DNA of 64,000 nucleotides. Origin: an uncultured Anaeroplasma sp. GTDB taxonomy: Bacteria > Bacillota_I > Bacilli_A > Acholeplasmatales > Anaeroplasmataceae. The stretch's first letter is position 1. Every line of letters begins with the position of its first letter. Positions 1 through 64,000 of the stretch are shown here, piece after piece. The DNA lies in the NCBI GenBank assembly GCA_947592005.1, contig CANQDJ010000002.1:1-64000 (forward strand), in the 5' to 3' direction. The notes below the pieces were generated by a model. That model ran no database searches. It saw nothing but the letters and a program-made list of their open reading frames with translations, and was not told the origin of the DNA. The position numbers and the translations under genes were made by a program.

Positions 1-40
1 ATAAAGGAAATTATATACGTAGTATATAAAATCCTTAAAA

Positions 41-127
41 TTACCATAATATTGGCCATACAAGTGTCGAAAACCCGGATAAAAATAAAATAAAAATAGA
101 AAAAATCAATACAATTATTTTTTTCAT
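41..127 (-). CDS. Short hydrophobic peptide ORF (MKKIIVLIFSIFILFLSGFSTLVWPILW), candidate signalling peptide
   Basis: 28-codon ORF with AGGGGG ~8 nt upstream of the ATG; Lys-rich N-terminus then hydrophobic core; divergent from an AgrA/AgrC-like pair. Not in the supplied ORF track. Confidence 0.4.
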   Translation of the reverse strand: MKKIIVLIFSIFILFLSGFSTLVWPILW

Positions 128-292
128 TTCATTATCCCCCTTGTTTTTCACTTACATAAATTATACACTATTAAACAAAAAAATGTCGTTCATTGTAAAA
201 AAATCTGCTTTTTTTGTAATATTATATTATAAAAAACCATTTTTTTTAGAGTATAATATAAATAATATGATATAATAAAGAAGGTGCCAGAA

Positions 293-1006
293 ATGGAATT
301 TTTAATATTGGACGATAATGTAGACGCTTTAGCCAATTTAACAACTGAACTCTTGTCTATACAAAAAGATTATGAAATCCGTACCTATACCGATCCGGAA
401 AATTTCAAAAGAGAAGTTAAAATCAAAAATAAAACAATCCTATTCATCGACATTTTTATGCCAAAAGAAAGCGGAATTGACGTCGCCAATGAAATCTTAG
501 AAAAATTCCCGAATATTCCTATTATATTTTTCAGTGGGCAACCGAAAAACACCTTCGATGTATATGACGCAAGGCATATTTATTTTTTAGAAAAACCATT
601 TGATAAAGATAAACTGCAAAAAGCGATTCAAGTGGCTTCTGCCCAATTAACACATTCTTTATTTATTTATAAAAAAAGTAAAAGAGAACTTTCTATACCT
701 ATGGATAAAATTATCTACTTCGAATCTCTTGGTCGAAAAATAAAAATTGTCACCACAGGGAAAGAATCCGATATATTTTATTCTAAATTAAATGAAATAG
801 AAAAACAAATCGTTCCTCCATTTAAAAGAATCAGTCAAAGTTATATCATCAATCCAATTTTTATAAAAAAAATAGAAGGATATAAAATAACTTTGAAAAA
901 AACAGAACTCAGAGAAGACGATAAAAACAAAAATTCAAACGAGATTATATTATATATGACTCCGAAATATAAGGACGCTTTTAAAGATGATTATTTTAAT
1001 GACTAG
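293..1006 (+). CDS. LytTR-family response regulator (receiver + LytTR DNA-binding domain)
   Basis: N-terminal receiver (ILDDN, FIDIFMPKESGIDV, FLEKPF), C-terminal LytTR pattern (IYFESLGRKIKI...FKRISQSYIIN). ATG at 293 has AAGAAGG upstream; the tracked start at 284 is GTG. Confidence 0.88.
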   Translation: MEFLILDDNVDALANLTTELLSIQKDYEIRTYTDPENFKREVKIKNKTILFIDIFMPKESGIDVANEILEKFPNIPIIFFSGQPKNTFDVYDARHIYFLEKPFDKDKLQKAIQVASAQLTHSLFIYKKSKRELSIPMDKIIYFESLGRKIKIVTTGKESDIFYSKLNEIEKQIVPPFKRISQSYIINPIFIKKIEGYKITLKKTELREDDKNKNSNEIILYMTPKYKDAFKDDYFND

Positions 1007-2219
1007 CCTGTATTACCTATTTTTAATTCTTTTATATCTATTTGTTTTCGGTTTCTTAAAAAATAAGAAATCTCTTCTTTTATTCATCATCTTTTTTATC
1101 TTAGGCTATTTATTTACTAATCTTTGTATCAGCTTTCAATGGATTCTTCCTATATCTTTTATTTTCTCCTGCGTCCTTTTCGGACTCGGATTTACAACAA
1201 AAGATAAAAGAAGTTTCTTTTTTATTCTAACCCCAATTCTTTTAGATTACCTATCCAAATTCTTAATTATGAACATATTCTCTCTTTCTTGGGAAGAGGT
1301 TTTCCAAAACACCTATTATTATTTTACTTCTTATCTTTACGTGTTGGAAATCTTTTTTACAATATGTGTGTTTTCTTTATATTATTTTTTCAAAAAATTC
1401 AAAAAAGAAAAAGAAACCAACGCCTTTTTACTTCTTTATCTTTTAATATCCTTCGTAGAAATTTTAACATTCTTTATTATAAACTATAAATTGATTGATA
1501 TAGTATTTATAAATCAAAAATACTACTCTTCATTAATCTTTTTTAATTGCTTATTGATTATTCTCTTTCTTCTTTCTTTGGGCTTATGTATGATACTTCA
1601 AAAACTAACTCTGAAAAAAGTCCAAACCATCAACGAATATAAAGAACAAATTCTCGTTAATCAATTTAAAGATTTATATATCGAAAAACAAAATAAATTA
1701 TTTAAAATCCGCCACGATATCACCAATATGATAGAAACACTTAAAACATATAAAAACACCATATCCGAAGAAATCGCCGAAGATTTAACCAAAAAACTTC
1801 ACGATACCGATGATATCTATTATACAGATAACGAACTATTAAATGCGATTTTAGTAAATAAAATACATTACGCCAAATCTTTACAAATTGAAACAACCAT
1901 AGATGTTCATATTAAAGAAGAAATTCCTTTATCCAATTCCGAAATTATCTCTCTCTTTACCAATTTATTGGATAACGCCATTCACGCAAGCAGTTCTGCC
2001 GATATAAAAAAAATACATTTGGATATTTATCAAGAAAATCAAGAATTACAAATCCAAATCAAAAACACAACTTCCTATTCACCAAAAGAAAAAAAGAAAT
2101 CTCCTTATCATGGTTTCGGATTAAAAATAATCAAAGAAATCATCCACAACCATAAAGGAAAAATCGACATTACCCCAATCGATTCCGATTTTATCATACA
2201 AATTATAATTCCTTGTTAA
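987..2219 (+). CDS. AgrC-like GHKL sensor histidine kinase
   Basis: About six N-terminal TM segments, RHDITNMIETL phosphoacceptor region, LFTNLLDNAIHAS N-box, GFGLKIIKEI G-box; overlaps the regulator gene. Confidence 0.85.
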   Translation: MIILMTSLYYLFLILLYLFVFGFLKNKKSLLLFIIFFILGYLFTNLCISFQWILPISFIFSCVLFGLGFTTKDKRSFFFILTPILLDYLSKFLIMNIFSLSWEEVFQNTYYYFTSYLYVLEIFFTICVFSLYYFFKKFKKEKETNAFLLLYLLISFVEILTFFIINYKLIDIVFINQKYYSSLIFFNCLLIILFLLSLGLCMILQKLTLKKVQTINEYKEQILVNQFKDLYIEKQNKLFKIRHDITNMIETLKTYKNTISEEIAEDLTKKLHDTDDIYYTDNELLNAILVNKIHYAKSLQIETTIDVHIKEEIPLSNSEIISLFTNLLDNAIHASSSADIKKIHLDIYQENQELQIQIKNTTSYSPKEKKKSPYHGFGLKIIKEIIHNHKGKIDITPIDSDFIIQIIIPC

Positions 2220-2227
2220 AAATATAA

Positions 2228-2274
2228 GAGGCTGTGAACCCTTTCTTTTTAAAAGTTAGGTTTTTCACAACCTC
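2228..2274. terminator. Bidirectional rho-independent terminator between convergent genes
   Basis: GAGGCTGTGAA ... TTCACAACCTC inverted repeat between convergent CDSs. Confidence 0.6.
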
Positions 2275-2280
2275 TATATT

Positions 2281-3129
2281 TTATTCCTCTTTTACCATAT
2301 ATAAAATACCGATTGTACCCTTACCACAATGAGAAGATATTACACACCCCGCTACCGTACAAATAATATCTACTCCTTCAAATTCTTTCTTTAAAATATT
2401 ATAAATATACTCACAATAATCAAAAGCCAAAGAATGCGTAATCAATATATGATCCAAATCCAATCTTGGTTTATCTTCTATAATTTGTTTAATCATACTA
2501 TCTAACGCAATCTTCATTTTACCAATCGGTTTCTTTTGAACGTGCATTTTACCATCTCTTACAGCGATAATCGGTTTTATTTTTAATAGCGTTCCAAATA
2601 ATTTAGCCATACCGGAACACCTTCCACCCTTATACAAATAATCCATTTTCTCGATGGCAAACTGTGATAAAACCCTTTTCGAATCTTCCGTCAAGCGTTT
2701 AGCAATTTCTTTCGCGTCTACTCCCTCATCTCTATATTTACAAGCCTTCAACAAAAGAAGTCCTATTCCTGTCGATAAATTCATAGAATCAACAATAAAA
2801 ATCTTATCTTCTTGTATCTCCTTTGCCGCCAAAATCGCATTTTCATACGTCCGACTCATTTGTTTGGATATACCCGTAAAAATAATTTCATACCCCAAAT
2901 CTATATATTTTTTAAATACTTCTTCAAAAGTAGACACAGGAATCGCCGCTGTTTTGGGAAGTTCTCCTTTTTCATTTACCAATTCATATAAACGTTCTGT
3001 CGTTATATCTACACCATCTAAATAAGAAGAATCGGAAAAATTAACAGAAAGAGGAATAACCTCAATATCCAATCTTTCAATTATTTCCTTACTTAAATCA
3101 TTGGTAGAATCGGTTATTATTTTTACCAT
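2281..3129 (-). CDS. DegV family protein (fatty-acid binding)
   Basis: MVKIITDSTNDLSKEI..., ISKQMSRTYENA, GIGLLLLKAC, YLYKGGRCS motifs. Confidence 0.92.
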   Translation of the reverse strand: MVKIITDSTNDLSKEIIERLDIEVIPLSVNFSDSSYLDGVDITTERLYELVNEKGELPKTAAIPVSTFEEVFKKYIDLGYEIIFTGISKQMSRTYENAILAAKEIQEDKIFIVDSMNLSTGIGLLLLKACKYRDEGVDAKEIAKRLTEDSKRVLSQFAIEKMDYLYKGGRCSGMAKLFGTLLKIKPIIAVRDGKMHVQKKPIGKMKIALDSMIKQIIEDKPRLDLDHILITHSLAFDYCEYIYNILKKEFEGVDIICTVAGCVISSHCGKGTIGILYMVKEE

Positions 3130-3461
3130 TTACAACACCTCGTTTTTATTATACCCAATTTTTGTAAAAAATGCTAGATGTCATATTCACAACATATATT
3201 TGTTATAGTTATCTTAAGATAATTTCTTAATAGTTATATTTTGATTTTTTCCCATATATAACAACTCTTTCTATACCATCAGTTATCTTTAAATTGAAGA
3301 TTTAACACCCCATTTTATGGGTTAATCCCAAATTGAGGTGTTATATAATTCCATGAAAAGTGGCCTATTTTAAAAAAGCCAAATATTTAATGATTCTAGT
3401 TAAAAATATATCTTTATCTCAAATAAAATCATCAATACTTTAAAAAATTTAAATGTTGTAA

Positions 3462-3581
3462 ATGTTCAAGACAGATTCTTACAAGGGTGGATCCGTATTA
3501 AATGCTCTTGGTGACATATGTAAAATAAATCTTAAAAAATATTACCAACATAAAGAATTAAAAAGACATTATAATACGTAA
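3462..3581 (+). CDS. Small basic ORF (39 aa), uncertain
   Basis: MFKTDSYKGGSVLNALGDICKINLKKYYQHKELKRHYNT; no convincing Shine-Dalgarno. Confidence 0.15.
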   Translation: MFKTDSYKGGSVLNALGDICKINLKKYYQHKELKRHYNT

Positions 3582-3607
3582 AAATATACCACATTTTTTT
3601 ATAATGT

Positions 3608-3650
3608 AAAAGGAACAAAATGCTTTAGTTAAGCCTTTTTTGTTCCTTTT
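3608..3650. terminator. Strong rho-independent terminator
   Basis: AAAAGGAACAAAA ... TTTTGTTCCTTTTT long stem with U-tract. Confidence 0.65.
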
Positions 3651-3783
3651 TATACTTTATAACTGTCGAAACCGAGATTGTAAATATAATACCATATTTG
3701 TCAAATTATATCAAATAATAACACAATTAAATCAACAAAAAAAGACATACTTGAACGTATATCTTTTCCATTTAAATAGTATC

Positions 3784-4701
3784 TTAAATAATCGTTCTTC
3801 TAAAGAACATACCGATAATTCTCTTTACAGGTAAAACCATAATAAACGCATGAGAATCTACCTCATATACCACCTTTTTAGCATGTTCCAATTCATAAGA
3901 AGAAACGACCATAAACACATCGAATTTATTTTGATGTGTATAAGCCCCCTTAATATCTACAATCGAACAACCTCGATTAATCTGTTTAATAAGGGCATCA
4001 GACACCTCTTCCGCTTTATCCGTTATAATCTCTATTCGCAAGAAATTATAAGCCGTATGAATCTTATCCACCAAAACATTTAAAATGATAATAAAAATAA
4101 ACGTGTACAACGTATTTGCCCAATTCCCCTGCATAAAGCCTCCGGCAATGACCGCAAGTGCTATATTAAAAATCGTCGAAAATATACCGATAGAAACATT
4201 CTTTCTTAAATTAAACGCTTGTGCTAAAATATCTATTCCACCGGTAGATGTTCCGTATCTTAACGCAATTCCGACACCGACACCGCAAAACAACCCTGCG
4301 ATAATCGCCAAAAATAACTTATCTTGTTCCGGATCGATACCCAAATCAATATCCGGTACCCAACCCATTAAAAACAGCGATTGAACGGCCACAGATAATA
4401 TCGTATATAACACAAACTTAGGAGAAACTTTCATAAATCCGTATATACATAACGGAACATTTAAAATCAAAGTAAATACACCGATTGGAATTTCAATATC
4501 CGCTAATAAGAACAACCGATTCAATATCTGTCCCACTCCGGATAATCCAATACCTACCAAACCGGCAGGTTCCAAAAACCAAACAATCGATAATGAATAA
4601 ATAGACGCACTCAAAATAACGATAGAAATCCGAAAAACAATGTCTACTCCTTTTTTCTTTAGAAAAGGGATTTTCTTTTCTTCTTTTACTGCAGTATCCA
4701 T
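3784..4701 (-). CDS. YitT family membrane protein (DUF161/DUF2179)
   Basis: YSLSIVWFLEPAGLVGIGLSGVGQILNRLF, GTSTGGIDILAQ, C-terminal DUF2179-like region. Confidence 0.88.
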   Translation of the reverse strand: MDTAVKEEKKIPFLKKKGVDIVFRISIVILSASIYSLSIVWFLEPAGLVGIGLSGVGQILNRLFLLADIEIPIGVFTLILNVPLCIYGFMKVSPKFVLYTILSVAVQSLFLMGWVPDIDLGIDPEQDKLFLAIIAGLFCGVGVGIALRYGTSTGGIDILAQAFNLRKNVSIGIFSTIFNIALAVIAGGFMQGNWANTLYTFIFIIILNVLVDKIHTAYNFLRIEIITDKAEEVSDALIKQINRGCSIVDIKGAYTHQNKFDVFMVVSSYELEHAKKVVYEVDSHAFIMVLPVKRIIGMFFRRTII

Positions 4702-4702
4702 A

Positions 4703-6604
4703 TTATCTTACACTATCTCCGATATCTGCCTTTTGAATTTGAATCAATTCAAGATTTTCTCCATTTTCATTACTTGCGCACAACAACATACCATACGACT
4801 CAATCCCCCGCAAAACAATCGGTTTTAAATTACGAACAACAATAACCTTATACCCGATTAAATCTTTCGGATTATACTGCTTCGCAATACCGGATACAAT
4901 CTGTCGTTGTTCATCTTGCAAATCCACTTTAAACACCAAAAGTTTATCCGCTTTAGGGTGATAATCTGCCTCAACAATCTTACCAACCACCAAATCCAAC
5001 TTATCAAAATCGGTAATATCAATCAAAGGTTTATGTTCCTTAATCGGCTTATTTTCTTTTTGTTCTACTATTTTCATTACTTCTTCTACATCTAAACGCT
5101 TAAATAAAACCTCACACCCACAAACCGAATAAGACTTATGTTTACCGAAAGACAAATCCGTAAAATCCGTGCATTCCGTATTCAAACCATTATAAACTTT
5201 TACCGAAGTCTGTGGCATAATAGGTTCTAATAAAATCGCACTTATTCGAATCATTTCCAATAAATGATATAAAACATTCATTAAAACGTTTTTCTTCGCT
5301 TCCTCTTTTGCCAACACCCAAGGTGCCGTATCATCAATATACTTATTGGAAGCACGCAATAATTTCATAACCGCTTCAATACCTTCCGAAACTTTAAACC
5401 GATCCATACTTTCTTTGTAATTCTTAACCGTTTCTCCCGCAAGATTTTGTAAAGCGGAATCAAACTCCGTAGATTCATTTTGAACAATCGGTTCTTCCTT
5501 AAAATACTTCTTTACCATCGCCAAAGTTCGATTAACCAAATTCCCATATGTATTCGCCAAATCCGAATTGGATTTTTCACAAACCAATTCATACGTTATA
5601 TTTCCATCTTGAGCAAAAGGTATTTCGTGCAACACATAATACCTTACCGCATCTACACCGAATAACTCTACCAAATCATCGGCATAAATGACATTCCCTT
5701 TACTCTTACTCATCTTTCCATGATTCATTAAAATCCATGGGTGCCCAAATACTTGTTTCGGCAAAGGTAAATCCAATGCCATTAACATAATCGGCCAATA
5801 AATGGTATGGAATCGTAAAATATCTTTTCCTATCAAATGAACATCTGCCGGCCAATATTTATTATAGTTTTCTCCGGATTCTTCCATATGATAATCTATA
5901 CCGGTAATATAATTCATTAACGCATCAATCCAAACATAGATAACGTGCTTCGGATCAAATGATACGGGAATTCCCCATGTATATGATGTACGAGAAACAC
6001 ATAAATCGGGAAGGGGTTTAGATAAAAAGTTATTTATCATTTCATTTTTTCTTGATTCCGGTTGAATAAATTCGGGATTGGAATCTATATATTCCAAAAG
6101 CCGTTTTTGATACGGTTCCAATCTTAAAAAATAACATTCTTCTTTCGTAAGTTGCACCTTCGCACCGCAATCCGGACAACACCCATTCACTAAATCTTTT
6201 TCGGTAAAATACGATTCACACGCCACACAATAATGCCCTTCGTACATTCCCTTATAAATATCGCCCTTTTTATACAACTTTTCAAATGCCTTTTGTACTT
6301 CTATCTCATGTGGTTTATCGGTTGTGCGAATAAAATGATCATACTCGACATTCATTAACTTATATGTTTTTTTAATTTCTCCGGAAACTTGATCAACCAA
6401 TTCTTTCGGAGTTATCCCAAGAGATTCCGCCTTTTGTTGAATCTTTTGACCATGCTCGTCCGTTCCCGTTTGAAAATACGTATCAAATCCGTCCTTTTTC
6501 TTATACCGCACAATACTATCTGCCAAAATCGCTTCATATACATTCCCGATATGTGGTTTAGATGATGTATATGCAATTGCCGTTGTCAAATAGAATTTCT
6601 TCAT
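4703..6604 (-). CDS. metG: Methionyl-tRNA synthetase
   Basis: KPHIGNVYEA HIGH-like motif, KMSKSKGN, CVACES...CCPDCG zinc knuckle, C-terminal tRNA-binding domain. Confidence 0.96.
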   Translation of the reverse strand: MKKFYLTTAIAYTSSKPHIGNVYEAILADSIVRYKKKDGFDTYFQTGTDEHGQKIQQKAESLGITPKELVDQVSGEIKKTYKLMNVEYDHFIRTTDKPHEIEVQKAFEKLYKKGDIYKGMYEGHYCVACESYFTEKDLVNGCCPDCGAKVQLTKEECYFLRLEPYQKRLLEYIDSNPEFIQPESRKNEMINNFLSKPLPDLCVSRTSYTWGIPVSFDPKHVIYVWIDALMNYITGIDYHMEESGENYNKYWPADVHLIGKDILRFHTIYWPIMLMALDLPLPKQVFGHPWILMNHGKMSKSKGNVIYADDLVELFGVDAVRYYVLHEIPFAQDGNITYELVCEKSNSDLANTYGNLVNRTLAMVKKYFKEEPIVQNESTEFDSALQNLAGETVKNYKESMDRFKVSEGIEAVMKLLRASNKYIDDTAPWVLAKEEAKKNVLMNVLYHLLEMIRISAILLEPIMPQTSVKVYNGLNTECTDFTDLSFGKHKSYSVCGCEVLFKRLDVEEVMKIVEQKENKPIKEHKPLIDITDFDKLDLVVGKIVEADYHPKADKLLVFKVDLQDEQRQIVSGIAKQYNPKDLIGYKVIVVRNLKPIVLRGIESYGMLLCASNENGENLELIQIQKADIGDSVR

Positions 6605-6727
6605 AAAACCATCTCCTTATAATTCTAACCCATTATAGCAAATAACTATTAAATAATCAATTCAATACAACATACTCTTATATAAAAATACCTTCATACG
6701 ACATCGTCTACAAAGGCATTCCCATTC

Positions 6728-7261
6728 TTATAATCTTTTCTCTTCTTTCAACTTGCTCATCAACAAAATCAAATTATCTTCCAATTCTTTGGCTCTATCC
6801 GTTTCCTCATTCTCCAAATGAAGTGTTCCGTCTTTTTCCCGAATCAATTCAATGGAATAATATCCCACACAACTTCCATTCTTAATCGCGATAAAAAAAG
6901 GAATATGAATCTTAGGAATCAACGTATCAACAACCAATTCAGGAGATTTAAACTTAATTTTCTCTACCAACGCATAATATTTTAATTTAACCTCCAACGT
7001 TCCGCATCTTCGCAAATCGTCTACTTCTTTAAAAATATTTTCAAATCGAGTGTCATAATTATAAATGACATCTAAGCCCTGTTTTTTTCCTAATTCATTC
7101 ACTTTATCTATTATTGCCTGACAATTTGGACACCATGGCCCGCCAATATAAACCAATCCTGTTTCAAAACCATCTAACAAATGAATCAATTCATCGTAAG
7201 AAATTTCTTTAAAAAGATGATTCTCATCATTCAGATACTGATACTCCAAACAGTAATCCAT
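6728..7261 (-). CDS. Thioredoxin-fold protein
   Basis: LVYIGGPWCPNCQAII CxxC active-site motif. Confidence 0.6.
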   Translation of the reverse strand: MDYCLEYQYLNDENHLFKEISYDELIHLLDGFETGLVYIGGPWCPNCQAIIDKVNELGKKQGLDVIYNYDTRFENIFKEVDDLRRCGTLEVKLKYYALVEKIKFKSPELVVDTLIPKIHIPFFIAIKNGSCVGYYSIELIREKDGTLHLENEETDRAKELEDNLILLMSKLKEEKRL

Positions 7262-7267
7262 ACTATC

Positions 7268-8113
7268 TTACTCCTTATTTTTATACTTAATATATTCTTT
7301 ATATAACTCTTTTCTATCCTTGTTACATAGCCTTGCGGTTTCCTTAATCGCTTCATTCGGCTTATACCCCAAAGATAAAAATTCTTCAATCTGTTCTATC
7401 GGATTTACGGAATCTTTGCCTTGTTCTTTATATCCTTCTACCAACAAAACCATTTCGCCTTTTATCGAATCGATTTTCAATACCTCTTCTATCGTTCCCC
7501 GAATAAATTCCTCATACGTTTTCGTCAACTCTCTCGCTATACAAACATTTCGATTTCCCAAAACCACCAACATATCATTCAACGTTTCAAAAATACGGTG
7601 TGGGGCTTCATAAAAAACCAACGTATGCGGATAATATTTCAATTCCTTCAATTCCTCGATTCGTTTGGATTGTTTGCTGTTCAAAAATCCATAAAATTGA
7701 TAAGGCATCACCGGAAAACCGGAAGCAATCAACGCACTGATACCGGCAGATGCTCCGGGAATAGTAGAAACCGCAATATGATGTTCTACCGCCGATTTGA
7801 CAATTTTATACCCCGGATCGGAAATAACCGGCAACCCCGCATCGGAAATTACAGCGATTTTCTTTCCGGATAGTAATTCATTTATAATTTGTTCGGTTTT
7901 AAGTTCTTCATTAAATTCATGATAACTTTCCAATAAGGTATGTATTTCATACTTATGTAAAAGAATAATAGAATTTCTTGTATCTTCCGCATAAATTTTA
8001 TCAACGGTTTTTAAAATATTTACCGCCCGATACGTCATATCTTCCAAATTCCCTATCGGTGTCGCAACCAAATATAAAATACCGCCGTCTTGATTAAAAC
8101 TTCGTATTCTCAT
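7268..8113 (-). CDS. rsmI: 16S rRNA (cytidine1402-2'-O)-methyltransferase
   Basis: LYLVATPIGNLEDMTYRAVNIL, AEDTRNS, ISDAGLPVISDPG motifs. Confidence 0.95.
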   Translation of the reverse strand: MRIRSFNQDGGILYLVATPIGNLEDMTYRAVNILKTVDKIYAEDTRNSIILLHKYEIHTLLESYHEFNEELKTEQIINELLSGKKIAVISDAGLPVISDPGYKIVKSAVEHHIAVSTIPGASAGISALIASGFPVMPYQFYGFLNSKQSKRIEELKELKYYPHTLVFYEAPHRIFETLNDMLVVLGNRNVCIARELTKTYEEFIRGTIEEVLKIDSIKGEMVLLVEGYKEQGKDSVNPIEQIEEFLSLGYKPNEAIKETARLCNKDRKELYKEYIKYKNKE

Positions 8114-8520
8114 TAGTTTTTAATAATACGAATAGCCTTTTCTCTTAAATCTCTTTCAGCATAAACAATCGAAATCAATTCTCTTCTCTTCTCTGCCGAA
8201 ATTTCGAATTTCTTTTGAATTTCCTCTAAGAACAATAACTCCGAAGTATTATACAAATCATCTTCCATAGAAATCGTAACCAAATTCAAATAAACCACAT
8301 TTTTTACAACTTGATTCGAATTTTGGAAAAAAGTAATTGTATTTTCAATCGTATCTGTCAAACGAAAAGAATATTCTTCTCTTACAGCGTCCAATTCAGC
8401 AATCATTTTTGTCAAAATCCGTTTTTCCACATCATTGGGTTCTCCGTCAATGTCAACCATATAGATTGCCAAATCCAAAAACTTCAACATTTCTTTTTTG
8501 TTTAATAAACTTAAAAACAT
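8113..8520 (-). CDS. TerB-like helical protein
   Basis: FLDLAIYMVDIDGEPNDVEKRIL resembles the TerB metal-binding helix-turn pattern. Confidence 0.5.
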   Translation of the reverse strand: MFLSLLNKKEMLKFLDLAIYMVDIDGEPNDVEKRILTKMIAELDAVREEYSFRLTDTIENTITFFQNSNQVVKNVVYLNLVTISMEDDLYNTSELLFLEEIQKKFEISAEKRRELISIVYAERDLREKAIRIIKN

Positions 8521-8526
8521 ATCCCT

Positions 8527-9258
8527 TTACTCCCTTTCATTATTATATATTTTTAAAATCCGATCCGTCCATTTATCTTCCTCCGTATATACATACAACG
8601 GAGGCAAAACACGCAAACCGGTTTTACTGCCATCTTTAATTCCTTCGATTAAAATATGATTACATTCCTTATTCGGCTTAGGATAAACAAACTGTAACCG
8701 TTTTGGTTCAATATGATATTTTCGAAACAACTCTAAAATTTCCAACAATCGTTGCGGACGATGAACCAACGCAAACCGCCCTTTCGGATTCAACAATCCC
8801 GACGCCTCACATACAATATCTTCCAAACTTGCCAAAATCTCATGTCTGGCTATCGCTTTTGCATCATTCGGATTAATCTGATGTTTTCCCAAAGGAAAGA
8901 ACGGCGGATTACAAGTTACTAAATCAAAAGAATGTCCGATTTCTTTATGAATGTTCTTTAAATTCTTACATATCATTTGAATCCGATCTTCCAATCCATT
9001 CTCTTTAATAGACATTACCGCCAAATCAAAAGAATGTTTTTGAACTTCTACACCGATAATCTTCGCTTTGGTTCGTAAAGACAAATACAACGGAATTGGT
9101 GCGTTTCCGCAACATAAATCACAAATCTTCTTTGTTCGAGCCGTTATACCTGCAAAATCCGCCAACAATATCGAATCCAAAGAAAAATTAAATCCGTCCG
9201 TATCTTGATAAATTCGGATTCCTTCTTTTGCCAATAATTCATTGCAAACTATCGGCAT
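8527..9258 (-). CDS. tRNA1(Val) (adenine37-N6)-methyltransferase-like
   Basis: ICDLCCGNAPIPLYLS SAM motif, VTCNPPFF N6-MTase motif. Confidence 0.87.
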   Translation of the reverse strand: MPIVCNELLAKEGIRIYQDTDGFNFSLDSILLADFAGITARTKKICDLCCGNAPIPLYLSLRTKAKIIGVEVQKHSFDLAVMSIKENGLEDRIQMICKNLKNIHKEIGHSFDLVTCNPPFFPLGKHQINPNDAKAIARHEILASLEDIVCEASGLLNPKGRFALVHRPQRLLEILELFRKYHIEPKRLQFVYPKPNKECNHILIEGIKDGSKTGLRVLPPLYVYTEEDKWTDRILKIYNNERE

Positions 9259-10099
9259 CGTCGATTTCCTCTTCCACCGGCTTGTTCTTATTCATAGACG
9301 GAACAAACTTTACATCGTCTAACTTCAAATACCCGAATTTATTTTCCTCGTTCACATATTTTACTTTAAGATTTCGATTCAATACATCACAAGCCAATAC
9401 CTTAGCCGGCCCATCTTCCGTTTCAACAATATCTCCTACGTCCGGAGCGTATTTTCTAAACTCCGTATAAACATCGTTTTCATAATTAATACAACATAAT
9501 AACTTACCACAATTTCCACTTATTTTTACCGGATTCAAAGATAAATTTTGATTCTTCGCCATTTTAACGGAAACATTATCGAATTGCGTAATAAACGTTT
9601 GACAACAAACAATCAACCCACAAGGCCCTATACCGCCAAACACCTTCGCACCATCTCGAGAACCTACTTGCCGTAATTCGATTCTTGTATGAAATTCTTC
9701 CGCCAAATCTTTTACCAATTCTCGAAAATCCACTCTTCCTTCCGCTTCAAAATAAATAATCAATTTAGATTTATCCAGCGTATATTCCGCTTCCAAAATT
9801 TTCATTTCCAACGCATTTTTCTTCGCATAAAACTTCGTTTTAGCAATAATATTCGGCTCTTCCGTTTTATTCTTTTCATACGTTTTACAATCTTCCAAAG
9901 TAGCCAATCGAACAATATCTTTTAATTCCGAAGTCAAATCCTCTGTTTTTAATTCAAAAACATCGCCAACACAAAACCCAAGTTCTATCCCTCGAATCGT
10001 ATTTACGATAACTGAACTCCCGTCTTTTACTTCCAATCCTGCCGTTCCGAAATAATATCGTTTTCCCAAAGGCTTAAATTGAACTCGTATTGCCTTCAT
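9239..10099 (-). CDS. ricT: PSP1 domain protein (RicT/YaaT-like)
   Basis: RVQFKPLGKRYYF, RQVGSRDGAKVFGGIGPCGLIVCC, SGNCGKLLCC. Confidence 0.88.
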   Translation of the reverse strand: MKAIRVQFKPLGKRYYFGTAGLEVKDGSSVIVNTIRGIELGFCVGDVFELKTEDLTSELKDIVRLATLEDCKTYEKNKTEEPNIIAKTKFYAKKNALEMKILEAEYTLDKSKLIIYFEAEGRVDFRELVKDLAEEFHTRIELRQVGSRDGAKVFGGIGPCGLIVCCQTFITQFDNVSVKMAKNQNLSLNPVKISGNCGKLLCCINYENDVYTEFRKYAPDVGDIVETEDGPAKVLACDVLNRNLKVKYVNEENKFGYLKLDDVKFVPSMNKNKPVEEEIDDADSLQ

Positions 10100-10111
10100 T
10101 TTACCACCAAC

Positions 10112-11077
10112 CTATATCCAATTCACAATCAACTCGTGAAATACATTTTTCACAATTACATTATATTGTAATTTTTGAAATAAATTTAAAATCAAATGGA
10201 TTTTATCTTTAATTTTAGTCTTAAAGTCCACACTATACATTTTAATTTTATCATATAAAGGTTGTAAAATCAAACTATCCTTACTATCTAAAACACGATT
10301 TGTATCCTCTAAAAAAAGCAAAGTCCACTTCAATAAAACAGATATCTTTCGTTCCGAATCGAAAAACGCAACATTATCCAAATAAAATAAAACAGCCTCT
10401 TTTGAATTACGAAGATCAATAAACTTTAAAAACAATTCCTTTTCTCTAATAAATTCACTGTCTTCCGCTATCTCTTTCGCTTCCAAAACATTATTCGTCA
10501 AACAACAACTTAATATAGCATCTAACAATTCTATATTCTGTTCCATTACTTGTTCTACCCGCTTTTCCAGAGGATACGCATCAAAATATTGAAGGGCACA
10601 CCTAGATAAAATCGTCGGAACGACATTCGAAGTATCTTTGGCTAAAAAAATACCTATGGTTTGAGCAGAATTAATCGGATCTTCAATAAATTTCAATAAA
10701 CTATTTTGAGCGGCAACGGAAGCCGTATCGATTCCATCTATAATATATACTCTGCTTCCTTCTATCAAAGACGTTTTGGAAAACTCTTCTTGTAAGGACG
10801 CAATTTGTTCTTTTGAAATCATCGTTTTGGATTGTTCTACACCAATATATTCCACATTCAAATGTTTCCCTTCTAAAATCGTTTGACATACTTCGCACTC
10901 CAAACAGCCATTATTGGGACAATATAAAAGACAAGCCAATGCGTAAGCCATTTCTTTTTTACCCACGCCTTCTTCTCCATAAAATAAATAAGCGTGGGAT
11001 AATCGATTATTTAATTTTGCTTGTTTCAAAATGTTAAAAATCCGAATTTGATTTCTAACGGCAGTTTTTACGTCCAA
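10112..11077 (-). CDS. holB: DNA polymerase III delta' subunit
   Basis: RLSHAYLFYGEEGVGKKEMA, zinc-binding Cys cluster, AAQNSLLKFIEDP; next to tmk. Confidence 0.88.
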   Translation of the reverse strand: MDVKTAVRNQIRIFNILKQAKLNNRLSHAYLFYGEEGVGKKEMAYALACLLYCPNNGCLECEVCQTILEGKHLNVEYIGVEQSKTMISKEQIASLQEEFSKTSLIEGSRVYIIDGIDTASVAAQNSLLKFIEDPINSAQTIGIFLAKDTSNVVPTILSRCALQYFDAYPLEKRVEQVMEQNIELLDAILSCCLTNNVLEAKEIAEDSEFIREKELFLKFIDLRNSKEAVLFYLDNVAFFDSERKISVLLKWTLLFLEDTNRVLDSKDSLILQPLYDKIKMYSVDFKTKIKDKIHLILNLFQKLQYNVIVKNVFHELIVNWI

Positions 11078-11089
11078 AATATACCCTCT

Positions 11090-11713
11090 TTATTTCTTAA
11101 TATATTCCAACACAACTTTTAAACAATCCTCGATTACTTTCTCTAAAGGTTGATTCCCATCTATTCTTACCACTCGCTTTGGATACAACTTCATAACTTC
11201 TTGATATCCCTGATAAACTTTATTATGAAATTCCTTCTTTTCCAAATCCAATCGATCACTTTTTCCTCTTCCTTCCAACCGTTTTAAAGCCACTTCCGGA
11301 AGAACATCGATAAATAACGTTAATCCCGGTAAATATTCTAACGCAAACGCATTGGCAGTCAAAACATTTTCCATTCCTAATCCTCTCGCATATCCTTGAT
11401 ATGCCAAAGAAGAATCCAAAAACCGATCGCACAATACAATTTTTCCCTCCGCAATAGCAGGTAACACTCTTTGAGATAAATGTTGCATACGACTTGCCGC
11501 ATACAACAACGCTTCACATTGTGGAGTCATATCCGTATTTTTTACATTTAAAATAATATTTCGAATATCTTCGGCAATCCGTATTCCTCCCGGTTCCCTA
11601 GTCGTAATATACGGAATATGCAATTCCTCAAACTTCTCACAAATTTTGGCAATCACTGTAGTTTTTCCACTACATTCTCCACCTTCGAAAGTAATAAAAT
11701 TTTTCATATCCAT
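11090..11713 (-). CDS. tmk: Thymidylate kinase
   Basis: FITFEGGECSGKTT P-loop, TREPGG, DRFLDSSLAYQGYARGLG. Start trimmed to MDMKNFITFEGG. Confidence 0.93.
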   Translation of the reverse strand: MDMKNFITFEGGECSGKTTVIAKICEKFEELHIPYITTREPGGIRIAEDIRNIILNVKNTDMTPQCEALLYAASRMQHLSQRVLPAIAEGKIVLCDRFLDSSLAYQGYARGLGMENVLTANAFALEYLPGLTLFIDVLPEVALKRLEGRGKSDRLDLEKKEFHNKVYQGYQEVMKLYPKRVVRIDGNQPLEKVIEDCLKVVLEYIKK

Positions 11714-11815
11714 AGTTGTAATCTCCGATTCATTTCTATGATTTATTATACTATAAAATATTCCCACGATAAAGAAGAATATTGAAAATATAAATTATTC
11801 TTTCAAACTATAAAA

Positions 11816-11862
11816 AAGAAAACCACCTCTCTTATTTGATATTCCTATCAATGAAGTGGTTC
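11816..11862 (-). terminator. Rho-independent terminator 3' of the TtcA-like gene
   Basis: Minus strand: AACCACTTC ... GAGGTGGTT stem followed by TTTTCTTTTTT. Confidence 0.65.
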
Positions 11863-11894
11863 ATATCTTAAATTTACTAGTATTTTCCTCTATT

Positions 11895-12012
11895 ATCGTT
11901 CGGTATCGCCCGGTATCGTTCGCTTTATCGTTCGGTATCGCCCGGTATCGACCGCTTTATCGTTCGGTATCGCCCGGTATCGACCGCTTTATCGTTCGGT
12001 ATCGTTCGCTTT
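11895..12012. repeat. GC-rich tandem array: 32-bp unit x3 plus one shortened unit
   Basis: Consensus ATCGTTCGGT-ATCGCCCGGT-ATCGACCGCTTT; units start at 11895, 11927, 11959 and 11991 (the last lacks the middle 10-mer). Confidence 0.95.
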
Positions 12013-12022
12013 GTCGTTATTT

Positions 12023-12718
12023 TTATTCCTTTTCATAATTATCTAAAAACAATACCTTTTCCCCATCTTTTTTATACCCCAATACCTTTTGTATATACAC
12101 ATTTGAAGTACTTATAAATATATTCTTCTCCACTGCCGAATTATAAGATAATAAATCATGAATCCATTTCTTTGTTTGAAGTTGAATTTCTTCTTTTGGA
12201 TTTTCTTCAAACAACAAATGATTATAATTCTTCCAAGCCGTTATATCTCGTTCCCTAACCAAATACAATGGTTGTATATATATAATATCCTCTATCTCTT
12301 TTTGGGGAAGTATCGTTTTAAATTCGCCATTGAATAGTACATTCATCATCGTCGTTTCTATAACATCGTCATAATTTTTATCTTCCACCATAATATGGAT
12401 CGACTGGTTTTTTAGCCAAGATTGAATGTTTCCTTCTTCTATAAACTCACATACAGGAATCTTTAAAAGTTCCACATTCTTTTTTACAGACTCTCGGTTT
12501 ATTCCTACAAAATCCACTTCAAAAGGAAAATCAGAATGCCGTTCCAACTCCTGAAACAACTTCGCCAAAACAAAACTTCCGCTTCCACGCAATAAAACAC
12601 AAATATGATCTTGTGGATTCAATAACCGATATTCTTTTAAAGCCTTTATAAACTTACTCCAAATCTTGCCTCTATATGTTGTGATAATCGACCTTTCCAC
12701 TTCTTGATAAAACTCCAT
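12023..12718 (-). CDS. Degenerate TtcA-family (PP-loop tRNA thiolase-like) protein lacking catalytic motifs
   Basis: EVERSIITTYRGKIWSKFIKALKEY, LAKLFQELERH, YDDVIETTMM, PLYLVRERDITAWKNYN, GYKKDGEKVLFLDNYEKE match the TtcA scaffold; SGGKDS replaced by RGSGSF. ATG at 12718 follows the truA stop. Confidence 0.75.
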   Translation of the reverse strand: MEFYQEVERSIITTYRGKIWSKFIKALKEYRLLNPQDHICVLLRGSGSFVLAKLFQELERHSDFPFEVDFVGINRESVKKNVELLKIPVCEFIEEGNIQSWLKNQSIHIMVEDKNYDDVIETTMMNVLFNGEFKTILPQKEIEDIIYIQPLYLVRERDITAWKNYNHLLFEENPKEEIQLQTKKWIHDLLSYNSAVEKNIFISTSNVYIQKVLGYKKDGEKVLFLDNYEKE

Positions 12719-12719
12719 A

Positions 12720-13463
12720 CTATCGCTCCTCGCCATATACCACATTATATAAATATAATCCACACCCGTCCGCAACTTTATGAGAAATTTTCGGATCCCC
12801 TTTTTCTAATACTTCCTTAATTTTTTCTTCCGTTTCTTTTCCCCTTCCGATTTCAATCAACAATCCGACCATTCTTCGAATTTGATATTTCAAAAACCCG
12901 TTCCCAATAAACACAATCTCCAAAAAATCATTCTTCCGAATTATTTTAGCCGAATAAATCGTCTTAACGGTATCCTTCCTTTTATCAATGCTTGCCGAGG
13001 CAAATCCTTTGAAATTATGCGTTCCTTCCAATAACGATATAGCATTTACCATTTTATCTATATCCAATCCTCGCAATTGAAGGGCATAATTACGATAAAA
13101 TGGATTATATTCTTTCGTATAAATAAAATAATGATACTCTTTGGATATGCAAGAAAATCTTGCATGAAAATCTTCCGAAACCAAATGAACTTCTCGAATA
13201 AATATATCTTTTGGAAGAAAAGTATTCATTCCGTTCTTTATTCCTTTAGGAGATATTTTTTTATCCAAATCAAAATGAAATACCTGATGAACCGCATGAA
13301 CACCACGATCTGTTCTTCCGGACGGATAAATCTTAACTTCCACTCCCAACATTTGAAAAACCGCATTTTTTATTTCTTTTTCTATCGTCGGCAATTCTTT
13401 TTGAATTTGAAAACCCATATAATTACTGCCATCATAGGCAACCACACACATATATCTAAACAT
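12720..13463 (-). CDS. truA: tRNA pseudouridine synthase A
   Basis: YDGSNYMGFQIQ, PSGRTDRGVHA, FLKYQIRRMVG. Confidence 0.95.
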   Translation of the reverse strand: MFRYMCVVAYDGSNYMGFQIQKELPTIEKEIKNAVFQMLGVEVKIYPSGRTDRGVHAVHQVFHFDLDKKISPKGIKNGMNTFLPKDIFIREVHLVSEDFHARFSCISKEYHYFIYTKEYNPFYRNYALQLRGLDIDKMVNAISLLEGTHNFKGFASASIDKRKDTVKTIYSAKIIRKNDFLEIVFIGNGFLKYQIRRMVGLLIEIGRGKETEEKIKEVLEKGDPKISHKVADGCGLYLYNVVYGEER

Positions 13464-14430
13464 AAAATCTACTCCAAATCACCAAACCGAAGAATCCAAG
13501 CATAACCACTAAACAGACATAATCTCGCCATTTTAACTTCAATTCGTCCAATTTAGTCCGTTTTTCTCCGATAATATATCCTCTTGCCTCCATCGCATCG
13601 GACAAATCGTCTGCCTTTTTAAAAGAAATCACAAGCATCGGAATTAATAAGGCAATCATTTGATTTATCTTTTCTTTTATATTTCCCTCTTGAAAATCCA
13701 ATCCCCGAGAGGCTTGGGCATTCATAATTTTTTTACTTTCGTCCAATAACGTCGGAATAAATCGCAGCGTTAACGCAATCATCATAGAAAACACGCCTAC
13801 CGGAATTTTAATAATCTTTAACGGAGATAAAACCGCTTCTATTCCATTATTAATATCCATAAACATTGTTGAAAACGTCAATAAAGAAGTGATTCCCAAC
13901 ATTATAACAATACGAATAAAGACAAAAGCCGCTTTATTTAATCCTTCCCTATATACATCAAATGTAAAATCATTCCAGATAAATCTATCAAAACGGGCAA
14001 ACCATAATAAAACAAAGACCCCCGCTATCAACACCAAAAAATATAAAAATCGGAGCGGAATATACTTTTTAGTAAACAAATAAAACAAAACCATTCCCAC
14101 TATAATAAGCGTATGAAACAATCCTATCTGCATAGGAAAAGAATATAAAAGAGTTTCTGCCGTTCCCGTCGTATAAATCAACTGTAAAAATATCGTAAAA
14201 ATCAACAAAAATAAAATCGGTCGTAATCCTTTTATCACTCGGAAAACAGAAATACGAGTGGATAAAAAAATAAGAAAAAAAACACCCAACGCAATTACCA
14301 TTCCCATCAAATTAGGAATTAAAAAAATTAAAACAATCATTAAAACCATCAAAATAATCTTCATTCTCGGATCTAACCGATAAATCCAACTATTTCCCGG
14401 AATATATTGTCCAAAGGTAATGCTATTCAT
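13456..14430 (-). CDS. ecfT: ECF transporter T component
   Basis: LDPRMKIILM, QASRGLDF, ADDLSDAMEARGY; follows two EcfA ATPase genes. Confidence 0.92.
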   Translation of the reverse strand: MNSITFGQYIPGNSWIYRLDPRMKIILMVLMIVLIFLIPNLMGMVIALGVFFLIFLSTRISVFRVIKGLRPILFLLIFTIFLQLIYTTGTAETLLYSFPMQIGLFHTLIIVGMVLFYLFTKKYIPLRFLYFLVLIAGVFVLLWFARFDRFIWNDFTFDVYREGLNKAAFVFIRIVIMLGITSLLTFSTMFMDINNGIEAVLSPLKIIKIPVGVFSMMIALTLRFIPTLLDESKKIMNAQASRGLDFQEGNIKEKINQMIALLIPMLVISFKKADDLSDAMEARGYIIGEKRTKLDELKLKWRDYVCLVVMLGFFGLVIWSRFYV

Positions 14431-15280
14431 ATCTTTTCACCACCTCTTCGACTAAATCATTCAATGTATAATTATTATAGTCCAAGCCATATTTAAACTT
14501 ATCATTCAAATAATCTATCAATTTTAAAACTTCCGGTTTCTCCAAATGTGTTTCTTTATATATATTCGTTTGAAACACCGTTTTCTTATCCCCATCATAA
14601 GCGATTTTTCCATTATTCATTACGACAACACGATTGGCATATTGATAAACAATATTCATATCATGAGAAATAAGAATAATCGTTTTATCGGTTTTTTTAT
14701 GAATAGAATAAAATAATTCCATTATTTCTTCTGCCGCCTTCGGATCCAATCCTCTGGTCGGTTCATCTAAAACCAAAATATCGGGATCATACGATAATAT
14801 CCCCGCAATCGCTACTTTCCGCATTTGTCCTCCGCTCAAAGTAAACGGCGAATGATCCAATAAATTTTCAATGCCTAAAAGTTTGGCAATTTCGATTGCC
14901 TTTTGTTTGGCTTCTGCTTCTTTAAACCCAAAATTCTTAGGGGCAAACATAATATCTTTCAAAACCGTTTCTTCAAATAATTGATATTCGGGAAACTGAA
15001 AAACAAACCCCACTCTTTTCCGAATATCTCTCAATCTCGGATTCTTTTTTTTATTCGAAGTAATCGTTTTATCAAAAATCTCCACCGTTCCTTTAGAAGG
15101 CAATAATAAGGCATTGATATGCTGAATAAGCGTAGATTTTCCACTACCCGTTTTACCAACAACGGCAATAAATTCTTTTTTTTCATTTATATTCCAATTT
15201 ATATCTTCTATCGCAATCGTAAATTCTTTTTTCTTTCTTCCCGGATAATAATGACTTACTTGCTTAAATGATATTCCCAT
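14423..15280 (-). CDS. ecfA2: ECF transporter ATPase A2
   Basis: GKTGSGKST, LSGGQMRKVAIAGIL, LVLDEPTRGLDP. Confidence 0.93.
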   Translation of the reverse strand: MGISFKQVSHYYPGRKKKEFTIAIEDINWNINEKKEFIAVVGKTGSGKSTLIQHINALLLPSKGTVEIFDKTITSNKKKNPRLRDIRKRVGFVFQFPEYQLFEETVLKDIMFAPKNFGFKEAEAKQKAIEIAKLLGIENLLDHSPFTLSGGQMRKVAIAGILSYDPDILVLDEPTRGLDPKAAEEIMELFYSIHKKTDKTIILISHDMNIVYQYANRVVVMNNGKIAYDGDKKTVFQTNIYKETHLEKPEVLKLIDYLNDKFKYGLDYNNYTLNDLVEEVVKRYE

Positions 15281-16065
15281 AACGCATTCATCAACTCCTT
15301 ATCCTTTTCCAAGATATCCTTTTTACTCATTTCTTCGATAACCTTTAAGGTAAACGGCAAATCCAAATTTGCTTGTCGAATCAGTTCTTTATTCTTGAAA
15401 ATCTCCTCCGGTGTTCCCGAAGAAAGAATTTTTCCTTCTTTTAAAACAATTACACGATCGGATAATTTAGCCAAATTCAAATCATGCGTAATGGTAATTA
15501 CAGTTTTATTATATTTCGTATGCAACGTTTGAATCATTTCGATAATCTCTTTTGTCCCTTCCGGATCCAACATAGATGTAGCCTCGTCTAAAATAATCGT
15601 TTCACAATTCAATGCCAAAATGCCGGCGATTGCCACTCTTTGTTTTTGTCCACCGGAAAGAGTTTGTGGTTCTCTTTCTAAATAGTTTTGCATATCCACT
15701 TTACGCGTATATTCTTCAATCAAAGGTATCATTTTCTCTCTTGGAACTTGATAATTTTCCAACCCAAATGCGACATCATATCGAACATTAAACCCAACAA
15801 ATTGATTATCCGGATTTTGAAAAACAATACCGATTTTATGCCTTATGGTATTTACCGTTTTTTCAGTAATCGGTATCCCGTTATACGTTATACTTCCTTC
15901 TTTCGGAAAAATAAGCCCAACCAACAACTTGGCAAGTGTAGATTTTCCACTCCCATTTTGCCCAATAACAGAAATCCATTCCTTGTCGGCAATAGACATA
16001 GAAATAGCATCTAAAACCGGTTCTTTTGTGTTATATGAAAATGATACATCTTTTACCTCTATCAT
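15256..16065 (-). CDS. ecfA1: ECF transporter ATPase A1
   Basis: GQNGSGKST, LSGGQKQRVAIAGIL, IILDEATSMLDP. Confidence 0.93.
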   Translation of the reverse strand: MIEVKDVSFSYNTKEPVLDAISMSIADKEWISVIGQNGSGKSTLAKLLVGLIFPKEGSITYNGIPITEKTVNTIRHKIGIVFQNPDNQFVGFNVRYDVAFGLENYQVPREKMIPLIEEYTRKVDMQNYLEREPQTLSGGQKQRVAIAGILALNCETIILDEATSMLDPEGTKEIIEMIQTLHTKYNKTVITITHDLNLAKLSDRVIVLKEGKILSSGTPEEIFKNKELIRQANLDLPFTLKVIEEMSKKDILEKDKELMNALWEYHLSK

Positions 16066-16109
16066 AATCTACCTCGACAAATCTTTTCCCTATTATACCA
16101 TTTACAAAA

Positions 16110-16151
16110 TAAAAAGTATAGAGAATGAAATTCATTACCTATACTTTTTAT
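16110..16151 (-). terminator. Rho-independent terminator at the end of the YjbR-like gene
   Basis: AAAAAGTATAGGTAATGAATTTCATTCTCTATACTTTTT on the minus strand. Confidence 0.55.
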
Positions 16152-16821
16152 GATTATTTTTTAAACAAGAAAACATATAACTTTCTTTTATAAACTCTTC
16201 AATACTCTGATCCGAAAGAGAATCGTCTAATACGATAGACACCCAATATTTTTTATTCATATGATATCCTTTATAACACCCTTTTATCTTCAAAGCCTCT
16301 TCCATCGTTTCCGAAGAAACCTTCACATTCAATATTTCTATCTCTTTCGAATCCGCTCCTTTTTCTAATTTATCTTTTCCGACATTCATTATAATACCAA
16401 ACCATTTCCCCGAATTAGAATTTCGAAATATCGCTGTTCCATCATATTCTTCCCATAAAAACTCTGGTTTGCTTTGATATTTTAATTCTATTTGATTTGC
16501 GATACGATTGGAATGATTCAATAAAAACACTCTCTTCTTAAAACAATTATCGCGAATCTCAGTTAAAACATTCTCTATTTCACTTTTTAAAAACATAGAG
16601 AATTCTCCTCCCTTATTTAATCGAACCAAAGGAAATTCTTCCTCGAACGCAACTTCTATTAACTTATAAACTACTGTCCCATCAAAATAAATTCGAATAA
16701 TAAGTTTAAAATCCCCATTAACAATATCTTTAATTAATTCATAATACGTTTCATATTTTTTAAACCCAACCTCTTCCAATCGATCCAAACAAACATCATA
16801 TCGCTTAAAAAAATCTTCCAT
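16135..16821 (-). CDS. MmcQ/YjbR-like domain protein
   Basis: KPEFLWEEYDGTAIFRNSNSGKWFGIIMNVGKDKL matches the YjbR core. Start trimmed because the longer ORF runs through a terminator at 16862-16883. Confidence 0.6.
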   Translation of the reverse strand: MEDFFKRYDVCLDRLEEVGFKKYETYYELIKDIVNGDFKLIIRIYFDGTVVYKLIEVAFEEEFPLVRLNKGGEFSMFLKSEIENVLTEIRDNCFKKRVFLLNHSNRIANQIELKYQSKPEFLWEEYDGTAIFRNSNSGKWFGIIMNVGKDKLEKGADSKEIEILNVKVSSETMEEALKIKGCYKGYHMNKKYWVSIVLDDSLSDQSIEEFIKESYMFSCLKNNHKKYR

Positions 16822-16861
16822 CTTATTCACCACTTTATTTTCTATTATATCATACATATAT

Positions 16862-16883
16862 AAAAATCCACCGAAATCGGTGG
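16862..16883 (-). terminator. Rho-independent terminator 3' of the clp-like gene
   Basis: CCACCGA-TT-TCGGTGG followed by ATTTTT on the minus strand. Confidence 0.65.
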
Positions 16884-16888
16884 TATTT

Positions 16889-18826
16889 TTAAGAATGAAT
16901 TTGTTCAATTTGTTCTTTTTTTACTTCGAAACTTCCTTGTTTTTTATCATGTAATAATTGATACAAATACGAATTCACATTCTTTTTATTCTCCGCACTT
17001 ATATCAAAATCAAAAGAAACCTCATACGCCAATTTTCGTAATGCCGTTTGATATTTTTCATTCAATGTCGTTCGTATTTCTTGATTTTTAATATATTCAT
17101 CAAACAAAACATCTTTTTTATTTTTATTCGCAAAACCAACAGTGGATTTTGTCGACAATCCTTCAATAATACATATCGTATTCGCCAAAGAAACATTTCT
17201 TCCTCTTTGATCGATAAAATCCCCCTTATACATCATATTCAAAATAAACGACTGAATCATACCACACGCTTTATCAAAATTCTTAAAAATCAAAATGGAC
17301 ATCGGATATTCCAAAATATGCCTGCATAACATTCCCTCATCTTCATACCCCACATATCCCGGAGGAGCCCCTATAAGACTAGTAACCATTACACTTTCTT
17401 TATATCCGTTTAAATCGATTTCCAACACATTTTCCATTCCCAAATGAAAAATATTCATTATATCTATTTCTAAATTCTTTAATCCTTCATTGTTCCCCTC
17501 ATAAGATATTTTTAATAATGGCTTATCTTCCAATAAATCCATTTTATATAACCAAGCATATTGATCTAATTTTGGGTAATAGAGTTTTAAATTCGTTTCT
17601 TCCGTCGCATTTCCGTTCGCTCCTTCAATCGCTCTATCTATATCTTCTACACGTACTTCTTTTTTATTCCTAATGTGATTTGAACTCATCACATCATCTA
17701 AAATATCAATACATTTATCAGGACGATATTTTCTTAAAATCTTTCGATTACTTTGGAAAATCAAATAATCCAAAACATCATCCGAAATAGTTACTTTATG
17801 AAATTCTTCATATTCTTTGCGAATACCGAATAAAATCTCTTTTGTTTCTTCTATCGTCGGTTCACTGATAAAAATCGGCTGAAATCTTCTTTGTAGTGCC
17901 TTATCGTTTTCTATGGTCTTGTGATATTCTTCCAGTGTAGTTGCCCCAATCACCTTAATATCACTTCTTGCCAAAAATGGTTTTAACATATTCGCAACAT
18001 CTAAATTCCCTTCTGTCGTAGCCGCTCCCATAATAATATGGATCTCATCAATAAAAATAACAACATTCTTTTTAGACGCTATTTCTTTTACGAATTTATC
18101 AAACCGTTCTTCAAAATCTCCCCTATATCTCGTTCCTGCCAACATCGCAGTCAAATTTAAAGAAAGAATCGTTAAATCCTTTTTCTCTTTCACCATTTTC
18201 ATGGCATATCCTTCAACAAGAGCAGTTTTACCAACTCCCGCATTTCCAATCAATAATGGATTATTTTTGAATCTTCGATTCATTATTATATCCATTCGAT
18301 TCAAATAATTTCTACGTTCCACAAACATGGCAAGTTCATTGTTTTTAGCAAGTTTTGTAATGTTTTTTATAAATCCCAATTCGTCCGCTTCGTTTGCCGA
18401 AAAATCATAGATTTCTTTAACATCTTGTATTAAATCATCAATATCCAATCCCAATTCCTGAAGAATCGATGCGGCAATCGTATTTCGATTCATTAAAATA
18501 GCCATAAAAATATGTTCTTCGGAAATCAATTTATCCCCTGCCAATATACCGGCTTGACTGAGAATGGTTTCCAATGATTTATTATATTCTCCCTCTTGTT
18601 TTCTCAATATAAAAATATCGTTTGTTTTTTCTTGAACTTCTTCTATACTTACTTCATATTCTTTTAACAAAAAATGACAAAGACTATCTTCGGTTTCATA
18701 CATCGCCAAAATCAAAAATTCGCTTCCCATAGTCGATATACCATGTTCATTGGAATATTTTCTGGCTAAATCCATAATTTGTTTGGCCCTCGTGTTTAAT
18801 TCCATAATTTTCCACACTCCAATCAC
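16889..18826 (-). CDS. ClpC/ClpB-like AAA+ protein with degenerate second AAA domain
   Basis: Clp N-domain, D1 Walker A GNAGVGKT and Walker B VIFIDEIH intact; D2 recognisable only by LIGAPPGYVGYEDEG and QGRNVSLANT. Confidence 0.82.
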   Translation of the reverse strand: MIGVWKIMELNTRAKQIMDLARKYSNEHGISTMGSEFLILAMYETEDSLCHFLLKEYEVSIEEVQEKTNDIFILRKQEGEYNKSLETILSQAGILAGDKLISEEHIFMAILMNRNTIAASILQELGLDIDDLIQDVKEIYDFSANEADELGFIKNITKLAKNNELAMFVERRNYLNRMDIIMNRRFKNNPLLIGNAGVGKTALVEGYAMKMVKEKKDLTILSLNLTAMLAGTRYRGDFEERFDKFVKEIASKKNVVIFIDEIHIIMGAATTEGNLDVANMLKPFLARSDIKVIGATTLEEYHKTIENDKALQRRFQPIFISEPTIEETKEILFGIRKEYEEFHKVTISDDVLDYLIFQSNRKILRKYRPDKCIDILDDVMSSNHIRNKKEVRVEDIDRAIEGANGNATEETNLKLYYPKLDQYAWLYKMDLLEDKPLLKISYEGNNEGLKNLEIDIMNIFHLGMENVLEIDLNGYKESVMVTSLIGAPPGYVGYEDEGMLCRHILEYPMSILIFKNFDKACGMIQSFILNMMYKGDFIDQRGRNVSLANTICIIEGLSTKSTVGFANKNKKDVLFDEYIKNQEIRTTLNEKYQTALRKLAYEVSFDFDISAENKKNVNSYLYQLLHDKKQGSFEVKKEQIEQIHS

Positions 18827-18981
18827 AAACTAGTATATGCAAAACCGTTTTTAACAATACACTTCAAAGGATATAATTATAGATTTCGTTCTACAAAAAT
18901 GATATAATTTTAGCGAATAATGGAGATAAGATGAAGATATTATATTAATTTAAAAATTTATAGAATACGAAAGGAAATTAT

Positions 18982-20244
18982 ATGAACGCTATATTAGTCG
19001 GTACAATAACCAGCCAAGATCGATATGATTGGAAGGATTCTTTAGATGAACTTGCCGATTTGGCAAAAACTCTAGGAATTCACCCGATTCATAGAATTAC
19101 TCAAAAAATAGAAAAACCGAATAACAAAACGTATATTGGAAGTGGGAAATTAAATGAAATATGGATTGCTGTTCATACACATAATATCGAAATTGTCATT
19201 TTTGATGATGAATTATCCCCAACGCAATTAAGAAATATACAGGATTTTTTGGAAATTGAAATTATGGATCGAAGTTACTTGATTTTAAAAATTTTCGAAC
19301 AAAGGGCTTCTACCAAAGAAGCAAAATTACAAATCAATCTCGCAAAAGATTTATATTTATTACCTCGCCTTTCTTTTTTAAGAGAAAAAGAGTCCCGAAT
19401 CGGCGGAACAAGCGGTTCTTTAGCCACTCGTGGAGCCGGTGAAACACAAAAAGAATTGGATCGTAGACATTTAATGGCCGAAATATATCGGATAAAAGAG
19501 GAATTAAAACAAATAAAGGCTATGAAACTTTCACAAATTGAAAAAAGAAAGAAAAACGATATTCCCGTTGTCGCTTTAGTCGGATATACCAACGCCGGTA
19601 AATCTTCCACAATGAATTCCATTTTACAATATACCGATGCTGAAAATAAATCTGTGTTGGAAAAAGACCAACTTTTCGCAACACTTCAAACCTATAATAA
19701 AAAAATCGAATATGATAAAAAATCGTTTATATTGGTAGACACGATTGGATTTGTATCCAAATTACCACACCATTTAATCGAATCGTTTTATCAAACTTTA
19801 CAAGAGGTTAAAAATGCCGATTTGATTCTTCATATCATCGATTCTTCCAATTCTCATATTCAACAACAATATCAAGTGGTTTGTGATGTATTATATCAAT
19901 TAGGTATTACGGATATCCCTACTATATTCGTATTTACAAAATGGGATAAAACAATAAATTCTTCTATGGAAATCGTAGGGAAAAAGAATATAATGATTTC
20001 CAACAAAACCAAATATCATATCCCTGATTTAATAAAAATGATAGTGGAAGAAATATCTCCTTCCACTATCCATTCTTCTTTTTTAATTCCTTATACAGAA
20101 GGTCAACTTATATCTTTATTGGAAACCCAAAGTAAAATCTATCAAAAAGAATACCAAGATTATGGTATATTCTATGATGTAGAATTACCCATAAAATTAT
20201 ATAGTAAATTTAAAATATATGATTTAGACTTAATGGTTTCTTAA
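18982..20244 (+). CDS. hflX: GTPase HflX
   Basis: YIGSGKLNEI, RRGTSGSLATRGAGETQKELDRR-like region, VALVGYTNAGKSSTMN, LVDTIGFVSKLPHHLIESF. Confidence 0.95.
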   Translation: MNAILVGTITSQDRYDWKDSLDELADLAKTLGIHPIHRITQKIEKPNNKTYIGSGKLNEIWIAVHTHNIEIVIFDDELSPTQLRNIQDFLEIEIMDRSYLILKIFEQRASTKEAKLQINLAKDLYLLPRLSFLREKESRIGGTSGSLATRGAGETQKELDRRHLMAEIYRIKEELKQIKAMKLSQIEKRKKNDIPVVALVGYTNAGKSSTMNSILQYTDAENKSVLEKDQLFATLQTYNKKIEYDKKSFILVDTIGFVSKLPHHLIESFYQTLQEVKNADLILHIIDSSNSHIQQQYQVVCDVLYQLGITDIPTIFVFTKWDKTINSSMEIVGKKNIMISNKTKYHIPDLIKMIVEEISPSTIHSSFLIPYTEGQLISLLETQSKIYQKEYQDYGIFYDVELPIKLYSKFKIYDLDLMVS

Positions 20245-20251
20245 TATCCTT

Positions 20252-21376
20252 TTATATTTTTTTCAATAAATCCAAAACCAACCCACTAAAAGTATCAAAC
20301 AAAAATAACTCTTCTACTCTTTTTTTAGCATTAATGCCATATTCTTCTCTTAATTCTTTCTTTTCTCCCAGCGTACGAATCGCATCGGCAAATGCCTTAT
20401 CATTGGAATTTTCTACTTCCAATCCGGTTAATCCATTTAAACTAACATAGTTTACTCCACTGCCTTGAATAGTAAACGTAACTGCCGGACGACCAAAATA
20501 CATTCCTTCTGCCAATGCTAGTCCGAAGGCTTCGTTTTTGGTTATAGAAGGAAAAGCATATATATCCATCATTTGTAAATAGGCTTTCAATTCTTGATCG
20601 CTAATTCTACCGATAAATTCAATTTTCGAATCGGCTTCTGCTTGTTGTTTAAGACTGGCAGTTAATGGACCTTCTCCCGCTATTATAATTTGATATGTAT
20701 CGTCTAAATATTCAGAAGCGGATATTAAATGGGTTAGCCCTTTATATTTAACATGTCTACCGAACGCAAAAACAACAATTTTATCTTTATACTTTTGTCT
20801 TAGTTTATCACTTACTACCATATCTTCTTCCGTCATCAAAAGTCGATTTACGTTAATACAACTCGGAATGACTTGCGTTTTAGTAGAAAATTTTATTAAG
20901 TTTTTACTAGTTTCTTTATAAATCGGCGATGTCGCTATAATTTTATCTGCCCGTTTTAATACCTTTTTCGTTTGATTCTCAAAAAATAAGCGAATCACTT
21001 TTTGTTTTATAATATCCGCATGATACCAAACAATCCATTTGATATTTTTATTTTTAAAATATTTCTTTAAATAGTGGGCAACAAACGGATTCGGATAATG
21101 AAAAATAACAATTTCCGGTTGGAATTCTCTCATCATTTTCTTTAACAATTTTTTATAAGAAAAAGATATGGATTGAGAAAGTATTTTTTTCCAAACTCCG
21201 CATTTAACCACTTCAACACCATCAATATTTTCGATGGTGGTTTTTTTGTCGGCACTGAAACATATAACTTTTTGTTCATACTCGTTTCCGCAAGCATCTA
21301 CAATATCATGACAAGTTTGTTCGATTCCGCCAATATGAGGTTTATAATAATTGGGTATATGTAATATTCTTTTCAT
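20252..21376 (-). CDS. GT4-family glycosyltransferase
   Basis: NYYKPHIGGIEQTCHDI N-term, FAFGRHVKYKGLTHLI, AFPSITKNEAFGLALAEGM. Confidence 0.88.
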   Translation of the reverse strand: MKRILHIPNYYKPHIGGIEQTCHDIVDACGNEYEQKVICFSADKKTTIENIDGVEVVKCGVWKKILSQSISFSYKKLLKKMMREFQPEIVIFHYPNPFVAHYLKKYFKNKNIKWIVWYHADIIKQKVIRLFFENQTKKVLKRADKIIATSPIYKETSKNLIKFSTKTQVIPSCINVNRLLMTEEDMVVSDKLRQKYKDKIVVFAFGRHVKYKGLTHLISASEYLDDTYQIIIAGEGPLTASLKQQAEADSKIEFIGRISDQELKAYLQMMDIYAFPSITKNEAFGLALAEGMYFGRPAVTFTIQGSGVNYVSLNGLTGLEVENSNDKAFADAIRTLGEKKELREEYGINAKKRVEELFLFDTFSGLVLDLLKKI

Positions 21377-21378
21377 TT

Positions 21379-22530
21379 TTATAACTCCTTATAAGTAAAA
21401 GAAACAGGATACGGTTCATATTGTGTTTTTTTAAAATACAATTTTTTAATTCCGGCAGAATATGCCGCTTCCAAATCACTAATCTTATCTCCAATCGCCA
21501 CACAACTTTCTGTATCCAAATTATACTCTTTTATCGCCTGCAAAAACAATTTGGGTTTCGGTTTTCTACAATCACAATGTTCTTCTGGGCTATGTGGACA
21601 ATAATAAACTTTCGTTATTTGTATACCGTTTTCTTTAAACTTATTTAACATATATTCATTCAATATTTCAAAATCTTTTAACGTATATAGCCCTTTTCCT
21701 ATTCCCGCTTGGTTTGTGATAATAAAGATATAATATCCCCAATTTTGATATTTATAACATAAATCGAAGATATAATCCGTAAATTTAAAATCTTCTATTT
21801 TATATACATGTCCGTAATCCAAATTGACTATTCCATCTCGGTCTAAAAATAAAGCCTTTTTTTTAGAGAAATCTTTCTGGGCTTTTATATAATCTTCCGG
21901 TATTCCTATATCAATAAAATACGCTTCGGATAAATAAGCAGAAATATTTAATTGGGAAATATATTTTTCAAAAAAATCTTTTTCCAAAGAAAATTTGGTA
22001 GGTAAAGAATAGGAATCAAAAACCGTTTTCGGTAAATAATATATACCTCCGTTAATATATCCTTCTTCCACAAACTTTTTTTCCGCAAAAGATTGAATTT
22101 TTCCGTTTTTGATATTTACTTCTCCATATCTATCGAAATGAAGCATTTTTTTACAAGCAATACATATTGTATTACATTTACCGAATTCTTCGAAATCTAT
22201 TTTGAACATCGTATCGCCGTTTAACACAAAAACGAAATCTTCTTCCGCATAATTTAAAGCCTGTTTGACACAACCACCCGTTCCCAATGGTTCTTCTTCA
22301 ACCGAATAAACGATTTCCATTCCTTTATATGAAGAATGAAAATGATTTTCTATAACTTCCTTTTTATATCCAACAGCCAAAATTACTCTATTAAATCCAT
22401 TTTCCACTAAATCATCTAACATATATTCCAAAAATGGTTTTCCGTTAATCGGAGCCATCGGTTTAGGAACATCGGAAACAACACTTTTCAGTCTTGTCCC
22501 AAAACCACCTGCCAATATAATCGCTTCCAT
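21379..22530 (-). CDS. Fused heptose-1-P guanylyltransferase (HddC-like) and D,D-heptose 1,7-bisphosphate phosphatase (GmhB-like)
   Basis: N-term ILAGGFGTRLKSVVSDVPKPMAPINGKPFL nucleotidyltransferase; C-term ALFLDRDGIVNLDYGHVYK...CDCRKPKPKL HAD/GmhB. Confidence 0.85.
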   Translation of the reverse strand: MEAIILAGGFGTRLKSVVSDVPKPMAPINGKPFLEYMLDDLVENGFNRVILAVGYKKEVIENHFHSSYKGMEIVYSVEEEPLGTGGCVKQALNYAEEDFVFVLNGDTMFKIDFEEFGKCNTICIACKKMLHFDRYGEVNIKNGKIQSFAEKKFVEEGYINGGIYYLPKTVFDSYSLPTKFSLEKDFFEKYISQLNISAYLSEAYFIDIGIPEDYIKAQKDFSKKKALFLDRDGIVNLDYGHVYKIEDFKFTDYIFDLCYKYQNWGYYIFIITNQAGIGKGLYTLKDFEILNEYMLNKFKENGIQITKVYYCPHSPEEHCDCRKPKPKLFLQAIKEYNLDTESCVAIGDKISDLEAAYSAGIKKLYFKKTQYEPYPVSFTYKEL

Positions 22531-23162
22531 TATTTATCACCAAAAAATTCATTTTCCAAAGCCAAACATAACGCATGATAAATCGGCAAATGATATTCTT
22601 GTATTTCATGAGTTCGTATTGCAGGAACTTTAATGGTTATATCACTTAATTCACTCAATTTACTATCTTTCATTCCCGTTAAAGATATAACTTTCATATT
22701 TAACGCTTTCGCTACTTTAACCGCAGAAACACAATTCAATGAATTTCCGGAAGTGGATATACATAATAACGCATCTTCAGCTTTACCATACCCTAAAACT
22801 TGTTGGGCAAAAACGGCACTTGGTAATTGATCATTAGAAAAAGCCGTTGATAATGCCGTATGAGAAACCAATGAAATCGTAGGTAATCCGTATTGTAAAA
22901 CATCGGTTAATTCTTTATCGCCAATCTTATCTACCAGCACTTGATTCAATTTTCTCGGTAAGACGAACCCTTTCATTAATTCTCCCACTATATGTTCACA
23001 ATCTGCCGCCGAACCACCATTTCCGCAAACCAATAATTTTCCACCATTTTTAAATACGGTAATTAAGCATTCCAAAGATTTTAAAATATCGGTTTCGCAA
23101 CTTTTAATTTCTTTATATCTTTTTAATAAAATATCGATTTTTTCTTTACTCGTTTGTTTCAT
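22530..23162 (-). CDS. gmhA: Phosphoheptose isomerase
   Basis: SIS fold: LLVCGNGGSAADCEHIVGELMKGF. Confidence 0.9.
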   Translation of the reverse strand: MKQTSKEKIDILLKRYKEIKSCETDILKSLECLITVFKNGGKLLVCGNGGSAADCEHIVGELMKGFVLPRKLNQVLVDKIGDKELTDVLQYGLPTISLVSHTALSTAFSNDQLPSAVFAQQVLGYGKAEDALLCISTSGNSLNCVSAVKVAKALNMKVISLTGMKDSKLSELSDITIKVPAIRTHEIQEYHLPIYHALCLALENEFFGDK

Positions 23163-23222
23163 CGTTTTCCCTTATCTATTATCTAAAACATAGATAATCC
23201 TTTCTCTAAATAATCACATTAT

Positions 23223-24269
23223 CTATAATTCACTGTCTTTTTCATCATAGATTGTCCATGCTTGTGTTCCGTATTCTACAAAATCGACAATCTTTATTTT
23301 CCCTTCTTGTCTGTTTTTTAAGGCATGAATTAAATTATATCTTTCTTGCGGATCACACCAAATCATCATAAACCCGCCACCTCCGGCACCGGATATTTTG
23401 GCAGCCTTCCCACCGTTTTCCATAACAAAATTATACGTTTCTTCAATTTGAGGATTGGATATAACTGATGCTGTTTGTTTTTTAGCTAACCAATTTTGAT
23501 GTAAACATTCCGCAACTCCGTCAAAATCGGCTTTTAAAATACACTCTTTCATTAAATTAGTTTGTTTTTTTAATTCAAACATCGCTTCCAATGACTTTTC
23601 ATTTTTCGTCGATTTCGTTTGTTCTTCTATAATCTTTCCCGAATCACGAGAAGTTCCAGTATAATATAGTACCAATGAATTTTCCATTTCATTCTTAATC
23701 CATTTTTTTAATCTTAACGGATTGACAATAACTCGATCATTTTCGTAAAATTCCATATAATTCATTCCACCAAACGTAGCGGCATACTGATCTTGTTTTC
23801 CCCCACTGAACTTTAAATCCTTTCTCTCTATATCGAAGGCCAATTTTGCCAAATCATACTCACCCAATGGCAAATTCAACCATTCCTGAAAAGCCTTAAT
23901 AATTGTTACAACCATTGTAGAAGACGTCCCTAATCCCGATCCTGCCGGAGCGTCACTGTATGTTGTCATTTCAAAACTCAAAGGTTTCCCTTTATTAAAT
24001 TGTTTAACAATACGATTATAAATACCACAATGTAGTGGCAAAGAATTATTAATTGGCAATTCTTTTGTCGATTCAAATTCCAACTGAACATCTCTATCGG
24101 GAGAAATAAATTTTATTTTCCCATTCTTTTTTGGTATTATAGTACAATAGGAAAACATATTAATCGTAACATTTAATACACAACCACCATATAAATCACA
24201 AAAAGGTGAAACATCTGTTCCTCCTCCTGCCAAACCTAATCGAAGAGGTGTTTTACTCCGTATAATCAT
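23223..24269 (-). CDS. hddA: D-glycero-D-manno-heptose 7-phosphate kinase (GHMP family)
   Basis: RSKTPLRLGLAGGGTDVSPF, SDAPAGSGLGTSSTMVV, AKISGAGGGGFMMIW. Confidence 0.9.
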   Translation of the reverse strand: MIIRSKTPLRLGLAGGGTDVSPFCDLYGGCVLNVTINMFSYCTIIPKKNGKIKFISPDRDVQLEFESTKELPINNSLPLHCGIYNRIVKQFNKGKPLSFEMTTYSDAPAGSGLGTSSTMVVTIIKAFQEWLNLPLGEYDLAKLAFDIERKDLKFSGGKQDQYAATFGGMNYMEFYENDRVIVNPLRLKKWIKNEMENSLVLYYTGTSRDSGKIIEEQTKSTKNEKSLEAMFELKKQTNLMKECILKADFDGVAECLHQNWLAKKQTASVISNPQIEETYNFVMENGGKAAKISGAGGGGFMMIWCDPQERYNLIHALKNRQEGKIKIVDFVEYGTQAWTIYDEKDSEL

Positions 24270-24400
24270 TTTATCAACCCCATATAATGTATTATATCAT
24301 TTAATTGAATAAATTAAAAACAGATTATAAATAAAATGGAAATATTATACACATTTTAAATCTACATTTTTTAAAAAATATATGGATTTATTTCATATGT

Positions 24401-24462
24401 AAAAAAGAAAAATTCCTCTCTTTTTGATAAGAATTAGAATACTATCATATCAAAAAGAGAGG
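24401..24462 (-). terminator. Rho-independent terminator 3' of rmlC
   Basis: CCTCTCTTTTTGATA ... TATCAAAAAGAGAGG inverted repeat with adjacent U-rich tract. Confidence 0.65.
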
Positions 24463-24483
24463 TTTTATATTCATAAAAAATGA

Positions 24484-25053
24484 TCAACAATCAAATTTAA
24501 TATTTAATTCCTTTAATGTAAGATGTTTTTTATCTTTTTCAGAAAGAATAATCTCAGATACTTCGGGCCACGTTATATTGATTTGTGGATCATTCCACAT
24601 AATACCACCCTCATCTTCTGGGTGATATAATTCATCGCATTTATAACAAAAAGTAGCAGTTTCACTTAACACTAAAAAACCATGAGCAAATCCTTTCGGA
24701 ATCATAAACATATTTCCTTTTTCAGCAGATAATATTACACCAACCCATTTCCCATATGTCAAACTATCTTTTCTAAGATCCACACATACATCAAATACTT
24801 CCCCATCAATACATCTAACCAACTTGGCTTGAGGATACTTCTTTTGAAAATGTAAGCCCCTTAAAACTCCTTTTTTTGATTTAGATTGATTATCTTGTAC
24901 AAAGTTATAATTTAATCCGGCAGAATTAAAATCCGATTCTTTATAAGTTTCCATAAAATAACCACGATTATCTCCGTATTTTTTAGGTTCGATTATATAA
25001 ACATCTTTTATATCTGTTTCTATAAAAGTAAAGTTACCGTTTGTATATTCCAT
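24484..25053 (-). CDS. rmlC: dTDP-4-dehydrorhamnose 3,5-epimerase
   Basis: RGYFMETYKESDF, VLRGLHFQ, MFMIPKGFAHGFLVLSE. Confidence 0.94.
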   Translation of the reverse strand: MEYTNGNFTFIETDIKDVYIIEPKKYGDNRGYFMETYKESDFNSAGLNYNFVQDNQSKSKKGVLRGLHFQKKYPQAKLVRCIDGEVFDVCVDLRKDSLTYGKWVGVILSAEKGNMFMIPKGFAHGFLVLSETATFCYKCDELYHPEDEGGIMWNDPQINITWPEVSEIILSEKDKKHLTLKELNIKFDC

Positions 25054-25136
25054 ATTTCTATCCCTTTCTTTACTTTATTATAGCCAAAAATTCAATAGAA
25101 ATCCAGTGATAAAACGATGACTTTACCTCTTTTTTA

Positions 25137-27647
25137 TCATTCGTCCAATTTATAAACAACAAATTCAACAAATAATTTAGTACCATTATACTTTTTTATT
25201 TCAACAAAATCCAATCCTGAATTTTCAATAATTTCCAATATTGTATTGTATTCCTTATCATCACAAAAAATAGAAACACTATTATTTTTGAATGATTCTT
25301 GATTTAATATAGAAGATAACTCTGAACAATTAAATATCGCTACATCGCAATATGTCAACTGGTTATAAAAATCCAAATATGGGGTGCTTTCTTCTACATT
25401 ATCTATTACCATATCCGAAGTATAGTATTCAATCATAGATACCGGCAAAAGGCAATAAATGAAAGATTTTATATAATTATGATTATTATCAAAACTTTTT
25501 TCAGGATCACTATAATACCATTTGCCATCTAACTTAATATAAACAAACTCATGAGAACCATAAAATCCATTTCCATCTTTTACAGAATTTATAGAATTTT
25601 TACCTATAAATTCATTCGCTTTAGCTAAAATATGCTTCGCTTCAATTCCTTCTAATTTTAATAAAATTAAATACGCCTTTGCATATCCGCTACATAACGC
25701 TTGTTTATCTATTAAGGCCCCTTCGGCAAAAAAACCTCTTTGAGTCGCTGGAATTTCATCTGGATATTCGTCCATATTATTAGAAAATACATTTGCTTGA
25801 TAATCATATACGACATTATCTCCAAACCATTTAAAAATAGCAAATATTTTTTCACATTTTGTCATATCATTTTTAATAATTTCTCTTAAAATATCTTTGG
25901 CATTATTTAAAACCATTTCTGCGGAAGAATCCGGAACACATTCTGGTAAATAATCATGTTCTAACGCATACCAAAGTTGCTGAGTATTCCAAATTTTTGC
26001 TTTCTTAGAATTGCTCTTATAAGCAAAATTATCAAAAGAAGGTTCCCTCGATTCTTTCGCAAGACTTTTAAATTCCAATGAATTATTATATCTGTTTTCC
26101 GCATGAATGTCCGATTGGTTTTTTACCGTTGCCATATCATAAGGTATTAGTTGTACAATTAAATAATCTTCATATTCAAAATATGTTTTAAGCCCAACTG
26201 CGCCTCTTATTAATTGACAAAGCCAATAAATCGTATTTTTAATTTGTGTGGAATCTTCATATTCAAAATTTATTTTAATTCTAAATTTATTTCTTTCAAA
26301 TAAATCTTTATCTATTTGATAAAAGGCATAATAATCCACAATATTTGCCAATTCATCATACGAATCTGCTTCAGTTAAACTATCCGGTGGAGTTAAAATT
26401 TTATTTTCATATTTTTGACTTAAAGAAGTTAAAAATTCTCTATCTTCTTTTATCCACATTTCATCATTCGTTAAAACCTCATTCAGTGCATTATGAATTT
26501 GTTCTACTTTATTTAATACGCTGTCGTAATTTTCACAATTTCTTATTTCATTTCCTTGAAGTTTTATAATTAAATGAATTTCATTTATTTGCTCTTCCCG
26601 ATATAAAGTTTCATCTAAATAATTATAAAGATCTTCAATATAGATTTCAATAATAGATTTTAAAGCATTTTCATCGCCGTTTTGAGCCCCCAAAACAAAA
26701 AGGTTTCTCTTTTCACTTAAAAACTTGGAATTTATTTGTTCTTTCGTCTTTAATTCTAGCATTTCATTTTTTATCATTAAACATTTGTTTTGATATTCAT
26801 TTATATATTGATTATCCATTTTGGAAGTATCTATTAAATTTAATAATTCTATATAGTATTGATTGATTAATTCCAATCGCTCTTCTTCATATAATTGATT
26901 AGAATTTTTTATCGAATCTATAATAATTTTATAATTATCTACTAATGCAGTAACCAATTCTTTTGTCGATAAAACCGCTAGTTGATTTTTAAAAGAAACA
27001 ATAATTTCTTTCAAAATCAAAACTTCATTATCTCTATAAGTTGTCATATCCTTATAATGGCTGATTTCTTCTATCGCTTCCGTTTTCATTTGTTCCAATT
27101 CTTCTTGATATAAATCTTGATCTGTTTTAATAAAATAAACTTCTATTTTATATCCACGAACATAATTGTCCACATCATTTTCAGTGGTAGCATTATTTAT
27201 TTTTTCAATATATTCGGATAGTATATTCTTTATTTGATTTACTTCATTTTTGCGATAATCTTCTAAAATTAAATATTTCGTAATATCATCTATATTCCTT
27301 TTTTTATACTCTTCAAAATTTTCTGTTAAATATTGTGATTTGGTTTTAAGATTTTTAATAAAATTTTCATATTTGGAAAAAATAGACTTCATTTGGTCTT
27401 CATTATCAGCATCATTAATTTCCGACTTCCCTTCAATTAAAATTTCTAAAAGCATAGTTTGTTCCTTTTCATAGTACAAATCTTCATTAAACAAATTATC
27501 CAATTTGTAAAAATATTCTTTTTTTAATTGATTTAAACCGTCCGTTTCTTCTACATTCGATTTTTCTGAAGTATACGATACCAACCCACAAGAAGTTAAA
27601 AAACATAAACAAAGAAAAATGCACATTAAAAAACATATTTTTTTCAT
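25137..27647 (-). CDS. Lipoprotein with helical repeats and C-terminal transglutaminase-like domain
   Basis: Lipobox FLTSC; repeated Lys/Glu/Tyr-rich helical segments; LCSGYAKAYLILLKLEGIEAKHI ... GSHEFVYIKLDGKWYYSDPEKS transglutaminase-like Cys/His/Asp pattern. Confidence 0.72.
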   Translation of the reverse strand: MKKICFLMCIFLCLCFLTSCGLVSYTSEKSNVEETDGLNQLKKEYFYKLDNLFNEDLYYEKEQTMLLEILIEGKSEINDADNEDQMKSIFSKYENFIKNLKTKSQYLTENFEEYKKRNIDDITKYLILEDYRKNEVNQIKNILSEYIEKINNATTENDVDNYVRGYKIEVYFIKTDQDLYQEELEQMKTEAIEEISHYKDMTTYRDNEVLILKEIIVSFKNQLAVLSTKELVTALVDNYKIIIDSIKNSNQLYEEERLELINQYYIELLNLIDTSKMDNQYINEYQNKCLMIKNEMLELKTKEQINSKFLSEKRNLFVLGAQNGDENALKSIIEIYIEDLYNYLDETLYREEQINEIHLIIKLQGNEIRNCENYDSVLNKVEQIHNALNEVLTNDEMWIKEDREFLTSLSQKYENKILTPPDSLTEADSYDELANIVDYYAFYQIDKDLFERNKFRIKINFEYEDSTQIKNTIYWLCQLIRGAVGLKTYFEYEDYLIVQLIPYDMATVKNQSDIHAENRYNNSLEFKSLAKESREPSFDNFAYKSNSKKAKIWNTQQLWYALEHDYLPECVPDSSAEMVLNNAKDILREIIKNDMTKCEKIFAIFKWFGDNVVYDYQANVFSNNMDEYPDEIPATQRGFFAEGALIDKQALCSGYAKAYLILLKLEGIEAKHILAKANEFIGKNSINSVKDGNGFYGSHEFVYIKLDGKWYYSDPEKSFDNNHNYIKSFIYCLLPVSMIEYYTSDMVIDNVEESTPYLDFYNQLTYCDVAIFNCSELSSILNQESFKNNSVSIFCDDKEYNTILEIIENSGLDFVEIKKYNGTKLFVEFVVYKLDE

Positions 27648-27653
27648 TTATTA

Positions 27654-29117
27654 CTACCCCCTTTCAAAATAAACAAAATAATTTAGATACTTTGTCCAAG
27701 TATATCCGGTAGTATAATTCGAATCTTTGGGAATATATATTTTTATATTTTTGTAAGTTCCATACAATAAATCGGAAGAGGCAGGAACAATTCCGTTGCC
27801 GTCTTTGGCAAACAAATATATTTTTTCTAAATTTATACACCCATTAAAACACTTGTCATCTAATTGTTTATAAGTTAACCCTATATATATTTCTTTAAGA
27901 TGAATGCACCCATATAAGGCATCAGCATTTATTACCGTAATATTTTTCCCTTGATAAGTGGACGGTAAAATAATTTTTTCAATATCTTTATATTCTTCTT
28001 TAATTGACGTGATTTGATAAGACGATCCGATTAATCTATAATTAAAATAATCAACATAATCATTATTCGGTTCGCCATTATAATCATCAAAAGACACCTT
28101 TTCTGTGTTTATATCCGGTTCTATAACTTCCGGTTCATCTATAGAAGGCGGGTTCGGCAACTCCGTATCCATATTCTTATATCCTAATTTGGATTTAAGG
28201 TTTTCGATTAATAGTGTTGTATAATAAATTGCCCCGATAGAATTCAAATGAAAATTCGTATCATAAAAATAGCGATAATCCATAATACAATCTTCCAAAT
28301 TCATTAACAACTCGCAATTTAATTCCGAAAACAGTTTTTGATTAAATTCCTCCCTTTTTTCTTTAGAAGAAATTACCGCCCGATCATTACATGGAGAAAA
28401 ATTAAAATACATTTTGGCTTTTTTTCTATTTACATAATCACAATATTGATTTACATAATTAAAAAAATCTTCATTATACAAATCTTCTACATTAATATCC
28501 ATCGTAGAATCTACACCGTTATTCATAATATTATTCGGTCTATCAATTAAAATATCTCCATATTGATTAAATGAATCATGTCGATAAATTCCGATAGGAT
28601 TCGGGGCAGTATTGTTTTGAGCATATTCCATTTTATTTCTTGCAAATTTATAATAATTATAAAATAAATCCAAATTGTTTGATGCCGATAAAAATCGATA
28701 TTTGAATGTAAATCCGTCACATGCCTCCAAAACAGCAGTCGGATTAAAATACAATGAATAGGTTTGACTGCTTAATTCCGGAGAAAGTATAACAATATCC
28801 CCTTCATTTATATTAACCTTTGACGTATCCATCATAAATTTTGTTCCTAAAGTAGCATACAATCCATAATCGACTACTTTATATTCCGGTAACTCCGCTT
28901 CAATCAAATCACTTCGTAACCCGAAGGGAAGACTGGATCCTCCCACAAATATAATCTTCTTTTCATTTGTATTACTTAATAATTCATACTTATCATTCAA
29001 TTCTGCCAAATAGGTGTTTTTATACTGATTTTCCGTTTTTTCTACAACGAAAAAAACAACAATAAACGGAGATATAAATAATAAAATGAGCAGTATAAAT
29101 TTTAATATTTTTTTCAT
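27654..29117 (-). CDS. Membrane-anchored SGNH-like protein with C-terminal BspA-type LRR segment
   Basis: N-terminal TM; IIFVGGSSLPFG and DTNFHLNS SGNH-like motifs; C-term LYGCIHLKEIYIGLT...CFNGCINLEKIYL LRR_5 pattern. Confidence 0.65.
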   Translation of the reverse strand: MKKILKFILLILLFISPFIVVFFVVEKTENQYKNTYLAELNDKYELLSNTNEKKIIFVGGSSLPFGLRSDLIEAELPEYKVVDYGLYATLGTKFMMDTSKVNINEGDIVILSPELSSQTYSLYFNPTAVLEACDGFTFKYRFLSASNNLDLFYNYYKFARNKMEYAQNNTAPNPIGIYRHDSFNQYGDILIDRPNNIMNNGVDSTMDINVEDLYNEDFFNYVNQYCDYVNRKKAKMYFNFSPCNDRAVISSKEKREEFNQKLFSELNCELLMNLEDCIMDYRYFYDTNFHLNSIGAIYYTTLLIENLKSKLGYKNMDTELPNPPSIDEPEVIEPDINTEKVSFDDYNGEPNNDYVDYFNYRLIGSSYQITSIKEEYKDIEKIILPSTYQGKNITVINADALYGCIHLKEIYIGLTYKQLDDKCFNGCINLEKIYLFAKDGNGIVPASSDLLYGTYKNIKIYIPKDSNYTTGYTWTKYLNYFVYFERG

Positions 29118-29140
29118 ATCTTCCTCCAACATTCCATAAT

Positions 29141-30619
29141 TTAAAATTGAAAATATATAAAAGAACTACCGATTTCAGAGGCTTGTAAATACACCCACGC
29201 TCCGAAAACAAACCATAGTAGTATTAAATACGTCGTAAAGCGTATTATAGAATTGTTCAATATCTTTATTCCATTGTTTTCAATATTTTTCAATCCGTTT
29301 ATAATTTGCAAAATCAACAATATAAAAATAATATAGACCATCACCGAGAATGAAAAATTAAGATTGGTAAAAGTACTCTTTATAAAATCTTTGTCAAACC
29401 TATAATCAGTAAAAAGTTTCCCAACAGCCGTAAATGCATCATTTATCGTGTTGGCCCTGAAGAAAATCCATGTAAAAGAAACTAACCCAAACGTTACGAT
29501 TATCCGTAGACCAGAAATACATTTCCCGTTTGGATCTATTTTTAATTTTTTCCAAAAATTATCTCTATATTTTAATGTAAGAACTCCGATAATTTGAAGA
29601 CACCCATGTAATAATCCCCAAATAATAAAATTATAACTTGCCCCATGCCATATTCCGGAAACAAGAAATACAATTAAAATATTTATAATCCATCTAATTT
29701 TTGATACTCTGCTTCCACCTAAAGGAAAATAAATATAATCTCTTAACCATCTCGATAAAGAAATATGCCACCTATTCCAAAATTCTTTAATGCTTTTAGA
29801 ACGATACGGTTCGTTAAAATTTTCTGTTAAATTTACACCGAAAAGTTTTGCACAACCGATAGCGATGTCGCTATATCCGGAAAAATCACATAAAATTTGA
29901 AAAGAAAATAAAACTGTTCCGATTAAAATCATTAATCCGTTAGCATTATTAATATCATTATAAACTATATTGACATATATTCCGATTATATCTGCAATCG
30001 CTATTTTTTTAAAAAACCCGATAAGCATATATCTAAAGGCTCCGGAATAGTCTACTTCTTTAATTTTGACTTCTCGATTTTTTAATTGTGGCAATAAATC
30101 CGCAGGCCTTTCAATCGGGCCGGCGACAAGTTGCGGAAAAAAACTTACAAACAATGCATAATATCCAAAATGTTTTTCCGCTTTCATTTTCCCATTATAT
30201 ATATCTATTACATAAGAGGCTGTTTGAAAAGTATAAAAAGAAATTCCGACCGGCAACAATATATCAAAATAACCATGAATAAAATTCCCTGTAAAAATAT
30301 GGACTATATCTTTATAAATATCATATAAAAAATTAAAATATTTAAAAAAGATTAATACTCCAAAACACAACAAACATACTATTAGAAGAAATGATTTTTT
30401 TATTTTTGGTTTATCTTTATATTTTTCAATTAAAAGCCCACCGACATAAGAAATTATCGTTGTAAATAAAATCAAAAAAATCAATTTCCAATTCCAATAC
30501 ATATAAAAAAAATAACTGGACATCAATAAAACGAGCCATTTGAATTTTTTAGGAAATAACCAATATAAAATAAAAACACAAGGTAAAAATATTAAAAATT
30601 CAATCGAATTAAATACCAT
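29141..30619 (-). CDS. MBOAT family O-acyltransferase (AlgI/DltB-like)
   Basis: LPVGISFYTFQTASYVIDIYNGKM, FWNRWHISLSRWLRDYIYFPLGG, SGIWHGASYNFIIWG. Confidence 0.93.
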   Translation of the reverse strand: MVFNSIEFLIFLPCVFILYWLFPKKFKWLVLLMSSYFFYMYWNWKLIFLILFTTIISYVGGLLIEKYKDKPKIKKSFLLIVCLLCFGVLIFFKYFNFLYDIYKDIVHIFTGNFIHGYFDILLPVGISFYTFQTASYVIDIYNGKMKAEKHFGYYALFVSFFPQLVAGPIERPADLLPQLKNREVKIKEVDYSGAFRYMLIGFFKKIAIADIIGIYVNIVYNDINNANGLMILIGTVLFSFQILCDFSGYSDIAIGCAKLFGVNLTENFNEPYRSKSIKEFWNRWHISLSRWLRDYIYFPLGGSRVSKIRWIINILIVFLVSGIWHGASYNFIIWGLLHGCLQIIGVLTLKYRDNFWKKLKIDPNGKCISGLRIIVTFGLVSFTWIFFRANTINDAFTAVGKLFTDYRFDKDFIKSTFTNLNFSFSVMVYIIFILLILQIINGLKNIENNGIKILNNSIIRFTTYLILLWFVFGAWVYLQASEIGSSFIYFQF

Positions 30620-30879
30620 TTTTCTTCACCTCGTTCTATTTTTTATTTAGCAAACAAATTATAATTCTTATATTTATCAAATTCCATATTTACACATTAT
30701 ATTTATTTTTTATTTATTGCTTTATATATAAAATTCGATTTGTTGTTCGAATTTCATTTTTTTTAAAAACTAAATTCAAAAATCAAAACCAAATTCAAAT
30801 TTTATTCTTTTTTCTATTTTAATTTTATTTAAATAAAAAAATCAATGCCTTTGTATAATAACGCAATATTTTTGTAAAA

Positions 30880-30917
30880 AAAAAGTAAAATTCATAAAAG
30901 AATTTATACTTTTTGAC
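30880..30917 (-). terminator. Putative terminator 3' of araD-like gene
   Basis: AAAAAGTATAAATTC TTTTAT GAATTTTACTTTTTTTTT on the minus strand. Confidence 0.45.
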
Positions 30918-31602
30918 CATAGTATGCATTTTTCCCATGTTTACGATTATAATGTTTTTGTAAAATGGATTTTGGCATTTTTGCCGATGGATTTAAAATA
31001 ACTGTTTTTAAATTCATTTCCGCTATCGTTTCTAATGCCTTTGCATTAAAAACTGCTTCTTCTGCGGTCGAACCCCAAGTAAAAGGTCCGTGATTTTTAA
31101 CCAAAATGGCCGGAATAGCAGAAACGTCTACATTCGCCTGTTTCAAAGTTTCCACTATGACTTTTCCTGTGTTTTTCTCATAATCCGTAAGTATTTCATT
31201 TGGGTTTAAATCTCTCGAACATAAGATGTCCCCACAAAAATAATCTGCTTGCGTTGTTCCTAATGCTTGAATCGGCAACCCCGCTTGAGCAAATGCTACG
31301 GCATTAATTGAGTGCGTATGAGCGATTCCTCCAATATTAGGAAAAGTTTTATAAATTTCCAAATGTGTCAATGTGTCAGATGATGGTTTATATTTACCCT
31401 CAACAACATTGCCTGTAAGCAAGTCTACAACAACCATATCTTCGGGTTTCAAATTGGTATATTCGATTCCAGATGGTTTAATAACAACCAAATTTTTTTC
31501 TCTGTCGATTTGAGATACATTTCCCCAAGTAAATATAACCAAACCATATTCAACCAATTTTATATTGGCTTTCCAAACTTCTTTTTTTAGTTCCTCCAGC
31601 AT
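30904..31602 (-). CDS. L-ribulose-5-phosphate 4-epimerase-like (class II aldolase family)
   Basis: FTWGNVSQIDREKN, VIKPSGIEY, IAHTHSINAVAFAQAG, KNHGPFTWG, KHYNRKHGKNAYYGQ. Confidence 0.87.
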   Translation of the reverse strand: MLEELKKEVWKANIKLVEYGLVIFTWGNVSQIDREKNLVVIKPSGIEYTNLKPEDMVVVDLLTGNVVEGKYKPSSDTLTHLEIYKTFPNIGGIAHTHSINAVAFAQAGLPIQALGTTQADYFCGDILCSRDLNPNEILTDYEKNTGKVIVETLKQANVDVSAIPAILVKNHGPFTWGSTAEEAVFNAKALETIAEMNLKTVILNPSAKMPKSILQKHYNRKHGKNAYYGQKV

Positions 31603-31603
31603 T

Positions 31604-32629
31604 TTAATTTACCTCTTTTAAAATTTTTAATGTTTCTTCTACACCATGATAAATATCATAGCTTGCCTGCCAGCCGAGTTGTTCTAATTTTTGACTGTCC
31701 AAAATACAATTTTGTGGTTTAGAAAAGCCCTTTTGTTCAACTGCATTCGGGTTTTCATATACAATATTTTTCCCTGCAAGATTTGAAATTAACTGTGCCA
31801 ATTCATAAATACTCACTATTGATTTTTTATTTGAAATATTATATACTTCTCCTTTTTCTCCTTTAAATAAAGCCATTAAAATTGCACTAACCGCATCAAT
31901 TACATAACAATAACTTCTTATTTGTTCTCCTTTGCTTTTCAAAACTATATCCTTAGATTGAATTGCAGAATTTAAAAACTGGGCGTGTGCTTTAGAATCA
32001 TCTTTTTTCATAGTAGGGCCATAAATACTACATAATCGAACAATTACAGCATTGACTCCGTATTCTTCTACATAACTTTTAATCAATATTTCGGCCGTTC
32101 TCTTGCTTTCAGGATAGCAAGCCCGTATTTGATTGAAATCAATCCTCCCAAAATCCGATTCTAAATAAATATCCTTTTCCAACTTCCCATAAACTTCAAA
32201 GGTAGAAGTATAAAGTAATCTGGTTTGAGTATGGGTTTGACAATATTTTAACATATTATTTGTTCCAATAACATTGATTAAACTTGTTTCAACTGGGTGC
32301 AACGCATAAGAAACAGGATCCGCATAACTTGCAGTATGGATAATGTAATCAAAATCTACATTGGTAATAAATGGATTGCATATATTCTGCTCAATAAAAT
32401 GAAGATACTTGTCTTCTCCAAATCTTTCTTTTAAATCCTCCTTATGCAAATCCAAAGCATAAATAGTATAAGAGTACCCTTTTTTATTTGCCGACATCAA
32501 AACATCTATTATGCAAGATCCTATTAATCCGCAAGCCCCTGTAACCAAAATAGAGGCCTTAGTACAATTAATACAATATGGTAGATTTTCAATCGCTTTT
32601 TTGTATGTAGTACTTTGATAAAATTTCAT
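31604..32629 (-). CDS. Extended SDR nucleotide-sugar epimerase/dehydratase
   Basis: ILVTGACGLIGSCI Rossmann motif, catalytic SRTAEILIK-like YPESK. Confidence 0.85.
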   Translation of the reverse strand: MKFYQSTTYKKAIENLPYCINCTKASILVTGACGLIGSCIIDVLMSANKKGYSYTIYALDLHKEDLKERFGEDKYLHFIEQNICNPFITNVDFDYIIHTASYADPVSYALHPVETSLINVIGTNNMLKYCQTHTQTRLLYTSTFEVYGKLEKDIYLESDFGRIDFNQIRACYPESKRTAEILIKSYVEEYGVNAVIVRLCSIYGPTMKKDDSKAHAQFLNSAIQSKDIVLKSKGEQIRSYCYVIDAVSAILMALFKGEKGEVYNISNKKSIVSIYELAQLISNLAGKNIVYENPNAVEQKGFSKPQNCILDSQKLEQLGWQASYDIYHGVEETLKILKEVN

Positions 32630-32651
32630 TTTGTTTCTCCTTTAAAATAAA

Positions 32652-33368
32652 TTAATGTAGCCAGTTCTCTTTTCTTGCTTCTAATAATGCTTTAAATATT
32701 TCAACATCTTCAACAGTCGTTATCTTTAAATTTTTTTCAGATCCCTGTGACATATATAATTTTTTACCCAACTCAATATATAAAGTACATGAAGCGACAG
32801 AATTTGTAATTCCTTTTTCCAGTGCTTCTTTATGTACTTTCATAATATCTTTAATAAAAAAAGATTGTGGCGTTTGTGTTATTTTTAAATTATCCCTAGA
32901 TACTTGTTCCGTCGTAGATACTGAATCATACGTTTTTAACATTGCTGCAGTACACGGAACTACAGTAATCGCATTCCCATACTTACGACAGATTTTAATG
33001 TTTTCACTAATAACTTCTTCACTTACCATAGGCCGTATAGCATCATGTATTAAAACTATATCATCTTCATCATTATGTCGAGAAAAAATATCTTTTAATC
33101 CATTAAGGATAGACTGTTGGCCATTCACACCACCTGACACAACGTTTTCTAGTTTGGCAATTCCAAATTGCTTAGCATAAGCCCGTACTATTTCATGCCA
33201 CCCATCTAAACAAACTATTTCTATACCATCTATTTGAGGGTGTCGCTGAAAGGCTTCCATTGTATAAACAAATATTGGTTTATCTTTTACATTGAGAAAT
33301 TGTTTGGGTATGTCCTGCCCCATTCTTGCTCCTACTCCTCCAGCAATTATTAATGCAATGTTTTTCAT
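32652..33368 (-). CDS. IspD/TarI-family cytidylyltransferase
   Basis: NIALIIAGGVGARMGQDIPKQFL, LIHDAIRPMVSEE. Start trimmed to MKNIALII. Confidence 0.85.
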   Translation of the reverse strand: MKNIALIIAGGVGARMGQDIPKQFLNVKDKPIFVYTMEAFQRHPQIDGIEIVCLDGWHEIVRAYAKQFGIAKLENVVSGGVNGQQSILNGLKDIFSRHNDEDDIVLIHDAIRPMVSEEVISENIKICRKYGNAITVVPCTAAMLKTYDSVSTTEQVSRDNLKITQTPQSFFIKDIMKVHKEALEKGITNSVASCTLYIELGKKLYMSQGSEKNLKITTVEDVEIFKALLEARKENWLH

Positions 33369-33385
33369 GTTTGTTCTCCTCCTAT

Positions 33386-34642
33386 TTATTTTTTCCATTT
33401 ATGACAGAAATCAAACAAAATCTTTTCCAATCTTTCATTTGTTCCTTGAAAACTTTGTTGAAATTTTTTACAATATTCTTCTCTTTCTTCTTTCAAAGGG
33501 TCTACTCCATTTTTTAAATCATTTACAAATCTTAACAAATCTTCTTCCGAATAAGCATTATAAAATACATGTTCACAAAAATCCATTCCTATACTATTCA
33601 AAATATCTTTTGTTTTGTTATGGCAAAAAATTATTGGTTTACCGGTAAACATAAATTCCGGAATTATTGAAGAAACATCTGTAATTAATAAATCCGCTCT
33701 AAAAAAATTTGATAAATATTCTTTCCCATTATCATAGTAAGAATTATTACTATTGGATAATCTTTGTAAATAATATTCTTTTTTCTCTTCGGATAATAAT
33801 CCACAAGAAACATAATTAGATAGTGCATAAGGATGCGGTCTAAAAATAAAAGAATATCCTTCTTTATCAACAAATAAATCAAATAACAAATCAATATAGT
33901 TAAAAAAATTTGACCCTCCGGCATTCTCGTCCGTTGTCCATCTCGGAGTCCATATTACTTTAAATTTATCTATATCCGTAAAAAAATGCTTTCCATTAAT
34001 GTACTGTGGCAAATTTTCATACAAATCTTCAAAATATGGATATCCAACATTATATGAAAATTGAATTTCCCTTTTAATATTTCTTTTATGCGTTTGAATA
34101 AAATAATTATGTGAATAATCATTATCACTAAACAAAAGAGATAAATAATCCGCAAACCATTTATTCAAGTTTATATTTCCTATTGTCATCAACGAATATC
34201 CATATGGTATTAATGCGGTTTTACAAGTTTTAATCATTTTGGGGGGTCTTAATTCCTTAGGTAAGTAATCATTATACGGCCTTGAATAAAACAAAATATC
34301 AGGTTTTAACTCTTTTGTAACTTTTTTATAATATTTTATAAATTTAATATCATGTTCTTTGGCAAATTGCTCAAATACCGTATTATCGATTATTCCCTCA
34401 TCTTCTAAAATTAATAAAGTAATCAAAAATCTTTCATTTGAATGTAATTTTAAAACAAACGATCTTTGCTTGTCCCAAATGTGCTGACATTGACAAACAA
34501 ATACAACATGAATTTTATCATTAAAATTAAGTTTCTTTTTTAGATTGTGATTTGTTATTAAAATTTCAAAAGGTCTTCTCATAATAAAAATTATTTTTCT
34601 ACAAGCCTTATAACAAAAATTAAATATTTTTTTTATTATCAT
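33386..34642 (-). CDS. CDP-glycerol glycerophosphotransferase (TagB/TagF-like) family protein
   Basis: WTPRWTTDENAGGSNFF, FRPHPYAL, ADLLITDVSSIIPEFMFTGKPIIF. Confidence 0.8.
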   Translation of the reverse strand: MIIKKIFNFCYKACRKIIFIMRRPFEILITNHNLKKKLNFNDKIHVVFVCQCQHIWDKQRSFVLKLHSNERFLITLLILEDEGIIDNTVFEQFAKEHDIKFIKYYKKVTKELKPDILFYSRPYNDYLPKELRPPKMIKTCKTALIPYGYSLMTIGNINLNKWFADYLSLLFSDNDYSHNYFIQTHKRNIKREIQFSYNVGYPYFEDLYENLPQYINGKHFFTDIDKFKVIWTPRWTTDENAGGSNFFNYIDLLFDLFVDKEGYSFIFRPHPYALSNYVSCGLLSEEKKEYYLQRLSNSNNSYYDNGKEYLSNFFRADLLITDVSSIIPEFMFTGKPIIFCHNKTKDILNSIGMDFCEHVFYNAYSEEDLLRFVNDLKNGVDPLKEEREEYCKKFQQSFQGTNERLEKILFDFCHKWKK

Positions 34643-34710
34643 GCCTTCAACTCCACTTCATTAATTTTTGATAACCCATCGGTTTCAATCCACAAACTAT
34701 TTTTAAATAT

Positions 34711-35700
34711 TTATTTAATTTCTTTGTAATACGTTTTATTATTATAAAACTGTGTCCCAAAGCCCTCTTTAAATTTAGCTAAAGTTTCATTTAAGTATTT
34801 GCCTTGATTTTCCGTACTAATTCCAAAGGAAAAATAATCAAACCCTTCCTCAAAAGAAATATTTATCAAAGAGCCGTCCATAAAATCCATCGGTTTCAAA
34901 TATAAATAATCCGGATTCGCACAAAGATACTGTGTGTGAAAAACAGAGTTTAATATAAAAACCATACTTCCTGCTATCATATTTTCATTTTGATAAACAC
35001 CATAAAAACGAATAGTATTCGGCAATCTATTAAAATATAAATCGTATAATTCCTCTAAAGAATGAACCGGCTTTGTATTATATTTAATTAATGAAGCACA
35101 TAAAATTTTATAAAATTCATTAATTCCTTCCTTTGTTTTGACTTCTTTAATTTGTAAATTATTTTTCAATGAAGAACGAAATAGATTTCTAGTTTTCGAT
35201 TTAAAATTCAAAACAACATCTTCTTTAATTCTTTTCAAATCGATTGCAAAACTAAGTTCTAAATAAGAATCATAAAAATTTTTATATAAAAAATAATCAA
35301 TCAATTCACAATTTTCCGAACAAAAAATTTCATTTGTACACTTTAATAACACATATTGAAATTCATTTTGTTTCAAATAATTCTCTAAAGAAAATATAAT
35401 TTCTCCCACATTGGAAAGATTATAAAAATCCTTGCCTATAACAATGCCTCCAAAGGTACTTCCTTTGTGAGATAAAAAACTTTTTCTACCATTTTCAATT
35501 TGCTCGCAAGCAGGACAAACTCCCACAATCATATTTCCGCCACGAATAAATAGTATTGAATGATCCATAAATCTATCTTTATGATATTCCAAAAATATTC
35601 TTGATTGTAAAAAAGTTCCATTTATAGACTTATTAAAAATGAAATCGTCCCATTTTTCTTTAAACGAGTCATTATATCGAACGACTGTAATTTCACTCAT
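34711..35700 (-). CDS. GNAT/FemAB-like acyltransferase
   Basis: GTFLQSRIFLEYHKDRF, SHKGSTFGGIVIGK, YFSFGISTENQGKYLNETLAKFKEGFG. Confidence 0.6.
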   Translation of the reverse strand: MSEITVVRYNDSFKEKWDDFIFNKSINGTFLQSRIFLEYHKDRFMDHSILFIRGGNMIVGVCPACEQIENGRKSFLSHKGSTFGGIVIGKDFYNLSNVGEIIFSLENYLKQNEFQYVLLKCTNEIFCSENCELIDYFLYKNFYDSYLELSFAIDLKRIKEDVVLNFKSKTRNLFRSSLKNNLQIKEVKTKEGINEFYKILCASLIKYNTKPVHSLEELYDLYFNRLPNTIRFYGVYQNENMIAGSMVFILNSVFHTQYLCANPDYLYLKPMDFMDGSLINISFEEGFDYFSFGISTENQGKYLNETLAKFKEGFGTQFYNNKTYYKEIK

Positions 35701-35723
35701 TCTTCCTCTCTCCTTTAAAATTT

Positions 35724-37247
35724 TTATTCGGTCTTTCTAAAATTTTTCAGCATTCTTTTCCCAATATCCCAATATCCTAATTTCCACGCTATAATTCCAT
35801 CAATACATAATGGAATTATAGCACATATTATTCCACACGTTAAGAAATCCAGCCATTTGTTTTGAATATTAATATATTTAATCGCAAAATAACATACAAA
35901 AACTTCTGCAATTACAACTAAAATTTTTAATCCTATTATTCCAAACCGCTTTATTAAATTTTGGTGGAAATACTTATTTTCAATTACTATTGTTCGAACA
36001 ATATAAGTAAAAATATTCGCAGATAATGTCCCTATTATAATACCTTCCAGACCAATAAAATTTACTAATATAATAGATAAAATAATATTTAATCCCGCAG
36101 CAATTAAAGTACAAATTTTGTCTTGTTTGAATTTTCCGGTCGATGTATACAAAGTGCTCAATGGTTGAAAAGAGGAGTGAATAAAGTAATCTGCACTCAA
36201 CAAAATAACACACCACATACTTATCGTATATCCTTCACCCAACCATAAATATATAAATTTATCTATCAATAAAAAAATACAAACTGTAGAAAAAGAACTA
36301 AACATAAACTGCAAATTATTATATATACTATATTTTTTAAACAAATTTTCTCTGTCTGGATTTTCTTTTTCTATTTTTCCGAAAGTAGATACAAGAGCAG
36401 TGCTGATGATTGTAGATAATGACAATAAATTTAAAAATAATAAATTATAATTGGAATATAATGCAACAAAAGTAAGTCCTAAAAACGATGAAATAACAAT
36501 ACTATCGGTAGAAGAAAATATAAAAGCCCCCAATTTCATAGGTATAACATCAAACATATTATGTTTAATGGCTGTTTTTTCGATAGAATCTTTAAATAAA
36601 GATTTATCATAAATTTTATAAATGCTATATTTTCTTACAAAAATCAAATAAAGTATAAAGTTGGAAATAAACGTTTGAACGGCTATAATGCTGCAATAAA
36701 TCAAATATTCTCTTGTAAAATATAATAAAGTTATACCAACAATAAAAGACAATAGTCGAACTAATAAATCTGCTATAGTAATTAAATAATACTTTTCGTT
36801 GGATTCAAAAAACAGTCTTTTATCCGCACAAAGATAACTGGCTGAAATACCTACTACGGATATGATATATGCAACTTGAACATACCACAATTCAAAAGGA
36901 CTATCTTTTATAATAAATCGAAGTAAAAAACTGGAAAGACTTCCGATTACTAAAACAAAAATACCTATAAATGTATAAATTTTTTTCGCAATGCTTAAAA
37001 TATAGGCAACTTTATTATAATCATTTTTTACCAATGGTTCATAAAGTCGAATTTGAATGGCCACTCCCAATCCCAATTCTGCAAGATTTAATAAATCAAG
37101 TAAATTAGAATATAACGAATTTAATCCCAAAAACTCTATCGATATAAATTGAATAATTAATTTTCTTGATATAAATCCAATCACCAATAGAACAATTTTT
37201 GAAATAATGGTTAAAACAACGTTTCTACTTACATTTTTCGTTCGCAT
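35724..37247 (-). CDS. Polysaccharide flippase (Wzx/MATE-like)
   Basis: Multi-TM protein with LGLNSLYSNLLDLLNLAELGLGVAIQIRLYEPL. Confidence 0.83.
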   Translation of the reverse strand: MRTKNVSRNVVLTIISKIVLLVIGFISRKLIIQFISIEFLGLNSLYSNLLDLLNLAELGLGVAIQIRLYEPLVKNDYNKVAYILSIAKKIYTFIGIFVLVIGSLSSFLLRFIIKDSPFELWYVQVAYIISVVGISASYLCADKRLFFESNEKYYLITIADLLVRLLSFIVGITLLYFTREYLIYCSIIAVQTFISNFILYLIFVRKYSIYKIYDKSLFKDSIEKTAIKHNMFDVIPMKLGAFIFSSTDSIVISSFLGLTFVALYSNYNLLFLNLLSLSTIISTALVSTFGKIEKENPDRENLFKKYSIYNNLQFMFSSFSTVCIFLLIDKFIYLWLGEGYTISMWCVILLSADYFIHSSFQPLSTLYTSTGKFKQDKICTLIAAGLNIILSIILVNFIGLEGIIIGTLSANIFTYIVRTIVIENKYFHQNLIKRFGIIGLKILVVIAEVFVCYFAIKYINIQNKWLDFLTCGIICAIIPLCIDGIIAWKLGYWDIGKRMLKNFRKTE

Positions 37248-37249
37248 AT

Positions 37250-38347
37250 CTAAAACCGATTAATAGTCCCTATGACATATTCTATTTCTTCGTCCGTCAT
37301 TCCATAATACATCGGAATGCTTAATTCTGTAGAAGATATCTCTTCTGCTAGTGGTAACGCTCCTTTAGGTATATTTAAATCAGCATATGCTCCCTGTAAA
37401 TGCATTGGCGTTGGATAATGTTTATTTGTGCCTATGCCCCTATCATTTAAATATTTCTCTAAGGCATCTCTTTCATCACATCTTACTGCAAAAACATGCC
37501 ATATATGATAATTATTTTTGTTCACTACCGGAAGTTTTATCTTTGGATTTTTTATTTCATTTAAATATCTTTGTGCAATTCTATTTCTTTCTTTGTTCCA
37601 TTTGTCTAAACAATCTAACTTAATATTCAAAAATCCACACTGTATTTCATCTAATCTAGAATTGTTCCCTTTATAAATGTGGTGATATTTGTAATCGGAT
37701 CCATAACAAGATAAAGCTGCAATCTTGATTGCCAAATCCTTATCATCGGTTGTCACTGCTCCTCCATCTCCTAAGGCCCCTAAATTCTTCCCTGGATACA
37801 TACTAAATCCGGCAGCATCACCTAAAGAACCCGCTTTTTTCCCTTTATATAAGGCCCCGTGTGCCTGAGCGGCATCTTCGATTACCTTTAAATTGTACTT
37901 TTTGGCAATAGTATTTATTGAATCCATATCACAACATTGTCCATATAAATGAACTGCTATAATTGCCTTTGTTCTTGAAGTTATTTTTTCTTCTATTCTT
38001 GCTGGATCAATATTGTATTCTTCTAATATTGGTTCTACAAATACCGGCTTTGCTCCAACATATGTCGCTGCTAAGGCGGTGGCTATAAATGTATTCGAAG
38101 GCACGATTACTTCGTCCCCTTCTCCTATTCCATATGCCTTTAATATTAGCATAAGAGCATCTAATCCATTGCCAACTCCTACACAATACTTAGCACCACA
38201 ATATTTAGCAAATTTTTCATTAAACTTCCTATATTCTTCTCCTTGAATATAGGTAGAGGCCTCATACATTTGTTCAAATTTCTTGATAACTTGATCTTTT
38301 ATTTCTTTTTGCATAGGTGCAAAACTTACCCAAGGTACATTCATCAT
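37250..38347 (-). CDS. DegT/DnrJ/EryC1 sugar aminotransferase (FdtB-like)
   Basis: [80 protein letters not shown]. Confidence 0.9.
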
Positions 38348-38428
38348 AATCCCTCCAATTATATTTTGGTCTATTTTATATATTATACATTATATTTTTC
38401 TAATTTCTATATTTTACTTAACAATATT

Positions 38429-39414
38429 TTATTTCAAAGATAATAAATATTGTTCTATTAAATCACAGATAAATTTCATATCTTCTATGTTGTTTCCTTG
38501 ATCTATCGGCAATGGTAATAAATATAATGATAATTGCCTTTCGAATTCATTGATATTTTCATATAAACATTTTTTCCACCACTGTGAAACAAACACGCTA
38601 TTCTTTATCAAATATTCTCTTAACTGCTCGTCTTGTATTAAAAAAGGATAAACCATAGATGCATTTGTCTTTTTTATAGCATCTGCCAATCTATTATATT
38701 TACCAAGTCTAGTATGCATATAATAAAAATTCTTTTTCCGAATTTGTTTTATGGAATTATAATCTATGGATTGCATAATCTTTTCCGATAATTTTGACAT
38801 TTTCCGGATTCCTTGATTACAAATTTTTTGTTCATAAGAAAGATACTCATCATAACAATAATTGGTTCCATGTTCCAAAATTTTTAATAAAAAAGAAGCA
38901 TCATCAGAACTATATGATTGTTCTAATTTCCAAGATTGATCTATGTTTCTTTTAATCAAATACGCCCCGTCTGACACACCGAAAAATTTTCTACAAGAAT
39001 ACACATTATAACATTCCGGTAATGGTTTAAAGAAAAAGGCTTGTGTATTATCCAAAATTATATTTTTATATCTTTTTACTAAATTTCTTATTTTCTTTTT
39101 AGAAAAAATCCCAAAATAATTAACGATTAATAAAAAGGCTTTTTTCTCTTTAATATTGTTGCAATCAACAGAGGATAATATTGGCTCAAAACTAGAATTC
39201 AAATGATAATATTTAACTTTTATATTATTTTGAACCAATACATCATTTACCGTATTACATAAATAGTAAGGAATATAAATAACATTTACTCTTTCAATTA
39301 AAAGTGCTAATAAGATAGCATATCTAGCACTATTTAATGGTAGACTATCTTTTTTATAATACTCATTTGATTTTCTTAATTCTAATGGTAATCCCCCCCC
39401 CAAGATTTATTCAT
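38429..39414 (-). pseudogene. Second DegT-family aminotransferase-like gene, out of frame through a G9 tract (putative phase-variable OFF state)
   Basis: Tracked ORF begins at TTG 39403; SD-associated ATG at 39414 reads MNKSWGGDYH* at G9 but MNKSWGGGLPLELRKSNEYY... at G10. Core: LDNTQAFFFKPLPECYNVYSCRKFFGVSDGAYL. Confidence 0.75.
39393..39401. repeat. Homopolymer C9 (G9 on coding strand)
   Basis: Nine consecutive C on the plus strand; longest G/C homopolymer noticed in the window. Confidence 0.97.
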
Positions 39415-39820
39415 TTTTATCCTTCTTTCCAATAAAATCTAAAAAATCTTGATAATTTCTAATATAATCTGCCTCATCATAAATTTCTGATGCCAAAACC
39501 ATTAAAACCGCATCAGAAGAAAAATTATACATTTCTCTCCAAATATTATTTTCAATATATAACCCTTGATATGGTTTATCAAGAGTTATCTCAATGGTTT
39601 CATCTCCATTATCTAAATGAATTTGACAATAACCATGAATACATATTAATATTTGTTTTAATTTTTTATGAGCATGATATCCTCTTCTTACTCCCGAAAG
39701 AGTATCATACATATAATAAACTCGTTTGATTTTAAAAGGTATCTCTTTTTCTTCCTCTAAAGCGACCAACATTCCTCTATCATCGCCATGTTTCTGAAAA
39801 TCAATTATTTTATAATCCAT
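39407..39820 (-). CDS. dTDP-4-keto-6-deoxyhexose 3,4-ketoisomerase (FdtA/QdtA-like)
   Basis: RGMLVALEEEKEIPFKIKRVYYMYDTLSGVRRGYHAHKKLKQILICIHG cupin. Confidence 0.88.
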   Translation of the reverse strand: MDYKIIDFQKHGDDRGMLVALEEEKEIPFKIKRVYYMYDTLSGVRRGYHAHKKLKQILICIHGYCQIHLDNGDETIEITLDKPYQGLYIENNIWREMYNFSSDAVLMVLASEIYDEADYIRNYQDFLDFIGKKDKNE

Positions 39821-39841
39821 ATCCCATAATCCCTCACTTTT

Positions 39842-40777
39842 TTATTCTTTTATTATTTCAAACATATCTTCTATGCTGGCATTATTTTTTAAATATCCTT
39901 TAAATCTTGCCTTTATTAAATAACTATAGTATCCGGGAATATTAAATAGAAAATAAAAAACTTTTTTAAATTTGGAAAAACCAAAAGAATTATACCTTTT
40001 TATCATTTTTGTGACATATTTATTATCTTTGTATTTCTTTTGTAAAAAATCATAACATTCTTTTGTGTCTTTCCAAAGTCTAGAATCTCCTTTTTTGTTT
40101 TTTGTAGATATACCTGTTCCATATTCATACCAAATTAATGGTTCTTGTATTCCATAAAATTTAAAATTTTCTATAAGTAATTGATATAATAACGGTCTGT
40201 CTTCCATATAAATTACCTTATCTTTTAATGGAGTTAAAAATTTAAGATAAATTTCTCTTGTGCTGACAAATGCCGCTCCGCCAAAATATCCTCCATATAA
40301 ACACAATATATCTCTAAGGTTTTTGGGATTATACATTATTTTATTATGAGATATGTTTTTTTTAAAAACTATTTTATTATCTTGATAAAAAATCATATCT
40401 GAATATACTAAATCATATTTTCCCTCGGATATTTTTTTATAATATTTAAACAAAGAGTTTTCATCAAAAAAATAATCTCCCGGAGAAATTGTTTTTATAT
40501 ATTTCCCTTTTGACAATTCTACCGCAGATAAAATGTTTTTTACTGTACCAACATTTTGAGGCAAAAAATTATAAATACATTTATATCCTTTTTTGAGAAT
40601 CCAATTTTCCAAATCCTCACGATATTTAATTTTCGAACCATCATCAGTTATAATAACCTCAAAATCCACATTTCTTTGCTTATAAATCGAAACCAACGTG
40701 TTTTTCAATTTATCAAATTCCGGATTATAACAACATACAATAACCGAAAAAATCGGATTTTTATTTTCGGTTCCCAT
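39842..40777 (-). CDS. GT2-family glycosyltransferase
   Basis: FSVIVCCYNPEFDKLKNTLVSIYKQRNVDFEVIITDDGS. Confidence 0.88.
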   Translation of the reverse strand: MGTENKNPIFSVIVCCYNPEFDKLKNTLVSIYKQRNVDFEVIITDDGSKIKYREDLENWILKKGYKCIYNFLPQNVGTVKNILSAVELSKGKYIKTISPGDYFFDENSLFKYYKKISEGKYDLVYSDMIFYQDNKIVFKKNISHNKIMYNPKNLRDILCLYGGYFGGAAFVSTREIYLKFLTPLKDKVIYMEDRPLLYQLLIENFKFYGIQEPLIWYEYGTGISTKNKKGDSRLWKDTKECYDFLQKKYKDNKYVTKMIKRYNSFGFSKFKKVFYFLFNIPGYYSYLIKARFKGYLKNNASIEDMFEIIKE

Positions 40778-41786
40778 AGTTTTTCTCCATAAATCTCAAA
40801 TATTCCCCGGATAAAATATGATTAATCCAATCTTGATTATCCAAATTCCATTGAATTGTCGGGCCTATACCCGTTTCAAAAGTATATTTTGGTTTCCAAC
40901 CTAATTCTTTTATTAATTTATCGGGATCCATCGCATATCTTAAATCATGTCCCGCTCTGTCTTTGACAAACGTAATCAAAGATTCCGGTTTTCCCAATTC
41001 TTTAAGAATTCCTTTTACTACTTCTAAATTTGTTTTTTCATTATGACCGCCGACATTATAAATCTCTCCGTCTTTGCCTTTTCTTACAATTAAATCTATT
41101 GCGGTACAATGATCATATACATGTAACCAATCTCGAACATTTTCTCCCTTACCATAAATTGGCAATGGTTCATTTGCTAAAGCCTTTTTAATAATTAAAG
41201 GTATTAGTTTTTCCGGAAATTGATATGGTCCGTAATTGTTAGAACATCTCGATATAGTACAAGGAAGTCCAAACGTTCTGTGATATGCCATTACAAGTAA
41301 ATCTGCAGATGCTTTAGACGCACTATACGGACTACTTGCATGAATTGGAGTGTCCTCCGTAAAAAATAAATCCGGTCTATCCAATGGTAAATCACCATAA
41401 ACTTCATCAGTAGAAACTTGATGATATCTTGTAATCCCATATTTTCTACAAGCGTCCATTAAAATTTGCGTACCTATAATATTGGTTTGTAAAAAAATAC
41501 CAGGATTTTCAATGCTTCGATCTACATGACTTTCTGCCGCAAAGTTGATAACATAATCGAATTTTTCTTCTTCAAATAATTGAAACACCGCATCTTTATT
41601 ACAAATATTTTCATGAACAAATTTAAAGTTTGGTTTGTTCATAATTGGTTCAAGTGTTTCCATATTGCCAGCGTATGTTAAAGCGTCTATACATACAAAT
41701 TTGTCAGTTGGATATGTATTTACCATATAATGACAAAAATTACCACCAATGAATCCTGCTCCACCTGTTATTAAAAATTTAGACAT
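40761..41786 (-). CDS. rmlB: dTDP-glucose 4,6-dehydratase
   Basis: KFLITGGAGFIGGNFCHYM, STDEVYGDL, YSASKASADLLVMAYHRTFGLP. Start trimmed to MSKFLITGG. Confidence 0.95.
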   Translation of the reverse strand: MSKFLITGGAGFIGGNFCHYMVNTYPTDKFVCIDALTYAGNMETLEPIMNKPNFKFVHENICNKDAVFQLFEEEKFDYVINFAAESHVDRSIENPGIFLQTNIIGTQILMDACRKYGITRYHQVSTDEVYGDLPLDRPDLFFTEDTPIHASSPYSASKASADLLVMAYHRTFGLPCTISRCSNNYGPYQFPEKLIPLIIKKALANEPLPIYGKGENVRDWLHVYDHCTAIDLIVRKGKDGEIYNVGGHNEKTNLEVVKGILKELGKPESLITFVKDRAGHDLRYAMDPDKLIKELGWKPKYTFETGIGPTIQWNLDNQDWINHILSGEYLRFMEKNYGNRK

Positions 41787-42375
41787 TTTCCTCCATCTCC
41801 TTAACTTTTTCCCAACATTTTGTATCAAAATTATATTTTTTTATTACTTTAGCCGGCACACCAACAACAACCGAATAATCCGGTATATCATTTAAGATTA
41901 ATGAGCCACTACCGATAATTACATTATCTCCAATATGAACACCTGGAAAGATTTGGGTGCCATATCCTATAAAGCAATTTTTCCCTATTTTTACCGGGGA
42001 AACAATTATTCCATTTTTTAAAATATTTTGATTGATGGTTGAATAATCATGATCAATGTTTGTAATCATGACATTTTCCGTTATAACCGTGTTATCTCCA
42101 ATAGTGATTTCTCCCGCACAAGTCAAATGTAAATTTTGTTCTATTGTCACATGATCCCCTATAACCAAATTAGGATAAAAAAGTTCATTATTCCATTTGT
42201 TTATGCATTCGATTCTTGCACTATTACGAATAAAAACATGATCTCCAACCGAAATATATTTTTTGCCCGAAATCAATATGGGTTTATATATTAAAGATCG
42301 TTTCCCAAATTTTTTATACGATATTTTTTTAAGTGGCCATAACCATTTATAAAATTTAATTTGAATTTTTCCCAT
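41779..42375 (-). CDS. Left-handed beta-helix (hexapeptide) acyltransferase
   Basis: VIGDHVTIEQNLHL, IGDNTVITENVMI, IGDNVIIGSGSLI hexapeptide repeats. Confidence 0.85.
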   Translation of the reverse strand: MGKIQIKFYKWLWPLKKISYKKFGKRSLIYKPILISGKKYISVGDHVFIRNSARIECINKWNNELFYPNLVIGDHVTIEQNLHLTCAGEITIGDNTVITENVMITNIDHDYSTINQNILKNGIIVSPVKIGKNCFIGYGTQIFPGVHIGDNVIIGSGSLILNDIPDYSVVVGVPAKVIKKYNFDTKCWEKVKEMEENV

Positions 42376-43204
42376 TTTTCATTCTCTCTATTTCCTTTAT
42401 TTTACTATTATCACCATAAATGCATGGAGAATCATAAATTCTATCCGGATATTTACCATAATCCAATTTAATATTTAATTTATTTGTTTTGATATATGAT
42501 TCAACCATTTCTGCCAAAGCAACCGGTTTTCCCGAACATACATTTATTATACCAAGAATATTATCTTGTAAAACCGCTAATGTTATTTGATTTACCAAAT
42601 CGTCGATTTTGATAAAATCATATTTGTTTTTTCCACTAGTAAATGGAAAATTAGTCTTTTTTTCTCTTGCTGCCTGTTTTATCTTACAAAAAATAGAATT
42701 GCCAAAATCATCATCACCATAAATATAAAATGCTCTAAGCCATTGAAATTTACAGTTGTGTTGTGAAGTATATAATTCTAAACTTTTTCTTAAAGCGTTC
42801 TTAACTATTCCATAAAAAGTGAGCGGATTACATGCTGTTTCATCGTTGATAATTCCCTCGTGATACCCTACTTCATGCATGGTTCCCATAGATACCAATT
42901 TAGGCAATCCATTATCAATTAAATTTGCAAGAAAAGAGATATGTAACGAAAAATCCTGTAAATGTTTTATAGAATTATGTTTAAATCCATCTCGCCAAGC
43001 CAAATGAATACAAATATCCGGTTCTTCAAAAAATTTAAACCAATTATCATTTTCCGAGAATATATCGGCTTTTATAAAATGGGCTTTGGGATTAATATGG
43101 TCATTCGCTATATCATTTGCTATAACATCTATATGCAATTCTAATAGTTTGTCTACTATCTTCGAACCAATATAACCATTTGCTCCGGTTACCAATATTT
43201 TCAT
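42356..43204 (-). CDS. NAD-dependent nucleotide-sugar epimerase/reductase (SDR)
   Basis: MKILVTGANGYIGSKIVDKL, FYGIVKNALRKSLELY. Confidence 0.83.
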   Translation of the reverse strand: MKILVTGANGYIGSKIVDKLLELHIDVIANDIANDHINPKAHFIKADIFSENDNWFKFFEEPDICIHLAWRDGFKHNSIKHLQDFSLHISFLANLIDNGLPKLVSMGTMHEVGYHEGIINDETACNPLTFYGIVKNALRKSLELYTSQHNCKFQWLRAFYIYGDDDFGNSIFCKIKQAAREKKTNFPFTSGKNKYDFIKIDDLVNQITLAVLQDNILGIINVCSGKPVALAEMVESYIKTNKLNIKLDYGKYPDRIYDSPCIYGDNSKIKEIERMKNGKNSN

Positions 43205-44046
43205 ATATTCCACTCCTTTCTTCCCATTTTCCCCTGCTTAAAATCATGGATTGCTTCTGTAATGATTTTTTTATCAGCAGTCTTAAATTTCATAGAAATC
43301 CAAGAAAATATCAAGGCAAAAGGTTTATAAATTCCTCCTGCTTTTTTTATATAATAAAATCGGTTTCGATTATTATAATAAATCGCTGTTTTTGAGTTTT
43401 CTCCTCCACTTGAAAGACTAACCTTATGATATATCACGGCATTAGAACATAAATAAATTTTTATTTTGTTTTTTCTTAATTGGAAACAAAAGTCAACATC
43501 ATCATAATATAAAAAATAATTTTCATCAAACAAGCCTGTCTTTTTAAATACAGTATTATGAATCAACATACAACATGTAGGAGCATATTCTGTTGTTTGT
43601 TTATCTTTATATTTTTCTTTTTGATAATATAAATGGGAAATAGTTCCTCTAAAATTATGAAACTTTCCGCCATAAAACCAAATCTTATCTGTACCGAAAT
43701 AATATATCTTTGGACATACAATATCTTTTTTACAGGCCAATAATTTGGCAATGGCATCTTCATTTAAAATGACGTCATTATTAATTAATAAAGTATATTC
43801 ACAATTCAATTCTATAGATTTTTTAATTCCAATATTATTTCCGCCTGCCGCTCCTAAATTTTCATTATTATAAATTTTTATGATTTTGTCGCTATCAAAC
43901 TTGTCCAACATTTTCATGGAATTATCTGTGGAATTATTATCGACAATAATAATTTTAAAATCTTGATACGTTTGATTTAAAATAGAAGCGATTGCCTCAT
44001 TTTGAAATTTTTCTCCATTATAATTAACAATTACAATTCCTAGCAT
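43201..44046 (-). CDS. GT2-family glycosyltransferase (rhamnosyltransferase-like)
   Basis: LGIVIVNYNGEKFQNEAIASILNQTYQDFKIIIVDNNSTDNS, YYDDVDFCFQLRK. Start trimmed (longer ORF overlaps the polymerase gene). Confidence 0.86.
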   Translation of the reverse strand: MLGIVIVNYNGEKFQNEAIASILNQTYQDFKIIIVDNNSTDNSMKMLDKFDSDKIIKIYNNENLGAAGGNNIGIKKSIELNCEYTLLINNDVILNEDAIAKLLACKKDIVCPKIYYFGTDKIWFYGGKFHNFRGTISHLYYQKEKYKDKQTTEYAPTCCMLIHNTVFKKTGLFDENYFLYYDDVDFCFQLRKNKIKIYLCSNAVIYHKVSLSSGGENSKTAIYYNNRNRFYYIKKAGGIYKPFALIFSWISMKFKTADKKIITEAIHDFKQGKMGRKEWNI

Positions 44047-45433
44047 ATACTTCTTTTCTTCTTTCATTAAATTTATAAAAATATAAAAGGAAAACATAAA
44101 CAAAACTAATAGTATAAAAATAGCCCAAAAGTCCTTGAAATGAAAAAACAAAAATAAGACATAAAATCGTTATAAAGTCTAATTTCCCCACATTTTTTAT
44201 TTTTTTCAAATAAAATATCCAAGCAAGAAATCCGATTAATCCAATATTACAAAGCATGGAAGGTAAGAAGGAATGGGAATATGTGTTTCCTAAACCAACT
44301 CCAAAAAACAAATGTGAACCAAACCATTTCAAACAATATAAGATAGAAACAATACGTGGAACTTCTCCACTGGTTTCAGAAAAACTATATTGAAATAAAG
44401 AATCGGTTCGGACCAATTCAATAACATTAAATACAGAATTTATTCTATGTGAAAAATACGGAATTTTAAACAATATTAAACATGCTACAACAAAGAAAAC
44501 AATTAAAAAGAATACATTTTTTAATTTCATATTTTTTTTGCCATATCTAAAAAATATAAGTATAAAAGCACCTACAAAAATAACAGCACTTAATGAAACC
44601 GATAAAATAGAATATAAATTTAATAGAAATAACTTCAAGTTGGTTTTGGAACCTTTAATTTTCGAACTTGCCAATAAAGCACAAGATATAATAAACATAT
44701 TCATTGACAAATGAGAAGGTTCTTTATATAAGCCCTGTAAAGCAGGCATGCCTGATCTATATATACCAGTAGCGTATGTTCCTTGCCCTATTCCAAAGAT
44801 AGAATTAACTAAATAAGCATAGGTGTTTGAATTAAAAAAATATTTACAAGCAAATTCAAAGAAAAATAAAAATATGTATAACGATGCAACTATATGAAAA
44901 ATTTTAAAAAATTGTTTAATCGTATTTTTGTTAAATAATATATCCTTTCCGGCAGAAAAACAAAAAACAAAGATAATTATTCTAAACAATAATAGAAAAG
45001 AATGAGAATTCAATACAGCCGGTGTTGTTTTAAAAATCGATGAATCCTCATATAACATCTCCCAGTACTCGTTGTAGGCCATAATTGCTGTATTATCATT
45101 AAAAATAATCGGCAATATAAAAGATAAACAGGCACTTCCTAACAAAATAATAATGGCAATATATTCTTTGGGTTGAATTTTTTTATTAAACAATAAAAAA
45201 ACAGAAACAATAAACAACATCAATAAAGAGAATTCCGAATACAAGATTTCCGTATTTCCTATTCTAATAAAATATCCGACTCCTATAAACAATTCAAATA
45301 TAATATTCAACAAAAAAAATGACAAATATAAGTGTTTTATTCCTTTTTTTCTCCATATCGTTTTGATAATCAAAAATAAATAAATAAAAGCGACTATTAT
45401 ACTAAAAGCATTAATCATTTCCGACCTCCTCAT
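44024..45433 (-). CDS. O-antigen polymerase/Wzy-like membrane protein
   Basis: Multi-TM, GIYRSGMPALQGLYKEPSHLSMNMFI, GVGLGNTYSHSFLPSML. Confidence 0.7.
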   Translation of the reverse strand: MRRSEMINAFSIIVAFIYLFLIIKTIWRKKGIKHLYLSFFLLNIIFELFIGVGYFIRIGNTEILYSEFSLLMLFIVSVFLLFNKKIQPKEYIAIIILLGSACLSFILPIIFNDNTAIMAYNEYWEMLYEDSSIFKTTPAVLNSHSFLLLFRIIIFVFCFSAGKDILFNKNTIKQFFKIFHIVASLYIFLFFFEFACKYFFNSNTYAYLVNSIFGIGQGTYATGIYRSGMPALQGLYKEPSHLSMNMFIISCALLASSKIKGSKTNLKLFLLNLYSILSVSLSAVIFVGAFILIFFRYGKKNMKLKNVFFLIVFFVVACLILFKIPYFSHRINSVFNVIELVRTDSLFQYSFSETSGEVPRIVSILYCLKWFGSHLFFGVGLGNTYSHSFLPSMLCNIGLIGFLAWIFYLKKIKNVGKLDFITILCLIFVFSFQGLLGYFYTISFVYVFLLYFYKFNERRKEVYARNCNC

Positions 45434-46493
45434 AAAAGTTTTTCATCTGCATATATGCAATATCCCAAGAAAACTTTTTACAAGCCGTATATTGGGCGGA
45501 TATAATTTGATTTCTGTATTCCTCGTTATCCAATTTATGCAATTCGGCGATAACCCCTTCGATATCATTATTTTCCAAAAGAATTCCCGCCCCATTCATA
45601 ACTTCAGGAATAGATGAATTATTAAAAGCAATAACCGGACAACCACAGTTCATTGCTTCACAAATTGGAATACCAAATCCCTCATATAAAGACGGATATA
45701 CAAAACAATAACTTAAATGATATAAAACATTTAAATCACTGTCACTTACATTTCTTAACATATATATTCTAGAACTTAAATTTTTTGTTTTTAGCACTTT
45801 TTCATCTAATTCTTTCCCGCCGACAACCACAAGATTTAAATTAGATATATGTTCTAAAATTTTTAACATAAAATCAAAATTTTTATATCCCTCTCTTTGA
45901 CCAACGAATAATAAAAATTTTTTCCCTTCCAAAAATTGATATTGTTCCGGAATAACAATGTTTTCAATGTGATAAAAAACTTTATCATTAAAACCATTGT
46001 AAATAATTTTTATATGCTTTTTTTCTGCCTTTGGATAAAATTCCAATAAATCTTTATAAGTGTTTTGACTTATACATACAATTCCGTCCGCATGCTTAAT
46101 CGCTCTTCTTTTCAAAAAGGTATTTAAAATTTTATGGTACCCTTTCATATATTTTTGATGCGTAAAATCATGTAATGTGATGATGTTTTTTATGTTTTTG
46201 TTTTTGCACCATCTATAAACTGTACTATGAAAAATTCCATTATCTATCAACTGAATTTTAGGCGGATTGAAAACACGCAATAATTTTCCGGAATACCGTT
46301 TATCAGGTAGTTTTTGAATTTCATTTGTTGCAATAAAATCCAAAAATTCTTTATTTAGATAATTCTCTTTGGAAGATAAAAAATAATAACAATTTTCTGA
46401 TTTTTGAAATCTTTTAAAGAACTCCAACCAATAATTGCTGGCTCCTCCCTTTTTTTGTAATTGAAAAATCACACTATCAAAAATAATTTTCAT
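45411..46493 (-). CDS. GT4-family glycosyltransferase
   Basis: YPSLYEGFGIPICEAMNCGCPVIAFNNSSIPEVMNGAGIL. Start trimmed to MKIIFDSV. Confidence 0.9.
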   Translation of the reverse strand: MKIIFDSVIFQLQKKGGASNYWLEFFKRFQKSENCYYFLSSKENYLNKEFLDFIATNEIQKLPDKRYSGKLLRVFNPPKIQLIDNGIFHSTVYRWCKNKNIKNIITLHDFTHQKYMKGYHKILNTFLKRRAIKHADGIVCISQNTYKDLLEFYPKAEKKHIKIIYNGFNDKVFYHIENIVIPEQYQFLEGKKFLLFVGQREGYKNFDFMLKILEHISNLNLVVVGGKELDEKVLKTKNLSSRIYMLRNVSDSDLNVLYHLSYCFVYPSLYEGFGIPICEAMNCGCPVIAFNNSSIPEVMNGAGILLENNDIEGVIAELHKLDNEEYRNQIISAQYTACKKFSWDIAYMQMKNFYEEVGND

Positions 46494-47011
46494 TTTTCCT
46501 TTACCTCTCCAACAATATGTGCCAACCCTCCTCCGGCTAAAATACAATTATTTCCGAAAGTACCCTTAACCGTGGTGTTTGCACCAACAATAACATTATC
46601 TCCCAAAATTGTTCCGGGCAAAATTACAGCTCCCGTTCCTATAAAACAGTTTTTACCTATTTTTGTTTCTTTTATTATTAGATCCGTCTTTACGGCAGAT
46701 TCCCCTTGAATAAATGTATGATCTACATTACTGATAAAAACATTACTTGATATAGTTGTTCCATATCCTATAATTAACTCGCCACCCGAAATAATATGAA
46801 GGTTTTGTCCAATGGAATTATCCCCCTCAAAACGAATATACCCATCTCTATGAACTTCGGCACGCATATTTGGAAAAATTCTTACATCGTTTCCTAAAAA
46901 TATTTTTTTTCTTTTTTTAACATATAAAGCGGGTGCTATATAACATTTTTTACCGATTCTTCCATAAAAAATTTTGAGAAAATACGTTCTTAAAACCCAA
47001 AATATTTTCAT
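46490..47011 (-). CDS. Hexapeptide-repeat acyltransferase
   Basis: GYGTTISSNVFISNVDH, IGKNCFIGTGAVILPGTILGDNVIVGANTTVKG. Confidence 0.87.
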   Translation of the reverse strand: MKIFWVLRTYFLKIFYGRIGKKCYIAPALYVKKRKKIFLGNDVRIFPNMRAEVHRDGYIRFEGDNSIGQNLHIISGGELIIGYGTTISSNVFISNVDHTFIQGESAVKTDLIIKETKIGKNCFIGTGAVILPGTILGDNVIVGANTTVKGTFGNNCILAGGGLAHIVGEVKEK

Positions 47012-47031
47012 CAGTATTTCACTCCAATCAA

Positions 47032-47916
47032 TTAATATCTTACTTTATCCTTCGCCACATTAATTAAATGTTCTCCATATTGATTGTTTTTCATTAATTG
47101 TGCGGCTTCTAATAATTCTTCTTTGGATATCCATCCGTTTTTAAAGGCAATTTCTTCAAGACAGGAAACCTTTAATCCTTGATGTTCCTCAATCATTTTA
47201 ACAAAAGCCGTTGCGTCAGCCAAAGATTCATGAGTACCAGTATCTAGCCAAGTAAATCCTCTACCAAAAGTAATAACATCTAACTTCTCTTCTTTTAAAT
47301 ACATTTGATTTAACGTCGTTATTTCTAATTCCCCACGAGAAGACGGTTTTACCTTTTTTGCTTTGTCGGATACTCCTTTCGGATAAAAATACAATCCTAC
47401 AACTGCATAATTTGATTTGGGATCGCTGGGTTTTTCTTCAATCGAAATTGCTTTTCCGTCATTATCAAATTCTACAACACCGAATCTTTCCGGATCCGGA
47501 ACATAATATCCAAAAACCGTTGCTCTAGCGTTATATGCATTCTCTACTGCGTTACGTAACGCTTTTTTAAAGCCGTTTCCATAAAAAATATTATCTCCCA
47601 GTACCATACAACAACTATCATTGCCAATAAATTCTTCCCCTAAAATGAATGCTTGAGCCAATCCGTCCGGAGATGGTTGGATTTTATAAGATAAATTCAG
47701 TCCAAACCTAGATCCATTGCCTAAAAGATGTTCGAATCTAGGTGTATCTTCAGGAGTAGAAATAATCAATATATCCCGAATTCCGGCAAGCATTAATGTA
47801 GATAACGGATAATATATCATCGGTTTATCATAAACCGGTAATAATTGTTTACTTGTTACCATCGTTAATGGATATAATCTAGTTCCACTGCCACCGGCTA
47901 AAACAATTCCTTTCAT
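47032..47916 (-). CDS. rmlA: Glucose-1-phosphate thymidylyltransferase
   Basis: [46 protein letters not shown]. Confidence 0.96.
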
Positions 47917-47929
47917 AACCTTTTCCTCC

Positions 47930-48895
47930 TTATTCATCGGCAAAAATTTTATTAATCCAATTTTCTATAGAATATTTTTTTAAAATTTGATCATCTATCT
48001 TTTGGTAAGTTTCATCAAAAAATAAATGATTTTTTTCATATAAAGACCAAACCAAAATATTATATTCGTTATAAAAATCATAATTTACTATGTTTATATT
48101 GGTGGTAATTAATTTTTTACCGCTACCTAAACATTCAAAAGTACGCATAGACAACCCGTTTTGATTTTTCATAGGGCAGTCGATTATGTATTTAGAAGAA
48201 TTTGAAATTTTTGTAACCTCTTCTAAAGGCATTTTTTTATATTTAAAATCGTTTATTTTTGTTTTTCTAAATTCTTTATCTGTTATTTTATAAAAAAAAT
48301 AAACAATTTTAGATTGCAAATACATATAACAAAAAACATTTTTTCCATTTTCTCTTAATTGAGAAACAATGGAAGAAACCATTTTGTATTTTCCTTTTTT
48401 GATTGTTCCTATAAAACATGCATCATATATTTCTTTTTTGGAATTGAATTCGTAACTATAGATAAATAAGGGTAAAAATTTAAAATTATACTGTTGGGCA
48501 TCTAAATTGTCAAACGTATAACATACATCAAATTTATTACAAAATTTAAGAGTATTGGGAAAGGTTTGAATAGAGTCCCACATATATAAAATATATTTCG
48601 CCTTTGGTTGTGCTTTTCTTAATCTATCTATAGATTTTGCGGTAAACGCTTGACCCAAAATACTAAAAACATAATCATATTCTATATTTTTTGTAGTTTT
48701 AATTATTTTATTAATATATCGCTTCGCTTTCCTTTTTAAAACAAAAGGAAATAATCTAAAAATCCCTTTGCCAACAATCGTCATCTTAGGCCTATCATCA
48801 AACCAATCAACAATAAATCCCTTTTCTATTAATTTTTCTTTTATAATCTTTTCATAAGAAAAATAAGCAGGAGAAATAAATAAAACTCTTTTCAA
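47930..48895 (-). CDS. Glycosyltransferase-like protein (CgeB-type)
   Basis: [64 protein letters not shown]. Confidence 0.65.
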
Positions 48896-48896
48896 T

Positions 48897-49949
48897 TTAA
48901 CCCTCCTTTTCTATAATTCTTTTTATATTTTGATTCTTGCTCTTTTCACAAATAAGAATATTATCTTTCGTTACAACAACAATCATATTTTTTACTCCCA
49001 TCAAAGACACTCTTTGAACATTCTCATTGCTGACTATAATATTATTATTTGAATCAACGGATATACAATTCACATTGCATATAACATTCCCATTTTCGTC
49101 CTTTTCAAACAATTCCTCAAAAGCCAAATAATTTCCTACATCATTCCAACCGAATGATGCCGGAATAACCATAATATTATCCGCCTTTTCCATTACTGCA
49201 AAATCAATCGATTTCTTTTCAAATCGCATAAATTCTTCTTTGACCGCTTCTGCCGTTATTATACCTTCGTTTTTATCAAACTTTTTCACGATATTCATAA
49301 CGACTTTATAATGACTTGCAGAATACTTTTCCAATGCGTTCATTATGGTTTCATATGTAAATATAAACATTCCACTATTCCATAGATACTTTCCCGAAGC
49401 CAAATACTTCTCGGCAAGATCACGTTGTGGCTTTTCTTTAAACCCTAACGATTTAGTAGGAATATTTAATTCGGAGTTCGCCACTTCGATATATCCATAT
49501 CCTGTTTCGGGATATGTCGGCTTTATTCCTAAAGTAACAATATTGTTGTTTTGTGCCTCTTGTTCGGCAATTTGAATTACTTTTCTAAATTCAACCGAAT
49601 CTTTAATTAAATGATCAGAAGCCAAAACACAAATCGTGGGATTATCATAGTATTTGGATATAACCGTCGAACCATACGCTATTGCGGCAGCGGTATCTCT
49701 AAACGCCGGTTCAATGATAATTCTAGAATCCGGAATTTCAGGCAAATCCTCTTTTAATGCCGGAACTTGAATTTCATTCGTTGCGATAAATATTCTATTT
49801 TGATCCGCCAAAGGTAATATACGTTCATATGCCAATCGGATAAGAGATTTATCAGAAAATATTTTTAATAATTGTTTCGGTCTTTGTTTGGTAGATAAAG
49901 GCCAAAATCTTTCTCCGCTTCCTCCTGCCATAATTAAAAATGTCAACAT
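48897..49949 (-). CDS. manC: Mannose-1-phosphate guanylyltransferase
   Basis: FLIMAGGSGERFWPLSTKQRPKQLLKIF, EKPQRDLAEKYLASGKYLWNSGMFIF, FGWNDVGNY. Confidence 0.93.
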   Translation of the reverse strand: MLTFLIMAGGSGERFWPLSTKQRPKQLLKIFSDKSLIRLAYERILPLADQNRIFIATNEIQVPALKEDLPEIPDSRIIIEPAFRDTAAAIAYGSTVISKYYDNPTICVLASDHLIKDSVEFRKVIQIAEQEAQNNNIVTLGIKPTYPETGYGYIEVANSELNIPTKSLGFKEKPQRDLAEKYLASGKYLWNSGMFIFTYETIMNALEKYSASHYKVVMNIVKKFDKNEGIITAEAVKEEFMRFEKKSIDFAVMEKADNIMVIPASFGWNDVGNYLAFEELFEKDENGNVICNVNCISVDSNNNIIVSNENVQRVSLMGVKNMIVVVTKDNILICEKSKNQNIKRIIEKEG

Positions 49950-49950
49950 A

Positions 49951-51852
49951 TTACTCCTCCAACAAAGATTCAATCAATTTATCTAAATCATATTTAAAAC
50001 TATACCCTGTATCTCGTAAAAACTTCGACGAATCTCCAACCAAAACCTTTGCGTCATTCGGACGAATAAATTGAGGAGATACTCGGACAAGAACTTCATT
50101 GGTCGTAGAATCGACTCCGACTTCTTCCAAATCTTTACCTCGCCATACAAGATCGATTCCAATTTTTGAATATGTTTTTTCAACAAATTCTCTTACCGTA
50201 TATGATTCCCCTGTAGAAATAACATAATCGGAAGGCTTATCTTGTTGTAGCGACAACCACATCGCATAAGCATAATCTGCCGTATGTCCCCACTCCCGAC
50301 GAGCATTCAAATTCCCCAATTCTAATATTTTCTTTTTCCCATTTCGTACCTGTTTGGCACAATCGACAATCTTCATCGCAACAAAGGAACTTTCTCGCAT
50401 AGGAGATTCATGATTATAACATATCCCGTTTGTGATAAATAAATTATAATTTTCTCTATAACATCTACCAATTTGATATGCATAAACTTTGGAAACCGCA
50501 TATGGCGATTTCGGATCCAACAAAGTATTTTCATTTTGAGGATATGTATCACCCGAAAACATATACGGAGAAGATAAATTAAATATTTTTGTTCGGATTT
50601 CACTAGACTTAATTGCATCAAGTAATCTTAAAGTTCCTAAAGAATTTACCTCTGTTGTATATTCCGGCATCTCAAACGATACATCGACATGAGATTGAGA
50701 AGCCAAATGATAGATTTCGTCCGGTTTAACAAATTCAATGATTCTGTTAATATTCGATGCATCGGTCAAATCCCCTATATGAGTAAAAAAGTTTTTATCT
50801 TCCGCAAATTCATTTATATACATCGACGGCATTTGCGAACGAGATTGAATTACACCGTGAACTTCATAGTTTTTTTCCAATAGGAGTTTTGTAAGATAAT
50901 ATCCGTCTTGATTAGTCAATCCGGTTATTAATGCGGTTTTTCTCATTTTTAAACGCTCCTTTTCTTTTCGTTTCGGCACTACGGCTATCATTTCAAGATT
51001 TCCCGAAAATTCTACTTTTTGAGAATCCGTAGTTAAAATGAACGCATCGCCTTTCTTTATACTCGTATTATTTATTTTACCGCTTCCGTCGATAATATAA
51101 AAAATCTCAAATCCTTTGTTTTCATAATATTCTTTGCCTTCAATAAATAATTTATATATATTGAAATGATTATTTTTAAATGTATCTTGTTCCTTAAAAT
51201 TATGAATTTTATTCTTATTGTTATTGTAATCTATAACATTCAAAGAATCTTCTATATGCAGATTTCTTTTCGGTTCTCGATTATAATCATACAGTCTATA
51301 AGTAATATCAGAAGATTCTTGAATTTCCAAAAGAAACGTATTTTCTTGTATGGCATGAACCGTTCCAGGTTCAACGATAATCAAATCATCTGGACGAATT
51401 TCTTTTTTTATTAAAAACTTTTCTATTAAGTTTTTTCGGATTATATCCCTCAACTCTATTTGATTTCTAACATCAATTCCCAAAATAACATCTTTCGATT
51501 TGGTTTCCGGCAAAATATACCAACACTCAAACTTCCCCAAAGAATTCTTTGTCTTAAGGGCATAATCGTCGTTGGGGTGAACTTGCACACTTAACTTATC
51601 CCCCGAAGAAATAAGTTTTAACAACAACGGAAATTCCTTATCCGGAAAATTATCAAACAATTCCGGGTGCTTATGCCATATATATCTTAACGTTTGTCCT
51701 TTATATTTCCCATTCATAACAATAGACGATTTGTTTTTATATCCCGAAACAATCCATGCTTCACCGGTTGTAGAAGGACAATCATAAATTTTATTTAATT
51801 CTTTGCCTGCCCATGGTTTTATTTCAAAATAGGGCTTCAAAAATAAAATCAT
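49951..51852 (-). CDS. Fused mannose-6-phosphate isomerase (ManA, type I) and GDP-mannose 4,6-dehydratase-like (Gmd-like) protein
   Basis: N-term KPYFEIKPWAGKELNKIYDC...SVQVHPNDDYA, EPGTVHAIQE; C-term RKTALITGLTNQDGYYLTKLLLEKNYEVHGV, ICYNHESPMRESSFVAMKI, RREWGHTADYAYAMWLSLQQDKPSDYVISTGESYTVREF. Confidence 0.85.
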   Translation of the reverse strand: MILFLKPYFEIKPWAGKELNKIYDCPSTTGEAWIVSGYKNKSSIVMNGKYKGQTLRYIWHKHPELFDNFPDKEFPLLLKLISSGDKLSVQVHPNDDYALKTKNSLGKFECWYILPETKSKDVILGIDVRNQIELRDIIRKNLIEKFLIKKEIRPDDLIIVEPGTVHAIQENTFLLEIQESSDITYRLYDYNREPKRNLHIEDSLNVIDYNNNKNKIHNFKEQDTFKNNHFNIYKLFIEGKEYYENKGFEIFYIIDGSGKINNTSIKKGDAFILTTDSQKVEFSGNLEMIAVVPKRKEKERLKMRKTALITGLTNQDGYYLTKLLLEKNYEVHGVIQSRSQMPSMYINEFAEDKNFFTHIGDLTDASNINRIIEFVKPDEIYHLASQSHVDVSFEMPEYTTEVNSLGTLRLLDAIKSSEIRTKIFNLSSPYMFSGDTYPQNENTLLDPKSPYAVSKVYAYQIGRCYRENYNLFITNGICYNHESPMRESSFVAMKIVDCAKQVRNGKKKILELGNLNARREWGHTADYAYAMWLSLQQDKPSDYVISTGESYTVREFVEKTYSKIGIDLVWRGKDLEEVGVDSTTNEVLVRVSPQFIRPNDAKVLVGDSSKFLRDTGYSFKYDLDKLIESLLEE

Positions 51853-52523
51853 TATTCCGCTCCTTTTCCGAATAATACCGCCGGTATGGTCTTTAAAATC
51901 AGCCAAATATCAAACCAAAATCCTCTTTTCTTGACATATAAAACATCTAATTCCATCTGTTCATCAAACGTTGTGTTTGCCCGACCGCTACACTGCCATA
52001 TACAAGTGATTCCTTGTTTGACATTCAGTCTTTGTCTTTGATAATCCGACATTTGTTCTTCTTCTCTTTTTACGCATGGTCTGGGACCAACAATACTCAT
52101 CGTTCCGTTTAAAACATTAAAAAGTTGCGGTAATTCGTCCAAACTTGTTTTTCTTAAAAACTTCCCAAATTTCGTTACACGAGGGTCATTTTTCATTTTA
52201 AACGTTCCTTCTCGCTCAGATAAATGCATTAACTGCTCTATTTCCGCATCTGCACCAACTCTCATACTTCTGAATTTGTATATTTTAAATGGTTTTCCGT
52301 ACCTACCAATCCGTTCCGAAATATACAATGCCGGTCCTTTGGAAGTGCATTTCACCAAAATAGCCAAAAGAAGCAAGACCCAAGAAAGAATAATAAGTCC
52401 AAATAACGCTCCGAAAATATCTATGCATCTTTTGATAAAATCATAAAAATGCTTTTTTTTATAAATGGAATAGTCAATCTCATATGTTGGCCATTTTTTC
52501 TCTTTTTTCACAATATTCCACAA
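51852..52523 (-). CDS. Initiating sugar-phosphate transferase (polyprenyl-phosphate type)
   Basis: KRCIDIFGALFGLIIL, KFRSMRVGAD, LRKTSLDELPQLFNVLNGTMSIVGPRP. Confidence 0.93.
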   Translation of the reverse strand: MWNIVKKEKKWPTYEIDYSIYKKKHFYDFIKRCIDIFGALFGLIILSWVLLLLAILVKCTSKGPALYISERIGRYGKPFKIYKFRSMRVGADAEIEQLMHLSEREGTFKMKNDPRVTKFGKFLRKTSLDELPQLFNVLNGTMSIVGPRPCVKREEEQMSDYQRQRLNVKQGITCIWQCSGRANTTFDEQMELDVLYVKKRGFWFDIWLILKTIPAVLFGKGAE

Positions 52524-52670
52524 CTCCTCATTAAAACAGGAATGAATCTTATTTGCATAAATCTATTTATATTATTGGAATAAAATAACAGTTTATAACA
52601 ATCTTTATTGTATTTTCATTCCCATTTGATTTATTTCCCTTTAAAAATCTCCCATTATTTTCTCTTTTAG

Positions 52671-52692
52671 AAATACTAATTAATTAGTATTT
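52671..52692. promoter_or_regulatory. Perfect 22-bp palindrome upstream of the sugar transferase gene
   Basis: AAATACTAATTAATTAGTATTT equals its own reverse complement. Confidence 0.5.
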
Positions 52693-52796
52693 TACCATTT
52701 TTTTGTAGTTTTGACAATAATTTACCAAGATTATACCTTTTAAACCAAATAAAAATACAATACATAAACAAATAATGTTTCGTTCACTTTACTTTT

Positions 52797-52829
52797 AAAA
52801 AAGAGCCTATGGTTCTATTCCATACGCTC
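52797..52829 (-). terminator. Rho-independent terminator at the end of the second flippase gene
   Basis: GAGCGTATGG-AATAGAA-CCATAGGCTC-TTTTTT on the minus strand. Confidence 0.65.
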
Positions 52830-54263
52830 TCCATCTTCTTTTAAATCTTTTTTGTGAATTATATTCCCGAGAAGGGCAAACAACAATTTATAGTAAAACA
52901 AAATTATCAGAACTCCTTCTCCGACAACATATATCAAAAATCCCAACCAATTTATATTCAAAATGCTTACTGAATAAAACACTGCCGTAGATAAAAGTAA
53001 AAAAACGCCATTCTTTACAGTACCAATCGGTATACCCTTTAAAAAATAAATTTCCGAAATAAAATACCAAATAAATAATGTTATTACAGACGCAATAGAT
53101 AAATACATCGGTTTTTCGAAAACAAATATCGCAACCAAATTTGTAATTACCGCAATCACCAAAACCAAAATACTGATAATAAAAAACGATAAATTCCTAT
53201 TCGTTACTTTGTAATAATTTTGCATAACCACACTGATACATGATGATACCGCCAATCCAGGTAAAATAATACGGAAAATAATCAAAGAATCCGTATATTT
53301 ATCTAAATACCACCGAATAAAAGAATTTAACGGAAAATACATCGAAATTCCCGCAAAAACAATAATTAAAAGAAGCGAATTCGCTTTATGATACGCTCGT
53401 TTTACATTATTATCTTCCATCTTTTTCAAAACAGGATACAATACCATAGAAACGGCTGTAATAAACGTATTGGCAATAGAAAACAAACTATACGCAAACG
53501 AATACGTCGAAAACTGTTCAATATCATACATTCTCTCGATAAAAATACGGTCACAACTTAAAATAAGCGTCGAAACCAAATTGGCGATCAATAATGGTAA
53601 CCCCAATTTCATTAAATCCCATATCTCATTCTTTTCGTCTTTCCATTTTACCGCTTTACCGAAAACAATATCGTGATATTTAATAAAATAATACAACAAC
53701 AAAACATAATTCGTTCCGACTACAATTATTATATACGTCGAATAATTGGCATTGGGAATTAAATATATCAATCCAACACCCAAAATTGTAATCGCACTCC
53801 AAATGATATTAAAAATGGATAAAATATTAAACTGACTCGTAAGTTGTGATACTTGGGCAAAATAAGTCAATAACTGCTGGGCAATTAAATTTAATGCAAT
53901 GCTGATAAAAATAATCCGTAATTCCCCTTTTAAAAAGAAAAATGCCACAACAAATCCGACTATCGACATTATAAGTTGAATATAAAACAAAACCCTTATA
54001 TAAAACCTAAACTTCCCTTTATCCAATTCCTGATAATCCTTACCACCGTATTTTAAATAAATACCATCAATAAGTCCCAACGAAAAAAGACCGATATACG
54101 TCATATACAACGTGTAGGTTTTATAACAACCAAAATCCGCTTTGGAAAGAAATTTCGGTATGACAAAACCCACTACCATACCTGCCACCAATCTTATAAC
54201 ATTACTAATGGTAACTATTAAAATGTTCTTTGTCATTCTTTTTCCTTCCTGCAAGAATTTCAC
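52815..54263 (-). CDS. Second polysaccharide flippase (Wzx-like)
   Basis: Multi-TM; RLVAGMVVGFVIPKFLSKADFGCYKTYTLYMTYIGLFSLGLIDGIYLKYGG. Confidence 0.85.
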   Translation of the reverse strand: MKFLQEGKRMTKNILIVTISNVIRLVAGMVVGFVIPKFLSKADFGCYKTYTLYMTYIGLFSLGLIDGIYLKYGGKDYQELDKGKFRFYIRVLFYIQLIMSIVGFVVAFFFLKGELRIIFISIALNLIAQQLLTYFAQVSQLTSQFNILSIFNIIWSAITILGVGLIYLIPNANYSTYIIIVVGTNYVLLLYYFIKYHDIVFGKAVKWKDEKNEIWDLMKLGLPLLIANLVSTLILSCDRIFIERMYDIEQFSTYSFAYSLFSIANTFITAVSMVLYPVLKKMEDNNVKRAYHKANSLLLIIVFAGISMYFPLNSFIRWYLDKYTDSLIIFRIILPGLAVSSCISVVMQNYYKVTNRNLSFFIISILVLVIAVITNLVAIFVFEKPMYLSIASVITLFIWYFISEIYFLKGIPIGTVKNGVFLLLSTAVFYSVSILNINWLGFLIYVVGEGVLIILFYYKLLFALLGNIIHKKDLKEDGERME

Positions 54264-55351
54264 CTCTTTTTTATAACATCATCAAATATTTCCAAATGCC
54301 GTTCCGCCATTTTTTCTATCGTATATTCCTTTGCCACTTCCAACGCCTTTTGTTGATACAAAGAATATACCTCTTTTTCCGAATTCAAAATCTCTTCTAC
54401 AGCCAAAACCATTTGGTCTACATTATCCACTTCAACCATTTTCCCATTGCCCTTTATCATTTCATAACAAGACAAACAACGATCCGTAGAAACAACAGGC
54501 AACCCTTTGGCCAATGCCTCATTGACAACCAATCCCCATTGATCTTCTCTAGTAGGCAAAAGAAAAACATCTGCCGCCAAATAATACTTTTGTAATTCTA
54601 TCGAATTTAAAAACGGTATGACTTTAATCTTTAAATCCCATTCTTTTGCCATAGAACAATATGGTTCAATTAATTCTCCTCCGATAATAACTAATTCATA
54701 TTGAGATAATTTCTTATAAACCTTCAAAAGAACATCAATTCCCTTTCTGGGAATAATCTGCCCGACAAATAAAATCGTTTTATTGGTTAATCCTAACGTT
54801 TGTTTCAACACTTCTTTTTCTTTTTCATCTATCGGTCTATCCAAAACATATTCCTTATAAACAGAAGTAAACGGATAAATATAACAATTTTTACCCCCAT
54901 ATTTATGAATAACTTCTACACTATAATTCCCTGTTGTAACAAAAAAATCCGCATGAGAAAATATCATTTTTTTTAATTTCAACTTTATTTTATTTTCCTC
55001 TTCCGGTTTAAAAATACCATCAATACTTAATCCATATGGAATATGTTTTTTTATACAATACCTCGAAGCGATAACAGAAGTCGGTGTATGATAATTTCCG
55101 AAAAGAACAATATCATAATTCTCTTTCAAAAACCTTTTCACTTTAAAAGAAATTGTACCATCATCTTTAAAATGAATTCCCTTTAAAAAATGAAATTTAA
55201 AATTCTTAAAATTATCACTAACCCATTCGGCATTTCTACACTTCGCATTATCCCTTTCAAACAAAACCGTCAAATCCACACTTTTTCCGATTTCATTAAA
55301 AAAATCTACTCGATACGGAGCCGGAACATTCGTTAAAAACAATACTTTCAT
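54260..55351 (-). CDS. GT4-family glycosyltransferase
   Basis: FLTNVPAPYRVDFFNEIGK, FVGQIIPRKGIDVLLK, LLPTREDQWGLVVNEALAKGLPVVSTD. Confidence 0.9.
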   Translation of the reverse strand: MKVLFLTNVPAPYRVDFFNEIGKSVDLTVLFERDNAKCRNAEWVSDNFKNFKFHFLKGIHFKDDGTISFKVKRFLKENYDIVLFGNYHTPTSVIASRYCIKKHIPYGLSIDGIFKPEEENKIKLKLKKMIFSHADFFVTTGNYSVEVIHKYGGKNCYIYPFTSVYKEYVLDRPIDEKEKEVLKQTLGLTNKTILFVGQIIPRKGIDVLLKVYKKLSQYELVIIGGELIEPYCSMAKEWDLKIKVIPFLNSIELQKYYLAADVFLLPTREDQWGLVVNEALAKGLPVVSTDRCLSCYEMIKGNGKMVEVDNVDQMVLAVEEILNSEKEVYSLYQQKALEVAKEYTIEKMAERHLEIFDDVIKKR

Positions 55352-56391
55352 TTTTTAACCTCCCTTATTCCGTCAAAAATAATTCTTGCCGTCTTATTCC
55401 AAGAATACTTATTCAAAACCTTTTGGGCTTCTTCTTCGGTAATCTGTTTCGGATTTTCCAATATAGGCTGAATGGTTTTTACATCATATGGATCACAATA
55501 TTCAACAATATCCCCGTATATTTCCTTAAAAACTTCGATATTCGACAAAATGATTCTCTTACACCCATACAATATCGCTTCTAAAGGTGGAATCCCAAAT
55601 CCCTCATAAAAACTAGGCAATATAAATGCGTAACATGTATTATATAAATAAAACAATTCCTTATCCGTCAAATATCCGGTAAATATAACATTTTCCTGCT
55701 CGTCGAGATTCACTTCTTGATAAACTTTTCCCTTTCCTCCCGTTATGACGAACGTTTTATCTTTATTTCGCTTGGCCGTTTCCAAAACATAGTTTAAATT
55801 CTTTGTTTTATTAAAACTTCCTACCGTCAAATAAAAAGGCTCCTTCACAAAGGCGAATTTATCGGAATAATCTTCTATATCCATTCTTTGAAAAATTCCG
55901 CATTTTGTAACAACAACTCTATTTGAATCTATCTTAAAATACTCTGTAATCCTCTTTTTCGAAAACTCAGATACTGTAAAAACAGGCCGATATTTCTTAA
56001 TATTTCGTTTCGTAATAAACTTCACAATATTTCTATAAAGAAAGCCATAATACTTCTTATTATCCACAATATTCAAATCATGAACAACCGTCGCTCCCGC
56101 AAACCGTAAAGGAGCCAAATTACATAAATTCAACAAATATTTTGCCTTATTTTTCTTCAAAAACCTCGGTAACGATATTTGTTCGAAAAAATAACCTTTT
56201 CTTTTTATCTTTACATATTTTATATGGTTAAATCCTTCCGGTATACTCGCATTTTCGGGACAAACCACCACAAACTCATATTCTCTAAAAAAATTATCTA
56301 TTTCAAATTGCCAAACAACCTCTTTGGCGTACCGTTGAACACCGGTAGTCGTTTGTGATAAATATTTTCCGTTAATATAGATTGTTTCCAT
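55348..56391 (-). CDS. GT4-family glycosyltransferase
   Basis: INGKYLSQTTTGVQRYAKEVV, TVGSFNKTKNLNYVLE, LPSFYEGFGIPPLEAILYG. Confidence 0.9.
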   Translation of the reverse strand: METIYINGKYLSQTTTGVQRYAKEVVWQFEIDNFFREYEFVVVCPENASIPEGFNHIKYVKIKRKGYFFEQISLPRFLKKNKAKYLLNLCNLAPLRFAGATVVHDLNIVDNKKYYGFLYRNIVKFITKRNIKKYRPVFTVSEFSKKRITEYFKIDSNRVVVTKCGIFQRMDIEDYSDKFAFVKEPFYLTVGSFNKTKNLNYVLETAKRNKDKTFVITGGKGKVYQEVNLDEQENVIFTGYLTDKELFYLYNTCYAFILPSFYEGFGIPPLEAILYGCKRIILSNIEVFKEIYGDIVEYCDPYDVKTIQPILENPKQITEEEAQKVLNKYSWNKTARIIFDGIREVKK

Positions 56392-56392
56392 C

Positions 56393-59155
56393 CTATCCCC
56401 TCACTATATCCGCAGTTTTGGCAAACAGTTTTTTTCTGTGTCTTTTCCAATTTTCTATATCTTCCGTTGGACCGATATGAACAATTAAATCTCCGTAAAA
56501 AACAGTAGTCAACAATCCAAAAGAAACCACTTTTTCCCAATCATAACAATGAATTTCTTGCGGATCGAAGGTCTTTAAATACTTATTCAAATAATGAATG
56601 ACATTCCACTTATTTACACAAACCACTTTCGCCCCGTTATACTCTTTCTCCTTCTTTTGACCCAATAAAAGAATAACATTTTCCTTTGAAGAATCCAATG
56701 TTGCTTGTCCCAAATGATTTAGAATATATAGATTCCTATTCCCTTTCTTCCGCTCTATATGCCGATCCGACATATCATATTTATCTCCAAGCGTAGAAAT
56801 AAAGAATATCGCCACAAAAACCGCACAAACATAATTCATTAAAGTGGCTTCGGTTAAACCATATATAAAATAAACGATCAATCCCACAAAAAGTTTACAA
56901 TCTTTTGTCTTAACCACTTTATAAGAAAGAATTACATAAATAACCAAATATATACTATAACAAATAATCCCTTGAAAAATCAAAACATTCAAATAAAGAT
57001 TATCAATCGGAAGAATATCATATGTAGGATCAGATACCCCATTAAACCCGAATAATGTCCATCGATTCTCCTTTAGATATATTGAAAAAATAGATAATCG
57101 ACCGCTTATCAACGAGTTCAACGTTTCTAATTTGTTCACATACTTTCCTGCCAAAATAGTAATCATCGTAAACAACGGAAAGGCCAAAACCAATCCATAT
57201 CTCCATTTTCCTTTTACTCGAATACCATCGGAAATAATATCCAGCATCAACAACAAAACCACACATAAACATCCTGTTCTCGACCTAGTGAAACTATAGA
57301 CAACTCCTGTCAAAACGGCAACACAAATCTTTTCCAAATAACTCGTTTTTCGGTATAACATCAAACTCAAATACCCAATAAACAAAAACAAAGAAACCGT
57401 ATTTGGGTGAGAGAAACCCAAAGAATGCCGTTCATAACGAGGTTGCCATGTTTGAGAATAAACAATAAAGATTTCATCTTTCAATACGCCGAATCCACAG
57501 AATATAACTGTTTGTAAAGAGAAAAACGCAATACTCAAAAACAACGCTTTTAAAAATGGTTTTGCCCCTTTATCCGCGTAACATACCCCTAACGCAATCA
57601 ACATAATAAACGCCGGATCTTGTACAAAAACCGCAGTAAATCCCGCTAAAATACCATAAAATATCAACTTCCTATAATTTATACTTGTCATGGTTTTGGC
57701 AACAAAATAAACCAAACAAGCCATTAAAAATACAATTAAAATCAACACATTCGTTTTATTTAAACCGGAATCATTGATATATAAAGTATAAAACTTAAAT
57801 CCCACCAAATAAAACGTCAATATTTGTGGAAAACAATCTACCAATTTTGTCTTCAAATTAATCCATTTCTCTTTCCGAGAAATCGATCTATCTTGTATTC
57901 TTCGGATTATATCCGTAACACAAACAATCCCCAAAAATAAGAATAAAAATGGTAAAATAATATATTTTATAAATCCAGAACATTCAATATAAAATGTTCC
58001 CATCGTCTTTTTGGATTGTTCCGCTCCGCTAAAAAAGATTTTCACTTCCGAAGGCATCTGTTCAAACTGCTTAAAATGTCTATTCCCTTCTTGTTCTAAT
58101 TCAAATAAACTGAACTGAATATACTTCACATCATCAGAAAGAGAATAACTAACATTAAACTTCGTAGAATCGGAATAATTATCCTTATGATAATGAAATT
58201 CAATTTCATACAATGCCTTTTCATACCGACTATCCATTCCCGAAACATTATTATAAGAAACATTCAACCTATCCGCTTCTTTTGGAATGTCGAATTCAAA
58301 AACCATTACCCTTTTTTCATTCACAAAATCATCTAAACTTACCCAATTATATCCTATATTTTGAAATTTGGGAGAGATTTCATTTTCGGCAACAGGTAAC
58401 ACATCATTTATATTAACATCATATCCCGCTAATAAATACGAATACAATTCTTTACTTCCCTGTAAACTTACCTTCTTCCCAACATTGGTAATATACTCGT
58501 CCAACTCTTGTTTACAAACTATAATCGCTTTATAATCCGTACCTCTTAATATAAATTTATTAAGTAATTCTTTATTTTCCTCTGCCTTCTTTTCTTTTTT
58601 CGTCAATTGAATAACTTCTAAATTAACTGTAAGAATAGACTGTGTATCAATAAAATCAAAAGGCATACCTAGTTTTTGATTTTTAAAATTTTCAAAACTA
58701 TAAACATAATATAAGTCATTATCCTCTTTTCGTTCATAAAAATGCTCACCCAACTCATCATAGGTATAGTCACAAAGAGCCTCATCTATATCCGAATCTC
58801 CGAAAATCGTTTTATAGTTTTTACCATTATTAATCATAACCTCTTTCCCAGGTACCGTTTGATTATCATGATACTTTTGATTCAACCGGCCGTAAAAAGG
58901 TAATCTTCCTTGATTCCCATTATTTTGAGAAAAACGATATTCCAACGATACCCTTCCATTGATACTATCGTCTATTTCCGTATATTCCGTATAATCATAC
59001 TCTAAATCCACTTCACTTATTTCCGGTTGGTTCTTAAAAACCACATCGGAAGAATAATCTTTTGTCCTTGTCTTAAATCGATATGGTATAGCCGCCAAAT
59101 AAATGGCTGAGAAAGAAATAAGAAGTAAAAGGATCATAATCATCTTCTTTTTCAT
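56393..59155 (-). CDS. Large multidomain O-antigen polymerase-like membrane protein
   Basis: One N-terminal TM, ~370-aa predicted extracytoplasmic region, multi-TM Wzy-like core (SLGFSHPNTVSLFLFIGYLSLMLYR, SFTRSRTG, LFGFNGVSDPTYDILPIDNLYLNVL), C-terminal ~115-aa soluble domain. Confidence 0.68.
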   Translation of the reverse strand: MKKKMIMILLLLISFSAIYLAAIPYRFKTRTKDYSSDVVFKNQPEISEVDLEYDYTEYTEIDDSINGRVSLEYRFSQNNGNQGRLPFYGRLNQKYHDNQTVPGKEVMINNGKNYKTIFGDSDIDEALCDYTYDELGEHFYERKEDNDLYYVYSFENFKNQKLGMPFDFIDTQSILTVNLEVIQLTKKEKKAEENKELLNKFILRGTDYKAIIVCKQELDEYITNVGKKVSLQGSKELYSYLLAGYDVNINDVLPVAENEISPKFQNIGYNWVSLDDFVNEKRVMVFEFDIPKEADRLNVSYNNVSGMDSRYEKALYEIEFHYHKDNYSDSTKFNVSYSLSDDVKYIQFSLFELEQEGNRHFKQFEQMPSEVKIFFSGAEQSKKTMGTFYIECSGFIKYIILPFLFLFLGIVCVTDIIRRIQDRSISRKEKWINLKTKLVDCFPQILTFYLVGFKFYTLYINDSGLNKTNVLILIVFLMACLVYFVAKTMTSINYRKLIFYGILAGFTAVFVQDPAFIMLIALGVCYADKGAKPFLKALFLSIAFFSLQTVIFCGFGVLKDEIFIVYSQTWQPRYERHSLGFSHPNTVSLFLFIGYLSLMLYRKTSYLEKICVAVLTGVVYSFTRSRTGCLCVVLLLMLDIISDGIRVKGKWRYGLVLAFPLFTMITILAGKYVNKLETLNSLISGRLSIFSIYLKENRWTLFGFNGVSDPTYDILPIDNLYLNVLIFQGIICYSIYLVIYVILSYKVVKTKDCKLFVGLIVYFIYGLTEATLMNYVCAVFVAIFFISTLGDKYDMSDRHIERKKGNRNLYILNHLGQATLDSSKENVILLLGQKKEKEYNGAKVVCVNKWNVIHYLNKYLKTFDPQEIHCYDWEKVVSFGLLTTVFYGDLIVHIGPTEDIENWKRHRKKLFAKTADIVRG

Positions 59156-60444
59156 ATTTCTACCTCCCGATTGGCTCTTTCAACCACTGCCAAAATTAAC
59201 GCCAAAACAATCATATAATAATACATATGATATGTGTTATCAATTAAACCATATATATCTACGACAACAAAACCGATAAACATTATTCGGTTAAAATAAT
59301 CCCCATTCTTTAAAACCAATTTATATTTCAAGGCAAAATGCCATAAAATTACAGCCAATCCGATAATTCCCATACTTGCTAAAGTTTCATATATCGTCGA
59401 ATGACAAACAAAAACAGCCCCTTTATAATCCACATCGAACGCAAACCCCGCACCAAACAAGAAATACAAAGGACTTCTTCGTATAATCGCTAACGCTTTA
59501 TCATATAACTCAAATCTTCCGTTATCATCGATAATATCCATTAAATGGTTCATAAAAAAATCAAATTTCCAAACCATTAGAAACAAACAAATAAAAAAAC
59601 CAAAAATACATAATACTGCCGTCGTTTTATATAATTTAGCGTGAATCATACTATATAATATAAGAATCACAAATTCAATTCCGGCGAATAAAATCGTTCC
59701 TCTGCTTAACGTTGCCATAATTCCACCGATTCCAAACAACAAAACCAAAAAATGTACAATCCATTCTTTATTTTTGATTCGGATTCGATCATAAAATAAA
59801 TAAAATACAAACGGAACGCTCACACAAAGCATAATTCCGGCTTCATTACATATTCCCCAACCCAAAGAATAAATTTCCCGTAAATTCGCTTTAAGTTCTA
59901 TTAATCTTCCTACCGACAACATACATTCTAAAGATAACAATAGAAGCAATCCTTCCATAACATAAGAAAATTCTTCTTTTATGTCCATCTTTAAAGAACT
60001 AAAACAAAATATATAAACAAAAAAATACGCTGCCCAAGCAAAATATAAAAAATAAAACGTCGTTGTCGTCGGTCTATTCCATAATAAAGGCAACATTCCC
60101 AATATTGCCAAAACCATAAAATTTACTCCGAACTGTCCCACTTTCGGTTTTATTCTGTTTCTTATCCAAAACACAATTAAAGTAATAAGCAATAAAACTG
60201 TTCCTATAATAAGTCCTATATTAATATCCGCTGTTGCGGCAAGTTCGCCATTAACAAAAATAAAATCCACAATAAACGGTAATCCGTATTTTAAATCATT
60301 TTTTATCAACAAAGAAAGGGCACATAAAACCATAATAATCGGCATAGCATACGCTTCCGCAAACGCCCATAAAAAACTAGAAATCAAAGCGACAATCAAC
60401 GTATAAAACCCGAATATTCGATACTCTTTTTTCTCAACAGCCAT
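59152..60444 (-). CDS. O-antigen ligase/polymerase-like membrane protein
   Basis: Multi-TM, LSRGTILFAGIEFVILI, YFLFGAGFAFDVDYKGAVFVCHSTIYETLASMGIIGLAVIL. Confidence 0.78.
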   Translation of the reverse strand: MAVEKKEYRIFGFYTLIVALISSFLWAFAEAYAMPIIMVLCALSLLIKNDLKYGLPFIVDFIFVNGELAATADINIGLIIGTVLLLITLIVFWIRNRIKPKVGQFGVNFMVLAILGMLPLLWNRPTTTTFYFLYFAWAAYFFVYIFCFSSLKMDIKEEFSYVMEGLLLLLSLECMLSVGRLIELKANLREIYSLGWGICNEAGIMLCVSVPFVFYLFYDRIRIKNKEWIVHFLVLLFGIGGIMATLSRGTILFAGIEFVILILYSMIHAKLYKTTAVLCIFGFFICLFLMVWKFDFFMNHLMDIIDDNGRFELYDKALAIIRRSPLYFLFGAGFAFDVDYKGAVFVCHSTIYETLASMGIIGLAVILWHFALKYKLVLKNGDYFNRIMFIGFVVVDIYGLIDNTYHMYYYMIVLALILAVVERANREVEI

Positions 60445-60573
60445 AAATCCCTCTCCCTTCTTATACCTATCAAAAATACTTATGGTATAAGTATATACTT
60501 AATTTCAAGAATAGTCAAATTTAAAACAACACATAAAAATACTTATTTCCCAAAATAACAAATAAACCTTGAT

Positions 60574-60605
60574 AAGAAAAAGGCTTCGCCTTATTTACCG
60601 AAGCC
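60574..60605 (-). terminator. Rho-independent terminator 3' of the LRR remnant
   Basis: GGCTTCG GTAAATAAGG CGAAGCC TTTTTCTT on the minus strand. Confidence 0.65.
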
Positions 60606-60617
60606 ATTTATGTTCTA

Positions 60618-60937
60618 TTATAAAAATTTAACCTTTGATTTCAATTCTTTATTTTCTTCTGCTATACTTATCTTTTCCCATTCTTCTTTTGTACCATTAA
60701 AATTTACGATAGACAAGGCATCACACCCTTTAAAAATATTATCCCCTATACGTATCACACTATTTGGAATAGTGATGTTTTGTAAACTACTACAACAAGA
60801 GAACGCCCATTCTCTTATCGTTGTTACCCCATTCGGTATAACAACTTTGTCTGAATTACCTTTATATTTAATTAATACTCCCTTTCTATTACAAAATCTT
60901 TTGAAGATTCATTTTTTACATTCTTCTCTTGTTCCAT
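60618..60937 (-). pseudogene. Frameshifted BspA-type (LRR_5) protein gene
   Basis: Frame from 60937: MEQEKNVKNESSKDFVIERE...stop; the next frame continues GVLIKYKGNSDKVVIPNGVTTIREWAFSCCSSLQNITIPNSVIRIGDNIFKGCDALSIVNFNGTKEEWEKI...KVKFL*. +1 nt near 60880-60886 restores a 106-aa ORF. Confidence 0.7.
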
Positions 60938-60993
60938 CTCGTACCACCCTCATCTTTTTATAGTTGTCTTATGATAATCTAAAACATTTCTTG

Positions 60994-62064
60994 TTAAAAC
61001 GGTATTGCCAACATCGGATAAAACAATCGCACCAAAATATACGTTAAATATAGAGCATAAATACCTAAAAGAATTCCTCCGTCTTTTCTTTCCAATTTTC
61101 CCTTTCTGCAAAACGAAAATACCAAAATCGTAATTCCAAAAGACAAAATCATATCCGTAATAATATCACTGGTCATAGTAAGTGGAGTAATCATACCCGA
61201 AATTCCGCAAATAAACAAAATATTAAAAATATTCGAGCCAACCACATTTCCTATGGCAATCTCGTTTTCTCCCTTTCTTGCCGCAATAATAGATGTTACC
61301 AATTCCGGCAAAGACGTTCCGATTGCCACTACTGTCAGTCCTACCACATTCGTTACCAACGTTTTATCCAAATTTGCCACCAAACCCAAAGACGTTGCGA
61401 TAGCGGTTGCCGGAGTTGTAACAAATTCCGCACCGATTACAATCCCTGCCAATCCCAATAATAAATAGACAATCGCTTTCCAAAGAGGAATCTCTTTTTT
61501 CTCTTCTTCTTTTTTTTCTTCTATCTCTGTATTTTCCAAAGAAATGCTGTCTTTTTTGGCCATAACGATAGACATATAACAAAACAACCCGATTCCACAA
61601 ACAAAAACCAAACATTCTCCACGACTTAAAATGTTTTGAATTCCTGTATATCCGGTAAACAAATTATCTAAAGAAAAAATAATCAACAATAACGTAGACG
61701 CCGTCAAAAAAGGAAATTCTCTTTTACAAATACTCTTTTTTACCGCTATTGGGGCAATTACGGAAGAACAACCTAAAACAACCAATAAATTCATTATATT
61801 TGATCCAACCACATTCCCCAACGCAATTCCGCTTTCTCCTTTTATGCTTGATGTAACACTTACTGCCAGTTCAGGAGCACTCGTTCCAAATGAAACAACG
61901 GTAAGACCGATAACCAACGCGGATATTTTTAATTTTCTTGCGATAGAAGATGCTCCTTCAACAAAGTAATCCGCTCCTTCGATCAATAAAACAATTCCCA
62001 AAATCAAGAATACGATATTTAAAAAATATCCTAATCCATCTAATACTTCGGCTTGTAAAAACAT
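60994..62064 (-). CDS. Calcium/sodium antiporter (CaCA family)
   Basis: Two inverted alpha repeats: VVSFGTSAPELAVSVTSSIKGESGIALGNVVGSNIMN and VVAIGTSLPELVTSIIAARKGENEIAIGNVVGSNIFN. Confidence 0.93.
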   Translation of the reverse strand: MFLQAEVLDGLGYFLNIVFLILGIVLLIEGADYFVEGASSIARKLKISALVIGLTVVSFGTSAPELAVSVTSSIKGESGIALGNVVGSNIMNLLVVLGCSSVIAPIAVKKSICKREFPFLTASTLLLIIFSLDNLFTGYTGIQNILSRGECLVFVCGIGLFCYMSIVMAKKDSISLENTEIEEKKEEEKKEIPLWKAIVYLLLGLAGIVIGAEFVTTPATAIATSLGLVANLDKTLVTNVVGLTVVAIGTSLPELVTSIIAARKGENEIAIGNVVGSNIFNILFICGISGMITPLTMTSDIITDMILSFGITILVFSFCRKGKLERKDGGILLGIYALYLTYILVRLFYPMLAIPF

Positions 62065-62080
62065 AATTTTTCCCCCTTTA

Positions 62081-62113
62081 AAAAGAAAAACCGTAGTACT
62101 CTAATACTACAGT
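62081..62113 (-). terminator. Rho-independent terminator 3' of pth
   Basis: ACTGTAGTA-TTAGAG-TACTACGGT-TTTTCTTTTT on the minus strand. Confidence 0.65.
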
Positions 62114-62197
62114 CTTGAAATTTAATATAATACCGGATAAAAATCGTACTGACGATATTATAACCTAATTAGGCCTTCTACTCCCTATATATCTATA

Positions 62198-62770
62198 TTA
62201 TATATGATTCATTGAATATTGTGAAGAGATTTTATAAAAACTTTCTCCTTTTATAAATTCTTCCACCGCTTCTCCAACCTTTTCCAAACTCGGTTGAATC
62301 AAAGATCGCTCTTCTTCCGTAAGTTTCTTTAAAACCCAATCCATTACGGGAATTTGTTCATTGCGGTCAATTCCTATTTTAATTCTTTTAAATTCTTCCG
62401 TTTGAATATGTGAAATAATATTTTTTAATCCGTTATGCCCTCCGGAACTTCCTTTTTCCCGAATACGAATTCTTCCCAATGGAGAATCCAAATCATCTGA
62501 AATAACCAAAATATCCGCAACATCAATTTTATAATACTGCATAACCCGAATAACACTCTCTCCGGATAAATTCATATAAGTAAGTGGTTTAATCAATAAG
62601 GCTTTATTTCCATTGAAACAAACCGAAGAAATCATTGCCTTAAATTTATTTTCCACCCAAAACGTCAAATTGTGTTTTTTCGCAAAACAATCCAAAGCCA
62701 TAAATCCCATATTATGACGGGTATATTCATATTCCGCTCCGGGATTTCCAAGTCCTATAATCAATTTCAT
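62198..62770 (-). CDS. pth: Peptidyl-tRNA hydrolase
   Basis: IIGLGNPGAEYEYTRHNMGFMALD, PLTYMNLSGESV, DDLDSPLGRIRIREKGSSGGHNGLKNI. Confidence 0.96.
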   Translation of the reverse strand: MKLIIGLGNPGAEYEYTRHNMGFMALDCFAKKHNLTFWVENKFKAMISSVCFNGNKALLIKPLTYMNLSGESVIRVMQYYKIDVADILVISDDLDSPLGRIRIREKGSSGGHNGLKNIISHIQTEEFKRIKIGIDRNEQIPVMDWVLKKLTEEERSLIQPSLEKVGEAVEEFIKGESFYKISSQYSMNHI

Positions 62771-63753
62771 TATAACAATTCTCTTTTGCTTTTATCGTAA
62801 GAATAAGTAAACAATCCAGATAATGGTTCATCAGATAAAATTCTTAAAATTCCATGTCCCAATAATTGACCTACCGATAAAATCGTTAATTTTTCTATTT
62901 TTTTCTCTTCCGGCAACTTAATGGTATTGGTTATAATCATTTCTTTCAAACAAGAATTTTGAAGTTTTTCTGTTGCATTTCCGGACAAAACACCATGCGT
63001 ACAAGCCGCATACACTTCCTTCGCACCTGCGTCTAACAACGCTTTGGCACCGGCAGCCAACGTTCCACCCGTATCACACATATCATCGACCAATATACAT
63101 GTTTTGCCATTCACATCTCCGATAATATTCATTACTTCGGCTTTATTCGGTTCCGGACGCCGTTTATCAATAATCGCTATTGTCGTATCCAAAACTTTCG
63201 CAAACTCTCTTGCCCGAGTCGTTCCGCCATGATCGGGGGAAACAACCACAATATTTTCTAAATGTTTATCCATTATATAATTACAAAGAATAGGTAATCC
63301 CATAAAATTATCTACCGGAATATCAAAAAAACCTTGAATCTGGGCAGCATGTATGTCCATACAAATGATTCGATTCGCTCCGGCTACTTGCAATAAATCC
63401 GCTACTAACTTTGCCGAAATCGGTTGTCTACTTCTCGCTTTTCTGTCCTGTCGGCTATATCCATAATAAGGAATAACCAAATTTATGGTCTTTGCGGAAG
63501 CCCTTTTTAATGCATCACACATAATTAAAAGTTCCATCAAATGATCATTTACGGGAGCGGAAGTCGGTTGAATAACAAAAACATGATGTCCACGCACCGT
63601 TTCATTGATTTGGACATTGATTTCACCGTCTGCAAAACGTAACACTTCGCAATTCGAAAGCGGAATCCCGACGGACTCGCAAATCTCTGCCGCAAGTTCT
63701 TCATTCGCACTAAGACTGAAAATTTTTACTTTTTTTCCCAATAAGATAGCCAT
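62770..63753 (-). CDS. prs: Ribose-phosphate pyrophosphokinase
   Basis: [63 protein letters not shown]. Confidence 0.95.
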
Positions 63754-63811
63754 GAGAAAATATCCTCCATTACATATTAAATTATATACGATTTTATTAT
63801 ATCATAAGAGA

Positions 63812-63888
63812 AATAAAAAAAAAGATGAAAATCGTTTTTTTACGAATATTGACAAATTATTTTTTATAAAAAACACCCTCATCTTTTC
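63812..63888 (-). terminator. Terminator 3' of asnS
   Basis: AAAAGATGA ... TCATCTTTTTTTTT inverted repeat on the minus strand. Confidence 0.5.
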
Positions 63889-63898
63889 TTTTTTCTTA

Positions 63899-64000
63899 TT
63901 AATATTTACAATTCTTCGGCGTTCTCGGAAAAGGAATGGAATCTCTTATATTTTCAATTCCCGTCAAATACATAATCAACCGTTCAAAGCCCATTCCGAA
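63899..64000 (-). CDS. asnS: Asparaginyl-tRNA synthetase, C-terminal fragment (runs off window)
   Basis: [33 protein letters not shown]: class II motif 3 plus AsnS-type C-terminus. Confidence 0.82.

Follow-up and report, generated by a model that had tools for sequence, protein, structure and literature searches.

A TtcA-lineage gene of an uncultured Anaeroplasma that has lost every catalytic motif and kept its reading frame

Introduction

Can an enzyme of tRNA thiolation lose the whole of its chemistry and still be kept by its genome, and if so, for what purpose? The question is raised by a gene of the TtcA (tRNA 2-thiocytidine(32) synthetase) family at positions 12023-12718 (minus strand) of the window, i.e. 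the entire 64,000-nt stretch of DNA that was analysed, which comes from contig 2 of an uncultured Anaeroplasma assembly (G000) of 1.49 Mb in 76 contigs that is 97 % complete. An initial annotation, made from the sequence alone, had described the product as a full-length TtcA homologue stripped of its catalytic motifs, i.e. a pseudoenzyme, and had suggested that it was retained for a non-catalytic function such as tRNA binding or the regulation of a catalytic paralogue. A partial search of the open-access literature found no report of a dead bacterial TtcA. Combining alignments, profile searches, structure prediction, phylogeny and neutral simulation with a survey of related genomes, this report provides an assessment of what the protein has lost, where its gene came from and why the gene may have persisted.

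The gene, its reading frame and its neighbours

The reading frame begins with an ATG at 12718 on the minus strand and ends with a stop codon at 12023-12025, and its 231 codons contain no internal stop, in agreement with the earlier reading of about 230 uninterrupted codons; the protein segments quoted in that reading were all found. A Shine-Dalgarno-like GAGGAG, read directly from the sequence, lies 7 nt ahead of the ATG (12726-12731, minus strand) and within the end of the upstream neighbour truA (12720-13463, minus strand; tRNA pseudouridine synthase, Pfam PseudoU_synth_1, 6.6e-36), the TAG stop codon of which (12720-12722) is separated from the ATG by a single base, such that both the ribosome-binding site and the adjacency to truA are as first described. 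Ahead of truA are an ecfT-type gene and two ecfA-type ABC ATPase genes (13456-16065, minus strand; open reading frames named from their sequences, not by family search), and this ecf block precedes the truA-ttcA pair in the same order in the congener loci L130-L133. The description of the protein as full-length does not hold, since its 231 aa compare with about 275-290 aa (about 280) in intact relatives and the gene has undergone several in-frame deletions. Each change in its length is a multiple of three.

Immediately downstream of the gene, at positions 11893-12017 of the window, a 32-bp unit, TTATCGTTCGGTATCGCCCGGTATCGACCGCT, is repeated about 3.5 times; the unit is composed of shorter 10-bp CGGTATCG-like units, and the core pattern of this array has no other occurrence in the assembly. 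Elsewhere in the window, a gene at 16889-18826 (minus strand) encodes a Clp-type AAA+ protein of 645 aa, the first ATPase domain of which carries the Walker A motif GNAGVGKT. In its second domain the AAA_2 match begins at profile position 15 and Walker A seems absent, and this protein is possibly another half-dead enzyme in the same window. The reading frames at 56393-59155 (minus strand, 920 aa) and 8113-8520 (minus strand, 135 aa) have no Pfam match at an E-value of 0.001.

Descent and predicted fold

The window protein belongs to the TtcA lineage, though it is not an active TtcA. The HMM search and structure prediction proposed in the initial annotation both place it there. The NCBIfam TtcA profile matches the protein at E=2e-11, intact genes of the same genus match it at about 1e-44 to 1e-64, and the nearest of these congener genes are about 50-60 % identical to it over the retained blocks. 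Judged by database thresholds the protein falls short, with 43.6 bits against a cut-off of 272 bits for NCBIfam NF007972 and 16.5 bits against a gathering cut-off of 27 bits for PF01171; its sole Pfam match at E-values up to 10, to ATP_bind_3, is below the cut-off. Since the intact relatives (184-189 bits) are likewise below the NF007972 cut-off, their exact tRNA target is putative. According to the AlphaFold2 model (mean pLDDT 89.7, pTM 0.83), the protein is predicted to keep an alpha/beta fold of the TtuA/TilS type, and the best Foldseek matches of this model are TtuA, NcsA and TilS (5mkq and 3vrh, E about 1e-10, probability 1.00), which are also the structural matches of the intact A. bactoclasticum enzyme. 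Together with the E-values of down to 1e-64 to intact relatives, these matches put the protein within the TtcA/TtuA/TilS group by fold as well as by descent. A PDB sequence match to CID7 and matches to Dam and PucR were weak, at chance level, and were set aside. The protein is thus akin to TtcA (Firmicutes/Mollicutes TtcA-like branch) in common descent, gene slot, collinear scaffold and predicted fold; however, it is without any catalytic motif, about 45-50 aa shorter, and acidic.

Motifs lost and kept

Intact relatives preserve all of the motifs that are missing from the window protein, and alignment with them locates each of the losses on the minus strand, which include those listed in the initial annotation. 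In place of the PP-loop SGGKDS there is a remnant, RGSGSF (residues 44-49; 12572-12589), in which the first Ser, the Lys and the Asp are gone and one residue is deleted. In-frame deletions have taken away the NPGYN loop, between residues 74 and 75 (12494-12499), most of the CYLCARMRRG segment, around residues 88-97 (12428-12457), and the CxC(R/K) segment, around residues 170-175 (12194-12211). The CYLCARMRRG deletion removed the first two Fe-S cysteines and the CxC(R/K) deletion the third, such that none of the three [4Fe-4S] cysteines of active TtcA is left, and there are two Cys in the whole protein. The GHHxDDxxET motif of active TtcA survives in part, as EDKNYDDVIE (residues 112-121; 12353-12385; EDKNYDDVIET for GHHFDDVIET), with GHH gone and DDVIE retained. 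Besides DDVIET, the protein retains the helices at its N-terminus, the PLYLVRE strand-helix and a C-terminal block. For the residues that are essential in TtuA (Ser55, Asp59, Lys137 and Asp161; PMC7138817), counterparts were assigned by motif and not by structure superposition; on that basis three of the four (Ser55, Asp59, Lys137) are lost, whereas the Asp of DDVIE stays.

None of the lost motifs is encoded in the other reading frames of the gene, and the losses are therefore not the product of a simple frameshift or sequencing slip. With the PP-loop, the Fe-S cysteine segments and GHH gone, the protein is capable neither of ATP binding of the PP-loop type nor of holding a [4Fe-4S] cluster, and it is almost certainly a pseudoenzyme, a designation that the alignment, the AlphaFold2 model and the Foldseek matches all bear out.

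Origin in the native gene slot

The slot ecfA-ecfA-ecfT-truA-ttcA is found with an intact ttcA directly after truA in the congeners G016 and G012, and with an insert between truA and an intact ttcA in G021 and G005. The insert is an about 1.9-kb gene in G021 (L131 6867-8741) and a pair of ABC transporter-like genes in G005 (L132 3744-7188). In phylogenetic trees, the window protein clusters with G016, G021 and G005 (99/99 with all rows included, 100/99 as the sole dead row). Based on the intact ttcA in the same slot of congeners and on this grouping, the window gene is the resident ttcA turned pseudoenzyme in situ, not an extra paralogue. The identity of the protein to its nearest congeners is 53-55 %, versus 65-67 % for TruA, whereas TtcA identity among intact congeners is 78-81 %, above that of TruA at 70-76 %. 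Since TtcA is less conserved than TruA only on the window lineage, the acceleration is specific to the ttcA-derived gene, the terminal branch of which measures 1.9 changes per column.

Two further dead homologues

A survey for dead homologues covered 160 genomes of the order as well as samples of 395 genomes from the class and 392 from the phylum, with a minority of matches inspected residue by residue and the remainder judged by match length. Two further proteins with the same losses emerged, both from the genus and order searches. The first, of about 225 aa, is from the same genus (L096 of G041; L144 8505-9218, G041:C45), with a rubrerythrin gene and gltX on either side. The second, of about 245 aa, is from another genus of the family (L162 of G147) and has as its neighbours a carboxypeptidase-like gene and the MarR-ABC-ABC genes that it precedes; an intact ttcA of its congener G142 is placed likewise, and this shared context indicates that L162, too, degenerated in its native slot. 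The neighbours of the three dead genes, among them truA in the case of the window gene, therefore differ, which counts against the explanation proposed below. Apparent further cases in G244, G476, G497, G405, G317 and G387 were explained by masked bases, by the end of a contig, by an ordinary frameshift or by the gene being intact.

When all three dead proteins are included in a tree, L096 joins L162 (97/99); without L096, the window protein and L162 are weakly joined (77/95); and when they are placed singly, the window protein goes to its congeners, as above, and L162 falls among the intact genes of its genus (94/74). The joint trees are likely affected by long-branch attraction. In AU tests, one clade for the three dead proteins (p 0.13) was not rejected, and the same held for placing L162 in its own genus (p 0.21). 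The gene slots argue for two origins, that of the window gene and that of L162, and the claim is confined to these two, with L096 standing outside it. If the three dead proteins had a single origin, they would represent fewer independent cases.

Decay or retention

When the intact G016 and G005 genes were evolved neutrally in simulation to 55 % identity, they accumulated a mean of about 10 in-frame stops, and none of the 120 runs made from each gene remained stop-free; the real gene has 0 stops. The pattern of residue loss is also informative. Among the columns that are invariant over 30 intact family members, the three dead proteins retain 5/26, 2/26 and 4/26 of the catalytic ones and 48/84, 47/84 and 53/84 of the scaffold ones (Fisher P 7e-4, 9e-6 and 3e-5, on counts in which one deletion removes several columns, such that columns are not independent), whereas an intact paralogue on a long branch, used as a contrast, retains 26/26 and 77/84. 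Moreover, 39 scaffold invariants are common to all three dead proteins, compared with 16.9 expected by permutation, and the shared retention has a P of 1e-4 under circular shifts that preserve neighbouring positions together and of 0.012-0.017 for the two best-supported lineages alone, the window protein and L162. The share of these 39 positions that is polar or charged (16, e.g. E8, R9, R16, K28, E58 and H62) hints at more than core packing, and the retained residues could in part reflect fold maintenance and not an interface. Other broken TtcA genes, in G497 and at the C-terminus of G142, have intact motifs and a broken frame, as in ordinary decay. In the G142 gene (L189/L210, G142:C16:7030-7850), the catalytic motifs are intact and the last 40 or so residues are out of frame behind stops, a break attributable to ordinary decay or sequencing error that contrasts with the dead-but-open genes.

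Taken together, the loss of catalytic invariants, the shared keeping of scaffold positions, the open frame and the confident fold favour retention over decay, and the window protein is probably kept by selection. According to the initial annotation, relatives with an intact gene in this place, coupled with neutral decay of the present copy, would have spoken against retention. Relatives do carry the intact gene in the same slot; however, the window copy is not decaying neutrally, as judged by its open frame despite heavy divergence, its non-random residue pattern and the two further cases.

Competing explanations

A rather unlikely reading is that ttcA is simply on its way out, with thiolation dispensable, constraint relaxed and no positive function left, and with the frame held open by translational coupling to truA and by selection against misfolded products. 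Dispensability of the enzyme in the genus is indeed suggested by three congeners, G002 (L150), G023 (L151) and G006 (L152), in which truA is present, no TtcA-family gene was found and TilS is the only TtcA-like match, and both the very long end branch and the ordinary broken copies in the relatives G142 and G497 would fit such a course. Yet the gene shows no stop where about ten are expected at such divergence, losses are far heavier at catalytic positions than at scaffold positions of equal invariance, the same scaffold positions survive in three proteins, and the ordinary broken copies look otherwise. A sequencing or assembly artefact, to which the 76-contig assembly might lend some colour, has a negligible probability given that no other frame holds a lost motif, that several separate in-frame changes are involved and that two further cases come from other assemblies. 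If the fold had instead been turned to a new ligand-binding or catalytic activity, then the long branch and the numerous substitutions at the old active site would be accounted for. However, the alignment of the dead three reveals no new shared motif at the old PP-loop, which reads RGSGS in the window protein and DGTNSS and GDKKS in the others, and no new shared Cys or His cluster, and this is a very improbable outcome.

Two further alternatives are tRNA binding and pairing with an active TtcA. TruB and TrmA are tRNA chaperones independently of modification (reviewed in PMC11301382), and by that precedent, in which catalytically dead TruB still aids tRNA folding, the window protein might have shed its chemistry only and have remained a tRNA-binding, chaperone-like protein. 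The precedent is drawn from different enzyme families. At the N-terminus, all three dead proteins keep the basic residues R9, R16, K25, K28 and K54, and C32 is still present in the candidate substrate tRNAs (Arg ACG, CCG and UCU; Ser GCU), a presence that is not diagnostic of modification. However, the net charge on the columns retained in the window protein is -7, versus +2 to +12 in intact relatives, and the basic residues near the active site are mostly gone from the window protein (R121, R123, R124, K138, K168, R181 and R224). All three dead proteins are acidic, with pI values of 5.42, 5.18 and 5.38 compared with 5.8-8.76 (median 8.26) for the 30 intact relatives; on its own columns, L162 has a net charge of -6, barely beyond the intact range of -5 to +5. 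This acidic turn argues against simple tRNA binding, which is thus improbable, and the suggestion of the initial annotation is weakened, with R9, R16, K25 and K28 at the N-terminus, kept despite the shift, as what still speaks for it. The closest precedent for the window protein is Ctu2/Ncs2, the silent subunit of the eukaryotic U34 thiolase. Ctu2, which has diverged and carries no cluster, forms a pair with its catalytic homologue Ctu1, is thought to help orient the tRNA and retains zinc-finger sites (PMC10067955). The window protein, similarly, is a diverged, cluster-less member of the TtcA/TtuA/Ncs6 group that is without Fe-S cysteines and probably kept by selection; in contrast to Ctu2, it has two cysteines in all and no partner enzyme was found in its genome. 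A comparable pairing with an active TtcA could be imagined for G041, where the dead copy is accompanied by two intact TtcA genes (bin 78 % complete, 5 % contaminated). But when the window protein, PF01171 and a profile of the intact family were each searched against the window genome (97 % complete), TilS was the only match other than the window gene itself, and the intact-family profile likewise found just TilS in G147 (92 % complete). The look for an intact ttcA elsewhere in the genome, as initially advised, therefore makes the regulation of a catalytic paralogue unlikely, and pairing with an active TtcA has but a slim chance of being the answer.

Proposed explanation and significance

The explanation put forward here is that a resident ttcA-family gene was converted in place into a pseudoenzyme, that catalysis ceased with the loss of PP-loop-type ATP binding and of the [4Fe-4S] cluster, and that selection probably retains the scaffold for a job that never required thiolation. 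With the three dead proteins acidic and two of them occurring without an active TtcA, protein-protein binding would be the most likely mode of action, ahead of tRNA thiolation and of partnering an active TtcA. Contacts might be made through retained elements, namely the helices at the N-terminus, the one that follows the old PP-loop, the one with DDVIE and the C-terminal region, and the protein might, for instance, act in translation or RNA metabolism as an adaptor or a dimeric scaffold. As a mechanism, a protein-binding scaffold is a tentative proposal, and the explanation as a whole, i.e. an in-place pseudoenzyme that is kept by selection and probably serves as a protein-binding scaffold, has about an even chance of being correct. 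It is conceivable, with a chance somewhat short of even, that the TtcA family has a second, thiolation-independent function and that at least two Anaeroplasmataceae lineages convergently dropped the chemistry in place with no active partner. On this convergent reading, the PP-loop, Fe-S and tRNA-facing parts would have been deleted and the surface charge reversed while the scaffold was kept.

If this is true, then a bacterial tRNA thiolase family would have a conserved role beyond thiolation that is exposed by loss of the enzyme part, and the window protein would represent a stand-alone parallel in bacteria to the step from which eukaryotic Ctu2 arose. The three dead proteins, along with the intact sister enzymes at the same locus, would then constitute natural separation-of-function mutants for a non-catalytic role of TtcA.
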